From Pyrococcus sp. NA2 (GTDB taxonomy: Archaea > Methanobacteriota_B > Thermococci > Thermococcales > Thermococcaceae), in contig NC_015474.1 of NCBI RefSeq assembly GCF_000211475.1, positions 744,001-808,000 of the forward strand: DNA of 64,000 bases, written 5' to 3'. Position 1 is the first letter of the stretch. Every line of letters begins with the position of its first letter. This document shows positions 1 through 64,000 of the stretch, piece by piece. The notes under the pieces were generated by a model. The model did no database searches. It saw only the letters and a program-made list of their open reading frames with translations, and was not told the origin of the DNA. Position numbers and translations under genes: made by a program.

Positions 1-112
<112 letters not shown>

Positions 113-195
113 TTATGTTCATTGTTTTGGTATTTATCCAATAAGTACCAAAAGTGATTTAATGTAAGGTATCAATCGAGTTTGCAGAGGTGGGT

Positions 196-1074
196 ATGGT
201 GATAAAAGAAAAGCTAAGAGTGCTTGTGGAAATGGAACCAAAACGAATGATAATGTATCCTCTCATAGTTTTCGCATTAGCAGTCGTTGTAATAATTGGG
301 AATTACGCTCTAACGGGGAGTCTTGTTAAAGAGGGCATTGAATTGAAAGGTGGCTCCGTGATAACGCTCCAAGGGGTATCTGCCGATCCTGATGAACTTG
401 CAAAGGAAATAAGTAGGTTAGGAGTTGAGGCAAACGTGGAAAGATTCACGGGTATAGCTGGAGGAGGTGGAATAAGGATCTATGTTCCGGCTGGGGAAGA
501 TGTGAACAAGGTAAAAGCCTTTTTAAGGGAGAAATTTCCTGGAGTTGAGCCTGAAATAACCGTGATAGGGCCAACATTTGGAAAGATGGTTAGAGAACAG
601 GGAATTAAGGCCATAGCTTATGCCTTCATAGGGATGGCAATCGTAGTTTTCCTATTCTTCAGGGTTCCTGTTCCATCCCTAACGGTTGTCTTCTCAGCAT
701 TTTCCGACATGGTTATAGCTATAGCATTGATGGACTTGTTTGGAATAGAACTTAGCCAGGCAACGATAGCTGCCTTATTGATGCTAATAGGTTACTCCGT
801 TGATAGTAACATACTGCTGACAACTAGATTGCTCAGGAGGAAGGAGTTCACGGTTGAAGATGCATATTATTCATCTCTAAAGACAGGCTTTACTATGTCA
901 ACAACAACCCTAGGTGCACTTGTTTCCCTCTGGCTGTTTTCCACGGCAAAGGTAATCGATGACATAGCATCGGTTCTCATATTTGGGCTTCTGGCGGACT
1001 TCATGAATACTTGGATCTTTAATGCTGGAGTCCTTAGAATGTATATAGCCAAGAGGGAGGGTAAGAAAAAATGA
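196..1074 (+). CDS. secF: SecF, protein-export membrane protein
   Basis: SecF is the smaller half of the SecDF complex, which helps the Sec translocon move proteins using the ion gradient. The 292-residue protein has one N-terminal membrane helix (about residues 17-37), an extracytoplasmic domain, and five more helices in the C-terminal half, with the SecF-like stretch [17 protein letters not shown] near residue 205. I chose ATG 196 over GTG 190 because the GAGGTG ribosome site overlaps the GTG. It overlaps secD by four bases (ATGA), so the two are translationally coupled. F before D is the usual order in Euryarchaeota. Confidence 0.93.
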
Positions 1075-2588
1075 ATTGGAAGAAAATCATCTTGAACGGT
1101 AGGGTCATCTTGCTTATACTATTCTTAACTCTATCAGTTGTTTCCCTGGCAACTAGGGGGTTAACCTTTGGATTGGATATTAGTGGTGGCATCTCAATTA
1201 CAGTAAAACTCGAAAATCCTGTCGATCCTCAAACAATGGAGCAAGTTAGAATAGCTCTTGAGCAAAGGCTGAATGCCCTTGGAGTGAAGGATATAGTGAT
1301 AGAACCGTGGGGGAATCAATTCGTTTTAGTGAAAGTTGCCGGAGTCTCTGAGGAGGAAGGAAATCAGATAGTTGAGACGATAGAGAGACAGGGTGTTTTC
1401 TATGCTGAATTTCAGGGAGTAATATTTGCAACGGGAAAGGATATCTTGAACGTTGGAAGTGTTAGCTACGATCCAAGAGAGGGTGCGTGGGTCGTGCCAT
1501 TTAGGTTGTCGAAGGACGCTGCTGAGAAATTTGCAAAACTTGCCCTAGGAAAAGCCGGGTATCCAGTAGATATGTTCCTTGATCCTCCTGTAAATTCAAC
1601 GCTTGTCGTTTCAAAGGAGTTCTATCAGGCGATGTTATCCCCAAGATTCCAAATGAATGGGAACATGACTCTCATCGAAAGGATAAGCAAAGCCTTTAAC
1701 ATAAAGGTCATTCAGTACTCAAATCAGACTCCTGAAGAGATTGCTAAGGTTGCAAAGGGTAGTGAGCGGATTATACTTGTTGATGTCGATGGAAAGCTCG
1801 CTGAAGAGTTAAAGAAGATGGGATTAAAGGTTGAGGTCAGAAAGAGGGAAAAGAATGAAGATATCGAAGATTTCGTGAGGAGAGTACTTAGGCTGTATGG
1901 TCCCTATAGGGTCTCTGAAGGCTTGGCAACTGGAAGGCCAAGTACAGAAGTCATGATCTCAATTGGAGGTTCTCAAAATGATATAAGGGCGAGAAATGAT
2001 GCACAAGTTGTTTCAGTCGTCTTAAGGAGTGGATCTCTACCGGTAAAGCTCTCAATTGAAAGGATAGATTATATATCCCCAAAACTTGGAGAGAACTTCA
2101 AGAAACAGGTTTTGGTAGCTGGAATAGCAGCCTTGCTTGTGGTTGGTGCTATAGTTTACCTCCACTATAGGAAGTTGAAGATAGCAATTCCCGTCATGTT
2201 TACCAGTTTCAGTGAAGTTCTAATAATCCTCGGGATAGCCTCACTAATTAAATGGAACCTAGATCTGCCAAGTATAGCTGGAATAATTGCAGCTATAGGG
2301 ACGGGGGTTGATCAGCAGATAGTGATCACAGATGAATTGCTTGGAGAGTCTGGAGAGAGGAAGATAGTTAGGAGGAGTGGTGTTCTTAAAAGGATGGGTA
2401 GGGCATTCTTTATAATCTTGGCATCGGCATCAACTACCGTTGTGGCCATGAGTTTCCTATTCAAGTTCTTTGTAGGAGGGCTGAGAGGCTTTGCCTTCAC
2501 AACAATACTGGGGATACTCATTGGGATACTAATAACGAGACCCGCTTACGGTGAGATAGCCAAGGAACTTATCGGAGGGAGGAGGTAA
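1071..2588 (+). CDS. secD: SecD, protein-export membrane protein
   Basis: SecD partners SecF in late steps of Sec export. The 505 residues show a first membrane helix (about 8-28) followed by the conserved GLDISGG motif, a long extracytoplasmic region (about 30-345), then a bundle of helices with the SecD-type sequence [16 protein letters not shown] (about residues 406-421). Length is normal for archaeal SecD. It starts inside the secF stop and ends in TAATG, sharing one base with the next gene, so secF-secD-trkA probably form one transcript. Confidence 0.93.
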
Positions 2589-3274
2589 TGTACATAATAA
2601 TAATGGGCGCAGGAAGAATAGGTACCTTAGTGGCAAGAATGCTAGAAAATGCCGGTCACGATGTTACCATAATTGAAATAGATAGAGAAAGAGCCAGGGA
2701 AATCTCTGAGTATATCTCCGGTTTAGTTATCGAGGGGGATGCTACGGATCAGAAAGTCCTGGAGAATGCAAACATAAAAAGTGCCAATGCATTCGCAGCT
2801 TTAACCGGGAGAGACGATGCAAACATATTGGCCTGCATTCTTGCCAAACACCTGAATCCAAGGATAATGACAATCCTTAGGATAACAGACCCAGGAAAGA
2901 AAAAGATATTTGAAGAGGTTCAAGAGCTGAAGAAATACTTTGACATAGTCGTCTCCCCGGAGGACATCGCAGCAAATTACATCTTTAGAACCCTAGTCAC
3001 GCCCGGTTTTGATAGAGTTCTATTGCCTAAAGAGGGAGCAGAGATAATCCAATTCCAAGTTAATGAGGACTCAGATATTGCAGGTAAACCGGTTAAAGAC
3101 CTAAATCTTCCAAAGGATTCACTCATAATAGCTGTTTATGACGAGAAGGGAAATCTCACCATCCCATCTGGAGATACCGTTATACCGAGTAAAGGCAAGA
3201 TAATAATCTTTGCAAAGAATTCAGCACTACAAGAAGTAAAGAGAATCATGGAAAAGAAAAAAGAGGGGAAGTAA
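2588..3274 (+). CDS. trkA: TrkA-type potassium-channel/transporter regulatory subunit
   Basis: Cytosolic RCK protein that binds NAD(H) and gates a Trk/Ktr potassium uptake system. The N-terminal Rossmann domain has the GAGRIG dinucleotide motif (residues 7-12) and the acidic IIEID end of strand 2 (about 28-32); residues about 140-220 form the TrkA_C domain. The 228-residue length is typical for a single-RCK subunit. No membrane partner (TrkH/KtrB) is encoded next to it. The start overlaps the secD stop by one base. Confidence 0.88.
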   Translation: MYIIIMGAGRIGTLVARMLENAGHDVTIIEIDRERAREISEYISGLVIEGDATDQKVLENANIKSANAFAALTGRDDANILACILAKHLNPRIMTILRITDPGKKKIFEEVQELKKYFDIVVSPEDIAANYIFRTLVTPGFDRVLLPKEGAEIIQFQVNEDSDIAGKPVKDLNLPKDSLIIAVYDEKGNLTIPSGDTVIPSKGKIIIFAKNSALQEVKRIMEKKKEGK

Positions 3275-3372
3275 TAGCTCGATTACATTGTAAGAGCTCT
3301 TTCCTGTCTTTAAATTTGTCATGCAACTTAAAAATTTTATGAAAATTTGTTCAACAATTTTGGCAAAAAATA

Positions 3373-3382
3373 TTTTAAATAA
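3373..3382 (+). promoter_or_regulatory. TATA box of the ATP synthase operon
   Basis: The sequence TTTTAAATAA follows an A-rich stretch (GGCAAAAAATA) that could serve as BRE. Transcription would begin about 25 bases later, near 3402, giving a leader of roughly 34 bases before the atpH start. This is the only clear promoter ahead of the nine atp genes. Position is inferred from archaeal promoter geometry. Confidence 0.6.
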
Positions 3383-3435
3383 GTGACCATATCTGTTTCC
3401 CGTATTCTGACTATCATCGGAAGGAGATGGTTCCA

Positions 3436-3753
3436 ATGGAGGACGTCCTCAGAGAGATCATCAAAGCTGAAAAGCTTGCTGAAGAGAGAATAGAGAAAGC
3501 AAAGGAGGAAGCTAAACAAATCGTTAGGATGGCGAGAGAGGAAGCCAGAAAAATTGAAGAGGAGATAATTAGAGATGCAGAAACTAAAGCTCAAAAGCTC
3601 ATAGAGGAAAAGAAGAAAGAGGGAGAGAAGGAAGCCCAGGAAATATTAGCTAAAGGAGAAGATGAAATAAGGGAGGTACTTTCTCGGGCCGAGAATAAGG
3701 AGAGGTTCGAAAAGGCCGTTTCTGAGTGCTTAAAAATAATTAGAGGGATCTAA
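3436..3753 (+). CDS. atpH: A-type ATP synthase subunit H (peripheral stalk)
   Basis: First gene of the ATP synthase operon. The 105 residues are almost wholly charged heptads rich in Glu, Lys and Ala, a coiled coil that pairs with subunit E in the peripheral stalk. I place the start at ATG 3436 (MEDVLREI) because ATG 3427 directly abuts the GGAG ribosome site. The next gene begins two bases after the stop. Confidence 0.88.
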   Translation: MEDVLREIIKAEKLAEERIEKAKEEAKQIVRMAREEARKIEEEIIRDAETKAQKLIEEKKKEGEKEAQEILAKGEDEIREVLSRAENKERFEKAVSECLKIIRGI

Positions 3754-3754
3754 C

Positions 3755-6227
<2,473 letters not shown>

Positions 6228-6258
6228 TCTCACTTTATCTATTTAGGAGGACAGAAAA

Positions 6259-6855
6259 ATGGAAGGAGCTGAATTGATAATCCAGGAAATAAACAGGGAA
6301 GCAGAGAGAAAGATAGAGTACATACTCAACGAGGCTAGGAAGGAGGCTGAGAAGATAAAAGAAGAGGCTAAGAGAAAAGCGGAGTCAAGAGCTGAATGGA
6401 TAATCAGGAGGGCAAAGACACAGGCTGAACTGGAAAAGCAAAGGATAATAGCAAATGCGAGGTTGGAAATTAGAAGGAAGAGACTTGCCGTTCAAGAAGA
6501 GATAATATCTAAGGTTCTGGAGGAAGTCAGAAAGAGATTGGAGAACATGTCAGAAGATGAATACTTTGAATCAGTTAAAGCCCTCTTAAAGGAGGCGGTT
6601 AGTGAACTAAACGAAAGGAAAGTAAGGGTTATGTCAAACGAGAAGACACTATCTCTCATAGGTGCTAGAATAGAGGAGATAAAAGCTGAACTGGGTGATG
6701 TGTCCATTGAACTTGGAGAGGTCATAAAGACGATTGGTGGCGTCGTTGTGGAGACTGAGGATGGCAGGATCAGGATAGATAACACATTTGAGGCAAGGAT
6801 GGAGAGACTTGAAGGTGAGATAAGATCAACCATAGCGAAGGTCCTCTTTGGGTGA
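6259..6855 (+). CDS. atpE: A-type ATP synthase subunit E (peripheral stalk)
   Basis: Peripheral stalk subunit. The first half (about residues 1-100) is a highly charged coiled coil that pairs with H; the second half forms a globular domain, including GGVVVETEDGRIRIDNTFEAR near residue 160-180, that caps the A3B3 head. Its 198 residues are normal for the family. Preceded by an AGGAGGACA ribosome site. The stop overlaps the region of the atpC ribosome site. Confidence 0.92.
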   Translation: MEGAELIIQEINREAERKIEYILNEARKEAEKIKEEAKRKAESRAEWIIRRAKTQAELEKQRIIANARLEIRRKRLAVQEEIISKVLEEVRKRLENMSEDEYFESVKALLKEAVSELNERKVRVMSNEKTLSLIGARIEEIKAELGDVSIELGEVIKTIGGVVVETEDGRIRIDNTFEARMERLEGEIRSTIAKVLFG

Positions 6856-6860
6856 TATCA

Positions 6861-7973
6861 ATGGAAGTATCAACATTAACAGCGATACTTGACACGACAC
6901 TTGCAGTTGTCTTTACTTGGGTAGCTTATAAAACTGGCCAACTTATTTGGAAGTACACTCCATATTCATATCCAAATGCTAGGATAAGAGCAATGGAAGC
7001 AAGACTTTTGACGGATCAAAGATTATCTGAGCTATCCGAGAGCGGAACTCTTCAGAATTTTGTTGTAAACCTTGAAGATACAGATTACGGTGAAAGGTTA
7101 AGTTCACTTTCAAGTTACAATTTGGAAGAAGTTGAAAGAGCTCTCGAACTTAGTCTCTCCGATCTGCTCGAGTTAATGGTTAAAATAATGCCCAAAAGGA
7201 TTAGGGGATTGTTTGAGATAATGCTTGAGGAGTGGGATGTAAGAAACATAATCAATGTTGTTAAGGCAAAATTCTCAAACTTACCTCCTCAAGATTTTAT
7301 AATCCCAACTGGAAAATTGCTACCGAAAGTAAGGGCAATGGCGGAATCGAAGGCAATGGAAGAGATGCTTGTTATACTTGAGGGAACTGAGTATGAAGAG
7401 CCACTCAGAAAATTACTTCTCAGGGAGATAGATCTTCAGGCATTTGAGGTTGAGCTCTATAAGATATATTACTCAAGGTTGCTAAAGTACGTCAAGTCAA
7501 GGAAAGGTGAAGAGAGAATAATCTCTCAGGAATTCGTGAATATGCTGATAGACTACAAGAACATAAATGTTATTCTCAGAGCCAAACTTTCAAGCCTCTC
7601 ACCAGAGGAGATAAGGAACCTTATTATCCCTGGGGGCAGCTTATCCAGGTCAACGATTGAGGCAATGATAAACAGTGAGGACGTCATGATGGCTCTCGGA
7701 GAGCTTGAAGGAAGTAGGTATGGAGAAGTGTTAAAGGATGTCAGGGAAGCCATAGAGGAAGGAAAAATCGAGAAAGTGGAAGAGGCCCTTAAGAAATACA
7801 TGATCAAAAGAATGAAAGAACTTTCTCAGTTCTATCCCTTAAGTGTTGCAGTTGCTCTTGCATATCTGCTTGAGAGGGAGGAGGAAGTTAGGAAGTTGAA
7901 GGCGATCGCGAAACTTATAGAGGACAAAGTTAAACCGGAGAAAATTAAAGAGATAGTGGGTGAGATGGCATGA
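6861..7973 (+). CDS. atpC: A-type ATP synthase subunit C (rotor collar)
   Basis: Subunit C (V-type d homologue) sits on the K ring as a funnel and connects it to the D/F shaft. The 370-residue protein is mostly helical with threefold internal repetition, seen in recurring sequences of the form [25 protein letters not shown] 6861 is chosen; an in-frame GTG at 6852 is embedded in the end of atpE and in the GGGTGAT ribosome site. It overlaps atpF by four bases. Confidence 0.92.
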
Positions 7974-8281
7974 AAATAGTCGTCATGGGCGATCCAGACA
8001 CTGTAACTGGGTTTAGGCTTGCGGGGATTCATGAAGCTTATGAATTTGATTTTTCGGATTTATCAATTGAAAGGGCCAGGAATAAGCTTAGAGAACTTAT
8101 CGAAAGGGATGATATAGGTATAATTTTAATCACCGAAAGATTAGCTCAAAAGATAGGGGAGATTCCTCAAGTAAACCTTCCAATAATCCTTCAGATTCCA
8201 GATAAGTTTGGATCAATATATGGGGAGGAACTATTGAGAGAGATAGTTAGGAAGGCCGTTGGTATTGAGATAAGGAGGTGA
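7970..8281 (+). CDS. atpF: A-type ATP synthase subunit F
   Basis: Small subunit of the central rotor shaft, bound to D. The 103 residues start [19 protein letters not shown], the conserved family N-terminus with a Rossmann-like alternation of strands and helices. Coupled to atpC by an ATGA overlap, and followed six bases later by atpA, whose AGGAGGTGA ribosome site lies at the end of this gene. Confidence 0.92.
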
Positions 8282-8287
8282 AAAAGA

Positions 8288-11200
8288 ATGCCCGTAAAAG
8301 GAGAAATAATTAGAGTTACCGGACCTTTGGTCGTTGCTAAGGGGATGAAAGGTGCAAAGATGTATGAGGTGGTTAGAGTAGGAGAACTCGGTCTCATTGG
8401 AGAGATAATCAGACTTGAAGGTGACAAAGCAGTCATTCAAGTATACGAGGAAACTGCAGGAGTTAGGCCTGGAGAGCCAGTTATTGGTACGGGTTCATCA
8501 TTGAGCGTTGAGCTAGGTCCTGGGCTCTTAACATCGATATACGATGGAATTCAGAGGCCTCTTGAGGTCATTAGGGAGAAAACTGGAGATTTCATAACTA
8601 GAGGTGTTACGGCGCCAGCTTTACCTAGGGATAAGAAGTGGCACTTCATTCCCAAGGTTAAAGTTGGTGATAAGGTCGTTGGTGGAGACATAATAGGTGA
8701 GGTTCCTGAAACGAGCATCATAGTTCACAAGATAATGGTGCCCCCAGGAATAGAGGGTGAGATAGTAGAGATAGCTGAAGAAGGGGACTATACTATTGAA
8801 GAGGTAATAGCGAAGGTAAAAACCCCAAGCGGAGAAATAAAGGAGCTCAAGATGTATCAGAGGTGGCCTGTCAGAGTTAAGAGGCCTTATAAAGAGAAGC
8901 TGCCTCCAGAGGTTCCCCTAATCACGGGACAGAGAGTTATAGACACATTCTTCCCGCAGGCTAAAGGTGGAACAGCTGCAATTCCTGGACCCTTCGGTTC
9001 AGGAAAGTGTGTTGATGGAGACACTTTAGTTCTCACGAAGGAATTTGGACTGATAAAGATTAGAGATCTCTATAAAATTCTCGATGGAAAGGGGAAGAAA
9101 ACCATTAATGGAAATGAGGAGTGGACAGAGCTAGATAATCCTATAACCCTCTATGGTTACAAGAATGGGAAGATAGTCGAGATAAAGGCGACTCACATCT
9201 ACAAAGGCTTCTCGGCAGGAATGATAGAGATAAAGACTAGAACTGGAAGAAAAATAAGGGTAACTCCAATACACAAGCTCTTTACAGGAAGAGTAACGAA
9301 AAATGGTCTTGAGATAAAAGAAGTAATGGCTATGGACCTTAAGAAAGGGGACAGGATAATAGTGGCTAAGAAGATAGACGGTGGCGAAAGAGTTAAGCTG
9401 AACATAAAGGTTGACCAGAAGAGAGGAAAGAAAATCAAGATCCCAGAAGTTCTGGATGAAAAGCTTGCTGAATTCCTGGGATATCTAATTGCAGATGGCA
9501 CCTTAAAGCCGAGAACAGTTGCAATCTACAATAACGATGAGTCAATACTTAAGAGAGCCAATGAACTGGCTAAAGACCTCTTTAATGTGGAAGGGAAAAT
9601 AATTAAAGAGAAAACGGTAAAGGCCTTGTTGATTCACAGTAAAGCCCTTGTTGAGTTCTTTAGCATGTTAGGTGTTCCAAGAAGTAAGAAGGCAAGAACA
9701 TGGAAAGTTCCAAAGGAACTCCTTATTAGTGAACCAGAAGTTGTCAAAGCTTTCATAAAGGCTTACATAATGTGCGATGGCCATTATCATGAGAAGAAAG
9801 GCGAAATCGAAATAGTCACGGCTTCAGAGGAGGCAGCTTATGGGCTTTCATACCTCTTGGCTAAACTTGGTATATATGCAATAATAAGGGAGAAGGTCAT
9901 TAAGGATAGGACATACTACAGGGTAATCATAAGCGGTAAGTCCAATCTCGAAAAGCTTGGAATAGCAAGAATGGGTAGAGGATATACAAGCTTTGATGTC
10001 GTCCCAATGGATGTCGAAGAGTTATACGATGCTATTGGAAGATCCTATGCTGAGCTCAAGAAAGCTGGAATAGAGATACACAATTATCTATCAGGGGAAA
10101 ACATGAGTTACGAGATGTTCAAGAGATTCGCGAAGTTTGTAGGGATGGAAGAGATAGCAGAGAACCATTTAAGCCATGTACTCTTTGATGAGATAGTTGA
10201 GATAAGATACATAGAGATGGGTCAAGAGGTTTACGACGTAACAACAGAGACCCACAACTTCGTCGGAGGTAACATGCCAACACTTCTCCACAACACTGTA
10301 ACACAGCACCAATTAGCTAAGTGGAGCGATGCTCAAGTTGTCGTTTACATCGGTTGCGGTGAGAGAGGAAATGAGATGACAGACGTTCTCGAGGAGTTTC
10401 CAAAGCTAAAAGATCCGAAGACAGGAAAGCCCTTAATGGAGAGGACTGTTCTTATAGCCAATACCTCGAACATGCCCGTCGCGGCTAGAGAGGCTTCGAT
10501 TTACACGGGAATCACTATAGCTGAGTACTTCAGGGACATGGGTTATGACGTTGCATTAATGGCTGACTCAACCTCAAGATGGGCCGAGGCCTTGAGAGAG
10601 ATCTCGGGAAGACTTGAAGAGATGCCAGGTGAAGAAGGTTATCCAGCTTACTTGGCATCTAAGCTCGCTGAATTCTATGAGAGGGCTGGTCGTGTTATTA
10701 CCTTGGGAAGCGATAACAGGGTTGGAAGCGTTTCAGTTATAGGTGCTGTCTCACCTCCAGGAGGTGACTTTTCTGAGCCCGTAGTCCAAAACACCCTCAG
10801 AGTAGTCAAGGTATTCTGGGCTCTCGATGCAGACTTAGCGAGGAGAAGGCATTTCCCAGCAATCAACTGGTTAACTAGTTATTCTCTCTACACTGATGCT
10901 GTAAAGGATTGGTGGCACAAGAACGTTGATCCAGAGTGGAAAAAGATGAGAGACGAGGCCATGGCCTTGCTACAGAAGGAAGCTGAGCTACAGGAAATAG
11001 TAAGAATAGTTGGTCCAGATGCTTTGCCTGAGAGGGAGAGGGCTATACTCTTGGTTGCAAGGATGCTTAGAGAGGATTATCTACAGCAGGATGCCTTTGA
11101 CGAGGTCGATACATACTGTCCGCCAGAGAAGCAGGTTACGATGATGAGGGTTCTGCTCAACTTCTATCACAAGACCATGGAGGCAATAAACAGAGGAATA

Positions 11201-11341
11201 CCCTTGGAGGAGATAGCTAAGTTGCCCGTTAGGGAAGAGATAGGTAGAATGAAGTTTGAGAGAGACATCGAGAAGATTAGAGAGCTAATAGATAAGACGA
11301 ATGAACAATTTGAGGAGCTATTCAAGAAGTATGGAGCGTGA
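8288..11341 (+). CDS. atpA: A-type ATP synthase catalytic subunit A, interrupted by an intein
   Basis: Catalytic nucleotide-binding subunit of the A3B3 head. The open frame encodes 1017 residues; removing the intein (residues 241-669) leaves 588, the normal archaeal length. The N-extein carries the beta-barrel, the A-specific non-homologous insert (about residues 110-200), and ends in the P-loop GPFGSGK (234-240). The C-extein resumes at Thr670 as [14 protein letters not shown], followed by GCGERGNEM, the Walker B region and [16 protein letters not shown]. Active ATPase therefore depends on protein splicing to join Lys240 to Thr670. Both exteins are intact. Confidence 0.97.
9008..10294 (+). 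mobile_element. VMA-type intein with LAGLIDADG homing endonuclease, inserted in the AtpA P-loop
   Basis: The 429-residue insert begins with Cys (TGT 9008-9010) directly after P-loop Lys240 and ends in His-Asn (CAC AAC, 10289-10294) directly before Thr670, the nucleophiles needed for class 1 splicing. Block A is [10 protein letters not shown]; block F/G is [16 protein letters not shown]. Two dodecapeptide motifs are present: [12 protein letters not shown] with Asp403, and [14 protein letters not shown] with Asp497 (AtpA numbering), so both endonuclease acids are kept. The site is the archaeal VMA-b position, different from the yeast VMA1 site. The frame is intact, so splicing and homing are probably both possible. 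Confidence 0.95.
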
Positions 11342-11347
11342 GGGGGC

Positions 11348-12736
11348 ATGAGCAAGGAGTATTCAACGATAAGTAAGATTTATGGTCCTTTGATGATAGT
11401 TGAAGGCGTTAAAGGAGTAGCTTACGGTGAAGTCGTGGAGATAGAAACTGAGACTGGAGAAAAAAGGAAGGGTCAAGTGTTAGATGCGAGGGAGAATTTG
11501 GCAATAGTTCAGGTTTTCGAGGGAACTCGTGATCTTGACATAAGGACTACAAGCGTTCGTTTCACCGGAGAAACTCTAAAGGTTCCCGTCTCCATGGACA
11601 TGCTTGGAAGGATATTCAATGGTATCGGTAAGCCCATAGACGGTGGGCCCGAGATAATCCCTGAAGATAGAAGAGACGTTCACGGTGCTCCAATAAATCC
11701 AGTGGCGAGGGCTTATCCAAGAGATTTTATTCAGACTGGTATCTCGGCCATAGACGGAATGAACACCCTCGTTAGAGGTCAAAAGCTCCCAATATTCAGT
11801 GGTTCTGGTCTACCTCACAATCAACTTGCAGCTCAAATAGCTAGACAGGCAAAAGTTCTAGGAGAGGAGGAAAGCTTCGCAGTTGTATTTGCTGCTATGG
11901 GTATAACCTATGAAGAGGCCAACTTCTTTAAGAAGAGCTTCGAAGAGACAGGTGCAATTGAGAGAGCAGTCCTCTTCTTAAACCTAGCAGATGATCCTGC
12001 AATAGAGAGAATAATTACCCCAAGAATGGCTCTAACAGTTGCAGAATACTTGGCCTTTGAATATGACATGCATGTGCTCGTGATCCTAACTGACATGACC
12101 AATTACTGTGAAGCATTGAGAGAGATATCAGCTGCGAGAGAAGAAGTCCCTGGAAGAAGAGGTTATCCAGGATACATGTATACAGATCTAGCAACAATCT
12201 ATGAGAGGGCTGGTAGGATTAGGGGAAGGAAAGGATCGATAACTCAGATGCCAATCCTAACGATGCCTGACGATGACATTACGCATCCAATTCCAGACTT
12301 AACCGGTTATATAACTGAGGGGCAGATAGTTCTGAGCAGAGAACTTCACAGGAAGGGAATATATCCACCAATAGATGTTCTTCCAAGTCTAAGCAGGTTA
12401 ATGAAGGATGGAATAGGTAAGGGAAGAACGAGGGAAGATCATCCACAGTTAGCTCAGCAGTTGTATGCAGCATATGCTGAGGGAAGGTCTCTGAGAGATC
12501 TAGTTGCTGTAGTGGGTGAAGAGGCCCTAAGTGAAACTGACAAGAAGTACCTTGAGTTCGCTGACCGCTTTGAGAGAGAGTTCGTAGCTCAGGGCTACTA
12601 TGAGGATAGAAGCATTGAAGAAACTTTAGACCTCGGATGGGAGCTACTTTCAATACTTCCAGAGAGTGAGCTTAAGAGGGTCAAGAAGGAGATGATCATG
12701 AAGTATCATCCGAAGTACAGGAAGCGCTCCTCCTAA
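11348..12736 (+). CDS. atpB: A-type ATP synthase regulatory subunit B
   Basis: Non-catalytic nucleotide-binding subunit alternating with A in the head. The 462 residues have the expected domains: N-terminal barrel, RecA-like core, and helical C-terminus. The P-loop position reads [14 protein letters not shown], lacking the GKT lysine, which is normal for B subunits. Begins six bases after atpA with a GAGGGGGC ribosome site. Confidence 0.96.
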
Positions 12737-12757
12737 TAACTTTTTAGGTGGCAGAAC

Positions 12758-13402
12758 ATGCCAGAGATTCTTAAAGTAAAGCCTACAAGGATGGAACTCT
12801 TAAAACTCAAGAGGAGGGTGAAGTTAGCTGAGAGAGGACACAAGCTTCTCAAAGAAAAGCAAGATGCACTCATAATGGAATTCTTCACGATATACGATGA
12901 GGCCCTTAGCCTTAGAAGGGAACTCATTAGAAAAATTGAGGAGGCATTTGAAGCCCTTAGGAAAGCTCAAATAGATGTTGGATCCCTGAGACTTAAGGAA
13001 ATATCTATAGGTGTTAAACCAAATAAGGAGATTGAGATAAGAACTAGGAATATCATGGGCGTTAGGGTTCCCTTGATAGAGGCTCCTGAACTGAAAAGGA
13101 AGCCAAGCGAAAGGGGATACGCATTTGTATCAACGACTTCAACTGTTGATAATGCAGCAGAAAAATTTGAAGAGGTTCTAGAACTCGCTATAAGACTTGC
13201 GGAGGTGGAAGAATCCCTTAAAAGGCTTGGAAAGGAAATAGAAAAGACAAAGAGGAGAGTAAATGCTCTTGAGTACGTTATAATACCAAGAATGAAAAAT
13301 ACAATTAAATTTATAGAACAGCATTTGGATGAAATGGAGAGAGAGAACTTCTTCAGACTTAAGAGGATCAAGGCCTTGTTAGAGGCTAGAAGTTCAAGTT
13401 AG
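12758..13402 (+). CDS. atpD: A-type ATP synthase subunit D (central shaft)
   Basis: Rotor shaft subunit, the functional counterpart of F1 gamma. The 214 residues form two long charged helices (about 8-75 and 120-210) with the family start [25 protein letters not shown] split around residue 10-30. Preceded by TTTTTAGGTGGC, which gives both a T-rich patch and the ribosome site. Last gene of the operon; an AT-rich gap with a new TATA box follows. Confidence 0.93.
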
Positions 13403-13426
13403 TGTAGGTTCTTATGTAGCCAAATT

Positions 13427-13436
13427 GCTTAAATAT
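13427..13436 (+). promoter_or_regulatory. TATA box upstream of the diiron protein gene
   Basis: GCTTAAATAT lies about 35-40 bases before the GTG start at 13469, in the only AT-rich gap after atpD. This supports a separate transcript for the diiron protein, receptor-like protein and alaX genes. Inferred from position and similarity to other TATA boxes in the window. Confidence 0.5.
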
Positions 13437-13468
13437 CTCTCTCAAATATTTCTTTTTGGTGGAGAAGA

Positions 13469-14236
13469 GTGGGAGAGTATTTCTTAGATCCAAATTTAGA
13501 CCCCAAGAAGGATCACGTTCTGTACAAGGATGAAGAACATCTCGTAGTCTATCTTGGAACCCAAGAGGGTCTTGAGGACGTTGATGTCAATAGCTACCTT
13601 ATAGTGAGTGGAGGGAAAGGAATTCTAATTGATCCAGGAGGATACAAAATCTTTCCTAAGGTTCTGGCAAATGTGTCAAAATACATAGATCCGGAGGACA
13701 TTGAGTACATTTACATGTGTCACCAGGATCCAGATGTTGCTGGAAGTATTCCCTTGTGGAGAGAGGTAAGTAACGCTAAGATAATAATTCACTGGCTATG
13801 GGTTAGATTTCTCCCTCACTTTGGTTTTGAGAACATAAGGGGATACGCACACGAGCTTCAAGATGAAGGTGAAAGCTTGAAGTTTGGAGCAACAACCCTC
13901 GAATTCATCCCGGCTCACTTCCTACATAGCCCTGGTCATTTCACGGTGTACGATAGAAGGAGCAAGTTCCTTTTCTCGGGTGATATTGGGATAGCATTTC
14001 CGGAGGAGGGATACCTTGTAGTTAACAACATTGAGAAGCACATAAGCTACATGAAACCGTTACATGAAAGGTTAATGGCAAGTAACAAAGCTTTAAGAGC
14101 TTGGATTTCTAAGGTTAGGGGGCTTGATATAGAGGCGATATTACCACAACATGGTGCCATAATACCGGGAAGATTTGTCCAAAGATTCCTAGATTGGCTT
14201 GAGAACCTTAAAGTTGGAGTTGATCTTATGAGGTGA
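13469..14236 (+). CDS. Metallo-beta-lactamase-fold diiron protein, ODP/flavodiiron-like
   Basis: A 255-residue protein with the metal-binding fold of flavodiiron proteins but no flavodoxin or rubredoxin domain. Candidate ligands are His85, Asp87 and Asp89 (HQDPD), His157 (SPGH), Asp172 (SGD) and His228 (LPQHG). In flavodiiron proteins the first motif is HxExDH; here Asp replaces Glu and Val90 replaces the last His. Stand-alone proteins of this kind next to chemoreceptors have been described as oxygen-binding diiron proteins (ODP) in Treponema. The next gene is indeed a soluble chemoreceptor-like protein, starting 5 bases after this stop. GTG start with a GGTGGAG site. The O2/NO-sensing role is inference. 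Confidence 0.75.
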
Positions 14237-14241
14237 AGAAA

Positions 14242-15000
14242 ATGGACATAAAAAGCGTTGAAAAGGCTTCTAGTGCCCTCTCTCAATCTTTAAGGATAAC
14301 GGTCTCAAGTAAGGAGGCAAGTAAGATAGTTGATGAACTTGCAGAGGAGATAAGTGGAAAGTTCATGGAGAATAGTGCCCTGATCCTTAATAATATTGAG
14401 AAACTCTCTGAGATAATGGAGGAGCTTGACAAGTTTCAGAGAGAGTTCTTACCATTTTTCCAGAGGCTAGAAGTATTTTCCAAGGAGTTTAACACCTTAG
14501 TTGAGAATCTAGAATACGTATCTAAGATAAGTGATTCAATAGCAAGTGTGGCAAAACAAACAAATTTAGTTGCCCTAAATGCTTCAATAGAAGCAGCCAG
14601 AGCTGGAGAGGCTGGAAGAGGATTTGCAGTTGTCGCAGATGAAATAAGAAGGATGGCCGTGCAGACGATGAACTTAGCAAAGGAGATTAAGGAATTCAAT
14701 TCAAGGGTAATGACTCAGCTTGACTCTCTCAGGGAGGTTCTTGGAATAATAGACAGAATTAGAGAAGGCACCGAAATCCTAGGGAAGGACATAGAGGTTA
14801 TCGTTGAAATAAGTAACGTGTTAAGTGACATATCCAAGGAGCAAGAGCAGTTCATTAATGATATAAAAAGGCTTAGAGGGATAGCTTTGGCTCTAAGAAA
14901 ATTCGCAGAGCTCCAGGAAAAATATAATAGGGAAATGGCATCCCTACTCAGGACATTGGCAAGTGAATTTTCAAGAGATATTAGGAGGACTGAAAGATGA
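14242..15000 (+). CDS. Soluble methyl-accepting chemotaxis-like signalling protein
   Basis: A 252-residue, wholly cytoplasmic helical protein. It contains the chemoreceptor hairpin tip with [20 protein letters not shown] followed by [14 protein letters not shown] (about residues 108-142), which binds CheA and CheW in true receptors. There is no membrane helix, HAMP or recognisable sensory domain; the arms are short. It most likely takes its input from the diiron protein encoded immediately upstream (5-base gap, ribosome site inside that gene's end). ATG 14242 is preferred to GTG 14233, which is part of the GAGGTGA site. It overlaps alaX by four bases. No cheA or cheY lies in this window. Confidence 0.82.
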
Positions 15001-16211
15001 CCGAAAGACTCTATTATAAAGATCCATACCTAAAAGAAACTAAAGCAAGAGTTTTGGAAGTGAAAAAGGATGGAGAACTAGTTAAGATAAGGCTTGATAG
15101 AACAATATTTTATCCTGAAGGGGGAGGTCAACCTGGAGATAGAGGAGTTATTGAAGGAGATGAATTTAAGGTTATAGTGGAGAATACAATTGAAGAGAAT
15201 GGAGAAATATGGCATGTTGGAAAGTTAGAGGGTGACATACCCAAGGAGGGATCATCGGTCAAGTTAAAGCTCGATTGGGAGTGGAGATATGGAAATATGC
15301 AAATCCATACAGGTCAGCATATTCTTTCAGCTGTCTTAAAGAAACTTTACGATTTAGATACAACGGGTTTCACGATATTCGGGGAATACGCAAAGATCGA
15401 AGTTAATGGTGAGCTTAGTTGGGATATGATTGAGAGGGCAGAGATTGAAGCCAACAAAGTTGTGTGGTCAAACGTTCCAGTTAAGGTGGAAGAGTACGAG
15501 GAACTCCCTCCTGAAGTGGCTAGGGAACTTAGGAAGAGCGTTGTTAAGTCCAAGGGGAAGATAAGGATAGTGAGGGTAGGAGATGTGGATGCTACGCCCT
15601 GTGGAGGTACTCACGTAAGTAGAACCGGAGAGGTGGGTGTCATAAAGGTTCTCAGATTTTACAAGAAATCAAGAGATCTTTGGAGAATAGAGTTCACATG
15701 CGGTTATAGAGCGATAACCAAGTTGGATAAATTGTTGAAGGATTACTGGTTGGCTTTAGATATGATGCCCAACAAGAATCCTCCTCTGCTCGAGAGGGTT
15801 AAGGATATCCTATCTTCACTCGAATCCAGAGAGAAGAAAATTGAAGAATTAAGGAGGGAAATTTGGAAATGGAAAGGAGAATCCCTACTGAGGAGAGGCA
15901 TCAGGATTGGGGGGTATAATGTTGTATACCACATTGAGGATTGGAACATGAAGGATGCTCAAGCATTTGCAGTTGACTTTGTGAAGAATAACCCTGGAAC
16001 AATTTTGATACTTGTCGGCAGTGAGTACGTTATATTCGCCAAGAATGAAAATGTTAAGCTATCAATGAGGGAACTTCTGAAGAATGTTATGGGAGAGTTG
16101 GGAGGGAAGGGAGGAGGAACGGAGAACTTAGCAAGGGGCAAAATTGAGGCCAGTCCAAACGATATCATAAACGTCACCTTGGAGAAACTAAAGGAGATGC
16201 TCAAGTCCTAG
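14997..16211 (+). CDS. alaX: AlaX, alanyl-tRNA editing protein (long form with DHHA1 domain)
   Basis: Free-standing editing enzyme that hydrolyses Ser-tRNA(Ala) (and Gly-tRNA(Ala)). The 404 residues contain the [13 protein letters not shown] motif (about 39-51), the zinc ligands HTGQH (about 103-107) and CGGTH (about 201-205), a coiled-coil linker, and a C-terminal DHHA1-like domain with [16 protein letters not shown]. That is the architecture of the long archaeal AlaX forms. ATGA overlap with the preceding receptor-like gene implies co-translation, although no functional link is evident. The 3' end overlaps the convergent PP-loop gene by 24 bases. Confidence 0.93.
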
Positions 16212-17009
16212 CTTTTTATAAACGTATTCCTTCTGTTCCCTTGGAACATTTGGCTTTTCAACTTTTTTCAGGGCTTTTTCCCTCTCAATCAATCCATATC
16301 TCACCAAAGCCGCTATTCTTCTGTGCTCAAACGAATAACCGTGCTTCTCCCAGAATCTCTCAAGTGCTGGGCCTAATATTAGGCAATTACTCGTGTATCC
16401 GGGAAGTTCTGGAAGATTGAAGGGTAACTTTTTAAGAATCTCAAATCTCTCCCGTTCGCTCATTAAGGAGAGTATCCTAACTTGTAGCACTCCCCCGCTC
16501 ATCAGCATGTAAGGGTGATGGCCAAAGGGAAGTTCGTGTCCGGTAATTATATACTTGTATCCGTTTTCAACAGCATATTTTCTTAAAATTTCCATGGTTC
16601 TTTTTGAACACTTCCTACAGGGTGATTTAGCCTTCAGAAGGGCCTCCCTGAATATGTCGGAATAATCTCTCTTTATTATGGTGAGAGGAACTCCTAGATA
16701 CTTTGTCACTTCCCTTGCGTTCTCTATTGCCCTTGGATCCATGAATCCATGGTCAACTAGTACTGCCTCCACATCTATTCCATATTTCTCCTTTGCTAGA
16801 TACAATGCAACTGTTGAATCCTTACCTCCAGAATAAGCTACTATCGCTCTATCGATTTCCTTTAAAATCTCCTCAAGCTCCCTCCTTATCTTCTCCCTAT
16901 CTGGCGGATGTTCCAGAAAAGCCTTACACTCCTTGCATATTGGCCTCCCATTAATTATTAGGATCCTTGTAACTCTCTCATCATTTATACAGAGGGAGCA
17001 CTTTAGCAT
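16188..17009 (-). CDS. PP-loop ATPase, TtcA/TtuA-like tRNA-thiolation family
   Basis: A 273-residue protein with an N-terminal CxxC...CxxC zinc ribbon (CSLC and CKEC), the ATP pyrophosphatase motif AYSGGKDST (about 58-66) and a central CRKC pair (about 133-136). Such enzymes adenylate a tRNA base before sulfur transfer. The GHELPFGHHPY and C-terminal regions suggest a distinct subfamily, so the substrate is uncertain. ATG 17009 follows GGTGA with good spacing; GTG 17015 is an alternative. It lies 7 bases downstream of a radical SAM gene in the pyrC-pyrK run, so the two enzymes may act together. Confidence 0.75.
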   Translation of the reverse strand: MLKCSLCINDERVTRILIINGRPICKECKAFLEHPPDREKIRRELEEILKEIDRAIVAYSGGKDSTVALYLAKEKYGIDVEAVLVDHGFMDPRAIENAREVTKYLGVPLTIIKRDYSDIFREALLKAKSPCRKCSKRTMEILRKYAVENGYKYIITGHELPFGHHPYMLMSGGVLQVRILSLMSERERFEILKKLPFNLPELPGYTSNCLILGPALERFWEKHGYSFEHRRIAALVRYGLIEREKALKKVEKPNVPREQKEYVYKKLGLEHLL

Positions 17010-17016
17010 TGACACT

Positions 17017-17931
17017 TCACCAGAGTTCCTTTCTTTCTCTCTTTACTAAGGGTGCGACTTCCCTTGCGACCCTTTTTACATTGTAAAGAGTTATCGGATC
17101 CATCTGCTTAAGCTGAACAAGCAAACAACCACTTATTCTCACGTCTATATATTTCTTTGCCTCCATTGCGGCTTTTAGAAGTTCCCTAATGCTCTCTGCT
17201 CTCTCAAAGTCAAGTCCAGCCCTTCTCAATCGCTCGATGTTCAGTTCATGAATCGTTAAAGGCTGTAGGTGCATCTCATCTATTCCAAGGGAAGCTGCAA
17301 GTTCTGCTATCCTCGGTATGTCCTCATCATTTATCCCAGGCATGAATATTGTTCTAACAACAGATCTTACGCTCTTGTCCTCTCCAACGATTCTTAGAGC
17401 ATTTATGACGGCATCAAATGTGTCGGCATTTGTTATCTTTTTGTGTTTCTCTCTGTCCGCAGCGTTGAGGCTTATCATAACTAAATCAAAGTCCAGCTTT
17501 TCCCATAGCTCTTTAGTTAATAAGGAACCATTTGTCTGTAGATCAAGTCTAGCCTCAGGAAATCTCCTTCTTAGCATCCTATTTACTTCAACTATCCTTG
17601 GACTCAACAGAGGTTCTCCATATTGGGATATGGTTATTGCCTTTGGATTGTCCCATCCATAGTAACCAGGTTTTGGTGCTTTTCCAAGTTTGACAGCAAC
17701 ATTGGAATAGCAGAATATGCAGTCATGATTGCATGCTGGTGTTAACTCATAACTTGGGTGGTGAACTGGGTTTGGATTTGTCAAATCTAATCCTTGGCAA
17801 TAGTTGCAATGTGTTGGCCATGTAATCTCTTCTACGAACTTTTTCAACTCTCTGGCCTCTCTGTTCTCTAGACGTTGTGGTTCTATTCCCATCATTTTAG
17901 CAAATTCTTCCCAGGAGTATCTCTTTTTCAT
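17017..17931 (-). CDS. Radical SAM protein of unknown substrate
   Basis: A 304-residue radical SAM enzyme. The cluster motif CNHDCIFC (about residues 67-74) binds the [4Fe-4S] centre, followed by the GEP-like motif QYGEPLLSP and DLQTNGSLL. Additional cysteines before the motif (HCNYCQG, about 42-48) could bind another metal centre. TWPTHCNYCQGLDL and the HHPSYELTPACNHDC start are not those of a pathway enzyme I can name. It is followed by a PP-loop ATPase 7 bases away and preceded by pyrK, all on the minus strand. Confidence 0.72.
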   Translation of the reverse strand: MKKRYSWEEFAKMMGIEPQRLENREARELKKFVEEITWPTHCNYCQGLDLTNPNPVHHPSYELTPACNHDCIFCYSNVAVKLGKAPKPGYYGWDNPKAITISQYGEPLLSPRIVEVNRMLRRRFPEARLDLQTNGSLLTKELWEKLDFDLVMISLNAADREKHKKITNADTFDAVINALRIVGEDKSVRSVVRTIFMPGINDEDIPRIAELAASLGIDEMHLQPLTIHELNIERLRRAGLDFERAESIRELLKAAMEAKKYIDVRISGCLLVQLKQMDPITLYNVKRVAREVAPLVKRERKELW

Positions 17932-17935
17932 AGTT

Positions 17936-18679
17936 TCACCTCAGGGGTTTAATTCTGCCATCAGGAAGTCTAACAAATTTGCCGATTTCAGTTCCTCTAA
18001 GCTGTTCTCCGGTAAAGACGGGACCATCTCTACACACCAAATAAGGGCCAAGGGCACAGCTTCCACAAACTCCGATCCCACACTTCATGTATCTCTCGGC
18101 TGAAATCTGAACTCTTTCATATTTCATTATCTCAAGGATCTTTGCAAGCATTATCTCTGGTCCGCATGCGTAAACTTGAGAGAACTCATCCTTTCTTTTA
18201 GCTAGAATATCGGTTGGAAATCCCTTAATTCCTGAGGATCCATCATCCGTGGTTACCACAATTTCCTCTACGTAATCTTCTACATCAAGGAGAGCAATTT
18301 CATCTCTCGTCCTAGCTCCATATATCAGGACTTTCTCCTCAAGTTTTCCATACTTTGCCAGGGCATATATGGGAGGAATTCCTATACCTCCAGCTACAAG
18401 TGCGACCCTTCCCTCCACTTCTCTAAATCCATTTCCATAGGGGCCCCTAATCCAAATGTAATCCCCTTCTTCTAATTCAAAGAGCTTAGATGTGAATGGA
18501 CCAACTCTCTTAACGACTATTAAATCTTTGTCAGCTAAGCTAAATGGTTTCTCATTAACTCCTGGAAGCCATACCATTATAAATTGGCCTGGAGTGAAAT
18601 CCAGCTTCTCGCTAAATCGAAAGGCTCTGATATTCTTAGCTACCTCCCATGTCTCTCTTATGATCACTCTCTTTAACAA
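17936..18679 (-). CDS. pyrK: PyrK, dihydroorotate dehydrogenase electron-transfer subunit
   Basis: FAD/[2Fe-2S] subunit that passes electrons from PyrD to NAD+. The 247 residues have a ferredoxin-reductase-like FAD domain (FTPGQFIMVWLPG and KPFSLAD, about 28-50), a nucleotide-binding domain with AGGIGIPPIYALA (about 92-104), and the C-terminal cluster motif CGIGVCGSC...C (about 202-216). It overlaps pyrC by 44 bases. The start is TTG 18679, preceded by GGGGAGAGG; GTG 18667 is possible. pyrD is not in this window. Confidence 0.9.
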   Translation of the reverse strand: MLKRVIIRETWEVAKNIRAFRFSEKLDFTPGQFIMVWLPGVNEKPFSLADKDLIVVKRVGPFTSKLFELEEGDYIWIRGPYGNGFREVEGRVALVAGGIGIPPIYALAKYGKLEEKVLIYGARTRDEIALLDVEDYVEEIVVTTDDGSSGIKGFPTDILAKRKDEFSQVYACGPEIMLAKILEIMKYERVQISAERYMKCGIGVCGSCALGPYLVCRDGPVFTGEQLRGTEIGKFVRLPDGRIKPLR

Positions 18680-19871
18680 TCCTCTCCCCCCTAGGTTTTC
18701 CTATTATCTCATCATCCTCCATCACTATCTCTCCCCTAAGTATCGTCATTATAACCTTTCCTCTAACCCTCCATCCCTCATAAGGTGTCCACCCAGCTTT
18801 TGTGTACATGTTATCGGCACTTATTGTCCATTCCTTTTTCATGTCAACTATTATTAGGTCAGCGTCCTTTCCCTCTTTCCACCCTTTATTCTTTATGCCG
18901 AAGATCTTTGCTGGGTTGATAACCATCTTCTCAACTATATCCCACAGGGTTAATAATCCTCTATTCACAGCATTCAGAAGGAGAGGTAACTCTGTTTCTA
19001 GTCCAGGTAATCCGGCTGCTCCTTCTTCTTTATCCTCTAAAGTGTGAGGCGCATGATCGCTGGCTATTATAGGTACCTTCTTTATGTTTTTCCAAAGAAA
19101 TCTTCTGTCTTCCTCAGTTCTCAGAGGGGGATAAACCTTTAAGAGCTTTGAATTCTCATAGTCTTTCTTTGTAAGGAATAAGTGATGAGGAGTAACCTCG
19201 AAGCTAACCCACCTTAGTCCTGCTCTTAGTATTCGTTCCAGCCCCTCCTTGGTGGAAACGTGACATATGTGTAGTGGCTTCTTTAATTTCTTAGCTGCGT
19301 TTAACGCTTTTTCTATAGCTGTAATTTCAACTATTGGAGGCCTCTCAGGATATTTAGCTATCATTTCATAATCTTCTGCATGGACACTTACTATGTCCGG
19401 AGCTTTTCTGTAGTCCTCTTCAAAATCTTTTGAATATATCCCACCAGTTGATGCTCCCATAAATATTTTGTAGAAGTCAGCTTTAACGGGTTCATTTCCC
19501 GCTATCAAGAATCCTAAGGCGTAATCAGCATAGCTCTTCTTCTTGAAGAGTAATTCTCTCATTCTTAGCGTTTTCTCATCCATTATAGGAGGCTTAGTAT
19601 TTGGCATGTCGAATACTGTGGTTATCCCACCATGTAAAGCAGCTTTAGTTCCACTAGAAATCGTCTCTTTGTAGGATTCATTGAAGTCTCTTAAATGAAC
19701 ATGTACATCTATGAGACCGGGCAATATTAACTGGTTTTTTTCAGTTTTTATAACATTGTCTCCTTTTAGTTCTCTCATAGAAAATTTTGTAATTTTGCCA
19801 AACTCTATGCCTATCGAACCGTCGATAATCTTTTCATGGAATAAAAATTTGCCACTTATCACGAGATCCAT
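18636..19871 (-). CDS. pyrC: Dihydroorotase
   Basis: Zinc amidohydrolase of pyrimidine synthesis, converting carbamoyl-aspartate to dihydroorotate. The 411 residues include the metal motif DVHVHLRD (about 55-62), the MPNTKPP substrate loop, the HICHVST motif with another metal His, and the SDHAPHT motif carrying the last metal Asp and the proton-shuttling region. I chose ATG 19871, which follows GGTGAATCTA; in-frame TTG and GTG codons upstream are part of that site. First gene of the leftward pyrC-pyrK run. Confidence 0.94.
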   Translation of the reverse strand: MDLVISGKFLFHEKIIDGSIGIEFGKITKFSMRELKGDNVIKTEKNQLILPGLIDVHVHLRDFNESYKETISSGTKAALHGGITTVFDMPNTKPPIMDEKTLRMRELLFKKKSYADYALGFLIAGNEPVKADFYKIFMGASTGGIYSKDFEEDYRKAPDIVSVHAEDYEMIAKYPERPPIVEITAIEKALNAAKKLKKPLHICHVSTKEGLERILRAGLRWVSFEVTPHHLFLTKKDYENSKLLKVYPPLRTEEDRRFLWKNIKKVPIIASDHAPHTLEDKEEGAAGLPGLETELPLLLNAVNRGLLTLWDIVEKMVINPAKIFGIKNKGWKEGKDADLIIVDMKKEWTISADNMYTKAGWTPYEGWRVRGKVIMTILRGEIVMEDDEIIGKPRGERIVKESDHKRDMGGS

Positions 19872-20186
19872 TAGATTCACCAACTTTAAACAATTATCAA
19901 ATGGTTCTTAAGTTTTTTCTAGATTTCTTGGAGGTAATTAAAGTTTTTTCTGTAAAAATACCGAGTAAACTCTGTCTTTATTATCAGAAACTATTTGATA
20001 AGTCCCTGTTAATATCATAAGCCCTTGGTTTTCCCTGTTAACTGTATAAATTCCTGTCTCTTCCCTTATTTTGAAGTTCGTCGGAATCCTTAAATACCAA
20101 TTTAATGTATAAACTTATGCCTTATGCATGCCTTATTGGACATATTTGGCTTGGGTACATGACGGAAGCTTGATAGGTGGTGAACA
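19872..20186. promoter_or_regulatory. Divergent control region between pyrC and the ABC importer
   Basis: A 315-base AT-rich gap without a gene. It holds an inverted repeat TTATCA-N9-TGATAA at 19981-20001, a direct repeat CCCTGTTAA at 20004-20012 and 20033-20041, and a second direct repeat ATGCCTTA at 20117-20124 and 20128-20135. TATA candidates for the importer are CTTAAATACC (20089-20098) and TGTATAAAC (20106-20114). The repeats upstream of the TATA box could be activator or repressor sites. No TATCAC-N5-GTGATA sugar-regulator motif is seen. Function is inferred only from position. Confidence 0.45.
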
Positions 20187-22649
20187 ATGAAGAAAGTTGG
20201 CATATTGACAATATTAGTTGCCTTAGGAATGTTAGCTACACCCCTTATAAGTCCAGCAACTGCAGAGGAACAAAAAGTTCTAAAGATAGCAATGTACTCA
20301 GCAACTGGTTCCCTATTCATGGGTGTCTGGAACCCAAGCGCTGCTGGATTCAGAGACGTTTATTCAACTAGAGCAGCAAGTCTTGCCCAAGATGAAGGCT
20401 CAGCAGTATGGGGAATTGATGGCGATTACCACCCATACAGGTGTACAATAATTAAAGCTGAGGAGAATGTGAAGGTCCCAGATGACGCACTTATATTCAA
20501 CTCAACGAGTAAGAAGTGGGTTGCTGCTCATGCTGGTGAGATTGCTCCAACTGCCGTTACCTTCAAGTGCCAGAAGATTTACTTCCACGATGGTCACAAG
20601 TTAAGCGTTGCTGACGTGATGTACAGCTACTACTGGAGCTGGGAGTGGACAAGCCAAGATGGAGACAACGACCCATACTATGACAAGAACGAAGCTGACT
20701 GGAGTGCAGAAACAATGCAGAAACTCCTTGGATTGAAGGTTGTGAGTGAAGATGACGACCACTTCGTGATAACAATCTACCACACCTATACGTTCCCACC
20801 ATACAAGTGGTACCAGTACTGGTACTTTACACCATACGTTTCATACCCATGGCAGCTTATTTATGCTATGAGTGAGGTTGTTGCTCACAATCCAAAGTAC
20901 TCCTTCAGTGAGTCTACTGAGGAGGTTCAGCAGATTGATATGCTAACACCTGAGCACGCTAAGGTTGTTATGGAGGAGCTTGAGAAGTTGAAGAAGGAGA
21001 AGCCCATTCCAGATGTTATAAAGCAGTTCATCTACGATGAGCAAGACGAGATTAAGGAGTATGATGACATTATTAACTTCATAAAGAAGCACAATCACAT
21101 GTTCATCTCAAATGGACCCTACATCATCGACGTTTACAAACCAGAAAACCTCTACCTCAAATACGTAAAATTCGACAAGTGGGTCAAGCCAGAGTACGCC
21201 GAAGACATGTACAACTTCGAACCATACTTCGACGTTATTGAGCTTTATGGAATTCAGAATGAGAACACGATAATTCTGGGTGTTGCAAAGGGAGACTACG
21301 ACCTATCATGGTACTCATTCCCATCATTCAAATTCTCAGGTCTAAGCCAGGAGGACAGGAACAAGATTGACATGTACGTTAACATTGGTGGATTCTGGGA
21401 CATGGTTTGGAATCCTGTGCATGATAAGGATAATCCGTATTTGGTTACGGTGGGTGATAAGAAGTACTTCAACCCATTCGCAATTAGAGAAATAAGATTC
21501 GCAATGGAATACCTAATCAACAGAAACTACATCGTCCAAAACATACTACAAGGATCTGGTGGTCCCATGTTCACACCATGGACGAGCGGTGACAAGCTAG
21601 CAATAGAGAAGCTTCAGCCAGTTCTTGACGCATTCGGAATTGACGCTCAGGGTGATGAGGAGTTTGCTTTGAAGCTTATTGACGAGGCTATGAGGAAGGC
21701 TGCCGAGGATCTAGCCAAACAGGGTTACAAACTCGAAAAGAAGAACGGAAAATGGTACTTCAACGGAGAACCAATAAAGCTTGTTGGTATTGGAAGACAG
21801 GAGGACGAAAGGAAGGATGAGGCTTACTACATTGCAGAGATACTAAAGAAGGCTGGGTTTGATGTGCAGGTCAAGATCGTCGACAGAAGAACTGCAAACA
21901 AGATTGTCTATCAAACTGACCCAAGAAATTACGAATGGAACTACTACACAGAAGGATGGGTTGCAGGTGGTAGTGTGAAGTTCTCAATAAGCAGAATACT
22001 CCAGTACTACACCACCGCTTGGTTCGGTCCAGGATTCGTAGGATGGAAGTTCACTCCAGAGAACACCTACAGGGCAACAGTTGAGGAAGTTCTCAAGTAC
22101 TTGGGTGATGGAGACATCCAGGCTGCAATTGACATGCTTCAGCTTGAGTACTTCACAAGCGTGGACAAGCTCAAACCAATCCTCAACTGGACCAATGATG
22201 ACATTGGATGGTTGATCTACACGAGCAACTACAAGAACCAGACACTTGACTCTGAAGCTAAGTACTGGGATCTCACCAAGATTGGAGCTGCTATGGGTAT
22301 CTATGAGAGCTTCAGGGTATTCACTACCGAAAACTGGCAGTTCTTCCCAGTCAATAAGAGGATTAAGTTCAGGGTCATGGATCCAGCAGTTGGTCTAGGA
22401 AACAGCATCGTCATGAAGAGTGCTTATGTTGCTGAGGTTCCTGAGACGCCTACGGAGACTACTACGACGACAACGACTCAGACGACTACTACTACAACTA
22501 CAACAACAACGTCATCTCCAAGTCCAACCTCGCCAACTCAGACTACAACTGCATCGCCAACTGAGACTGGAGGAGGAATTTGTGGCCCAGCAATCCTCAT
22601 AGCCCTAACAGCAACACCACTACTACTAAGAAGGAAAAGAAGATCATGA
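20187..22649 (+). CDS. ABC importer substrate-binding protein (family 5, peptide/oligosaccharide type) with CGP-CTERM-like tail
   Basis: An 820-residue extracellular binding protein of the DppA/OppA type, which in Thermococcales may carry sugars rather than peptides. It has a signal peptide (about residues 1-27, cleavage near SPATAEE), the large family 5 domain (about 30-745), then a Thr/Ser/Pro stalk (22447-22570) that would be O-glycosylated. The tail is GGGICGPAILIALTATPLLL plus RRKRRS, resembling the CGP-CTERM sorting signal of Thermococcales, so the protein is probably anchored at the membrane or processed there. Ribosome site GGTGGTG. First gene of the importer cluster; codon usage is rich in C-ending codons, as in highly expressed genes. 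Confidence 0.9.
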   Translation: MKKVGILTILVALGMLATPLISPATAEEQKVLKIAMYSATGSLFMGVWNPSAAGFRDVYSTRAASLAQDEGSAVWGIDGDYHPYRCTIIKAEENVKVPDDALIFNSTSKKWVAAHAGEIAPTAVTFKCQKIYFHDGHKLSVADVMYSYYWSWEWTSQDGDNDPYYDKNEADWSAETMQKLLGLKVVSEDDDHFVITIYHTYTFPPYKWYQYWYFTPYVSYPWQLIYAMSEVVAHNPKYSFSESTEEVQQIDMLTPEHAKVVMEELEKLKKEKPIPDVIKQFIYDEQDEIKEYDDIINFIKKHNHMFISNGPYIIDVYKPENLYLKYVKFDKWVKPEYAEDMYNFEPYFDVIELYGIQNENTIILGVAKGDYDLSWYSFPSFKFSGLSQEDRNKIDMYVNIGGFWDMVWNPVHDKDNPYLVTVGDKKYFNPFAIREIRFAMEYLINRNYIVQNILQGSGGPMFTPWTSGDKLAIEKLQPVLDAFGIDAQGDEEFALKLIDEAMRKAAEDLAKQGYKLEKKNGKWYFNGEPIKLVGIGRQEDERKDEAYYIAEILKKAGFDVQVKIVDRRTANKIVYQTDPRNYEWNYYTEGWVAGGSVKFSISRILQYYTTAWFGPGFVGWKFTPENTYRATVEEVLKYLGDGDIQAAIDMLQLEYFTSVDKLKPILNWTNDDIGWLIYTSNYKNQTLDSEAKYWDLTKIGAAMGIYESFRVFTTENWQFFPVNKRIKFRVMDPAVGLGNSIVMKSAYVAEVPETPTETTTTTTTQTTTTTTTTTTSSPSPTSPTQTTTASPTETGGGICGPAILIALTATPLLLRRKRRS

Positions 22650-22654
22650 GCTCT

Positions 22655-22690
22655 TCCTCTAATTTTTCTTAATTTCTTCGTTCTCTTCTC
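22655..22690 (+). terminator. T-rich putative terminator after the binding-protein gene
   Basis: A pyrimidine-rich stretch with runs such as TTTTTC and TTTCTT follows directly after the stop of the binding-protein gene, and a separate TATA box lies before dppB. Oligo-T tracts end transcription in Thermococcales. It may lower expression of the permease genes relative to the binding protein. Inferred from composition only. Confidence 0.4.
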
Positions 22691-22737
22691 CTCTGCTTAT
22701 ATTGTCCGTTTTACCGTTCAGATAGTATTCGAAGTAA

Positions 22738-22747
22738 GATATATAAA
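22738..22747 (+). promoter_or_regulatory. TATA box of the permease/ATPase genes
   Basis: AGATATATAAAG lies about 80 bases before the dppB start, placing the expected transcription start near 22770. It suggests that dppBCDF is transcribed separately from the binding-protein gene. Inferred. Confidence 0.5.
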
Positions 22748-22822
22748 GTACTTTTACAAGCTTGAAAAAGATAATGTTCAAATTTGTTCCTTCAAAAACT
22801 TGAGTGTGCAGGAGGGTGAGAA

Positions 22823-23872
22823 ATGGGGCTGGGAAAATATCTTATCATTAGACTTATCAATGCCCTAATAGTGTTGTCAATAGTTACGTTAGTTGTTTCG
22901 GCACTCTTCGTTAAAGTTGCGGAGAAAGATCTCCAGAGCAGGATTCAAGAATTAGTAAATGCTGAATATCAAAGTTTAACTCAAAGAGGTAGGGCTCCTG
23001 AAAATGTTACAGCTTGGCAAGAGGAAAGAATAGCCTATTATAGACATCTATACAAGTTAGATAAGCCCTACTGGTGGAGAGTATTGTACTATGCTAAGAG
23101 GACAATAACGTTAGATTTTGGAAATACTAGGGTTCCAATATTCGGAACTGAGAGGAACGTAAAGAACATAATTGCTCTAGCACTTCCAAGGACAATACTC
23201 CTATTTACGTCTGCACAAATAATAGTGATTATATTGGGCCTTCTCTTGGGAGTTAAAGCAGCTCAAATGGTTGGTAGCGTGTTCGATAGAGCACTATCGA
23301 TTTTGGCTCTAGTTACTACCAGTATTCCAATGTGGTGGTTTGGAATGATGGCTTTGCTGATATTTGCATTCAAGTTAGGTTGGTTCCCAGCTAATTCAAT
23401 GCCCGATCCAAATCTTACAGGCTTTGCTCATGTGGTTGATGTTGTGAGGAGATTAGTTCTTCCAATATTCACAATAGTGTTCGTTCTCTTCGGAGGATGG
23501 GCCTGGGTTACCAGAAACATAATGATAACTACAATGCAAGAAGATTTCATTATGGCTGCTAGAGCTAAGGGAGTTCCAGAGAGAAAGGTCATATATGGTC
23601 ATGCACTAAGAGCAGCTGCACCACCAATAGTTACGATGACGATATTCTCCCTCTTAGGTTCACTAGGTGGAGCAATAATCACTGAGAGTGTTTTCAACTG
23701 GCCAGGGATGGGTAGAGTCTACTGGATAGCAATTCAGACGAATGAGGTAAACCTTGTCATGGGCCTCACATTCATTAGTGTAGCCCTGTATCTTACTGGG
23801 GTTATAATAGCGGATATATCCTATGGATTCCTGGATCCAAGAGTAAGAGTAGGAGCTTCAGCTAGAATGTGA
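22823..23872 (+). CDS. dppB: ABC importer permease, DppB type
   Basis: Inner-membrane permease of a family 5 importer. The 349 residues show an N-terminal helix (about 9-30), an external loop, and five further helices, with the EAA motif that docks to the ATPase in RAKGVPERKVIYGHALRAA (about 250-268). The TTSIPMWWFGMMAL stretch is typical. Ribosome site AGGAGGGTGA. Followed 11 bases later by its partner permease. Confidence 0.92.
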   Translation: MGLGKYLIIRLINALIVLSIVTLVVSALFVKVAEKDLQSRIQELVNAEYQSLTQRGRAPENVTAWQEERIAYYRHLYKLDKPYWWRVLYYAKRTITLDFGNTRVPIFGTERNVKNIIALALPRTILLFTSAQIIVIILGLLLGVKAAQMVGSVFDRALSILALVTTSIPMWWFGMMALLIFAFKLGWFPANSMPDPNLTGFAHVVDVVRRLVLPIFTIVFVLFGGWAWVTRNIMITTMQEDFIMAARAKGVPERKVIYGHALRAAAPPIVTMTIFSLLGSLGGAIITESVFNWPGMGRVYWIAIQTNEVNLVMGLTFISVALYLTGVIIADISYGFLDPRVRVGASARM

Positions 23873-23883
23873 GGTGAAGGAAG

Positions 23884-25308
23884 ATGAGGTGGGTTGATCT
23901 CAAGGATTCTCTCTCAAACTTTTGGTTCGAATTCAGAAGGCAGAAGACAGGTATACTGGGAATAGTTCTGCTCATATTCTGGATTATAATTGCTCTCGGA
24001 GCTCCTTACATAACCCAGCCAGACATTCCCGACAAATGGAAAACAGTTTGGATAGACTACCCGAAAACAGTACCTCCTACATGGACTGGAGTTTTTAGTG
24101 GTGTAAAGGAGGCTCCTCATCTTATAATACCTCCTGATGAATTGCAGAAGTACGTGACTCAAAGTGAAAATAAGATCATCATAGACATTCCTTACAACAT
24201 GGAATACGATGTTCCACCCCAGGATATAGTTCTAATGAACATTTCGGGTAAATCGAAAGGCAGACTTAGGCCCGTTTTGTCCCTTAAAATTAAGAGACCA
24301 GATGGAGAGGAAATAACGCTACTCCAAGGGTTCAAGATAAAGGGGTCAACGAACATTCAAATTGCAAGGGATAGTAACGTGAGAAGGAGGGTTCTTAATT
24401 GGGTTAAAATGAAGACGGGGATCCAAATTGATCCAAACAAAGAGTTCGAATACATGACGACCATGGACACTTTGAGGGTCATATTTGCAAAAGTTACCCC
24501 AGACATGCTTGACAAGCCACAGCCATTAAAGGGTGAATACCACATAATATACGAGATAAAGTTGTTTAAGGATACATCAGTTGATATATCCCACGCAGAG
24601 CTCGTATTAACAGGAAGAACTTACGGCTATCTTGGAACCGATGACAAGGGCAGAGATCTCTTTGCTGGTATAATCTGGGGTTCAAGGGTATCCCTAGCCG
24701 TAGGAATAACAACCGCAGTCCTATCAGTGCTCATAGGAATATTCTACGGTGTAACCGCTGCGTACTTTGGGGGCTGGACAGATGAGCTGATGATGAGATT
24801 CCAGGAGTTCATGGCCTCAATACCAACGTTGCCGATATTAATACTCCTCGGAACTTACTTCGGAGGACACATTCAGTTATGGCAAATCGTGTTGCTCCTG
24901 GCTGTCTTTGGCTGGGTAGGTATAGCGAGAGTTGCTAGGAGTATGGCATACCAGATTAAGGAGCAGACGTATGTTGAGGCCGCAATAGCCCTAGGTGCTG
25001 GAACTGGAAGGATAATATTCAAGCACATGGTTCCACAGCTCTTGCCATACGCCTTTGCTCAGATGGCACTGAACGTTCCTGGAGCAGTTCTAGCTGAGGC
25101 ATCACTGAGCTTCCTTGGCTTAGGTGATCCAACACAGGTAACCTGGGGTCAGATACTTCACGATGCACAGGTTGCTGGAGCCGCTGTAAACGGATACTGG
25201 TGGTGGGTCATTCCGCCGGGGCTGGCAATAGCATTGGTAGCATTGACGTTCGTGTTGATCGGTACCGCATTGGATAGAGTACTCAATCCAAGGCTCAGGA
25301 GATTGTGA
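23884..25308 (+). CDS. dppC: ABC importer permease, DppC type, with enlarged extracytoplasmic insert
   Basis: Second permease. At 474 residues it is about 150 longer than ordinary DppC (roughly 300). The first helix lies at about 22-44; residues about 50-245 form an unusual external domain; the remaining five helices follow GTDDKGRDLFAGIIWGSR, the conserved start of the permease core. The EAA motif is AAIALGAGTGRIIFKHMVPQ (about 370-389). The insert faces the binding protein, so it may help receive substrate. It begins 11 bases after dppB. Confidence 0.91.
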   Translation: MRWVDLKDSLSNFWFEFRRQKTGILGIVLLIFWIIIALGAPYITQPDIPDKWKTVWIDYPKTVPPTWTGVFSGVKEAPHLIIPPDELQKYVTQSENKIIIDIPYNMEYDVPPQDIVLMNISGKSKGRLRPVLSLKIKRPDGEEITLLQGFKIKGSTNIQIARDSNVRRRVLNWVKMKTGIQIDPNKEFEYMTTMDTLRVIFAKVTPDMLDKPQPLKGEYHIIYEIKLFKDTSVDISHAELVLTGRTYGYLGTDDKGRDLFAGIIWGSRVSLAVGITTAVLSVLIGIFYGVTAAYFGGWTDELMMRFQEFMASIPTLPILILLGTYFGGHIQLWQIVLLLAVFGWVGIARVARSMAYQIKEQTYVEAAIALGAGTGRIIFKHMVPQLLPYAFAQMALNVPGAVLAEASLSFLGLGDPTQVTWGQILHDAQVAGAAVNGYWWWVIPPGLAIALVALTFVLIGTALDRVLNPRLRRL

Positions 25309-25318
25309 GGTGGTTAAA

Positions 25319-26278
25319 ATGGCGAAGAAAGTACTTGAAGTTAAGAACCTTAAGATGTACTACTTCACATCGAGAGGCCCAGTTAAGGCTGTCGACGATG
25401 TCACGTTTGACTTAGAGAAAGGTGAGGTTCTTGGTCTAGCTGGAGAGAGCGGATGTGGAAAGTCATCAATAGGATTCACATTAATGGGAATGCCCCAACC
25501 CCCAGGGAGAATAGTTAGCGGCAGCATAAAGATTGATGGAAGGGAGATAGTTGGTCTACCAGAGGATGTTCTCAGGAAGGAGATAAGGTGGCAGAAGATA
25601 TCCATGATATTCCAGGGAGCTATGAATGCCCTCAATCCCGTTTACACTATTGGATATCAGATGATAGAGCCCTTAATTTACCACAAGGGCATGGATAGGG
25701 AGGAGGCACTTGATAGGGCAATGAAGTATTTGGAGCTTGTAGGTCTCGATCCAGAGGTCGTTTATCGTTATCCTCACGAACTCTCAGGTGGAATGAAGCA
25801 GAGAGTTGTTATAGCAACAGCATTACTGCTTGAACCGGACATAGTTATTGCAGACGAGCCAACGACGGCATTGGATGTAGTTGTCCAGGCTCAGATAATA
25901 AACCTAATGAAGAGACTCAAGAAGAAGCTTGGTCTTTCAATGATATTCATAACCCACGATCTGAGCATACTTGCCGAGATAAGCGATAGGATTGCAATAA
26001 TGTATGCTGGAAAGATAGTTGAGATAGGGCCAAGCGAGAAGATATACTATGAACCTGCCCATCCCTACACTCAAAAGTTACTAGCTGCAATCCCAAGACT
26101 TCATGAGGACGTTGAAAAGCTTGAATTTATCCCTGGAGCTCCTCCAAACTTGATCAATCCACCAAGTGGATGCAGGTTCCATCCAAGATGCCCATATGCA
26201 ATGGACAGGTGTAAAGAGGAAGAGCCCAAGATGGTTGAGGTTGATAAGGATCACTATGCGGCATGCTGGCTATTGTGA
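25319..26278 (+). CDS. dppD: ABC importer ATPase, DppD type
   Basis: Nucleotide-binding subunit that powers uptake. The 319 residues contain Walker A GESGCGKSS, the signature LSGGMKQR, Walker B DIVIADEP, and the family-specific C-terminal cysteine motif CRFHPRCPYAMDRC with a later Cys, which in OppD-type ATPases binds an iron-sulfur cluster. ATG 25319 is preferred to GTG 25310, which is in the GAGGTGG ribosome site. The partner ATPase gene follows after 9 bases. Confidence 0.93.
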   Translation: MAKKVLEVKNLKMYYFTSRGPVKAVDDVTFDLEKGEVLGLAGESGCGKSSIGFTLMGMPQPPGRIVSGSIKIDGREIVGLPEDVLRKEIRWQKISMIFQGAMNALNPVYTIGYQMIEPLIYHKGMDREEALDRAMKYLELVGLDPEVVYRYPHELSGGMKQRVVIATALLLEPDIVIADEPTTALDVVVQAQIINLMKRLKKKLGLSMIFITHDLSILAEISDRIAIMYAGKIVEIGPSEKIYYEPAHPYTQKLLAAIPRLHEDVEKLEFIPGAPPNLINPPSGCRFHPRCPYAMDRCKEEEPKMVEVDKDHYAACWLL

Positions 26279-26287
26279 GGTGAGAAC

Positions 26288-27295
26288 ATGGCCGAGCCAG
26301 TTTTAAAAGTTGTGAACCTTAAGAAGTACTTCCCAATAAGGAGAGGATTCCTAGCTTCCCTAAGAGGAGAACCCCAGAGGTTCGTTAAGGCTGTTGATGG
26401 AGTGAGCTTCGAAATTTACAAGCAGGAAGTGTTCGCTTTAGTTGGAGAGAGTGGATGTGGTAAGACTACCACTGGTAAGCTGATAATGAAATTACTTGAA
26501 CCCACGGATGGTAAGATATACCTTGAAGGTCAGGACGTGACAGAACTAAGGACAAAGGAGGAAATTAAGGCCTATAGAAGGAAGGTGCAGATGATATTCC
26601 AGGATCCATTCAGTTCAATGAATCCAAGATTCAGGATATATGATGTTCTGGAGGAACCTTTGCTGATTCATGGAATTGGCGAAACGAGAGCTGAGCGTGA
26701 AGAATTAATATACAAGGCTCTCGAGATGGTCAAGATAACACCTCCAGAGGAATACGTTCACAGGTTCCCGCACATGCTCTCAGGTGGTCAGAGACAGAGA
26801 GTTGCAATTGCTAGAGCTCTAATCCTTAATCCAACATTTATAGTTGCCGACGAGCCAGTATCAATGCTTGACGTTTCGATTAGAGCTGAGATCCTTGAGC
26901 TGATGAAAGAGCTCAAAGAGAAGATGGGAGTAACCTACCTATACATCACCCACGATCTCTCAACTGCAAGATATTTCGCTGATTGGATAGCTGTGATGTA
27001 TCTGGGAAGAATAGTTGAGATGGGACCAGCAAAGGAGGTAATAGATAATCCTCTCCATCCATACACAAGGGCCTTACTTGCGGCCGTTCCAGAGCCGATA
27101 CCCGAAAGAAAGGAGATAATCAAAGAGTTACCAATAAAGGGTGAGGTGCCAAGTGCCGTGAACGTTCCACCCGGCTGTAGATTCCATCCGAGGTGCATCT
27201 ACTTCAAGAAGGGACTCTGTGACACTAAGCAACCCCAACTCATTGAGTACTCTCACAACCACTGGGTGGAGTGTCACAGGGTAGGGGAGATCTGA
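26288..27295 (+). CDS. dppF: ABC importer ATPase, DppF type
   Basis: Second nucleotide-binding subunit, pairing with DppD. The 335 residues have Walker A GESGCGKTT, signature LSGGQRQR, Walker B TFIVADEP, and the C-terminal motif CRFHPRCIYFKKGLC with a final Cys, again as in iron-sulfur OppF-type ATPases. Start ATG follows GAGGTGAGAAC. Last gene of the importer; the next gene begins 12 bases later and may be read through. Confidence 0.93.
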   Translation: MAEPVLKVVNLKKYFPIRRGFLASLRGEPQRFVKAVDGVSFEIYKQEVFALVGESGCGKTTTGKLIMKLLEPTDGKIYLEGQDVTELRTKEEIKAYRRKVQMIFQDPFSSMNPRFRIYDVLEEPLLIHGIGETRAEREELIYKALEMVKITPPEEYVHRFPHMLSGGQRQRVAIARALILNPTFIVADEPVSMLDVSIRAEILELMKELKEKMGVTYLYITHDLSTARYFADWIAVMYLGRIVEMGPAKEVIDNPLHPYTRALLAAVPEPIPERKEIIKELPIKGEVPSAVNVPPGCRFHPRCIYFKKGLCDTKQPQLIEYSHNHWVECHRVGEI

Positions 27296-27307
27296 TGGTG
27301 CCTGGAA

Positions 27308-27841
27308 ATGGGGCTTAAAGATGCTATTAGATATCCCACAATTCTTTTTGGCCTTTTCCTCCTTATAATTTCTCTTGTTCTTGCCTTAGTTTCGATGGAA
27401 GCAAGGCTCGAGCACGAAGAGCTTAGAGGGACCCTCTCTCCAGGTTCTCACATGATATATTCAGATAAAATTGTTGCGATAGTGGATTGCAACTTAACCC
27501 TTTATTCTTTAAATGCAAACGTTTCGATATATTCGGCAGGTAAGTACTATTCCCTGGAACTTTCAAACAATACTGTGGTACTCAGCGATATAAAGGGCTA
27601 TCCAAGGATAGAAACGGATGGTGAAGTAATTTACACGCTGTCCGTTGTTGGGTATGCCTATCCATATTCGTGGCTTTCCCCAATAGGCTTTGTAACAATG
27701 ATAGCAGGAAGTATGTTATCTCTCCTTGGATTTGCAAGTTATCTTCAAGGAGAAATGGAAAAAGTCAAAAAGAAAAGAAAGAAGGAGATAAGGGGTGAGA
27801 GAAATGTACAAGGACCCCCTTGGGGTAAAGATAGATTTTGA
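27308..27841 (+). CDS. Membrane protein of unknown function
   Basis: I do not recognise this 177-residue protein. It has a membrane helix near the N-terminus (about 10-30), an extracytoplasmic domain of about 80 residues with a single Cys and several NxT/NxS sites, a second helix (about 123-145), and a basic tail KKKRKKE. It starts 12 bases after dppF and its 3' end overlaps the pgiA start region by 38 bases, so it may be co-transcribed with either neighbour. The tail after the Lys-rich stretch uses the same DNA as the pgiA ribosome site and start. Confidence 0.65.
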   Translation: MGLKDAIRYPTILFGLFLLIISLVLALVSMEARLEHEELRGTLSPGSHMIYSDKIVAIVDCNLTLYSLNANVSIYSAGKYYSLELSNNTVVLSDIKGYPRIETDGEVIYTLSVVGYAYPYSWLSPIGFVTMIAGSMLSLLGFASYLQGEMEKVKKKRKKEIRGERNVQGPPWGKDRF

Positions 27842-28373
27842 AACTGGTGTCATCCCTGGGGCCAAGAAGAGTGTAAGAAGGCTAAGTGACATGAAGGGAT
27901 ACTTTCTTGATGAAGAAGAGTGGGAAAGGTTAGTTAAGGAAAGGGATCCTGTAGTTTACGAGGTTTACGCTATAGAACAGGAAGAGAAGGAAGGGGACTT
28001 GAACTTTGCAACGACAATTCTATATCCAGGAAAAGTTGGAAAGGAATTCTTCTTCACAAAGGGACACTATCATGCGAAGAAAGATAGGGCCGAGGTTTAC
28101 GTTGCGTTAAAGGGGAAAGGAGGAATGCTTCTTCAAACTCCAGAAGGGGAGGCTAAGTGGATCCCAATGGAACCAGGAACTGTTGTCTACGTTCCCCCAT
28201 ATTGGGCACATAGAACCGTCAACACGGGGAATGAGCCATTCATATTCTTGGCAATCTATCCAGCGGATGCTGGTCACGACTATGGAACTATAGCCGAAAA
28301 GGGATTCAGTAAGATCGTAATAGAGGAGAATGGAGAAGTGAAGGTAGTTGACAATCCAAGGTGGAAACCCTAA
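27804..28373 (+). CDS. pgiA: Cupin-type glucose-6-phosphate isomerase
   Basis: Archaeal phosphoglucose isomerase, interconverting glucose-6-P and fructose-6-P, unrelated to the bacterial/eukaryotic enzyme. The 189-residue protein is a single cupin with metal ligands in KGHYHAKKDRAEVY (two His and Glu, about 87-100) and the later His of YWAHRT (about 133-138). It closely matches the P. furiosus enzyme I know. ATG 27804 follows GGGGTGAGA; the in-frame GTG 27795 is part of that site. Confidence 0.95.
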   Translation: MYKDPLGVKIDFETGVIPGAKKSVRRLSDMKGYFLDEEEWERLVKERDPVVYEVYAIEQEEKEGDLNFATTILYPGKVGKEFFFTKGHYHAKKDRAEVYVALKGKGGMLLQTPEGEAKWIPMEPGTVVYVPPYWAHRTVNTGNEPFIFLAIYPADAGHDYGTIAEKGFSKIVIEENGEVKVVDNPRWKP

Positions 28374-28401
28374 TTCTTATACATTTTTATGGTAAAATAA
28401 C

Positions 28402-28411
28402 GCTTAAATAC
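28402..28411 (+). promoter_or_regulatory. TATA box of purSQL
   Basis: GCTTAAATAC, preceded by the BRE-like AAAATAAC, lies about 40 bases before the GTG start of purS. Expected transcription start near 28432. Inferred from spacing. Confidence 0.55.
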
Positions 28412-28448
28412 TCTATATTTTTACATTTTCTTGGCAAGGTGAAGAGAT

Positions 28449-28691
28449 GTGAAGTGGAAGGTTAGGGTTCTCGTTAGGCTTAAGGAAGGGTTAAACGATC
28501 CAGAGGGAAGAGTGATAGGGAACGCGCTGAAAAATCTAGGTTACAAGGTTGAGAATCTAAAAGTTCCTAAGTGCTTTGAATTCTATCTGGAGAGTGATGA
28601 TCCTGAGAAAGATGTTGACGAGATGTGCAGAAGACTCCTTGCGAATCCATTAATCCATACTTGGGAATACACAATAGAGCCGGTGAAGTGA
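28449..28691 (+). CDS. purS: PurS, small subunit of FGAM synthase
   Basis: Small subunit of the three-part formylglycinamidine ribonucleotide synthase, bridging PurQ and PurL. The 80 residues begin [20 protein letters not shown], the family pattern. Starts at GTG with GGTGA seven bases upstream. purQ begins one base after the stop. The order S-Q-L is the classic operon. Confidence 0.93.
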
Positions 28692-28692
28692 A

Positions 28693-29364
28693 ATGCCGAA
28701 GTTTGCAGTTATAGTATTCCCTGGAACAAATTGTGACTTTGAGACAGTCGAGGCCATAAGAAAAGCGGGGGGAGAAGCGGAGAGAGTTTGGTACAAGGAG
28801 AGCATTAAGGATTTTGATGGTGTCGTTTTGCCTGGAGGATTTAGCTACGCTGATTATCTTAGGGCTGGGGCAATAGCAGCTAGACAGAGAATCATTGAGG
28901 AAGTAAAAGAACTGGCCAAAGAAGGAAGGCCCGTTTTGGGAATCTGTAATGGTTTTCAAATTCTAACTGAATCGGGATTGCTTCCAGGGGCCTTAAGACC
29001 AAACAAGATTCCAAGGTTCATATGCAGATGGGTTCACCTAAAGGTCAGAGATGTAAATACACCGTTTACACAGCTCTATGAGCCTGGAGAGATTATAAAG
29101 ATGCCAATAGCTCATGCAGAGGGTAATTACTACGTTGATGATCCGTCGAGAGTTAGGATAGTGTTTCAGTACAGTGATAAAGAGGGCAAGATAACGGAAG
29201 AGGCGAATCCAAACGGTTCTGTACTGAACATAGCTGCCGTTGCCAACGAGGAGGGTAACGTTCTTGGAACCATGCCCCATCCGGAGAGGGCCAGCGATAT
29301 TCATCTAGGAAGCGAGGACGGATTAAGACTCTTCAAGAGCATGGTGGAGTGGGTAAAGAGGTGA
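28693..29364 (+). CDS. purQ: PurQ, glutaminase subunit of FGAM synthase
   Basis: Class I glutamine amidotransferase that feeds ammonia to PurL. The 223 residues hold the nucleophile Cys in GICNGFQ (about 85-91) and the catalytic His-Glu in MPHPERA near residue 195-200. FPGTNCD at the N-terminus is typical. It lies between purS and purL in a tight operon. Confidence 0.95.
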
Positions 29365-29377
29365 AGGAGGGTTTTGA

Positions 29378-31492
29378 ATGTTCCCCCATGAGGAAAAGCT
29401 CATTCGTGAAAGACTTGGTAGAGAACCTAACGAGCTTGAATGGGCCATGCTTGAAGTAATGTGGAGTGAGCATGTTTCTTACAAGTCGAGTAGACCATGG
29501 CTCAAACTTTTACCGACCAAAAATGAGCACGTTATTCTTGGCCCGGGGGAAGACGCTGGAATCGTCAAGTTTGATGATAACACCTGGATAGTGATAGGAA
29601 TAGAGAGCCACAATCATCCCTCGGCAGTTGAACCCTATGGCGGCGCTGCAACTGGAATAGGTGGTATTGTGAGGGACATATTGTGCATGGGTGCTAGGCC
29701 AATAGCATTGCTCGATCCGATAAGATTTGGCCCCCTTGAAAGGGAGAAGAACAGGTACCTTTTTGAGTACGTAGTTAAGGGGATAGCCGACTATGGAAAT
29801 AGGATTGGAGTCCCCACTGTTGGAGGAGAAACTGAGTTCGATGAAAGTTTAGATAACTATACCTTGGTTAACGTCGCATGCATTGGGATAATGAGGCCAG
29901 AGCACTTGGTTCACAGTTACGTCACAAAGGCTGGACTAAAGCTCATCATAGTTGGGAATAGAACTGGAAGAGATGGAATACATGGTGTTACGTTTGCAAG
30001 TGAAGAGCTGAGCGAGAACGCTGAGGAAGAGGACAGGTCAGCGGTTCAGATACCCGATCCATTCACTGAGAAGTTGCTGATAGAGGCCACACTTGAGGCG
30101 GTATATACCGGCAAGGTCAAGGCCCTTAAAGACCTTGGCGGAGGAGGTTTAACTTGCGCTGCCTCTGAAATGGCAGGGAAAAGAGGCTTTGGGGCAATAA
30201 TTTACGCTGATAGGGTTCCATTAAGGGAACCAGGAATGAATGCAATTGAAGTGATGATCTCCGAAAGTCAGGAGAGAATGCTCTTCGCCGTTGAACCCGG
30301 GGATGTTGAGGAGTTGGCTAAGATATTTGAGAAGTACGATCTTGAATGGGCAGTTGTCGGTGAGATAATAGAGGAACCAAGGTTCATAGTATACTGGAAG
30401 GGTGAGAAGGTTGCTGACCTTCCAATAGACCTTCTCACGAATGTTCCAACGATAGAATGGCCTTTAAAAGAGTACAACGTCGAAGAGGAAGTTGAGACAC
30501 CTAGGATATCTTTGAGGGATGCCTTTGAGAGAGTTTGGAGGAGTCCAAATATAATAGCGAAGAGATGGATATGGGAGCAATATGATCATGAAGTTCAGGG
30601 GAGAACTGTAGTTAAGCCCGGCTTCGATTCGGCAGTCCTAAAGATAAATGACGAATATGGACTTGCGGTGACCTCGGATGGAAATCCTGGCCATTGTTAT
30701 CTCAATCCATATCATGGGGCCCTGGGAATAGTTGCGGAGGTCGTAAGGAACTTAGTTAGCGTTGGTGCAAGACCCTTAGCTCTCGTGGATAACCTCAATT
30801 TTGCATCTCCTGAGAGACCAGAAGTTTATTGGAGCTTTGCAGAGACAATTAAGGGATTGGCTGACTCTGCAAGGGCCTTTGGTTTGGCTTACGTTAGTGG
30901 AAATGTGAGCTTTTACAATGAGATCGTGGATAGGCCGGTGAAACCAACCCCAGTCGTTGCGGGCATTGGGAAAGTTAAACTTGAAGTCATTCCAAAGGGA
31001 CCAAGAGAAGGGGATCTAGTTGCGATAGTTGGAGAAACAAAGAAAGAACTTGGGGGTTCAGAACTCTATCGCATCTTGGGAATAAGGAAGGGATTTGCAC
31101 CTAGAGTCGATTTAGAGAAGGAGAAGAGGAATGCGGAAGGAATACTTAAGGCGGTGGAGAATTCTCTTGTAACGTTTGTCCATGACGTGTCCAAGGGAGG
31201 CCTAGCGGTTGCCTTAGCTGAAATTTCGGCATGGTTCAACGTTGGCCTTTCAGCTAACTTCACGACGTCACTAGCTCCAGTTGACTTTGCCTTCAGTGAG
31301 AGCCATGGAAGATATGTGGTAACGCTTAGGGAGGATAAGCTTGATGAGCTAAGAAAAGTTTTAGATGTGAAGGTGGTTGGAAGAATTGGGGGCAACGAAT
31401 TTAAGCTTAAGATAAATGATGAGGCAATTTCATTTGACGTTGATGAACTCTCGGACATCTACTGGAACGAGATGTACAGAATAATGGATTAG
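29378..31492 (+). CDS. purL: PurL, FGAM synthase large subunit
   Basis: ATP-dependent synthase of purine step 4. The 704 residues match small-form PurL, with duplicated AIR synthase-like halves. Motifs include [11 protein letters not shown] (about 30-40), [20 protein letters not shown] split near 75-95, and [13 protein letters not shown] (about 253-265). Start ATG follows GGAGGGTTTTGA. PurS and PurQ partners are encoded immediately upstream. Confidence 0.96.
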
Positions 31493-31503
31493 AGGGAAGC
31501 ACT

Positions 31504-32295
31504 ATGGTCGCAATAGTATTTGACATGGATGGGGTTATCTACAGGGGAAATTCACTAATACCGGGAGCAAAGGAACTGATAGATTACCTTAAGGATAAGG
31601 ACATTCCTTTTGCCTTTTTAACCAACAATTCGACAAAGACTCCAGAGATGTACAGGGAGAAGCTTGCTAAACTTGGAATAGAGGTTTCTTCAGATAAAAT
31701 AATCACCTCAGGCCTTGCAACTAGATTGTACATGGAATCACATCTATCTCCGGGTAAGATATTCGTTATTGGAGGAGAAGGACTTGTTGAGGAGATGAAA
31801 AAGCTAGGTTGGGGTATCGTTGATGTTGAGAATGCAAAAGGAGGTGGGTGGAGAGAGATTAAGCATGTCGTAGTTGGCCTTGATCCTGGGCTAACTTATG
31901 AGAAGCTTAAGTATGGGACCTTGGCAATAAGGAATGGAGCAACGTTCATCGGAACTAATCCCGACACAACGTTCCCTGGGGAGGAGGGAATATATCCTGG
32001 TGCCGGTTCGATAATAGCCGCCCTTAAGGCTTCTACCGAGAGGGAACCAATAATAATAGGTAAGCCAAATGAGCCAATGTACGAGGTCATAAGGGAAATG
32101 TTCCAGGGAGAGGAAATTTGGATGGTGGGGGATAGATTGGACACTGATATAGCCTTTGCAAATAGATTCGGAATGAAGGCGATAATGGTCCTCACTGGAG
32201 TCAGTTCCCTGGAAGATATTAAGAAGAGTGAGTATAAACCAGATTTAGTTGTTCCAAGTGTTGCTGAGCTCCTTGAATACCTCAAAACTCTGTGA
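31504..32295 (+). CDS. HAD-superfamily sugar phosphatase (NagD-like, subfamily IIA)
   Basis: A 263-residue phosphohydrolase with the HAD nucleophile motif DMDGVIYRG (about 7-15), motif II TNNST (about 40-44), and motif IV GDRLDTDI (about 214-221). The large cap between motifs II and III is the C2 type of NagD and p-nitrophenylphosphatase relatives. Substrate unknown. It starts 11 bases after purL and may be in that operon. Its 3' end overlaps the convergent nnr gene by 14 bases. Confidence 0.88.
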   Translation: MVAIVFDMDGVIYRGNSLIPGAKELIDYLKDKDIPFAFLTNNSTKTPEMYREKLAKLGIEVSSDKIITSGLATRLYMESHLSPGKIFVIGGEGLVEEMKKLGWGIVDVENAKGGGWREIKHVVVGLDPGLTYEKLKYGTLAIRNGATFIGTNPDTTFPGEEGIYPGAGSIIAALKASTEREPIIIGKPNEPMYEVIREMFQGEEIWMVGDRLDTDIAFANRFGMKAIMVLTGVSSLEDIKKSEYKPDLVVPSVAELLEYLKTL

Positions 32296-33724
32296 TCTTT
32301 TTCAGTGCAATGGGAATCTTTTCCACAACGTCAGATGCTGTAAATGCTTCTCCTTTCTCCTCCATGACGAGATCACCCGCAAATCCGACGAGAAATGCTC
32401 CAGCTGCAGCAGCTCTTATCGTACTATTCCTCAAGCTCAAAAACGCCCCCACTGTTCCCGCGAGTACATCACCAGTTCCTCCGGTGGTCATTCCTCTGTT
32501 TCCCGTTTTGTTGTATAACCATATTTCTCCGTCGCTTATAACATCATACCTACCCTTGAGTAGGATTGTGCATTCAAATTCTTTTGCCTTCTCCTTTACC
32601 AGTTCTCCTCTCTTGGTAAGCTCTTCGGGAACCTCCTCTCCAAAGAGGATCTTGAACTCGCCGGCATGTGGCGTCAAAATCACATTTTTACTCCTCAGGA
32701 TTTCCTTAAACTCTGAGACTATCTTCAGTCCATCTGCATCTATTACAGTTGGCTTATCAATTCTCTCAACAAGCTCTTTGACGAACTCTCTAGTTTCATC
32801 GCTCAATCCTATTCCTGGGCCTAGAACTATCGCATCAACCTTCTTTGCTAATTCTAGAGCATAATTCACGTGTTTGCTTGATAGATTTTCTCCCTTCACC
32901 TTTCTGACTATGAGATCTGGATCAACTATCTTCTCTGCAACGCTCTCCGGAACTAACAGAAATACGAGGTCAACTAGGTGCTTAGCGGCCTTTGCGGCTA
33001 GTAATGGGGCTCCATAGTAGTTTTCACTTCCTCCAATGATCAATAGCTTCCCGTTCTGTCCTTTGTGCTCTCCTTTTCTTACATAGGCGAACTTAACATG
33101 AGCTGGGCCGACTAGATGATTAAGTTCCCTTGGATAGCCTATCTTCACGATAACCCTCTCAAATCCCTCGAACTCCTCTTTGTCCCATTGAAATGTAACT
33201 GCAAAGTCAGCATTTACTCTGATCTTGCTTGGATATCCACTGGGAAGATCGATGCTAACTATCTTTGCCTTTCCCTTGTATTCATTTATCTTCTCTATCG
33301 CCGATCTTATTGGTTCCCTTGGTTCTCCCTTAGTTCCAGCTCCGAGAAGGGCATCAACTATAACATCGAAATCATCGAGCTTGAGCTCCTTTATCTGACT
33401 TGAATCTTTTAGCGTTCTTATTTTCACAAAATCTAAGCTCTTTAATATTCTCCAGTTGAGCCTTGCCTCCTCACTCCTTATCTTTGATTCATCCCCAATT
33501 AAAAAGACGACTACATCGTTTTCATAGCTTAGGTGTCTAGCAGCTACGAATCCATCCCCTCCGTTGTTTCCTGTACCACAGAAGATCGCTATTTTCAATC
33601 CCCTACCAATTCTCTCCTCAATAACTCTGGCAACTCCAGCTCCAGCGTTCTCCATGAGTTGAGTTGGCTCTATTCCCAGCCACCTCGCATTTATGTCCCA
33701 TATGTACACGTCCTCAATCCTCAT
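32282..33724 (-). CDS. nnr: Bifunctional NAD(P)H-hydrate epimerase / ADP-dependent dehydratase
   Basis: Repairs heat- or enzyme-damaged NADHX and NADPHX. The 480-residue fusion has an N-terminal NnrE epimerase domain (about 1-210, with CGTGNNGGDGF) and a C-terminal ribokinase-like NnrD dehydratase (about 215-480, with HAGEFKIL and GTGDVLAGTVGAFL). Such repair is expected to be important for hyperthermophiles, where these cofactors decay quickly. ATG 33724 gives the expected N-terminus RIEDVYIWD. Confidence 0.94.
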   Translation of the reverse strand: MRIEDVYIWDINARWLGIEPTQLMENAGAGVARVIEERIGRGLKIAIFCGTGNNGGDGFVAARHLSYENDVVVFLIGDESKIRSEEARLNWRILKSLDFVKIRTLKDSSQIKELKLDDFDVIVDALLGAGTKGEPREPIRSAIEKINEYKGKAKIVSIDLPSGYPSKIRVNADFAVTFQWDKEEFEGFERVIVKIGYPRELNHLVGPAHVKFAYVRKGEHKGQNGKLLIIGGSENYYGAPLLAAKAAKHLVDLVFLLVPESVAEKIVDPDLIVRKVKGENLSSKHVNYALELAKKVDAIVLGPGIGLSDETREFVKELVERIDKPTVIDADGLKIVSEFKEILRSKNVILTPHAGEFKILFGEEVPEELTKRGELVKEKAKEFECTILLKGRYDVISDGEIWLYNKTGNRGMTTGGTGDVLAGTVGAFLSLRNSTIRAAAAGAFLVGFAGDLVMEEKGEAFTASDVVEKIPIALKKITEF

Positions 33725-33756
33725 TGACCATCACCAAGTGTGAATTGGTCATCAAC

Positions 33757-35361
33757 TTAATAAGCTTCAACCAAACTCGGTCTTGGACTCCACTTGTGTT
33801 CCTCAACTTCTATCCTTATGTCAAGCGGCTCTAGTTTCTTAACCTCAAAACCCTTCTTCTTCCCCCATTTTTCGATTTGTCTTAGGACAATTCTCACTCC
33901 AAGTCTTGCAAGTGGGAAGAATGGTACCAGGAATGGGTTGCCCTTCATGACCTTGGGTAGACCTCTTATGATTTCCCTGGCAAGATGCTTCCAAGCGTAG
34001 TAGAGGTGAAGGAATTGGCCATAGGTTATCATATCCTCAACCCTGTAAAATTCCTCACCCTTGAGGACACCCATTGGAACGAAGGCCAATGGTGTCACCG
34101 TGAAGTGGGCTCTATTCCCGAGTTTGTCCTCAAGTTCCTTTTCCATGGTTATTATGAGCCTCGCCGTCATTATCTCTGCATCATCATTGTCCCCAGGGAG
34201 ACCAAGTATCGTTGTGTAAGCTGGGAACCAGTAGTTCTTGTTAAAGACGTACGTTCCATTTAAGAGAACCCATGGCCACTCCTCCGGGGAAAACGGTTTC
34301 ATCTTGTTGTTCATTAACCTTCCAATGATTTCTGGATCAGCGGTTTCCATTCCAACTTGAATCCCTATCCAGTGGTTATCATTCGCATCCACTATCCTCG
34401 ATATCTCCTCTATCATCCCTGGGACTGCAAGGGCTCCCGCTACAGTTCCATGGGTTGGATTAACGTTCCTTGTGTATTTCCTTGCTACTTCAAACAACTC
34501 TATTACAGCTTCTGCGTTTGGATAGAAATTCTTCCTATCCTCGACTTTGTAAAGGAAGATGTCCTCGCTGTGTAGCCATGCATGGTCTATTCCAGCTCTA
34601 ACGTTAACCTTTATCTCTTCCTCTATCTTCTCCATTGGAATGAACCTTGCAACTCTTAAATTTGGTTCACAGAAACGACATCCCCTTCCACACCCTCTCA
34701 TGACCTCGACAAGTCCCTTGTATGAGGGGGCAACTATCGTTGGTATCTCCTCAATCTTCGGACCTCTTCTGATGAATATCGTCTCATCTGCATCTCCACT
34801 AACTATCTCCTGAAACAGCTCGCAGATTACATGCTCTGCCTCACCAATAACGACGTGATCTATCCTTAGATTTTCCCTTTCCTCTCTTCTCATCTCAAGT
34901 TGCCATGCTCCAGGCCCTCCAACAACTAACTTAAATTTAAGCTTCTTCCTCTCCCTTACCGAGTTTATCCTCTCAACGAGCTCCCTAAATTTAACGTACG
35001 TGTAGCTCTTCCACTGTCCTCCATTGGTGAACATCATTGTTACAGGTCCCAGACCGAGAGGATCCATCTCATAGAGGGCCACTATCTCGGTTCTCTCATC
35101 TATGAACATCTCAACCTTCCTTGGATGTGCAACAACAACTTCATCTCTGGGATAGCATCTCAGCAAAGCGGCCTCTATTTTCCTAAGCCCATAAGGTGCC
35201 TGAGTTAAAACCCCGTTATTATCTGGAATTTGAGAGTCGAGAATTCTGAATATGAACTTTGGAATCTTATCATAGGGAGCACACCCAAGGAAGTCCAAAA
35301 GGGGAACATCGTGGTACGTACTTGTTAATGTCTCATCCGTGGTTAGCACTATCTTTGCCAT
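33757..35361 (-). CDS. B12-binding-domain-type radical SAM protein
   Basis: A 534-residue protein with an N-terminal domain resembling a cobalamin-binding Rossmann fold (about 60-190, including VVGGPGAWQLE) and a central radical SAM domain whose cluster motif is CGRGCRFC (about 223-230). The usual DxHxxG cobalamin lower-ligand motif is not seen. The C-terminal 120 residues are basic. Homologues are annotated only as Fe-S oxidoreductases; I cannot name the reaction. It is divergent from the methylase gene at 35454. Confidence 0.78.
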   Translation of the reverse strand: MAKIVLTTDETLTSTYHDVPLLDFLGCAPYDKIPKFIFRILDSQIPDNNGVLTQAPYGLRKIEAALLRCYPRDEVVVAHPRKVEMFIDERTEIVALYEMDPLGLGPVTMMFTNGGQWKSYTYVKFRELVERINSVRERKKLKFKLVVGGPGAWQLEMRREERENLRIDHVVIGEAEHVICELFQEIVSGDADETIFIRRGPKIEEIPTIVAPSYKGLVEVMRGCGRGCRFCEPNLRVARFIPMEKIEEEIKVNVRAGIDHAWLHSEDIFLYKVEDRKNFYPNAEAVIELFEVARKYTRNVNPTHGTVAGALAVPGMIEEISRIVDANDNHWIGIQVGMETADPEIIGRLMNNKMKPFSPEEWPWVLLNGTYVFNKNYWFPAYTTILGLPGDNDDAEIMTARLIITMEKELEDKLGNRAHFTVTPLAFVPMGVLKGEEFYRVEDMITYGQFLHLYYAWKHLAREIIRGLPKVMKGNPFLVPFFPLARLGVRIVLRQIEKWGKKKGFEVKKLEPLDIRIEVEEHKWSPRPSLVEAY

Positions 35362-35453
35362 CTATCTCACCCATGTATGAAAGAAAAGTTTCATACTTAA
35401 GAAAATTACGCTGACGATTGTGTTTAAATTCAAACGATGTTCATTAGGTCTTG

Positions 35454-36068
35454 ATGAAGATGAAGAAGAAAGAACTGGCAATTTTACTCTCTAAGTTAAG
35501 GGGGTTCAAGAATCCAAAGGCCTGGCTTGAGCAGTATAGAACGCCTGGAAATGCTGCCTCCGATTTACTTTGGTTGGCCTATTCTCTTGGTGATATTGAA
35601 GGTAAGGTGATCGCGGATTTAGGAGCTGGAACGGGTGTCCTAAGCTATGGGGCCCTTTTATTGGGGGCAAAGAAAGTTTATGCTGTCGAGATAGATAGTG
35701 AGGCTGTTGAAATTCTTAAAGAGAATCTTAAAGAGTTTAAGGGAAAATTTGAGGTATTCCTTGGAGATGTATCGAGTTTTAAGGTAAAAGTTGACACGGT
35801 GATCATGAATCCCCCATTTGGAAGTCAAAGGAAACATGCCGATAGACCATTTCTTCTGAAGGCCTTTGAAATATCCGACGTTATTTACTCAATCCATTTG
35901 GCCAAGGAAGATGTCAGGAATTTCATTAGGAGATTCTCCTCGGACAATGGATTCATGATAACTCATAGAATAACGACCTCAATTGAAATTCCTGCCCAGT
36001 TCTTCTTCCATCGCAAAAGGCTTGAAAGGGTGACTGTTGACATATATAGGTTCGTCAGGACTTCTTGA
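35454..36068 (+). CDS. METTL5-like RNA (adenine-N6) methyltransferase
   Basis: A 204-residue SAM-dependent methylase with motif [14 protein letters not shown] (about 52-64) and catalytic NPPFG (about 119-123), which marks N6-adenine or exocyclic amine methylases. The short domain with no extra module resembles eukaryotic METTL5 (18S rRNA m6A) and archaeal relatives, so a small-subunit rRNA target is inferred. Start is ATG 35454 or 35460. A TTTAAATT box at 35422-35429 places transcription initiation close to the start codon. It overlaps convergent polB by 14 bases. Confidence 0.8.
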
Positions 36069-38382
36069 CTTTTAGCCATGCTCCTAGCCCCACTTGCTTT
36101 GTCTTCTGCCATCTTAAATCTTCCCTCTTATATCCAAAAGCCTTTAGAATTCTCTCGACAGCTGGTAAGACCTGGTTCTCTATGTAATATTCTGCATCAT
36201 ACTTATGCTTCTTTCCATCGAATTCCTCTATTGCTATCGCCCTTTTGCTAATTGGCCCATCTCCCCTAAGGACTACGTATCCAATAACCATTCCCGGCTT
36301 TATCTTTATTCCCTTTGCAGCCAATCTCTTGGCAACCGCCACATGTGGTCCTATGGCTTTGTACTCGTTAAGGGGTCTTGTTATCTGTTCATATATAACA
36401 AGCTTCTCCACGGGAATCTCATAGTTGCTTAGCTTTTCGGTGACCTCCTTTACTATCTTCACTGCCTCCTCAACGTTACCATGCTTAAGTATTGCCTCAA
36501 GAACCTTAGCTTGTGTCTCCTTGGCTATCTCGCTCCAATCCCTCCTCACTATCTCAAGACCCCTGGTGACTATCTTCCCTTCTTCATCTATCAGTGCATA
36601 CTTCTTCTTCGTGACGAAGAATCCTCTCGTGTAAAAACCTTCATACTCCAATTCCAGGATCCCTGGGAGCTTTGAATTTATGTAGTTAACGAATTCTAGG
36701 GCTCTCCTCTTTATCTCCTCCCAATTCTTTTCTCCAGGGATGGTTGCGTAGAGACCATCGGTATCTATGTAGAGAACTTTGAATCCCCTCTCCTCAAGCT
36801 CACGCCTAACGAGCTCTATGTACTGCCTTCCCCAAGCTGTTACACTCTCGGCACATTCCTTGCAGTACCATCTGGCCTTGGCATAACCATAGTAACCATA
36901 GAAGCTGTTTGCCAGTATCTTGATTGCTCTCTGTCTGTAATCTAAAAGTTTCCTTTCAACGGGATCTTTACTCTCCTTCATTCTTTTCTTTATCTTCTGT
37001 CTCTCCTCTAGAAGACTCCCCAGGAGGCTTGGTATGAATCCTGGGAAGTCCTTGCAGAAGCGATGTCCCACCTCTGGAGCCTCATCGTACTCTCCACATC
37101 CCTCCTTGTTTAGGGTGTCTGGGGAGACGTTATGGGTTATTATTATTGATGGATATAGTGATCTAAAGTCCAGGCTTACTATTCCCTCCCATAGACCTCT
37201 CTCAGGCTCCTTAACGTATCCACCTTCATAACTCTCTCTCAGCCTTCTCTCGTATTCCCTTTCATCAGGTTTGTTTGGAGCCAGCTCGTTTCTTTCATAG
37301 GCCTTCCTCAGGAGATACCATTCAACCAAGTTTCCAGTGCTTGACCTCGAGACGTCCCATAGTGGTTGTCCTACGAGCCTTGCAAGCTGAGCCTCCATTG
37401 GGAAGAACTCTTTTCCAAGCTCATATGTTACCTTAGCATCCTCCATTGAATATTTAGCAACTCTCTCTAACCCTTTTCCAGTTTCCCAGGCCTCAGCTAT
37501 TTCATGAGGATAAACTTTCTCCTTCTGCTTTCCAAATATTGCCTCGTATACAGCTTCAAGTGTGTACGTTGGAAGGTTTATGGTTCTCCTTATAACTGGA
37601 AAGAGGTCGAAGTGGATCCTACCTTTTATTTCCACGGCCAATGAGTCTCCTAACCTCTGCATCTTTGGTTCACTGTTGTCCCTTCCCAATGGTAGCTTCA
37701 TCCCAAGTTTCTCCGCTCTCTTGAGGAGATACGGAAAGTCGAAGTTATCTCCATTATAGGTGATTATAACATCAGGATCCTTCTCCCTGATAACCTTTAT
37801 TAACCTCTTTATCATCTCTCTCTCGTTTGCTACAACCTCAACGTAGGGTAGATCGATTTTCTTCCAAGTTATGACCTTAGCTCCCTCTTCATCCGCATAG
37901 CTTATCATGATTATCGGCCCCTTTCCAAACTCCTCACCCTCATGATACAACGTTTCAATGTCGACAGCTAGAAAGGTTAATTCCTCGTTTCCCTCCATTG
38001 GAATTAACCCTTTATCTATGAGATATCTCTTTGCAAAAGGTATATCGTATTCGAAGATGTCTATGACAGCAGGGTGTTCCCTTATTTTATCCCTCATGGC
38101 TGGAACGTCCTGAGGATGCTCAAAATAAAGCTTCCAGACTTCTATTGGTCTACCAAGGAATTTTTTCTTCACTTTCTCAACATCTATCACTCTGACGACT
38201 TTCCCGTGTCTCTCCGATGTTATCTTTCTGACATCATCTATCGCTGAATCATCCTTAAGGAGAGCATATATGTAGGGCCTAAAATTCCTGTCGTATTCGA
38301 CTTTAAACCTGCCATTCTCCTTTTTGAATAACCTTATTATCGGCTTCCCATCTTCGGTTATGTAATCGGCATCTAGGATCAT
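36055..38382 (-). CDS. polB: Family B DNA polymerase (PolB), intein-free
   Basis: Replicative/repair polymerase of 775 residues, the size of Pfu and Deep Vent enzymes. Proofreading motifs: Exo [10 protein letters not shown] (Asp141, Glu143), Exo [12 protein letters not shown], Exo [14 protein letters not shown]. Polymerase motifs: [14 protein letters not shown] (region II), [13 protein letters not shown] (region III), YIDTDGLYA (region I), then KKKY. None of the known archaeal intein sites in these motifs is occupied. I start at ATG 38382 with AGGGTG upstream; an in-frame extension of 18 codons to 38436 is unlike family N-termini. Confidence 0.97.
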
Positions 38383-38474
38383 TACACGCACCCTATGATA
38401 TAGATGAACAGGAGGGCAAAAAAGTTTACCACACACTTAAAAATCATGGGGCAAAGTTTAGTGTCGGGGTACTC

Positions 38475-39287
38475 ATGATAGAAATAACTTTTCTAGGTGC
38501 TGGTGGTGGAAGATTCGTTACGATTACCCAGGTCAGATCAACTGGAGGTTTCTTCATTAAGGCCAGTAAGAATATATTCGTTGATCCCGGCCCAGGAGCC
38601 CTGATAAGAATGCTGAGATATAAGCTTGATCCCAGGAAGATAGATGTGCTCTTCATCTCGCATAGGCATACCGACCATTGCAACGACGCTGAGGTGATAG
38701 TTGAGGGAATGACTTATGGCGTAACCAAAAGAAGGGGGATTTTGATAGGCTCAAAGAGCGTTGTTCATGGGGATGAAAACCATACCCCAGCTTTAAGCAA
38801 ATATCACCTAGAGGCCTTGGAGGAAGTTCATGCTCCAAATCCTGGAGATAGGTTTAAGCTTGGAGAGGAAGACATGATAATCACTCCTTCCCAACACAGC
38901 GATCCAACAACGATAGGATTCAGACTAAAAACTGCTTTTGGGGATATTTCCTACATCTCCGACACCGAATATTTTGAAAAACTTAAAGAGTGGCATGATG
39001 GGGCGAGGGTTTTGATAGCCTCTGTCACAAGGCCCAGGGACATGAAGATACCCTATCACCTCTCAACGGATGACGTTGTTTACATGTTGAAGGATATGAA
39101 ACAGAAGCCCGAAGTCCTGGTGATGACCCACTTAGGAATGAAGATGCACTTTGCAGGTCCCTATAAGGAGGCTCAGTACATTCAAAACGTCACAGGTGTT
39201 AAAACTTACGTTGCGAAGGAGGGATTCAGAATAAGCATAGGGAGGGAGATTCACGTTAAGACACTTAGACCGGCGAGGTTTATCTAA
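38475..39287 (+). CDS. Metallo-beta-lactamase-fold hydrolase
   Basis: A 270-residue metallohydrolase with the signature HRHTDH (about 62-67) and later metal ligands in SQHSD, SDTEY and THLGMKMH. The fold resembles RNase Z and phosphodiesterase relatives, but the RNase Z exosite is absent and the substrate is unknown. It starts 92 bases from the polB start, divergently, and overlaps the next convergent gene by four bases. Confidence 0.82.
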   Translation: MIEITFLGAGGGRFVTITQVRSTGGFFIKASKNIFVDPGPGALIRMLRYKLDPRKIDVLFISHRHTDHCNDAEVIVEGMTYGVTKRRGILIGSKSVVHGDENHTPALSKYHLEALEEVHAPNPGDRFKLGEEDMIITPSQHSDPTTIGFRLKTAFGDISYISDTEYFEKLKEWHDGARVLIASVTRPRDMKIPYHLSTDDVVYMLKDMKQKPEVLVMTHLGMKMHFAGPYKEAQYIQNVTGVKTYVAKEGFRISIGREIHVKTLRPARFI

Positions 39288-40015
39288 GCTTTTAAAACGT
39301 CGAGAATTAGTTCTTTTGCTATCTCCTTCGTTAGAGCTCCTGCCCTCAATTCCCTCAAAATCCTTTGAATTGCAAACCTCTTCATTATGGGAGCTTTCTT
39401 AACGGCTTCTCTCCAGAGACTGCATCCAAATCTGAACTCATAGTTCTTCCATCCTAATATGTTGAGAAGCTCAACCTTAGTCAATGCTAGGAATGCAGGC
39501 AAATTCAGTATTACGATGTTATCTTTCAGGTATATCGAGCCGCTCCCAAAAGTTATCATATCTCCGGTTGCCAGGATTTTTGCTCCTATTTCCTTGGCTT
39601 TCCATTCAACGGCCTGCATAACTAAAGAATGACATCTACCGCATATTGGAGCTCTTTTTTCCATGAGTCTCCTCATTTCATTCATGTATTCGGGAATTTC
39701 AACAAGAATTGTCTTCTCTTTAAGTTTCGAGATGTTGAGCTGTGGTATTCTAGCCGTTATTGGAATTACACGAAAGCCGGCCCATCTGAGAATTTTAATT
39801 GTTGCGGAGCTGTCGCTACCCCCTGAATAAGCAACGGCAACCTCAAAATCGATTTCATTCTTGGAGAATTCTTTTCCCTCAATCCTGTATTCCAGAAGAT
39901 CCCTTAACCTTCTATATGCTTCCTCTCCAATGACATCTCTCACCCTTTCTAAAGCCCTTAAACTGGCTCTTAGTCTGAATTCCTTTACTATGTCCCCCTT
40001 GGCTATTGGAAGCAT
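39284..40015 (-). CDS. PP-loop ATPase of unknown function
   Basis: A 243-residue protein with the adenylation P-loop AYSGGSDSSA (about 62-71) and a CGRC pair (about 125-128). It belongs to the ATP pyrophosphatase group that includes tRNA-modifying and asparagine synthetase-like enzymes; LLATGDMITFGSG-like sequence in the middle is typical of tRNA-acting members. I cannot assign a substrate. It differs from the PP-loop gene at 16188 in lacking the N-terminal zinc ribbon. The ribosome site before ATG 40015 is weak, so the start is uncertain. Confidence 0.7.
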   Translation of the reverse strand: MLPIAKGDIVKEFRLRASLRALERVRDVIGEEAYRRLRDLLEYRIEGKEFSKNEIDFEVAVAYSGGSDSSATIKILRWAGFRVIPITARIPQLNISKLKEKTILVEIPEYMNEMRRLMEKRAPICGRCHSLVMQAVEWKAKEIGAKILATGDMITFGSGSIYLKDNIVILNLPAFLALTKVELLNILGWKNYEFRFGCSLWREAVKKAPIMKRFAIQRILRELRAGALTKEIAKELILDVLKA

Positions 40016-40047
40016 GGGAAAAGATGGAGAAGTAGCTTAAAAGTTTT

Positions 40048-41373
<1,326 letters not shown>

Positions 41374-41931
41374 TTATCTCTTAGGCCTAAACCCGAGTTT
41401 TATCAATTCGACAATCACTTTAGTGGGAAGGCCGACAACATTGAAGTAGTCTCCCCTTATCCATTCGACAAAAATTGACGCATAACCCTGGATTCCATAA
41501 GCTCCAGCTTTATCTTTCCACTCTTCAGTTGATAGATACCATTCAATGAGCTCATCATCTAACTTTCTGAACTTGACCTCTGTCTCTTCAAAACCCTTTA
41601 TCATATTCCCTTTGTGCACTATGCAGTATCCGGTTATGACCTTGTGGATGTTATCGCTTAGCATTTTGAGCATCTTCCTAGCCTCTTCTAAATCTCTTGG
41701 CTTCCCGAGGATTCTACCTTTGAACACGACTATTGTGTCAGCACCAACAACGGTGTCTCCTGGAAACTTGCTGGCAACATCACTAGCTTTTTTCTCTGCT
41801 ATATCCATTGCTATATCTTCTGGAGTTTCTGCATCACTTTCTTCCTCTATTTTGCTTGGATAAATTAGTATCTCAAAGAACTTTTCCAGGATTTCCTTCC
41901 TTCTTGGGCTTGCCGAGGCAAGCACTATCAT
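41374..41931 (-). CDS. maf: Maf-like nucleoside triphosphate pyrophosphatase
   Basis: House-cleaning pyrophosphatase related to bacterial Maf/YhdE, probably acting on dTTP, UTP or modified nucleotides. The 185 residues begin with ASASPRRKEIL (about 5-15), followed by the conserved VVGADTIVVFKGRILGKP (about 61-78) and a GKAG-like AGAYGIQGYAS. Full length. Precedes eno on the minus strand. Confidence 0.92.
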   Translation of the reverse strand: MIVLASASPRRKEILEKFFEILIYPSKIEEESDAETPEDIAMDIAEKKASDVASKFPGDTVVGADTIVVFKGRILGKPRDLEEARKMLKMLSDNIHKVITGYCIVHKGNMIKGFEETEVKFRKLDDELIEWYLSTEEWKDKAGAYGIQGYASIFVEWIRGDYFNVVGLPTKVIVELIKLGFRPKR

Positions 41932-41954
41932 CGCTTATTCTCAACTGGCAAAGA

Positions 41955-41964
41955 TTTTTAAAGC
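41955..41964 (+). promoter_or_regulatory. TATA box of the L44e-S27e transcript
   Basis: TTTTTAAAGC, preceded by the BRE-like GGCAAAGA. The expected start is near 41985, leaving a leader of about 70 bases that contains the GC-rich block at 42001-42050. Inferred from spacing. Confidence 0.5.
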
Positions 41965-41985
41965 TACCTAATAACCCTTGATTGC

Positions 41986-42056
41986 ATGATCACTTAGCAT
42001 GGCTCGGGGGTGTCCGGAGAAGGAGCCCACCGGGCCAGGTGGGGAGGTGAAAGGAG
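41986..42056 (+). ncRNA. Candidate structured leader RNA upstream of L44e (GC-rich)
   Basis: The bases 42000-42050 are about 70 per cent G+C in an AT-rich genome and do not belong to a convincing gene. They can form hairpins: GGCTC (42001-42005) with GAGCC (42023-42027); CCCACC (42026-42031) with GGTGGG (42038-42043); or, as an alternative, GTCCGG (42012-42017) with CCGGGC (42030-42035). The second hairpin ends just before the GAGGTGA/AAGGAG ribosome sites, so alternative folding could control L44e translation. High local G+C is a known mark of structured RNA in AT-rich hyperthermophiles. No family recognised. Confidence 0.4.
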
Positions 42057-42341
42057 ATGAAGTATCCAAAGCAGATAAGGACGTATTGCCCGTTTTGTAA
42101 AAGGCATACAATCCATAAAGTTGAGAGAGTTAAGAGGAGGCCAAGGAGTGAACTGAGTGCAGGACAGAGAAGATTCAGGAGGGCACTCAAGGGATATGGT
42201 GGATTTCCAAGGCCTAAGCCTGAAGGAAGAGAGAAACCAGTGAAGAGGGTTGATCTAAGGTTTAGGTGCACCGTGTGTGGGAAGGCTCACACGAGGGGTA
42301 GGGGATTCAGGGTTAAGAGATTTGAGCTAGTGGAGGTGTGA
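42057..42341 (+). CDS. rpl44e: Ribosomal protein L44e
   Basis: Large-subunit protein of Archaea and eukaryotes (eL42). The 94 residues are basic, with two zinc-binding pairs, CPFC (about 11-14) and CTVC (about 72-75), and the conserved [20 protein letters not shown] stretch, shown here in full at its family position near 48-67. Paired with S27e four bases downstream, a standard archaeal arrangement. Confidence 0.96.
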
Positions 42342-42345
42342 AGCC

Positions 42346-42543
42346 ATGGCACTTCCAAGGAACGTTATTCCAATGCCAAGGTCAAGGTTTCTTAGGGTAA
42401 AGTGCATAGACTGTGGAAATGAACAAATTGTCTTCAGCCATCCAGCAACAAGAGTAAGGTGCCTTGTCTGCGGTGCAACCCTAGTTGAGCCTACGGGAGG
42501 AAAGGGGATAGTCAAGGCTAAGATCCTTGAGGTTCTAGAGTGA
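42346..42543 (+). CDS. rps27e: Ribosomal protein S27e
   Basis: Small-subunit zinc-ribbon protein (eS27). The 65 residues carry CIDC (about 20-23) and CLVC (about 39-42) and the family sequence [12 protein letters not shown]. Starts four bases after L44e, with its ribosome site (GGAGGTG) at the end of that gene. Its 3' end overlaps the convergent QueD-like gene by 26 bases. Confidence 0.95.
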
Positions 42544-42985
42544 AGGTAACTTCCGCGTAGCTCCTTGGATCCTCCCATATCCTTACCTTAACTTTCCTCA
42601 CGTTTGGGCCCGCATTCTCTATTACCTTTTCTCCGAACCACTCAGCTAAGTACTCCGCGGTGACATTGGGTTTTGGAATTACAACAACTTCATCCCTGGG
42701 AATGATTAAGGTCTTCCTGTTCCTCTCTACCCTTATGTACTCTCCCTCTTCCTTGATCCACCTTTCACTTACGATAACTTTATGATCAAGGAGCCTGATC
42801 AAATTTGAAAGGTGATTGAAGTCAAATATCATTCCATGCTCATTGGGTTCTCCCTCGATCCAGACCTCAACCCTATAAGTGTGTCCATGTAACCTCTTAC
42901 ACTTACTCTCATAACTTAGCTCCAGGAAATGACTGCTGTCAAATTCCTTTGTCCAGTAAATCTCTCTCCTTATCTTCCATTTCAT
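42518..42985 (-). CDS. 6-pyruvoyltetrahydropterin synthase / QueD-family enzyme
   Basis: A 155-residue pterin-fold enzyme. Zinc ligands are His in FDSSH (about 17-21) and the two His of LHGHTY (about 32-37); a Cys in CKRLHGH precedes the motif, as in QueD and PTPS-I rather than in PTPS-III, where Glu is used. This favours 6-carboxytetrahydropterin synthase in archaeosine (preQ0) synthesis, but archaeal pterin roles remain possible. Start could also be ATG 42991. Convergent with S27e and divergent from the HPS-PHI gene. Confidence 0.82.
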
Positions 42986-43056
42986 TGCCATCAAACCTAT
43001 ATTAATTGGTTAAAGTTTAAAAGAGTGTATCCCTCACAAATCCATGGGTGCGAGAG

Positions 43057-44277
43057 ATGATACTTCAAGTTGCTCTTGATTTAACTGACATAGAACAGGC
43101 GATTTCTATTGCAGAGAAAGCTGCTCGTGGAGGAGCACATTGGCTTGAGGTTGGAACTCCTTTGATAAAGAAAGAGGGCATGAGAGCTGTCGAACTTTTG
43201 AAGAGAAGGTTCCCAGATAGAAAGATCGTGGCTGACCTTAAGACAATGGACACTGGAGCCTTGGAGGTTGAGATGGCCGCTAGACACGGAGCTGACGTTG
43301 TTTCAATCCTAGGAGTTGCTGATGATAAAACGATAAAGGATGCATTGGCAGTTGCCAGGAGGTACGGGATAAAAATAATGGTGGATCTAATTGGGGTCAA
43401 GGATAAAGTTCAGAGAGCTAAAGAACTTGAGGAAATGGGCGTTCATTACATTCTAGTTCACACTGGAATAGATGAGCAAGCTCAGGGAAAAACTCCTCTT
43501 GAGGATCTAGAAAAGGTTGTAAAGGCTGTTAAAGTACCTGTAGCTGTGGCAGGTGGCTTAAATTTAGAGACAATACCAAAAGTCATAGAGCTTGGAGCGA
43601 CGATAGTAGTTGTTGGAAGTGCTATAACGAAGGCAAAAGATCCTGAAGAAGTTACCAGGAAGATAATTGATCTGTTCTGGGACGAATACATGAGAACAAT
43701 AAGGAAGGCGATGAAGGACATAACGGAGCACATAGAGGAGGTGGCGGATAAGCTGAAACTCGAGGAAGTGAGAGGTTTAGTGGATGCCATGATTGGGGCG
43801 AACAAGATATTCATATACGGGGCTGGAAGGAGTGGGCTAGTGGGGAAGGCATTCGCAATGAGATTGATGCACCTTGACTTTAACGTTTACGTCGTTGGTG
43901 AGACGATTACGCCAGCATTTGAGGAGGGCGATCTGCTAATAGCGATAAGTGGTTCTGGTGAGACCAAGACGATAGTTGATGCGGCTGAAATAGCGAAGCA
44001 GCAGGGAGGAAAGGTAGTGGCAATAACCTCATATAGAAATTCAACCCTTGGAAAACTTGCAGACATAGTCGTTGAGATCCCAGGAAGAACTAAAACAGAT
44101 GTTCCCACGGATTACATAGCGAGACAGATGCTAACAAAGTATAAGTGGACGGCACCCATGGGAACTCTCTTCGAAGACTCCACAATGGTCTTCCTCGATG
44201 GCGTAATAGCATTACTAATGGCAACATTCCAGAAGACGGAGAAGGACATGAGGAGGAAGCATGCAACTCTCGAATGA
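43057..44277 (+). CDS. 3-hexulose-6-phosphate synthase / 6-phospho-3-hexuloisomerase fusion
   Basis: Bifunctional enzyme of the ribulose monophosphate pathway, which Thermococcales use in reverse to make ribulose-5-P from fructose-6-P because they lack the oxidative pentose phosphate pathway. The 406 residues comprise an HPS domain (about 1-210, OMP decarboxylase-like barrel with DLKTMDTG) and a PHI domain (about 220-406, SIS fold with IYGAGRSGLV and AISGSGET). ATG 43057 follows GGGTGCGAGAG; the upstream GTG is part of that site. Supplies pentose for the PRPP synthase at 54744. Confidence 0.95.
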   Translation: MILQVALDLTDIEQAISIAEKAARGGAHWLEVGTPLIKKEGMRAVELLKRRFPDRKIVADLKTMDTGALEVEMAARHGADVVSILGVADDKTIKDALAVARRYGIKIMVDLIGVKDKVQRAKELEEMGVHYILVHTGIDEQAQGKTPLEDLEKVVKAVKVPVAVAGGLNLETIPKVIELGATIVVVGSAITKAKDPEEVTRKIIDLFWDEYMRTIRKAMKDITEHIEEVADKLKLEEVRGLVDAMIGANKIFIYGAGRSGLVGKAFAMRLMHLDFNVYVVGETITPAFEEGDLLIAISGSGETKTIVDAAEIAKQQGGKVVAITSYRNSTLGKLADIVVEIPGRTKTDVPTDYIARQMLTKYKWTAPMGTLFEDSTMVFLDGVIALLMATFQKTEKDMRRKHATLE

Positions 44278-44303
44278 CTCCTTTAATTTTTGGAGGCAAC
44301 TGG

Positions 44304-45047
44304 ATGAGGCCCATTTTCATAGGGATAGGGGGGCAGGGAAATAAGATAACATTTGGGATAAACTACGGAAACTGTAAGAAGGTCTACATAAATCCAACAG
44401 GTTACATATTTTCCCGTCAGATGTTCCTTAAAAAGCTTGAAGAACTCCTGTGGAACATCAAAAAGAACTCAACGCTATGGTTAATTTTTGAACTCAAGCA
44501 GGTAAACCTTGAAATAGTTATGGAGATAATTGAAAGAGCACCTTCAGATTTGATGAAATTTGCATACGTTCTCTCTCCCGGAAAGGAGTTGGTTCTAGAA
44601 GGTAAACCTTATTGGGCTGAGGGATTTGAGACTGTTTTTTATGACTCTTTATGGGAGTTCCTCAAAGGCAAGGAAAAGAAGCCGGTATGGCAGGCCTATG
44701 GAGAAGCAACGTTATCCATCAGTAGAATGTTCACGAAGCTCTACAACTATCTTGATTCTCAGATGCTCGTGAATGTTGACTTTGCTGACTTTCTTCAAAT
44801 AACTAGGGGAGGTAACGTTGGGATACTAAGGTTATTAAATAGTGTGGACTTCGAATGGCACTGGGGAATATGGGAGAGGGGATTGGTCAACATACTCGCG
44901 AGTAATGATGTTTCACTGGAAAAAGTCATGGGGATCTTATCAAAATTCCAGGAGATCTTGAGGGAGAAGGATGTTATCTGGGGAGTTAAAATGGATGAAA
45001 ATGTTAGGGGAATAGAGATATTGGCACTCCTGGTGAAGAGATGGTGA
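44304..45047 (+). CDS. Degenerate FtsZ/tubulin-superfamily-like protein
   Basis: A 247-residue protein of unknown function. The start FIGIGGQGNKIT (residues 5-16) resembles the FtsZ T1 loop VGVGGAGNNAV, and NVDFADFLQITRGGNVGIL (157-175) resembles the FtsZ H10-S8 region NVDFADVRAVM; the end WGVKMDENVRGIEILALL resembles the last FtsZ strands. The GGGTGTG tubulin signature is missing and the N-terminal half is about 50 residues short, so GTP binding is doubtful. I conclude it is a decayed or repurposed FtsZ-like protein. ATG 44304 follows GGAGG. It overlaps the next HAD gene by seven bases. The similarity was judged by eye. Confidence 0.6.
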   Translation: MRPIFIGIGGQGNKITFGINYGNCKKVYINPTGYIFSRQMFLKKLEELLWNIKKNSTLWLIFELKQVNLEIVMEIIERAPSDLMKFAYVLSPGKELVLEGKPYWAEGFETVFYDSLWEFLKGKEKKPVWQAYGEATLSISRMFTKLYNYLDSQMLVNVDFADFLQITRGGNVGILRLLNSVDFEWHWGIWERGLVNILASNDVSLEKVMGILSKFQEILREKDVIWGVKMDENVRGIEILALLVKRW

Positions 45048-45694
45048 GGGCAATACTGTTTGACATAGATGAAACCCTCCTCTCCGAAAGGCCACTCGTA
45101 ATGTTCATGCTTCCCTTAGTGTATGATGAACTTTCAAGGAGGTTAGGGATCTCGAGAATGGAAGCGAGAAACATATTTCTCTCTGAAATAGAGAAGAAGA
45201 GAGGAACATATGAATGGCATGATTGGAACTATTTCTTCCGAAAGTTTAACCTTCCTTTCCGATATGAGGATTTCTTGATTGGATATCCAGAAAAGATAGA
45301 GGTTCTCCCTGGAGTTAAGGAAACGTTAGAGGATTTAAAAGGAAGGTATAAGCTGGGAATTGTTACGAGTGGGCCAAGGTATCAAGTGCTCAAACTGAAG
45401 ATCTCAGGTATCCTGAAATACTTCGATGTCGTTATTACAAGGGATGACGTAGGAACGGTAAAGCCAGATCCGAGGATATTCATTGCAGCACTTTCAAAGC
45501 TAAAAGTTCATCCTAAGGATGCGGTTATGGTTGGGGATAACCTTGAGCAGGACATCTTTGGGGCGAAAGCTCTTGGCATGAGAACTGTTTGGATAAATAG
45601 GAGGAAAATTGAAAAGAGTTATAACCTGCCAGATTTTGAAATATACTCGATCTCACAATTGGTGGAGGTGCTAGAGGATGAAGGTGATATTTGA
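45041..45694 (+). CDS. HAD-superfamily phosphatase
   Basis: A 217-residue HAD hydrolase of the phosphoglycolate phosphatase/YjjG kind: nucleophile motif DIDETLLS (about 8-15), helical C1 cap, motif II TSG (about 110-112), KPDP (motif III) and GDNLEQDIFGA (motif IV). Substrate unknown. It overlaps both the FtsZ-like gene upstream (7 bases) and the small gene downstream (17 bases), so the four genes 44304-46641 appear co-translated. Confidence 0.87.
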   Translation: MVRAILFDIDETLLSERPLVMFMLPLVYDELSRRLGISRMEARNIFLSEIEKKRGTYEWHDWNYFFRKFNLPFRYEDFLIGYPEKIEVLPGVKETLEDLKGRYKLGIVTSGPRYQVLKLKISGILKYFDVVITRDDVGTVKPDPRIFIAALSKLKVHPKDAVMVGDNLEQDIFGAKALGMRTVWINRRKIEKSYNLPDFEIYSISQLVEVLEDEGDI

Positions 45695-45863
45695 CAAAGA
45701 AGGTGTGTTCGTTGAGTACAAAGAGAAGAGAGTGAGAACTGTCAGAGACGACGAAATAGTCCACAGAGAAGAGAATCCAACGAGGCTCTGGTGGGAGCTA
45801 AAGGAGGCTGTAAAGGGTAAGAGGGTTAGGATCGTAGTTTATGAGGTGGAGAGTGGTGATTGA
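45678..45863 (+). CDS. Small conserved-context protein of unknown function
   Basis: A 61-residue protein I do not recognise. It is predicted to be mostly strand then helix, with many charged residues and the sequence NPTRLWWELKEAVKGKRVRIVV in the second half, seen from about residue 33. Preceded by GGTGCTAGAGG. It overlaps the HAD gene by 17 bases and the DUF4392 gene by 11, which supports it as a real member of this cluster. Confidence 0.6.
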   Translation: MKVIFDKEGVFVEYKEKRVRTVRDDEIVHREENPTRLWWELKEAVKGKRVRIVVYEVESGD

Positions 45864-46641
45864 TCACCTAATTGCAACGGATATAGGGGGTAGAGGGGTC
45901 GAGAGGCTATACCTATTATACAAGGCCAAGAGGCCAGATTACTTCCAGAGATCCTTGGAGATAATAAGTTCTGCCAAGAGAATCTTAATAGTCTCAGATT
46001 TTCCAATACCTCCTTCGATGATTCCGGAAACTGATGGTCCTCCTGGGGCTGTAGCTTTGGCTCTCGCCTTAAAAGACCTTGGAAAGAGGGCAATAATTCT
46101 AACCCAAGAACTCGTTAAGATTGGCATAGAGGATTTTTATCAAGAAGTTATCACTGAAATGCCTAAAACAAACGAGTTCGATTGTTTGATAAGTGTGGAA
46201 ACTCCTGGAAGGAACTATAAAGGAAAATACCTATCGTTCTCAGGTCTCGAAATCAGGGTTAGGGAGTATGACAGGCTATTTATGGAAGCCTTGGAGATGG
46301 GGATACCGACGATAGGGATTGGAGATGGAGGTAACGAGATAGGGATGGGAAATTTAGAGCTTAGGGATGAGAGATACTCGGTAGTTAAGGCTAGCGAAGT
46401 TATAATTGCGGGCGTGTCAAATTGGGGTGCCTATGGACTTGTTGCTGGATTGTCGATTGAAAACGGTGTTAACCTTCTGAAGGATTATGACGAAGGAGAA
46501 GTGTTGAAGTCACTAGTTAATGCTGGTCTAATAGATGGGATAACAAAGAAGAATGAGCCAAGTGTTGATGGACTCCCAAGCTCGATTCATGAAAGGATGT
46601 TAAAGTTGCTGAACGAGATAATTAACGTAAAAATTCAGTGA
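45853..46641 (+). CDS. DUF4392 protein, D-glutamate cyclase-like
   Basis: A roughly 262-residue protein with the family motif GIGDGGNEIGMGN (about 154-166) and ETDGPPGAVALA near residue 60. DUF4392 is related to the C-terminal domain of mammalian D-glutamate cyclase, but the archaeal function is not known to me. The start is ambiguous: ATG 45841, GTG 45853 and GTG 45856 are in frame; GAGGTG at 45843-45848 favours one of the GTGs. Overlaps the convergent HD-domain gene by 20 bases. Confidence 0.75.
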   Translation: MVIDHLIATDIGGRGVERLYLLYKAKRPDYFQRSLEIISSAKRILIVSDFPIPPSMIPETDGPPGAVALALALKDLGKRAIILTQELVKIGIEDFYQEVITEMPKTNEFDCLISVETPGRNYKGKYLSFSGLEIRVREYDRLFMEALEMGIPTIGIGDGGNEIGMGNLELRDERYSVVKASEVIIAGVSNWGAYGLVAGLSIENGVNLLKDYDEGEVLKSLVNAGLIDGITKKNEPSVDGLPSSIHERMLKLLNEIINVKIQ

Positions 46642-47248
46642 GCTCTCTCTTCAAGGCGTGTAGGTACCACTCAACTATTCTGTGTCTCTCTTCGGCAATC
46701 TCCTTTCCTGTCCTTGTGTACATTAAGTCCTTCAGTTTTAATATCTTCTCTTCGAAATGCCTTATTGAATCTTCAATACTCCTGTTATGCTCTCCTGAGT
46801 ACATGAAGACCCTCGCGATCCCAATGGCTCCTAGGGCATCAAGCTTATCAGCATCGCTCAGTATCTTGGCCTCTAGTGTTATGGGCTTCCTACCTTTAGA
46901 AAACCTATGTACTTCAATTGCATGTGCAACTTCTCCAGCTTTTCTATATCCAAGTTTCGTGAGAAAATCAATTGCAATCTTTGCACCCTCTTCAGCGTGA
47001 TCTTTTACAATCCCCTTATCTTCAAGGGGTCTAGCTATGTCATGCAATATGCTTGCCAACGCTAGCACCTCAAGATCTGCATTTTCTTTCGTTCCTATGT
47101 ATAATGAGATTGCAAGCACCCTAAGGGTGTGGGAATATCCATGGCTACCCTCCCCTAGCATTCTCTTTGAGAATCTACAAGCCTCAATTAATATCCCTGG
47201 AACACTCTTAAAATACCTCCTTAATATGTCCTCACAGCTGATATACAT
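46622..47248 (-). CDS. HD-domain phosphohydrolase
   Basis: A 208-residue metal-dependent phosphohydrolase. The HD ligands are His in HGYSH (about 36-40), HD in LHDIAR (about 68-73) and Asp in LSDADKLDALG (about 129-139). HD proteins of this size include nucleotidases and (p)ppGpp-like hydrolases; the substrate here is unknown. Its start lies only 30 bases from the divergent GNAT start. Confidence 0.87.
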   Translation of the reverse strand: MYISCEDILRRYFKSVPGILIEACRFSKRMLGEGSHGYSHTLRVLAISLYIGTKENADLEVLALASILHDIARPLEDKGIVKDHAEEGAKIAIDFLTKLGYRKAGEVAHAIEVHRFSKGRKPITLEAKILSDADKLDALGAIGIARVFMYSGEHNRSIEDSIRHFEEKILKLKDLMYTRTGKEIAEERHRIVEWYLHALKRELTEFLR

Positions 47249-47278
47249 TTTTAAGCTCCCTCCCCAAACCTTTTCCCG

Positions 47279-47758
47279 ATGGAGAAAGTGAAGATAGAGC
47301 GGCTTAAAAGGTTAGATAGGGAAGTCCTTGATCAATTAGTGAAGGTGTACATGAGCGGTTATCAGGGACTTGAGGAGTATGGTGGTGAGGGTGAGGATTA
47401 CGCGAGGGACTATATAGAGTGGTGCTGGAAGAGAGCTCCCGATGGGTTCTTCGTTGCTAAAGTGGGTGATAAGATAGTTGGATTTATAGTATGTGATAGG
47501 GACTGGTTCAGTAGGTATGAAGGTAAGGTTGTGGGAGCGATTCATGAATTTGTTGTTGATAAGGCTTGGCAGGGGAAAGGAATTGGGAAAAAGCTCCTTA
47601 TTACATGCTTGGATTTTCTAAATAAATACAACGATATCATAGAGCTTTGGGTCGGAGAGAAGAATTATGGTGCAATGAAGCTTTATGAGAGATTTGGATT
47701 TAAAAAGGTCGGGAAGAGTGGCATCTGGATTAGAATGGTTAGGCGGCAAAATTTATAA
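47279..47758 (+). CDS. GNAT-family N-acetyltransferase
   Basis: A 159-residue acetyltransferase. The acetyl-CoA-binding motif A is VVDKAWQGKGIGKKLL (about 91-106), with motif B ALMKLYERFGFKKVG-like sequence near 127-138. It lacks the features that would mark it as RimI with certainty. No ribosome site precedes ATG 47279. The TATA-like TTTTTAAGC at 47248-47256 predicts transcription starting at about the ATG, so the mRNA may be leaderless. The gene's end contains the tRNA promoter. Confidence 0.85.
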   Translation: MEKVKIERLKRLDREVLDQLVKVYMSGYQGLEEYGGEGEDYARDYIEWCWKRAPDGFFVAKVGDKIVGFIVCDRDWFSRYEGKVVGAIHEFVVDKAWQGKGIGKKLLITCLDFLNKYNDIIELWVGEKNYGAMKLYERFGFKKVGKSGIWIRMVRRQNL

Positions 47759-47760
47759 AC
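47752..47760 (+). promoter_or_regulatory. TATA box of tRNA-Arg
   Basis: TTTATAAAC with CGGCAAAA before it overlaps the stop codon of the GNAT gene and lies about 25-30 bases before the tRNA. Expected start near 47780. Inferred from position. Confidence 0.6.
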
Positions 47761-47784
47761 CCGTCTAATAACTCATCCCCGAGT

Positions 47785-47861
<77 letters not shown>

Positions 47862-47863
47862 TA

Positions 47864-49419
47864 TCACTCTGGATAGACAACCTTGTATATCACTTTCTCA
47901 TTGTCTCTGAAAACCTGGATTAAATACCTCCTGAGTTCATTCGAGATTGAGAAGTCCACAACACAAGCTTGTATTCTAATACTCTTTGGGTCTGCTGGAT
48001 CATACCTAACTAACTCAACCTTGCATTTAACGCCTCGCTTCTCCAAAAACCTCCTATATTTAATTGGAACCCAAAGCGGATCCCTTCTTGAGACGTCATC
48101 GATGTATATATACTTGACGTGATACTTCCTGAGTATCCTAAGACTTTCACTAATGTTCCTTCCCTTGAGAGCCACGATTATCTCTGCACTGCGATTGTCA
48201 TAATCGACAAATGGCGAGGCATGGGTTCTTCTAAACAACACCGTTTTTCTCCCTGATATTGAAAATATCATAAATGAGGATTCATAAGAGCTTAGAAAAA
48301 CATCATCTGGCTTCGTATTTGATAATATCCAACTTTGAAGGTTCTTGAACTTAAAATCTGAATAACCGTTTATCACCCATGTCGAGGAAGAGTAGTCCAT
48401 TATGGTCATTGCATTTAATGCAAGAAGCATTATGGCTATTGATGGAATAATCCTGGGCCTTGTGCTTATTATCCTCTTTAATCCCGCTAGTACTAGCAAT
48501 GATCCAAATCCAAATTTGTAGAGGTGGATCTTATAGGCAATTAATGGACCTCCAATTGCAATAAACAAAACTCCTAAAAGATAAAGGCCAAGAAAAGAGC
48601 TCACAATAACGTTTCTTAACTCCTCCTTAAGACTGGTGTAGGTACCCAACAATATCAAAGGAGCCAGAATGTTCTTAAATACAATTTGAAAGAAATCCTG
48701 TGTAAACATCAAGATATCATAGTAGCCCATAACGAGCTTTTGGTAAGGATTTGGAGTCTGAGCCTTATAGATGAAGATTAGAGGAAACCAGAATAACATT
48801 TGGATCGTTGTTCCAATTCCCAATATTAACACGAGATGTCTCATACGTCTTTTCAGTGTAAAGTACATTAGGATTATGCTAGCTATTCCAAACGTTCCAA
48901 GGACATGAGTTAGACCCGCTAGTCCCCATGATAATGCTATTGGCACAGCATTTTTCAAACTGGGGTTTTTCTCGAATCTTATCAGAGTATGATAAAAGAG
49001 TGGAACCCAGACAGTTGCCATTAAAGTGTGAGGATGCGCCTCTAAGAACCAGAATGACAGCGGGAGTAGAGGTCCAATCCATCCATATTCTTTCCCGAGA
49101 ATTTCGGTTGCTAGGAAGTACATTACGAGAGATGACAATGCAATTAAAACAATGGGCATATATATTGTCGCCTTCATGACATCTCCGGTCATCTTGCCAA
49201 TTGTGGCGACTATCAAGTGATAGAGCCAGGGATAAAATGCATATCCCTCAACGTTAGTTGGATCTTTAAATGAAGGCGTTCCATGGAAAATTGCTTCTGC
49301 AATTCCATTCCATTATGGAAGTATAAATCTCCACCATAAGGTGGACCAGGAATCGACTTAAACTGTGAAACAAGGGTTAGAACTAATATCACTGGTATCA
49401 GTGGCATAATCTTAGACAT
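47864..49419 (-). pseudogene. GT-C-like multi-spanning membrane protein, frameshifted
   Basis: The region from ATG 49419 to the stop at 47864 reads as one membrane protein of about 516 residues if five bases are removed near 49302-49311. The N-terminal frame gives a signal-like helix and GPPYGGDLYFHNG; the second frame, from about 49300, gives IAEAIFHGTPSFKDP...EGYAFYPWLYHLIVATIGK and then about ten helices and an extracytoplasmic C-terminal domain. This is like GT-C glycosyltransferases or oligosaccharyl transferase relatives, where GGD would be the catalytic acidic motif. The downstream part (47864-49216) could be made alone only from an internal start. Either a true mutation or a sequencing error. 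Confidence 0.78.
49302..49311. repeat. Tandem ATTCC duplication causing the frameshift
   Basis: ATTCC occurs twice in tandem (49302-49306 and 49307-49311). Removing one copy restores a continuous frame across the membrane-protein gene on the minus strand (HNG-IAEAIFHG). The +5 change explains the two overlapping reading frames. Confidence 0.8.
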
Positions 49420-49527
49420 TTGAACTCCCTCTAGCTATGACAATTTTTGAGATTTAAGGGTATACGAAAAGGTTATATTTAAAAACGTTTAAATATGAAT
49501 CAGAGCGTTAAAATTGGAGGGAAGAGA

Positions 49528-50106
49528 ATGGCGAGAAAGGTTAAGGTTATTACGGATCCTGAAGTGATAAAGGTAATGCTTGAAGATACCAGGAGAAAGA
49601 TACTCCAACTTTTAAGGAACAAGGAGATGACAATATCCCAGCTCAGTCAACTTCTCGGAAAGACACCACAAACCGTTTACCACCACATAGAAAAGCTGAA
49701 AGAAGCTGGATTGGTTGAGGTAAAGAGGACGGAGATGAAGGGGAATCTGGTTGAGAAGTACTATGGAAGAACTGCGGATGTATTCTACATTAACTTGTAC
49801 CTGGGAGATGAGGAGCTTAGGTACATTGCAAGGTCAAGGCTGAAGACCAAGATAGATATATTTAAGAGGTTAGGATATAAGTTCAAAGAAGAGGAACTAC
49901 TTGAGATCATGGATAAGATGTTGCAGAAAGAATTCGATGCAACGGTTAGGATATCAAAGGAGATCGAAGAAAAGGAAGATGTTCTAGAGGGGTTTTCAAA
50001 CGAGGACATAATTCATGCAATTGAGTGGTTGTCTACAGCTGAACTTGCTAGAGATGAGGAGTATTTGGAGTTGTTTAGAAAATTGGGAGAGATACTTAAG
50101 CGGTGA
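49528..50106 (+). CDS. ArsR-like winged-helix transcription regulator
   Basis: A 192-residue DNA-binding protein. The N-terminal winged helix (about 5-75) has DTRRKILQLLRNKEMTISQ and the recognition helix KTPQTVYHHIEKLKEAGLV (about 44-62); the rest is helical and rich in Glu/Lys, perhaps for dimerisation. No ligand site is evident. ATG 49528 follows GGAGGGAAGAGA; an in-frame ATG at 49495 lies too close to the TATATTTAAAAA promoter element at 49474-49485. The stop lies six bases before the DUF211 gene. Confidence 0.85.
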   Translation: MARKVKVITDPEVIKVMLEDTRRKILQLLRNKEMTISQLSQLLGKTPQTVYHHIEKLKEAGLVEVKRTEMKGNLVEKYYGRTADVFYINLYLGDEELRYIARSRLKTKIDIFKRLGYKFKEEELLEIMDKMLQKEFDATVRISKEIEEKEDVLEGFSNEDIIHAIEWLSTAELARDEEYLELFRKLGEILKR

Positions 50107-50112
50107 GAGAGA

Positions 50113-50418
50113 ATGGCCAGGGGGATTAGGCTACTTGTTTTGGATGTATTAAAACCTCACCAACCTTTGGTCACTGAATTAGCTTTGGGTCTTAGTGAGC
50201 TTGAAGGGGTTGAAGGTGTTAACATAACACTTGTTGAGATCGATAAGGAAACGGAGAACATAAAGGTCACAATAGTGGGAGACAACTTGAACTATGAGGA
50301 GATAGTCAGGACGATAGAGGAGTTTGGAGGTGTTGTCCATAGTATTGACATGGTTGCCGCTGGAAAGAGGATAATTGACGAGGAGGAGACTCCTCAGGAT
50401 AAGTTGGAGGAATTCTGA
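50113..50418 (+). CDS. DUF211 family protein
   Basis: A 101-residue protein of the archaeal DUF211 family, a ferredoxin-like fold known from Methanothermobacter MTH889 and often associated with metal or regulatory functions that remain unclear. GIRLLVLDVLKPHQP at the start and GVNITLVEIDKETE in the middle are family marks. It lies between two ArsR-like regulator genes with six- and one-base gaps, so the three are surely co-transcribed. Confidence 0.8.
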   Translation: MARGIRLLVLDVLKPHQPLVTELALGLSELEGVEGVNITLVEIDKETENIKVTIVGDNLNYEEIVRTIEEFGGVVHSIDMVAAGKRIIDEEETPQDKLEEF

Positions 50419-50419
50419 A

Positions 50420-50977
50420 ATGTGTAGAGTCCCAGTAATGGTCATATCAAATAAGGAGCAGCTTAGGGCATTATCGGATCCAACTAGGATGAAGATACTT
50501 GAATTGCTTAGATCTCATCCAATGTCAGTAGCGGAAATAGCTGAGAAACTTGGGAAAGATAAATCGACTATATACAGACACATAAGAGCTCTGGAAGAGG
50601 CTGGATTAGTAGAGGAAGTTGAGAAGATAGGGAATGAGGTTCTCTATGGGAGAGTTGCCTACATATATTTAGTTGTTGTTGGCTCTGACAAGGAGGCTGA
50701 GAAGTTTAGAAGAGTTTATCTAACTGAAGGAGTTGAGAAACTCATAAAGGTCCTTGAACTTGCAGGGATTAAAATTAGAGATCGGGAAAAATTTGAGAGC
50801 ATTGTGAAGAGGGTGTTTGAGTGCATAGAGAATGACTCCAGGAATATACTCGATAGGTTAATGAACGTTTCCCTGGACGAGATAACCCTCATCCACATTC
50901 TGAATCTCCTCACATTTATGTACTCTCACAGGTATGTACAGGAGTCGAAGGAACTCTTAGACCTGTTGGATATTTAA
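50420..50977 (+). CDS. ArsR-like winged-helix transcription regulator
   Basis: A 185-residue regulator similar in plan to the one at 49528: winged helix (about 8-80) with LSDPTRMKILELLRSHPMSV and the recognition helix KDKSTIYRHIRALEEAGLV, then a helical C-terminal half. ATG 50420 follows GGAGGA; ATG 50441 is an alternative. The two regulators may form a heterodimer or be old duplicates. The acetyl-CoA synthetase gene follows from its own promoter. Confidence 0.84.
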   Translation: MCRVPVMVISNKEQLRALSDPTRMKILELLRSHPMSVAEIAEKLGKDKSTIYRHIRALEEAGLVEEVEKIGNEVLYGRVAYIYLVVVGSDKEAEKFRRVYLTEGVEKLIKVLELAGIKIRDREKFESIVKRVFECIENDSRNILDRLMNVSLDEITLIHILNLLTFMYSHRYVQESKELLDLLDI

Positions 50978-50986
50978 TCCAAAAAA

Positions 50987-50996
50987 CTTTATATAT
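50987..50996 (+). promoter_or_regulatory. TATA box of the acetyl-CoA synthetase alpha gene
   Basis: CTTTATATAT preceded by the BRE-like CCAAAAAA. Expected start near 51017, with a leader of about 13 bases that contains GGTGAGGTGA. Good match to strong Thermococcales promoters. Inferred. Confidence 0.65.
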
Positions 50997-51029
50997 GTAA
51001 AGGTTCCAGTTCCCGTAGGTGAGGTGAAA

Positions 51030-52433
51030 ATGGAGGGAATAAATTTGGATTTTCTATTTTATCCCAGGAGCGTTGCAGTAGTTGGAGCCTCACATGTTCC
51101 TGGGAAGGTTGGGAATGCGATACTTAGGTCATTAGCAAGCAATTTCAATGGAAAAATTTATGCAGTGAACGTTAAAGGTGGAGAAATTGAGGTAAACGGT
51201 AAAAAATTCAAGGTCTACAAGAGCATAAAAGATATTCCCGACGAAGTTGACGTTGCAGTCATAGCGGTTCCTGCAAGGTTCGTCCCCGACGTTATAGATG
51301 AGTGTGGTGAAAAGGGAGTTAAGGGTGCCGTGGTCATATCGGCAGGTTTCAAAGAAGCAGGGAGAGCTGACTTGGAGGAAGAGTTAGTTAAAAGAGCTAA
51401 AAAGTGGGGAATAAGAGTTGTTGGACCAAACTGCTTAGGAGTAACGAACCTCGAAAACGGATTCGATTGTAATTTTAATCCGCCAGAAAGACAGGCAAGG
51501 CCAAGATTTGGACCCATAGCATTCATGAGTCAGAGCGGGGCATTTGGTGCAGCAATATTGGATTGGGCCGCGAGACATGATGTTGGAATGAGCAAGTTCA
51601 TAAGCCTGGGTAACATGGCCGACCTTGATGAAAGTGACTTCATGCTGTATCTGAAAGATGATCCGAAAACAAAGGTTATTACGGCTTACATTGAAGGAGT
51701 TAAAGATGGTAGAAAATTCTTCAACGTTGCAAAGGAGACAACGAAGGTTAAACCAGTAATAATATTAAAGGCGGGAAGAACAGAGGCAGGAGCTAAAGCA
51801 GCTGCATCTCACACTGGTTCTCTTGCTGGAAGTTATAGAATTTATGAGGCTGCATTTGAGCAGAGTGGAGTTCTAATGGCCAAGAGTATGAGGCAACTTT
51901 TCAACTATGCGAAGGCTCTTGCAATGCAGAAACCTGCCAAGGGTGATAGGGTTGCCATAGTTACCAATGGTGGGGGAGCAGGAGTAATGATGAGTGATGG
52001 ACTTTTAGAGAGAGGGCTAAAGTTGGCAGAACTAAGCGAAGAAACAAGAGAGAAGTTCAGAAATGCTATAGAGGAAGGTAAATTGCCAGAACACATGAGT
52101 TACGCTAATCCAGTGGACGTTATTGGAGATGCACCTTCAAGTAGATACGAGCTTGCCATGAGATACGTTCTAGAGGATCCGAATGTTGATGTATTGGTTG
52201 TGATAGCCCTGTTCCAGAGTCCAGCTCTTGATGAGGGAATCACTGATGTAATGGAGAAGGTTACTGAATATGGAAAACCAATAGTTTTCGTTGCTCCTGG
52301 CGGAGAATTTCCGGAAAAGATGGGTAGAGAGATTGAGAAGAAAGCAGGCGTACCAGTGTTCGAGAGCGTGGAGGATGGAGTTGATGCGGTATATGCCCTT
52401 GTGAAGTATGGTAAGTATCTCTCTGAACTCTAG
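51030..52433 (+). CDS. acdA: ADP-forming acetyl-CoA synthetase, alpha subunit
   Basis: Energy-conserving enzyme that makes ATP from acyl-CoA and ADP in sugar and peptide fermentation. The 467 residues comprise the CoA-binding Rossmann domain (FYPRSVAVVGASHVPGKVG, about 8-26) and two succinyl-CoA-ligase-like domains, with the phosphorylated His expected in AAASHTGSLAGS (about 252-263). It is one of several alpha paralogues that Pyrococcus carries; no beta subunit is next to it, so the preferred acid is not known. ATG 51030 is preferred over GTG 51024 within the ribosome site. Confidence 0.9.
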   Translation: MEGINLDFLFYPRSVAVVGASHVPGKVGNAILRSLASNFNGKIYAVNVKGGEIEVNGKKFKVYKSIKDIPDEVDVAVIAVPARFVPDVIDECGEKGVKGAVVISAGFKEAGRADLEEELVKRAKKWGIRVVGPNCLGVTNLENGFDCNFNPPERQARPRFGPIAFMSQSGAFGAAILDWAARHDVGMSKFISLGNMADLDESDFMLYLKDDPKTKVITAYIEGVKDGRKFFNVAKETTKVKPVIILKAGRTEAGAKAAASHTGSLAGSYRIYEAAFEQSGVLMAKSMRQLFNYAKALAMQKPAKGDRVAIVTNGGGAGVMMSDGLLERGLKLAELSEETREKFRNAIEEGKLPEHMSYANPVDVIGDAPSSRYELAMRYVLEDPNVDVLVVIALFQSPALDEGITDVMEKVTEYGKPIVFVAPGGEFPEKMGREIEKKAGVPVFESVEDGVDAVYALVKYGKYLSEL

Positions 52434-53491
52434 AATTTTTCAAATTCCTTTTCTATTATTCTGAACTTCCGCTCTTCAAGGGCTTTTGGATTCAGAACTA
52501 TGATTGCACTTCCATTGTTGCTAAGTGCAATATCCTTAACATTATATAGGAACTTTAGGACGGGTTTTATACCGTTCTCAACTATTAAATACTCGAGGCA
52601 GTCAATGTAGACAACCTTGTAACCCATTTTAAAGGCCTTCACAATTAGGTCTGTTAGTATATCTATGCTAGTTGGTGAAATTGCGTACACGTTTTCACTG
52701 ATTTCCCCTTCGGTAACCTTTGTTATCCAGTATACGATCCCTGGGATTCCTGGGTTTGGATTTCTCGTTATTATTATTGGATTTATGTTGGAAATTGCCT
52801 CTAGCGCTTTTTTCTCATCATTGGTCCAGTATGCCCCGGGCTTTAATTTTGGTTCTTGTTTTCTTCCCGCGGGAGCTTTTGGAATGAATGTTGTAGCTTT
52901 TATTGCTCCAATTGCGGCTAAAAATCTGAAAATGGCAGCAATAAAGAACATCGCTGGAGCAACTGATGAGTTCCTTGTGATTGGGTATGTTAAGTTTAGA
53001 ATTCCAACCCCTGCAACTCCGAATGGGAACATTATTTCTATTCCTTTCCTGTTCGTTGTGTATTTGAATAACACATAGGCGAGATATATTAGGGAAATTC
53101 CGTATATTGTAGAGGGAAGCAATGCCATTAAAGTAAAACTTCCTCTGAACATGTTCAGAACCATTCCAAATGTCCATAAATGGGACAAAACGAATATACT
53201 TCCCAGGAGGATGGCTCCCCTAGGTTTAATTCCATGGTTCTTTATCAATAATGCTGCTAATACAAACAGTATTGCATAGTAAAAATTTGGTAAGAGACTG
53301 AAGAAGTAATATGAATTTTCTGGATTTATCCCGAGGGGTTTTAGGATGTATTCTTCAATATCTAATGCAGAGAGGAGGAACCCAACTGAGAGAAACATCC
53401 AGCCACATTCTTTAGTTTTGACAGCCTTATACATGGATGTTCCAAACAAAATAACCCTTGAAAATAAGTTTAAATAGGGGATAAAAATCAT
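52430..53491 (-). CDS. Membrane protein with C-terminal DUF835 domain
   Basis: A 353-residue protein with about seven membrane helices (residues about 1-210) and a cytoplasmic domain (about 225-353) of the DUF835 type, an archaeal domain often joined to sensors and thought to act in signalling. VYAISPTSIDILTDLI and KVVYIDCLEYLIVENG are characteristic of it. It overlaps glmU by four bases. The 3' ends of this gene and acdA share CTAG, which is a stop on both strands. Confidence 0.82.
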   Translation of the reverse strand: MIFIPYLNLFSRVILFGTSMYKAVKTKECGWMFLSVGFLLSALDIEEYILKPLGINPENSYYFFSLLPNFYYAILFVLAALLIKNHGIKPRGAILLGSIFVLSHLWTFGMVLNMFRGSFTLMALLPSTIYGISLIYLAYVLFKYTTNRKGIEIMFPFGVAGVGILNLTYPITRNSSVAPAMFFIAAIFRFLAAIGAIKATTFIPKAPAGRKQEPKLKPGAYWTNDEKKALEAISNINPIIITRNPNPGIPGIVYWITKVTEGEISENVYAISPTSIDILTDLIVKAFKMGYKVVYIDCLEYLIVENGIKPVLKFLYNVKDIALSNNGSAIIVLNPKALEERKFRIIEKEFEKF

Positions 53492-54747
53492 AACTCAACC
53501 ACCGTTTTCTCCTGCTTAACAACCACAAGAGTTCTTGGTGGAATGTTCTTGTCGACTATAACTCCAGGCCCAACCAATGCTCCACTCCCAATTTTTCTTC
53601 CAGGGTATATTGTGACGTTTATTCCCGTCTTAACATTATGTCCGATTATTGCCCCGAGCTTCCTTCTTCCAGAATCCTCAAGTTTTCCCCTTATCTCCAC
53701 CTTTATTGTCTTGTTATCGTGCCTTAGATTGGCCGTTATTGTTCCAGCCCCGAGGTTCGTGTTCTCACCTATTATTGAGTCACCGACGTAATTCAAGTGA
53801 GGAGCATTTGAGTTGTCCATTATTATTGAATTCTTAACTTCGACGGCATTTCCTATGTGGCAGTTATCTCCAATGCTTGTATATGGTCTTATGAAACAGT
53901 TTGGACCTATCCTACAATTCTTTCCGATTTTTACAGGCCCAATTATATAGCTACCGGCCTTGACGACAGTTCCCTCTCCGATCTCTACCGGGGGTATTAT
54001 CGTTGCTCCTTCTTCAACTACTCCCTTTATGTCATGCTTGAGCTTGGTCTTTAAGATGTATTCATTAACTTCAAGCAGATCCCACGGTCTTCCAATATCA
54101 CTCCAAAATCCAGTATACTCGGAATATGCCACTTTCTTTCCGTCTCTTATCATCAAGTTTATGGTGTCAGTTATCTCGTATTCTCCCCTTTCGCTCTCTT
54201 CAGTCATCTCTATGTACTCGAATACATCCTCATTAAAGATGTATACCCCAAGGTTTGCAAAACCACTTAAATTTCCAGGTTTCTCCTTTATCTCTTTAAC
54301 GAATTCTCCCTCAGTTTCTACAAGGCCTAATTGTGACAGATCCTCAAACTTCTTAACTGCTATGGCGACATCTGCTCTTCGCTTCCTATAGGTATGTAAT
54401 AACCCCTTTATCAGATCTTGTTCGAAGTATACATCTCCATTTATTGCAAAGAACTCCTCCCCTTCAACGGCCTCTTTTGCTGAGTAAATTGCTCTTGCTG
54501 TACCTTCTCCTTCTCCCTGTTCCACATACGTTATTGGTTTTCCACGGAACTCATCTCCAAGACTCTCAACTATCTTTTCTTTTTCATACTTTACAACAAT
54601 TATGAATTCCTCAACAAAAGGCTCAACATTCTCCAATATGTACTCGATTATTGGCTTATTGGCAACCTTGAGGATGGCTTTTGGTCTGTCATCAGTTAAA
54701 GGTCTTAGTCTCTCTCCCTTCCCCGCTGCAAGAATAACTGCCTTCAT
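53488..54747 (-). CDS. glmU: GlmU-like bifunctional sugar-1-phosphate nucleotidylyltransferase/acetyltransferase
   Basis: Makes activated amino sugars such as UDP-GlcNAc for glycans. The 419 residues have an N-terminal nucleotidyltransferase ([20 protein letters not shown] split from about 5-24, and NGDVYFE) and a C-terminal left-handed beta-helix of hexapeptide repeats (about 240-400, [17 protein letters not shown]), as in archaeal GlmU/Sulfolobus ST0452-type enzymes. It overlaps prs and the DUF835 gene by four bases each. Confidence 0.9.
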
Positions 54748-55598
54748 GCCCTTTCCCCCGTTGCCTTAATTATATCTGGAACTATGCTTATCTTTGATAC
54801 TGGAGTTGGTATCGTATTTGTAACGGCCAGTTCACTAACTACTTCACTGACCCTTTCTATTGCCCCTTCTGCAAAGACCCCATGGGTCGCCACTACAAAC
54901 ACTTCCCTCGCACCTAATTCCCTCAGTATGTTTGCTGCCTTAACCATTGTTCCGCCAGTACTTATTATGTCATCAACTATCAGGACGTTCTTATCTTTCA
55001 CCTCGACATCAACAGGCGTCATTTGGACTTCCGTTGGTGAGATCCTCTTCTTTTCAAAGTAGCTGTACTCTAAATTTAGTGCATCTGCAACAGCTCTCGC
55101 TCTCTCCAACGCCCCCTTATCTGGAGCTAATATAATACCCTCTCCAAGTTTTTCCTTGAAATAGTTTGCTATGGCCTCAGCTGGATATATATTTACGGCC
55201 TTTCCTGGAAAGAACTCCAATGTTCTTGGGTTGTGTATATCAAAGACATAGAGCTCGTCATAGTACAAACTCAACATTCTCATAACGGCTCTAATGCTTA
55301 TTGGTTCTCCCTCCTTCGTGACTCTATCCTGCCTTGAATATGCAATGTATGGCACCACTATCTTTAGCTTTTCAAACCCTGCTTCTCTTAATGCGTCACC
55401 AAGGAGAATAGCCTCGATTAAATGCTCGTCTTGGGGCCTGTACATTGATTGAATTACAGTTGCCTCTTTCCCCTTTTCCAGAATTCTGACGTACTTCTCC
55501 CCATCCGGAAACTTTTTTATTTCGGTTGCCACTGTACTTGCTCTTCTTAAAATTTCTTCCTCTAGATGCTTAGCTCCACTTCCTATGACGAACAACAT
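54744..55598 (-). CDS. prs: Ribose-phosphate pyrophosphokinase (PRPP synthase)
   Basis: Makes PRPP from ribose-5-P and ATP, feeding the purine and pyrimidine genes elsewhere in the window. The 284 residues show [10 protein letters not shown] (about 30-39), the flexible-loop YIAYSRQDR (about 91-99), and the PRPP-binding loop [11 protein letters not shown] (about 212-222). Length fits archaeal class enzymes lacking some allosteric elements. ATG 55598 lies within GGAGGTGAACATG; GTG 55604 is an alternative. It overlaps glmU by four bases. Confidence 0.94.
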
Positions 55599-55600
55599 GT

Positions 55601-55960
55601 TCACCTCCTAAAAGGGAATCCCTTGAGATTGACCCATATTTGAGCTCCGTTGGGTATTTTTACCTCTATAGGGGGTTCAAACTTCTCAGGATTTGCAAGG
55701 ACCCATGCATAAAGCTTTTTTCCATTCGCATACCTCTTTAGAAAATCGTAGCTTGCCAGATGCTTATTCTCGTGATCGGCAAGTTCTTCCGGTGTAAAAG
55801 GTCCCAAAACATCGACTATTTCCACACTACCTATGGCCTTTTTCTCCGAGATTATTATTATCCTTCCCCTGATCTTAGTTGGCATCTTCCTGATTTCCCA
55901 GACTTTCTTTCCTTCAATGATCCAGTTTGCATATGGCTGTTTTATTATTAATCCCTTCAT
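55601..55960 (-). CDS. ASCH-domain RNA-binding-like protein
   Basis: A 119-residue single-domain ASCH (PUA-like) protein: the start [23 protein letters not shown] shows the GxKxxExR pattern ([12 protein letters not shown]) and IGSVEIVDV follows. ASCH proteins bind or process RNA or modified nucleosides; the exact role is unknown. ATG 55960 is used, as the ORF's earlier TTG has no support. The TATA-like TTTTATATAT on this strand near 55985 lies about 25 bases upstream, hinting at a short or absent leader. It runs straight into prs. Confidence 0.83.
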
Positions 55961-56019
55961 GGCCAAGTTTTATTGTGAAAAGAAGAATATATAAAATTAA
56001 GGATCGAGACAAGAGAAGT

Positions 56020-56280
56020 TCACTTTATCTGCTCGAGAGCCCCAAGAACTTCCCAGATGATTGTTCTGGTGTGAAGAGGCATGTTTGGATCTTCGCTAAT
56101 TTCCTCAAGTATTGCTATTGCATCTGCAGCTCTAACCGCAGGCTCCTTTTCTTTATTCATCAAGGCCTCAATCGCCTGCTCGGCGGCCCTTCTAATATTT
56201 CTAGGCACGGCCGTATCTTGAACAACTTGTTCTCTAAGAACTTGGATAATCTGTTCTATCCTTTCCTCAACGTTTGTCAT
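56020..56280 (-). CDS. UPF0147 family protein
   Basis: An 86-residue helical protein of the archaeal UPF0147 family, identified by RRAAEQAIEALMNKEKEPAVRA and the LEEISEDPNMPLHTRTIIW segment. The function is unknown. ATG 56280 follows GGAGGTGATTCCA; an upstream GTG is inside that site. It lies 67 bases downstream of trpS and upstream of the ASCH-prs-glmU run. Confidence 0.85.
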   Translation of the reverse strand: MTNVEERIEQIIQVLREQVVQDTAVPRNIRRAAEQAIEALMNKEKEPAVRAADAIAILEEISEDPNMPLHTRTIIWEVLGALEQIK

Positions 56281-56347
56281 TGGAATCACCTCCTAAAAAT
56301 CATTTACCTAAGGTTACTAAACCCATGCTTGAATATCCTAGATCATG

Positions 56348-57514
56348 CTAAAAATTTTTCCTTTTTAGTGGCTCGGGTATTGCACTATTCCACATCTCTT
56401 GGGCAAGTTTACCTGTATATTTGAACTTTTCTACGAGTTTTTCTGCTTTTTTTCTTCTCTTTTGATGCTCCTTAAGGAATTCTTGTATTTTCTGGATGAG
56501 ATACCTCTTACACTCCCCGCATGTTAGTTCTCCATTTTTACATGCGTAATACCTTTCCTTTAGCTTTTTGTCATCCTCCTCAAAGAATATTTCCAACCAC
56601 TTAAACACAACACACTTCTCCGGCTCTCCTCCTTTCTCCCTCTGTTCTTTCAGTGTTGGCCTTCCTCCAGTTAGTGCAAACTTCCAGACTTTCTTTTCAA
56701 CTTCCTCTGGAGTATCAGTTAAGTATATTGCTGTTTCTGGCTTTGATGCGCTCATCTTACCTGAAAGACTGGTTAGTGATGGGACGAACTTGCTGTGTAT
56801 TGCCGCAGTTTTATAATAACCTAAGCTCTCCGCAAAATCTCTCTGTAACCTCCAGTACGGGTCTTGGTCTATTGCCGCTGGAATCAAACAGCGTCTCCTT
56901 TCAAAGAACGTCGGTGCTATCTGAATGGCTGGGAAGAATATCATACCTATCTTACTCTGTTCCGTAAACCCAAACACTGCTTTTGCCATTGAGAAGTTTA
57001 TCTTCTTGGCTATTGGGATTGCTATCTCATATATCTTGGTAAATTCACTGTTCTGGAATATGAACGTCTTGTCAGGATCAAATCCAACGGCAATTATATC
57101 GAGGATGTTCTGATACGCCCAGTACTTGGTCTCATCAAATGTTAGGTTTTCCTTAAATAGAAACTTCTCATCGTCAGTTACCTGAATGTAGAGGTTTACA
57201 TCGAACTTTTCCTGGAGCCATTTGGTTGCAAAGAATGGGATTATATGCCCTATATGCATTGGGCCACTTGGACCTCTCCCTGTATAGAGGAAGAATCCCT
57301 TCCCTTCTTCATAGTCTTGGAGAACCTTGTCGTAATCTCTGTGGGAAAAGAAGAACTTCCTTCTAAAGAATAGTGGTAATTCAGATTTTGTGAGCTCTGC
57401 TGTCTTTTCTAGCAGGTCTTCTGTTAGTGGACTTGTTCCGAAGTGTTCAATCAACTTGTCATAGTCCACTATACCCTCAACTTCCCAGGGAGTAACTTTG
57501 AACTCCTCTACCAT
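56348..57514 (-). CDS. trpS: Tryptophanyl-tRNA synthetase
   Basis: Class I synthetase of 388 residues, archaeal/eukaryotic type. The ATP motifs are GPMHIGH (about 84-90) and KMSAS (about 258-262). N-terminal TPWEVEGIVDYDKLI is typical, and the C-terminal CGECKRYL plus basic tail are as in archaeal enzymes. The divergent gene to its right starts 171 bases away. No T-box-like leader is expected in Archaea and none is seen. Confidence 0.96.
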   Translation of the reverse strand: MVEEFKVTPWEVEGIVDYDKLIEHFGTSPLTEDLLEKTAELTKSELPLFFRRKFFFSHRDYDKVLQDYEEGKGFFLYTGRGPSGPMHIGHIIPFFATKWLQEKFDVNLYIQVTDDEKFLFKENLTFDETKYWAYQNILDIIAVGFDPDKTFIFQNSEFTKIYEIAIPIAKKINFSMAKAVFGFTEQSKIGMIFFPAIQIAPTFFERRRCLIPAAIDQDPYWRLQRDFAESLGYYKTAAIHSKFVPSLTSLSGKMSASKPETAIYLTDTPEEVEKKVWKFALTGGRPTLKEQREKGGEPEKCVVFKWLEIFFEEDDKKLKERYYACKNGELTCGECKRYLIQKIQEFLKEHQKRRKKAEKLVEKFKYTGKLAQEMWNSAIPEPLKRKNF

Positions 57515-57685
57515 CTAGAATCACCCCTATCTAGATTCTTCAGAAGAGCCAAAGAGGAGAAGAAATCATAATGCCCAAAAACCACCACCAAACATGGGGG
57601 TAAGATGGGTACTGAAGATTTAAACTTTTTGGTTCCGATAGGTATTTAACTCTCGCAATTAAATTATTTATGAGGTGTTCTATGT
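57515..57685. other. Intergenic region between trpS and a small gene
   Basis: A 171-base divergent gap. On the minus strand AGTTTAAATC near 57614-57623 could be the trpS TATA box, giving a leader of about 75 bases. On the plus strand GTATTTAAC at 57641-57649 could serve the small gene at 57686. A G-rich/C-rich patch (CCACCACC with GGGGG, 57580-57602) lies between them. I see no RNA gene with full boxes here. Confidence 0.4.
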
Positions 57686-57994
57686 ATGAATTCAGAAGTC
57701 ATCAAGGAGTTCTTAGAAGACATTGGAGCTGACTACATAGAACTTGAAGGGGAAATTCATTTAGAGCCAAAGGTATTCTATGAGGTCTGGAAATATGTGG
57801 GAGAGCCAGAACTTAAGACTTACGTTATAGAGGATGAGATAGTGGAGCTTGGAGAGTATGATCCGCCTGAGATGAAGTATACGGAGGCTAGAAAAGTTAA
57901 GATAAAGAAGGTGTATTTTGAGACGCTTGATGGTGTTAAGGTTGTAACTGATTACTCAGAATTCCAAAAGATTCTAAAAGAAATGAAAAGTTAA
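57686..57994 (+). CDS. Small acidic protein of unknown function
   Basis: A 102-residue acidic protein I do not recognise, with the sequence GADYIELEGEIHLEPKVFYE near residues 14-33 and a C-terminal DYSEFQKILKEM. It has no Cys motif, signal peptide or membrane helix. GAGGTG lies eight bases before the ATG. It overlaps the convergent regulator gene by four bases. Confidence 0.65.
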   Translation: MNSEVIKEFLEDIGADYIELEGEIHLEPKVFYEVWKYVGEPELKTYVIEDEIVELGEYDPPEMKYTEARKVKIKKVYFETLDGVKVVTDYSEFQKILKEMKS

Positions 57995-58911
57995 AACTCG
58001 AGGATATATCTATATCCGCTTCCATCTTTTTTTACCATCCTCGAAAATCTCGTCTTGATGTGCTTGTTGTTGAGCTCCCTGAAGATGTCTAGATATGCAA
58101 CTCCGATCTTCTCAACGTACTGACTAAATTCCATTATCTTATCTCCGATGTCTTCATTTGAGGAGAAGAACCACTCAAGATAATACCCTTCAGGCTTTAA
58201 TACCCCCACTTTTATCTCTAACTCCTTGAACCTTTCATGAATTTCCTTATCAAGCGTTTTTGATATGCCAACTACAGACCTATCGTGGGCCTTTTCTATA
58301 TTCTCAATAAATGCATAGAATCCAGCTATGACTCCGTCTTTGATGAGCTTGTCTATCATGAACTTTATAGTTGGTCTTCCTTTTGAGAGCGTTATCTCTA
58401 ACGTCTTTAGTGGAGTTCTCGCATCGCTCTTTAGGATGTCCAGTAAGATTGCATAGTCGTATGAGTACTTCCACTTTCCAAACTTCACGTCTTTTGGATC
58501 TTTTGCCCAGACTTCATACCATTCGAAGTCATTTGAGTATTTTGAAAGGAGTTCGGGGATGTATTTCTCTTGATCTTTTGGAACATGGAGAATTGCCTGA
58601 ATTCCATTTTTAAATCCAAATATTGGGTTTATATACACGAAAAATGGATTCCTCAGCATCTCTTTTCCCTTTTCAATGAGTTCCTTTTTGGGTACGGAAA
58701 GGAATGCAACATAACTCTTTAATCCGAGCTTTGTTATATTGTAAATTGCACTTACGAAAATATACTTCCCATAATACTTGTCATAAACCCTCTTTAATTT
58801 GTAATAATCTATCCCCTCGCTCTTGGCAATTTTCCTTAAGCTATCTCTTGGGTATTTGTTCAATATTTCAGCTAACCATTCAATTTCCTTGAAATTTATC
58901 CTTCCATCCAT
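57991..58911 (-). CDS. Tandem Lrp/AsnC-like transcription regulator
   Basis: A 306-residue protein that seems to contain two Lrp-like units. The first has a helix-turn-helix in PRDSLRKIAKSEGIDYYKLKR (about 21-41) followed by a strand region (SYVAFLSVPKK); the second has a helix-turn-helix in ILKSDARTPLKTLEITLSKGR near 160-180 followed by MIDKLIKDGVIAGFYAFIE. A single Lrp is about 150 residues, so the doubling fits. The two halves have diverged strongly. It is divergent from the adenosine-specific kinase gene. Confidence 0.68.
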   Translation of the reverse strand: MDGRINFKEIEWLAEILNKYPRDSLRKIAKSEGIDYYKLKRVYDKYYGKYIFVSAIYNITKLGLKSYVAFLSVPKKELIEKGKEMLRNPFFVYINPIFGFKNGIQAILHVPKDQEKYIPELLSKYSNDFEWYEVWAKDPKDVKFGKWKYSYDYAILLDILKSDARTPLKTLEITLSKGRPTIKFMIDKLIKDGVIAGFYAFIENIEKAHDRSVVGISKTLDKEIHERFKELEIKVGVLKPEGYYLEWFFSSNEDIGDKIMEFSQYVEKIGVAYLDIFRELNNKHIKTRFSRMVKKDGSGYRYILEF

Positions 58912-58967
58912 GTTACCTCAGTAAAAAATTTATTACCACACTCTAAAAACAGTTATGGTGGGTTGCC

Positions 58968-59456
58968 ATGGTCAGGATTGAAGTTATAGACATAGAGAAG
59001 CCGGAAGGTGTGGAGGTTATTATTGGTCAGGGCAACTTCTCCATATTCACTGTAGATGATCTTGCAAGGGCACTTTTAACGGCAGTACCAGGGATAAAAT
59101 TTGGAATAGCAATGAATGAGGCGAAGCCTCAGTTAACTAGGTATACAGGGAATGATCCTGAATTGGAGAAACTTGCAGCGAAGAATGCCGTAAAGATAGG
59201 AGCTGGTCACGTGTTCGTTATATTAATGAAGAACGCCTATCCAATTAATGTCCTTAACACCATAAAGAATCATCCAGCCGTTGCAATGATTTATGGAGCT
59301 AGTGAAAATCCATTCCAAGTAATAGTTGCCGAAACCGAGCTTGGTAGGGCCGTTATTGGCGTAGTTGATGGTAAAGCTGCTAACAAAATTGAAACAGAAG
59401 AACAGAAGAAGGAGAGAAGAGAATTAGTTGAAAAGATTGGCTACAAAATCGACTGA
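58968..59456 (+). CDS. Adenosine-specific kinase family protein
   Basis: A 162-residue protein of the archaeal adenosine-specific kinase family. Family features are [18 protein letters not shown] (about 20-37), [20 protein letters not shown] split near 42-61, and [20 protein letters not shown] (about 78-97). It is thought to phosphorylate or bind adenosine. Ribosome site GGTGGG. The XTP pyrophosphatase gene follows ten bases later. Confidence 0.87.
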
Positions 59457-59466
59457 GGTCTTTCCC

Positions 59467-60027
59467 ATGAAAATATTTTTTATTACATCAAATAGGGGAA
59501 AAGTGGAGGAATTCTCAAAGTTCTTGGAACCCTTAGGGATTGAGATAGTTCAGCTTAACTATGGTTATCCAGAGATACAATCTCAGAGCTTGGAGGAGGT
59601 TGTTAGGTTTGGGATAGAATGGCTTAAAGATAAGGTCCCAGAGCCCTTCATCATTGAAGATTCTGGTCTTTTTATAGAACATCTAAATGGATTTCCCGGC
59701 GTTTATTCTGCATATGTCTATAAAACAATAGGCCTCGATGGGATCCTCAAGCTCATGGAGGGGGTTGAGAATAGAAGGGCATACTTCAAGAGTGTTATTG
59801 GATTTTATTACAAAAATAGGAGTCATCTTTTTGTGGGTGTAACTCACGGGGTTATATCCACTGAAAAGAGAGGTACTTTTGGATTTGGATATGATCCGAT
59901 TTTTATTCCAGAAGGCTCCAAAAAAACCTTCGCCGAAATGACGATAGTTGAGAAGAATAAGTTATCTCATAGAGGAAAGGCTTTAAAAGAGTTTTACAAA
60001 TGGCTAAAAGAAAACCTTAAATACTGA
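59467..60027 (+). CDS. rdgB: XTP/dITP pyrophosphatase (HAM1/RdgB)
   Basis: Hydrolyses deaminated purine triphosphates (dITP, XTP) to prevent mutagenesis, useful at high temperature. The 186 residues start [13 protein letters not shown] (about 3-15), then [20 protein letters not shown] (about 63-82) and [11 protein letters not shown] (about 140-150), ending with the SHRGKAL motif. I start at ATG 59467; an earlier in-frame ATG lies inside the kinase gene. GAGGTC provides the ribosome site. Confidence 0.95.
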
Positions 60028-60060
60028 ATATATGTCAACGGATAATAAGGTGAGGAAGAG

Positions 60061-60513
60061 ATGCCTGAAATCCTAGATAAGGTTGATAGAATGTTACTCG
60101 AGGAGCTAAAAAATAATGCGAGGGAAAACATTGCAACGCTCAGCAAAAAACTAGGGATTCCGAGAACGACAGTGCATTATAGAATAAAGAGGCTAGTTGA
60201 AGAGGGCATCATAGAAAAATTTACCGTAAAGCCAAATTATAAAAAGTTAAATCTAGGCACCACCGCATTCATCTTAGTTAGATACGATCCTGATTCTGGC
60301 TTAACTCAGAGGGAAGTTGCAGAACAAATTGCAAAGATTCCAGGAGTGTATGAGGTTCATCTTGTTGCCGGGGAATGGGATATCCTACTTAAAGTGAGGG
60401 CCTCAAACGCTGAGGAGATTGGAAAGATCGTTATTGACAAGTTAAGGGAAATTAAGGGAGTTAATCAAACAGTTACAATGGTATCCTTCGTGACAGTTAA
60501 GGAAGAAATTTAG
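60061..60513 (+). CDS. Lrp/AsnC-family transcription regulator
   Basis: A 150-residue single-unit Lrp protein: helix-turn-helix with NIATLSKKLGIPRTTVHYRIKRL (about 21-43) and a C-terminal RAM domain with LVAGEWDILLKVRASN (about 101-116) that would bind an amino acid or other effector. Full length. It is followed within two bases by a candidate C/D box RNA. Confidence 0.92.
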   Translation: MPEILDKVDRMLLEELKNNARENIATLSKKLGIPRTTVHYRIKRLVEEGIIEKFTVKPNYKKLNLGTTAFILVRYDPDSGLTQREVAEQIAKIPGVYEVHLVAGEWDILLKVRASNAEEIGKIVIDKLREIKGVNQTVTMVSFVTVKEEI

Positions 60514-60514
60514 A

Positions 60515-60569
60515 GGCGATGATCGTCGTTCTCCTTGCTGATTGATGATGAGGCGAGGTTGGGTGAGCC
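60515..60569 (+). ncRNA. Candidate C/D box sRNA (2'-O-methylation guide)
   Basis: The region has the order of an archaeal C/D sRNA: stem GGC (60515-60517); C-like ATGATCG (60519-60525); 12-nt guide (60526-60537); D' CTGA (60538-60541); 3-nt spacer; perfect C' ATGATGA (60545-60551); 11-nt guide (60552-60562); D-like GTGA (60563-60566); stem GCC (60567-60569) pairing with GGC. Spacings are those expected for Nop56/fibrillarin assembly. C departs from RTGATGA at two positions and D at one. TTTTT follows directly, as a terminator would. No target was checked. Confidence 0.5.
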
Positions 60570-60579
60570 TTTTTAAATA
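60570..60579 (+). promoter_or_regulatory. TATA box of the RlmI-like gene
   Basis: TTTTTAAATA with a predicted transcription start near 60600, only about eight bases before the ATG at 60608, so the leader would be very short. The same T run could end the candidate sRNA. Inferred. Confidence 0.55.
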
Positions 60580-60607
60580 TTTCTCCAAATTTTCTTGGGG
60601 GTGAGAT

Positions 60608-61798
60608 ATGGCAAAGGTAATAGTTGATGCCCAGGCTGCGAGAGCAATAGGAAAAGGTGCGATGATAGTATTCAAAAAGGGTGTTGTGAGGGTTGAAGGG
60701 GAGATAAAGCCGGGAGATATAGTTGAAGTTTACACTAGAGGTGGGAAATTCCTTGGAAAGGGATTTGCAAATCCAAATTCCAATATAATGGTCAGAATAG
60801 TGACCAAGGACAAAGACGTTGAAATTAACAAGGATTTATTTAAGGAGCGGATAAAGAAGGCAAACGAATACAGAAAGAAAGTATTAAGGTACACTAATGT
60901 TTATAGAATGGTTTATGGGGAGGCTGATTATCTTCCAGGCTTAATCGTCGATAGATTTAACGATATAGCTTCTCTCCAGATTTCGAGTGCTGGAATGGAG
61001 AGATTTAAACTTGATGTTGCCGAAGCGATTATGGAGGTTGAACCCGAAATAGAAACGGTCTTTGAGAAGAACACCGGAAGAAGTAGAAGGAGAGAGGGCC
61101 TACCAGAAATAGAGAGGGTTCTCCTTGGAAAGGAAAAGTACAGAACGATTATAGAAGAGGGTAGGGCGAAGTTCATAGTTGACATGAGGGGTCAGAAAAC
61201 AGGATTTTTCCTTGATCAAAGAGAAAACAGGTTGGCTCTTGAGAAGTGGGTAAGGCCTGGAGACAGGGTTCTAGATGTATTCACTTACACAGGCGGATTT
61301 GCAATCCATGCGGCAATAGCAGGGGCTGAGGAAGTTATAGGGATAGATAAATCGCCAAAGGCCATTGAGACTGCAAAGGAGAATGCAAAGCTAAATGGCG
61401 TTGAAGATAGGGTCAATTTCATGGTTGGAAACGCATTCGAAGAGATGGAGAAGTTGCAGAAGAGGGGAGAGAAGTTTGACATTGTGATCCTGGATCCACC
61501 TGCATTTGTGCAGCATGAAAAGGATCTGAAGGCGGGATTGAGGGCATACTTTAACGTTAATTTTGCAGCTCTAAATCTGCTTAAAGACGGTGGAATACTA
61601 GTGACCTGCTCATGTTCCCAGCATGTTGACCTGCAAATGTTCAAGGACATGATAATTGCAGCTGGTGCTAAGGCAGGAAAATTCCTCAAGATGCTTGAGC
61701 CTTATAGAACTCAGGCCCCTGATCATCCAATTCTAATGGCCTCAAAGGATACGGAATACTTAAAATGCCTCTTCCTCTACGTTGAAGATATGCGTTAG
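60608..61798 (+). CDS. RlmI-like 23S rRNA (cytosine-C5) methyltransferase
   Basis: A 396-residue SAM-dependent methyltransferase. It has an N-terminal PUA domain (about 1-75), a middle EEHEED-like domain, and a Rossmann methylase with QRENRLALEKWVRPGDRVLD (about 201-220, motif I DVFTYTGGFAIHAA follows), DPPAF (about 298-302) and TCSCSQH (about 338-344), the Cys pair used for m5C formation. This is the organisation of E. coli RlmI and its Pyrococcus homologues. ATG 60608 follows GGGGGTGAG. It overlaps the convergent Usp gene by four bases. Confidence 0.9.
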   Translation: MAKVIVDAQAARAIGKGAMIVFKKGVVRVEGEIKPGDIVEVYTRGGKFLGKGFANPNSNIMVRIVTKDKDVEINKDLFKERIKKANEYRKKVLRYTNVYRMVYGEADYLPGLIVDRFNDIASLQISSAGMERFKLDVAEAIMEVEPEIETVFEKNTGRSRRREGLPEIERVLLGKEKYRTIIEEGRAKFIVDMRGQKTGFFLDQRENRLALEKWVRPGDRVLDVFTYTGGFAIHAAIAGAEEVIGIDKSPKAIETAKENAKLNGVEDRVNFMVGNAFEEMEKLQKRGEKFDIVILDPPAFVQHEKDLKAGLRAYFNVNFAALNLLKDGGILVTCSCSQHVDLQMFKDMIIAAGAKAGKFLKMLEPYRTQAPDHPILMASKDTEYLKCLFLYVEDMR

Positions 61799-62250
61799 CG
61801 AACGATCATAACTGGAACCTTTATCATCCCAATGACATCCTCAAGCAGAGACCCTATCCTCGTCTTTCCACTTCTTCCATAGGCCCCCATAATCACGATG
61901 TCGTATTTACCTGAGTTAGCTTCCTTAAGTATCTCGTCTTTTGCTGAACCCTCAACTATCTTGAATGAACAGTTGACACCTTCCCTCTTTCCAAGTTCGA
62001 GCAATGTAGTTATGACTTCTTTCACACTTTTCTTCATGTCCCTCCAAATTGTCTCCTCGAATTCCTTTATCTTCTCAAGGCTATCACTTCTCATACTTAG
62101 GTGAAAGGCCAGGGCCTTTGCCTCCCTTCTATCTAGCACAGTGAAGAGGATTACCTTGGCATTCTTCCTTTTTGCGACTGAGAATCCATACAATGCGGCC
62201 TTTTGGCTCCATTTGCTACCATCAATCAGCACGAGTATCCTCATTTTCAT
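61795..62250 (-). CDS. Universal stress protein (UspA family)
   Basis: A 151-residue UspA-fold protein: ILVLIDGSKWSQKAALYGF (about 5-23) and the nucleotide-binding loop GAYGRSGKTRIGS (about 127-139), close to the ATP-binding Gx2G...GS pattern. It may bind ATP or AMP and act as a stress or transport regulator. It overlaps the transporter gene upstream by four bases, so the two are co-translated. ATG 62244 is an alternative start. Confidence 0.9.
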   Translation of the reverse strand: MKMRILVLIDGSKWSQKAALYGFSVAKRKNAKVILFTVLDRREAKALAFHLSMRSDSLEKIKEFEETIWRDMKKSVKEVITTLLELGKREGVNCSFKIVEGSAKDEILKEANSGKYDIVIMGAYGRSGKTRIGSLLEDVIGMIKVPVMIVR

Positions 62251-63509
62251 CCCCCATATCTTGCCATGAGTATCAACGTGCCGAGTCCAACCGTTAGGAT
62301 CATAACTATCATTCCTATCTTTAAGAAATCCTTGAATGAAATTTTAATGTTCTCCCTGTATGCAATTCCGAGAACGACAACGTTTGCACTTGCTCCAATT
62401 GCTGTTCCGTTTCCTCCCAAGCAGGCTCCAAGGCTGAGAGCCCACCAGAGTGGGTAAATATTAAGATGGGCGCTCATGCTCTTTATTAGAGGTATCATTG
62501 TAGCTGTAAATGGTATGTTATCAATTATTGCGCTCAGCAAAGCTGAGATCCAGGAAATCATTAGTATGGCCTCATTCTCATTACTTATATGACCTACAAG
62601 CCATCTTCCAACTGCATCTATTAGACCAGTTTCTTCCAGTCCACCCACGATTATGAATAGACCTCCAAAGAAAAAGAGAGTGGCCCATTCTACCTTTTCT
62701 AATGCGACCTCCGGTGGTATCTTACTCCATAACAATAATATGGAAGCTCCAACAAGGGCAACCACTGCAGGTTCTATCCCCAAAGTATCGTGAAGGAAGA
62801 AGGTAAGAATTACAAATCCTATCACGATTATTGATTTTCTAAATAACTCTTTATCCCTTATTGCTTCCCTCTCATCTAAGTACATGACACTTTTCACCTC
62901 TATACGGCTTCTGAAGGTTTTCCTGTATAGGACGTATACCAAGAGGATCATGACAAGGAGATCGGAAAATGCTATGGGAGTCATATTAGCTATGAATTCA
63001 TTAAAGCTAAGATTCGCGGCTGACGCTATCATTATATTCGGAGGATCCCCAATTAGAGTTGCCGTGCCTCCTATGTTAGATGCAAATATCTCGGCCAAAA
63101 GGTATGGAACTGGATTCACCATCATTTGCCTTGTAATATAGAGGAGCATGGGTGTTAATAATAACACGGTTGTTACATTGTCCAAGAAGGCACTTACAAC
63201 TGCAGTAGTTATCGAGAAAAGGATGAGAACCTTTAATGGGTCTCCCTTGGAGATTTTTGCAACTTTTATTGCAACATATTCAAAAAGGCCACTCTCCTTA
63301 CTTATGTTAACTATCACCATCATCCCCGTGAGAAGAAGAATTGTGTCGAGGTCAAGATACTCTGGAACTTTTTCCCAGGGAACGATTCCTAGCATGAGAA
63401 CTATAGATGCCCCAACCATGGCAGCCACGGTTCTGTGAATCCTCTCACTAATTATTGCCATGTACACAGCTATGAATATCCCAAGTGCTATTCCTTCAAG
63501 CAGGTCCAT
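62247..63509 (-). CDS. Ion transporter of the ArsB/NhaD (IT) superfamily
   Basis: A 420-residue membrane protein with about eleven to twelve helices. It has the duplicated sequences typical of the ion transporter superfamily: SAFLDNVTTVLLLTPM (about 110-125) and SAIIDNIPFTATMIPL (about 340-355), each with an Asn-hairpin. GGTATLIGDPPNIMIA is family-typical. The substrate could be arsenite, Na+/H+ or a dicarboxylate; sequence alone does not decide. Genes for Usp proteins flank it on both sides, which may point to regulation of transport by nucleotide state. Confidence 0.87.
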   Translation of the reverse strand: MDLLEGIALGIFIAVYMAIISERIHRTVAAMVGASIVLMLGIVPWEKVPEYLDLDTILLLTGMMVIVNISKESGLFEYVAIKVAKISKGDPLKVLILFSITTAVVSAFLDNVTTVLLLTPMLLYITRQMMVNPVPYLLAEIFASNIGGTATLIGDPPNIMIASAANLSFNEFIANMTPIAFSDLLVMILLVYVLYRKTFRSRIEVKSVMYLDEREAIRDKELFRKSIIVIGFVILTFFLHDTLGIEPAVVALVGASILLLWSKIPPEVALEKVEWATLFFFGGLFIIVGGLEETGLIDAVGRWLVGHISNENEAILMISWISALLSAIIDNIPFTATMIPLIKSMSAHLNIYPLWWALSLGACLGGNGTAIGASANVVVLGIAYRENIKISFKDFLKIGMIVMILTVGLGTLILMARYGG

Positions 63510-63521
63510 TTTTAAGCCTCC

Positions 63522-64000
63522 TCAGTAGATTATAACTGGTTTAGCAACATTTTGGAGTATTCTGAAGACTGTTGGGCTAATTTGGTGAGTTTTAGTTGTT
63601 CCAGCTCCGTAGTGTCTCGAGATTATTATTATATCGAAATTTCTTGATTCCTCCTCTACAACATCAGCCTTATTCCCCAATTTTATCTTGCTTGATATTG
63701 AATGTTCAAGGTTAAGGGTGATTATACTCTCTCTTGTCGTGTTCAAAACTTCCTCTCCTCTCTCCAATTCATTCTTTCTGAATAATTCAGAATCCTTCTC
63801 TCCAATGGTCTCCCTTATCAGTCTGCATATCTCCTCATCAATTACATACACCAGCTGTATTTTTATTCCAGGATAAGAGGATATATATTCAAGTACGCTT
63901 TGAGGGAGGGGCTCTGAGTATCTATCAAGCGGGAGGAGAATGCTCTTTATCTTAGGTAATGTTAACTCTTCTTCAGTTAGAAGAAACTCTCTATAGGCCT
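63522..64000 (-). CDS. UspA-family protein, 5' end outside the window
   Basis: The minus-strand frame stays open from the stop at 63522 to the window edge at 64000. It encodes at least 159 residues, including IKSILLPLDRYSEPLPQSVL (the UspA strand 1 and helix 1) and IKIQLVYVIDEEI. A GTG at 63851 could look like a start but would cut off the first strand of the Usp fold, so it is not the start. About 16 residues precede the Usp domain in the window, so the true protein may contain another domain. The C-terminal nucleotide loop reads SRHYGAGTTKTHQISP, unlike the canonical one. Confidence 0.72.
   Translation of the reverse strand, partial: AYREFLLTEEELTLPKIKSILLPLDRYSEPLPQSVLEYISSYPGIKIQLVYVIDEEICRLIRETIGEKDSELFRKNELERGEEVLNTTRESIITLNLEHSISSKIKLGNKADVVEEESRNFDIIIISRHYGAGTTKTHQISPTVFRILQNVAKPVIIY

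Follow-up and report, generated by a model that had tools for sequence, protein, structure and literature searches.

Archaeal proteins of the tubulin superfamily were surveyed in 2023 across 183 species by JackHMMER searches starting from H. volcanii proteins, with FtsZ1, FtsZ2 and CetZ emerging as the main families, at least one CetZ in every species of the Thermococcales and, in just two strains, a further divergent protein (PMC9856176). An earlier study, published in 2010, noted that some archaeal FtsZ paralogues without important motifs were still obscure and described two divergent families, FtsZl1 and FtsZl2, both of which keep the GTP-binding loop GGGTG(S/T)G; in FtsZl1 neither T6-H7 nor the FtsZ C-terminal domain was found and there is a coiled coil with a helical C-terminal domain, while FtsZl2 has an alpha/beta C-terminal region of about 300 aa (PMC2875224). 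The way in which two FtsZ subunits share one active site is known from S. aureus FtsZ, where N208, D210 and D213 of the T7 loop work on the nucleotide that the next subunit holds, D210 swinging to place the catalytic water, D213 forming part of the environment of this water and N208 touching the metal sphere, and where D46, Q48, G72 and R143 are part of the subunit that bears the nucleotide (PMC8936486). The regulation and disassembly of the archaeal FtsZ ring are largely open questions, and we describe here a deletable candidate, a shortened FtsZ-like protein without the GTP pocket that we refer to as pseudo-FtsZ.

The gene lies in a 64,000-nucleotide stretch of the Pyrococcus sp. NA2 chromosome (the window, to which all coordinates refer) and belongs to the following cluster.

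43048..44277, + strand: HPS-PHI, bifunctional 3-hexulose-6-phosphate synthase / 6-phospho-3-hexuloisomerase (NF041755, above cut-off)
44292..44296, + strand: ribosome-binding site GGAGG, 7 nt 5' of the pseudo-FtsZ ATG
44304..45047, + strand: pseudo-FtsZ coding sequence from the ORF call, 247 aa, ATG at 44304 and stop at 45045-45047
45041..45694, + strand: HAD-IA hydrolase of the TIGR02253 subfamily, downstream cluster gene, in 20/20 loci
45678..45863, + strand: 61-aa orphan protein, cluster gene, in 20/20 loci
45841..46641, + strand: D-glutamate cyclase-like protein (PF14336), next cluster gene, in 18/20 loci

The reading frame is the one given in the initial annotation, which had also placed it in an overlapping three-gene chain; the overlap with the HAD gene stands (7 nt), but the upstream one does not, as HPS-PHI ends 26 nt before the pseudo-FtsZ start in a junction that is tight and without overlap. 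The linkage to the HAD gene that had been singled out is likewise real, but it is the whole cluster that is linked and not HAD alone. HPS-PHI is found upstream of pseudo-FtsZ in 20/20 loci (in one of these, L091, the HPS-PHI match is ∼0.8 kb further upstream), and the order HPS-PHI, pseudo-FtsZ, HAD, 61-aa orphan is kept in all 20, which come from six genera. Identities are 87-96 % for HPS-PHI versus 46-73 % for pseudo-FtsZ. The neighbours are metabolic and there are no division genes in the cluster; the 61-aa orphan gave no match in the family searches. This orphan, which sits between the HAD and D-glutamate-cyclase-like genes, has 58-80 % identity across the 20 loci. In one genome (G017, locus L017) the HPS-PHI and pseudo-FtsZ frames are fused into a single open frame of 662 codons, probably through a sequencing frameshift in HPS-PHI. 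The strand opposite the pseudo-FtsZ ORF contains many stops in the same frame. At four other loci (L119, L121, L135, L144) the opposite strand is also stop-free across the whole gene, which we take as a composition effect.

Members of the Thermococcaceae are heat-loving archaea, and pseudo-FtsZ was found in 89 of 94 genomes of this family with E < 1e-77, one of the 89 being truncated at the edge of a contig. In the remaining five HPS-PHI is also absent (3) or cut by a contig end (2), so that assembly gaps are the likely reason for the missing cases. Four sister families (21 genomes) gave weak matches to ORFs of FtsZ length or none, and no match at E <= 1e-10 was obtained in two other archaeal phyla (23 and 152 genomes); as far as we searched, pseudo-FtsZ is restricted to the Thermococcaceae. 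Since it occurs in nearly all genomes of the family and not in two strains, it does not fit the account of the extra divergent protein in the 2023 survey. A scan of the genome contigs gave one pseudo-FtsZ locus, and the other family members came from searches of whole genomes. The genome to which the window belongs also encodes FtsZ1, FtsZ2, CetZ and SepF. A second copy in a near-complete genome (G111; locus L103, G111:C2:360700-361900) was set aside; it is broken and 90-99 % identical to the genes of other species, and is therefore contamination or a recent transfer, not a paralogue.

Single-sequence searches are too insensitive to detect pseudo-FtsZ. Against Pfam, NCBIfam and the PDB these returned FtsZ matches below threshold only, namely PF12327 (E = 0.022; 15.5 bits against a curated cut-off of 27), TIGR00065 (E = 0.036; 13.4 against 295.2) and M. 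jannaschii FtsZ (E = 0.12), all three of which agree on the family and on the region. Two further hits, DUF6990 (E = 0.17) and DptG (E = 0.79), were rejected as chance-level matches that the family profile does not support. Because the single-sequence matches are sub-threshold, family profiles were needed. The profile, built on an alignment of 31 members, matches M. jannaschii FtsZ in the PDB across H7-T7 and S8-H10-S9 (E = 2.8e-7) and, in its own genome, FtsZ2 as the closest match outside the family (E = 1.5e-9); in profile-profile comparison with 27 FtsZ/CetZ sequences the full length is aligned with a probability of 97-98 %. When the 31 members were scanned singly, 13 matched FtsZ_C, with a best E of 4.7e-4. 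The similarity to FtsZ thus exceeds chance.

An AlphaFold model (pLDDT 87, pTM 0.88) has the fold of the FtsZ/tubulin superfamily, with a Rossmann-type N-terminal domain, an H7 core helix and a C-terminal domain. The best 50 matches of a fold search against the PDB are all FtsZ, with E between 8.6e-13 and 1e-10; the TM scores (query) of 0.62-0.74 come with a high RMSD of 5-6 Å and sequence identities of 12-17 %, values such as a very divergent FtsZ member would be expected to give. The initial annotation of a shortened FtsZ/tubulin-like protein is therefore borne out by profile searches, by profile-profile alignment and by a predicted FtsZ-like core. In a tree pseudo-FtsZ forms a separate clade (100/100) on a stem of 4.75 changes per column and does not group with CetZ; it could not be placed inside FtsZ, and its position beside FtsZ2 is without support (48/0). 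The stem is too long for the tree to settle where the clade attaches among FtsZ1, FtsZ2 and CetZ. We regard it as nearly certain that pseudo-FtsZ is a divergent protein of the FtsZ superfamily that is without the canonical GTP site and is under selection.

The elements that are kept, lost and gained are listed below, with residue counts that rest on 91 family members.

44322..44339, + strand: GIGGQG, residues 7-12, remnant of the T1 loop; GxGxxG in 89/90 members covering the site
44490..44507, + strand: ELKQVN, residues 63-68, aligned with FtsZ T4 GGGTGTG by profile-profile comparison; glycine loop replaced and shortened, N68 invariant
44637..44648, + strand: FYDS, residues 112-115, T6 region; a new motif, invariant in 91/91
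44709..44711, + strand: residue 136, where FtsZ H7 has its guanine-binding Asp; 91/91 have Ser/Ala/Thr/Gly and never Asp
44772..44789, + strand: NVDFAD, residues 157-162, T7 catalytic (synergy) loop; N157, D159, A161 and D162 invariant in 91/91
44856..44873, + strand: WHWGIW, residues 185-190, family-specific Trp motif in place of FtsZ H9; W185, W187, G188 and W190 invariant
44967..44984, + strand: KDVIWG, residues 222-227, S9 strand, matching IIWG of M. jannaschii FtsZ; IWG in 91/91

The presence of GIGGQG and NVDFAD and the loss of GGGTGTG, first noticed in the single sequence, hold for the orthologues found across the Thermococcaceae, GGGTGTG occurring in 0/91 members. The T1-to-T7 distance is 147-154 residues, compared with 189-197 in FtsZ1, FtsZ2 and CetZ of the same genome, so that the N-terminal domain is shorter by ∼40-47 residues; a loss had been correctly recognized, and its size, put at about 50, is revised accordingly. 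Alignments with FtsZ and CetZ show that the T3 loop is deleted, and the C-terminal tail is absent, pseudo-FtsZ ending at FtsZ strand S10. If the adjoining N-T-D-A-Q motif in the paralogues is taken as a guide, the positions that would align with D46 and Q48 of S. aureus FtsZ mostly carry Ala/Ser/Gly/Thr and Tyr. With these changes pseudo-FtsZ is predicted not to bind GTP. Two segments of pseudo-FtsZ stand out as the most conserved, and T7 (residues 153-162) is one of them, with a mean column entropy of 0.32 bits where the protein as a whole has 1.22. Residues 157-170 (NVDFADFLQITRGG) had initially been assigned to H10-S8, which is wrong; they form the T7 loop and the start of H8, and because residues 157-162 are the catalytic loop the likely mechanism changes.

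To judge from these residues, what pseudo-FtsZ retains of the shared active site is the half directed at the neighbouring subunit, and what it has lost is the half that holds a subunit's own nucleotide. The case for a cap or activator of FtsZ rests mainly on this pattern; it is a reading that we favor tentatively and at somewhat less than even confidence, in which pseudo-FtsZ would dock on the nucleotide face of FtsZ and stimulate hydrolysis or block growth. Pseudo-FtsZ would then be a pseudo-GTPase that retains one of the two FtsZ assembly faces, having an intact T7 loop, the element with which an FtsZ subunit enters the GTP site next to it and sets the hydrolytic water in place, while the pocket for a nucleotide of its own would be gone, namely T3, T4, the T2 residues matching S. 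aureus D46/Q48 and the guanine-binding Asp. We infer that the T7 face could dock on the GTP-bearing face of an FtsZ that is either free or the end subunit of a filament, that the docked protein may act as a GAP, stimulating GTP hydrolysis, or as a cap, blocking subunit addition, that among the candidate partners encoded in the genome (FtsZ1, FtsZ2, CetZ and SepF) FtsZ2, the nearest to pseudo-FtsZ, is the most likely one, and that expression from the pentose-making HPS-PHI cluster might tie the protein to the carbon/nucleotide state of the cell. Because the GTP face is absent no further subunit could build on pseudo-FtsZ, and FtsZ itself would have given rise to a cap or chain terminator that tunes division. 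The complete scheme, a one-faced regulator of FtsZ origin with T7-triggered hydrolysis, filament termination and division tied to carbon/nucleotide supply through a pentose-synthesis cluster, is unlikely to be correct in every part. Several points count against a cap. The T7 residues might have been retained for folding, the gene adjoins metabolic and not division genes, and the placement beside FtsZ2 in the tree is the unsupported one noted above.

A further point against the cap is the conservation of the old nucleotide side. The most conserved stretch of the protein, FETVFYDSLW (residues 108-117, window 44625-44654, + strand), lies there in the T6 region, so this side is not simply dead; since W59, N68, P92, E95, L96, P102 and W104 are new invariants as well, it has its own function, one for which the cap model gives no reason, and it may bind another ligand or partner. 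This new invariant motif, FYDS, makes repurposing for another ligand a serious rival, although to us a possible rather than a probable one. According to this explanation the FtsZ fold is a stable core, the old pocket binds a different ligand (for example a sugar phosphate or another nucleotide) or a partner from the cluster, and the protein serves the HPS-PHI/HAD/cyclase pathway with no contact to FtsZ filaments. It accounts well for FETVFYDSLW lying on the old nucleotide side together with the GxGxxG loop and the other new invariants, and for the very stable linkage, in 20/20 loci, to metabolic genes in a cluster that has no division gene. It accounts poorly for the T7 N-D-D triad, which is frozen in 91/91 members even though T3, T4, the guanine Asp and the T2 residues have been lost.

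By analogy with gamma-tubulin, pseudo-FtsZ could also nucleate a mixed filament, or be an obligate minor component of one, and promote assembly of FtsZ or CetZ. The retained FtsZ fold and T7 face, and universal presence in the Thermococcaceae, would be in keeping with such a role, which is nevertheless improbable; the top-face elements needed for building on (T3, T4 and the H2-H3 region) are deleted, so that a nucleator could occupy one end only, and the C-terminal tail for a membrane anchor is absent. That the gene is the decaying remnant of a duplicated FtsZ, or an ORF that is open by chance, as short length and the absent hallmark motif could suggest, has next to no probability and is excluded by strong purifying selection and conserved synteny, the frame being open in 91/91 copies, the start context conserved, 52 columns invariant among 31 sequences and pairwise dN/dS far below 1 (0.02-0.11 over the dS range from 0.2 to 1.6, saturated pairs and one near-identical pair being set aside); the initial annotation was thus right to regard the gene as functioning.

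No published description of pseudo-FtsZ, or of a pseudo-GTPase FtsZ, was found in what was mainly openly accessible literature without supplementary tables, and it may have been listed before as an uncharacterised arCOG or FtsZ-like protein. The apparent novelty is a fourth archaeal member of the tubulin superfamily, without the GTP pocket, in practically every Thermococcaceae genome. Should the one-faced logic of the cap or activator be true, a pseudo-GTPase derived from FtsZ would contribute to a shared active site nothing but its activating half, and FtsZ filaments may have in pseudo-FtsZ an intrinsic cap or brake.

Compared with archaeal FtsZ1 and FtsZ2 (TIGR00065, PF00091 + PF12327), pseudo-FtsZ has the same order of elements, S1-H1-S2 ... 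H7-T7-H8 ... S8-H10-S9-S10, and shares T1 GxGxxG, T7 NxDxAD and IWG of strand S9, but it is without T3, T4 GGGTGTG, the guanine Asp and the C-terminal tail, has the short WHWGIW in place of H9 and scores far under the family cut-offs. Thermococcales CetZ is likewise a tubulin-superfamily paralogue present throughout the order, but adjoins pilus genes (PMC9856176) where pseudo-FtsZ is found beside HPS-PHI. CetZ has GGGTGAG and lacks the T7 Asn (TLDASD), and pseudo-FtsZ, which is much shorter, branches apart from it with a very long stem. FtsZl1 and FtsZl2 are also divergent families of the FtsZ superfamily; the GTP-binding loop that they keep is absent in the 91 pseudo-FtsZ members, and the FtsZl1 pattern is the reverse of the one described here. 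ARC3 of chloroplasts contains an FtsZ-derived domain, and the bacterial proteins SulA and MciZ, which have no homology to FtsZ, attach to the T7/C-terminal side of FtsZ. The likeness of pseudo-FtsZ to these three proteins would be a conceptual one, that of limiting FtsZ assembly at a filament end or subunit (ARC3 is an inhibitor of FtsZ-ring assembly, PMC13335998), but the face bound by SulA and MciZ is opposite to the FtsZ face on which we propose that pseudo-FtsZ may dock.
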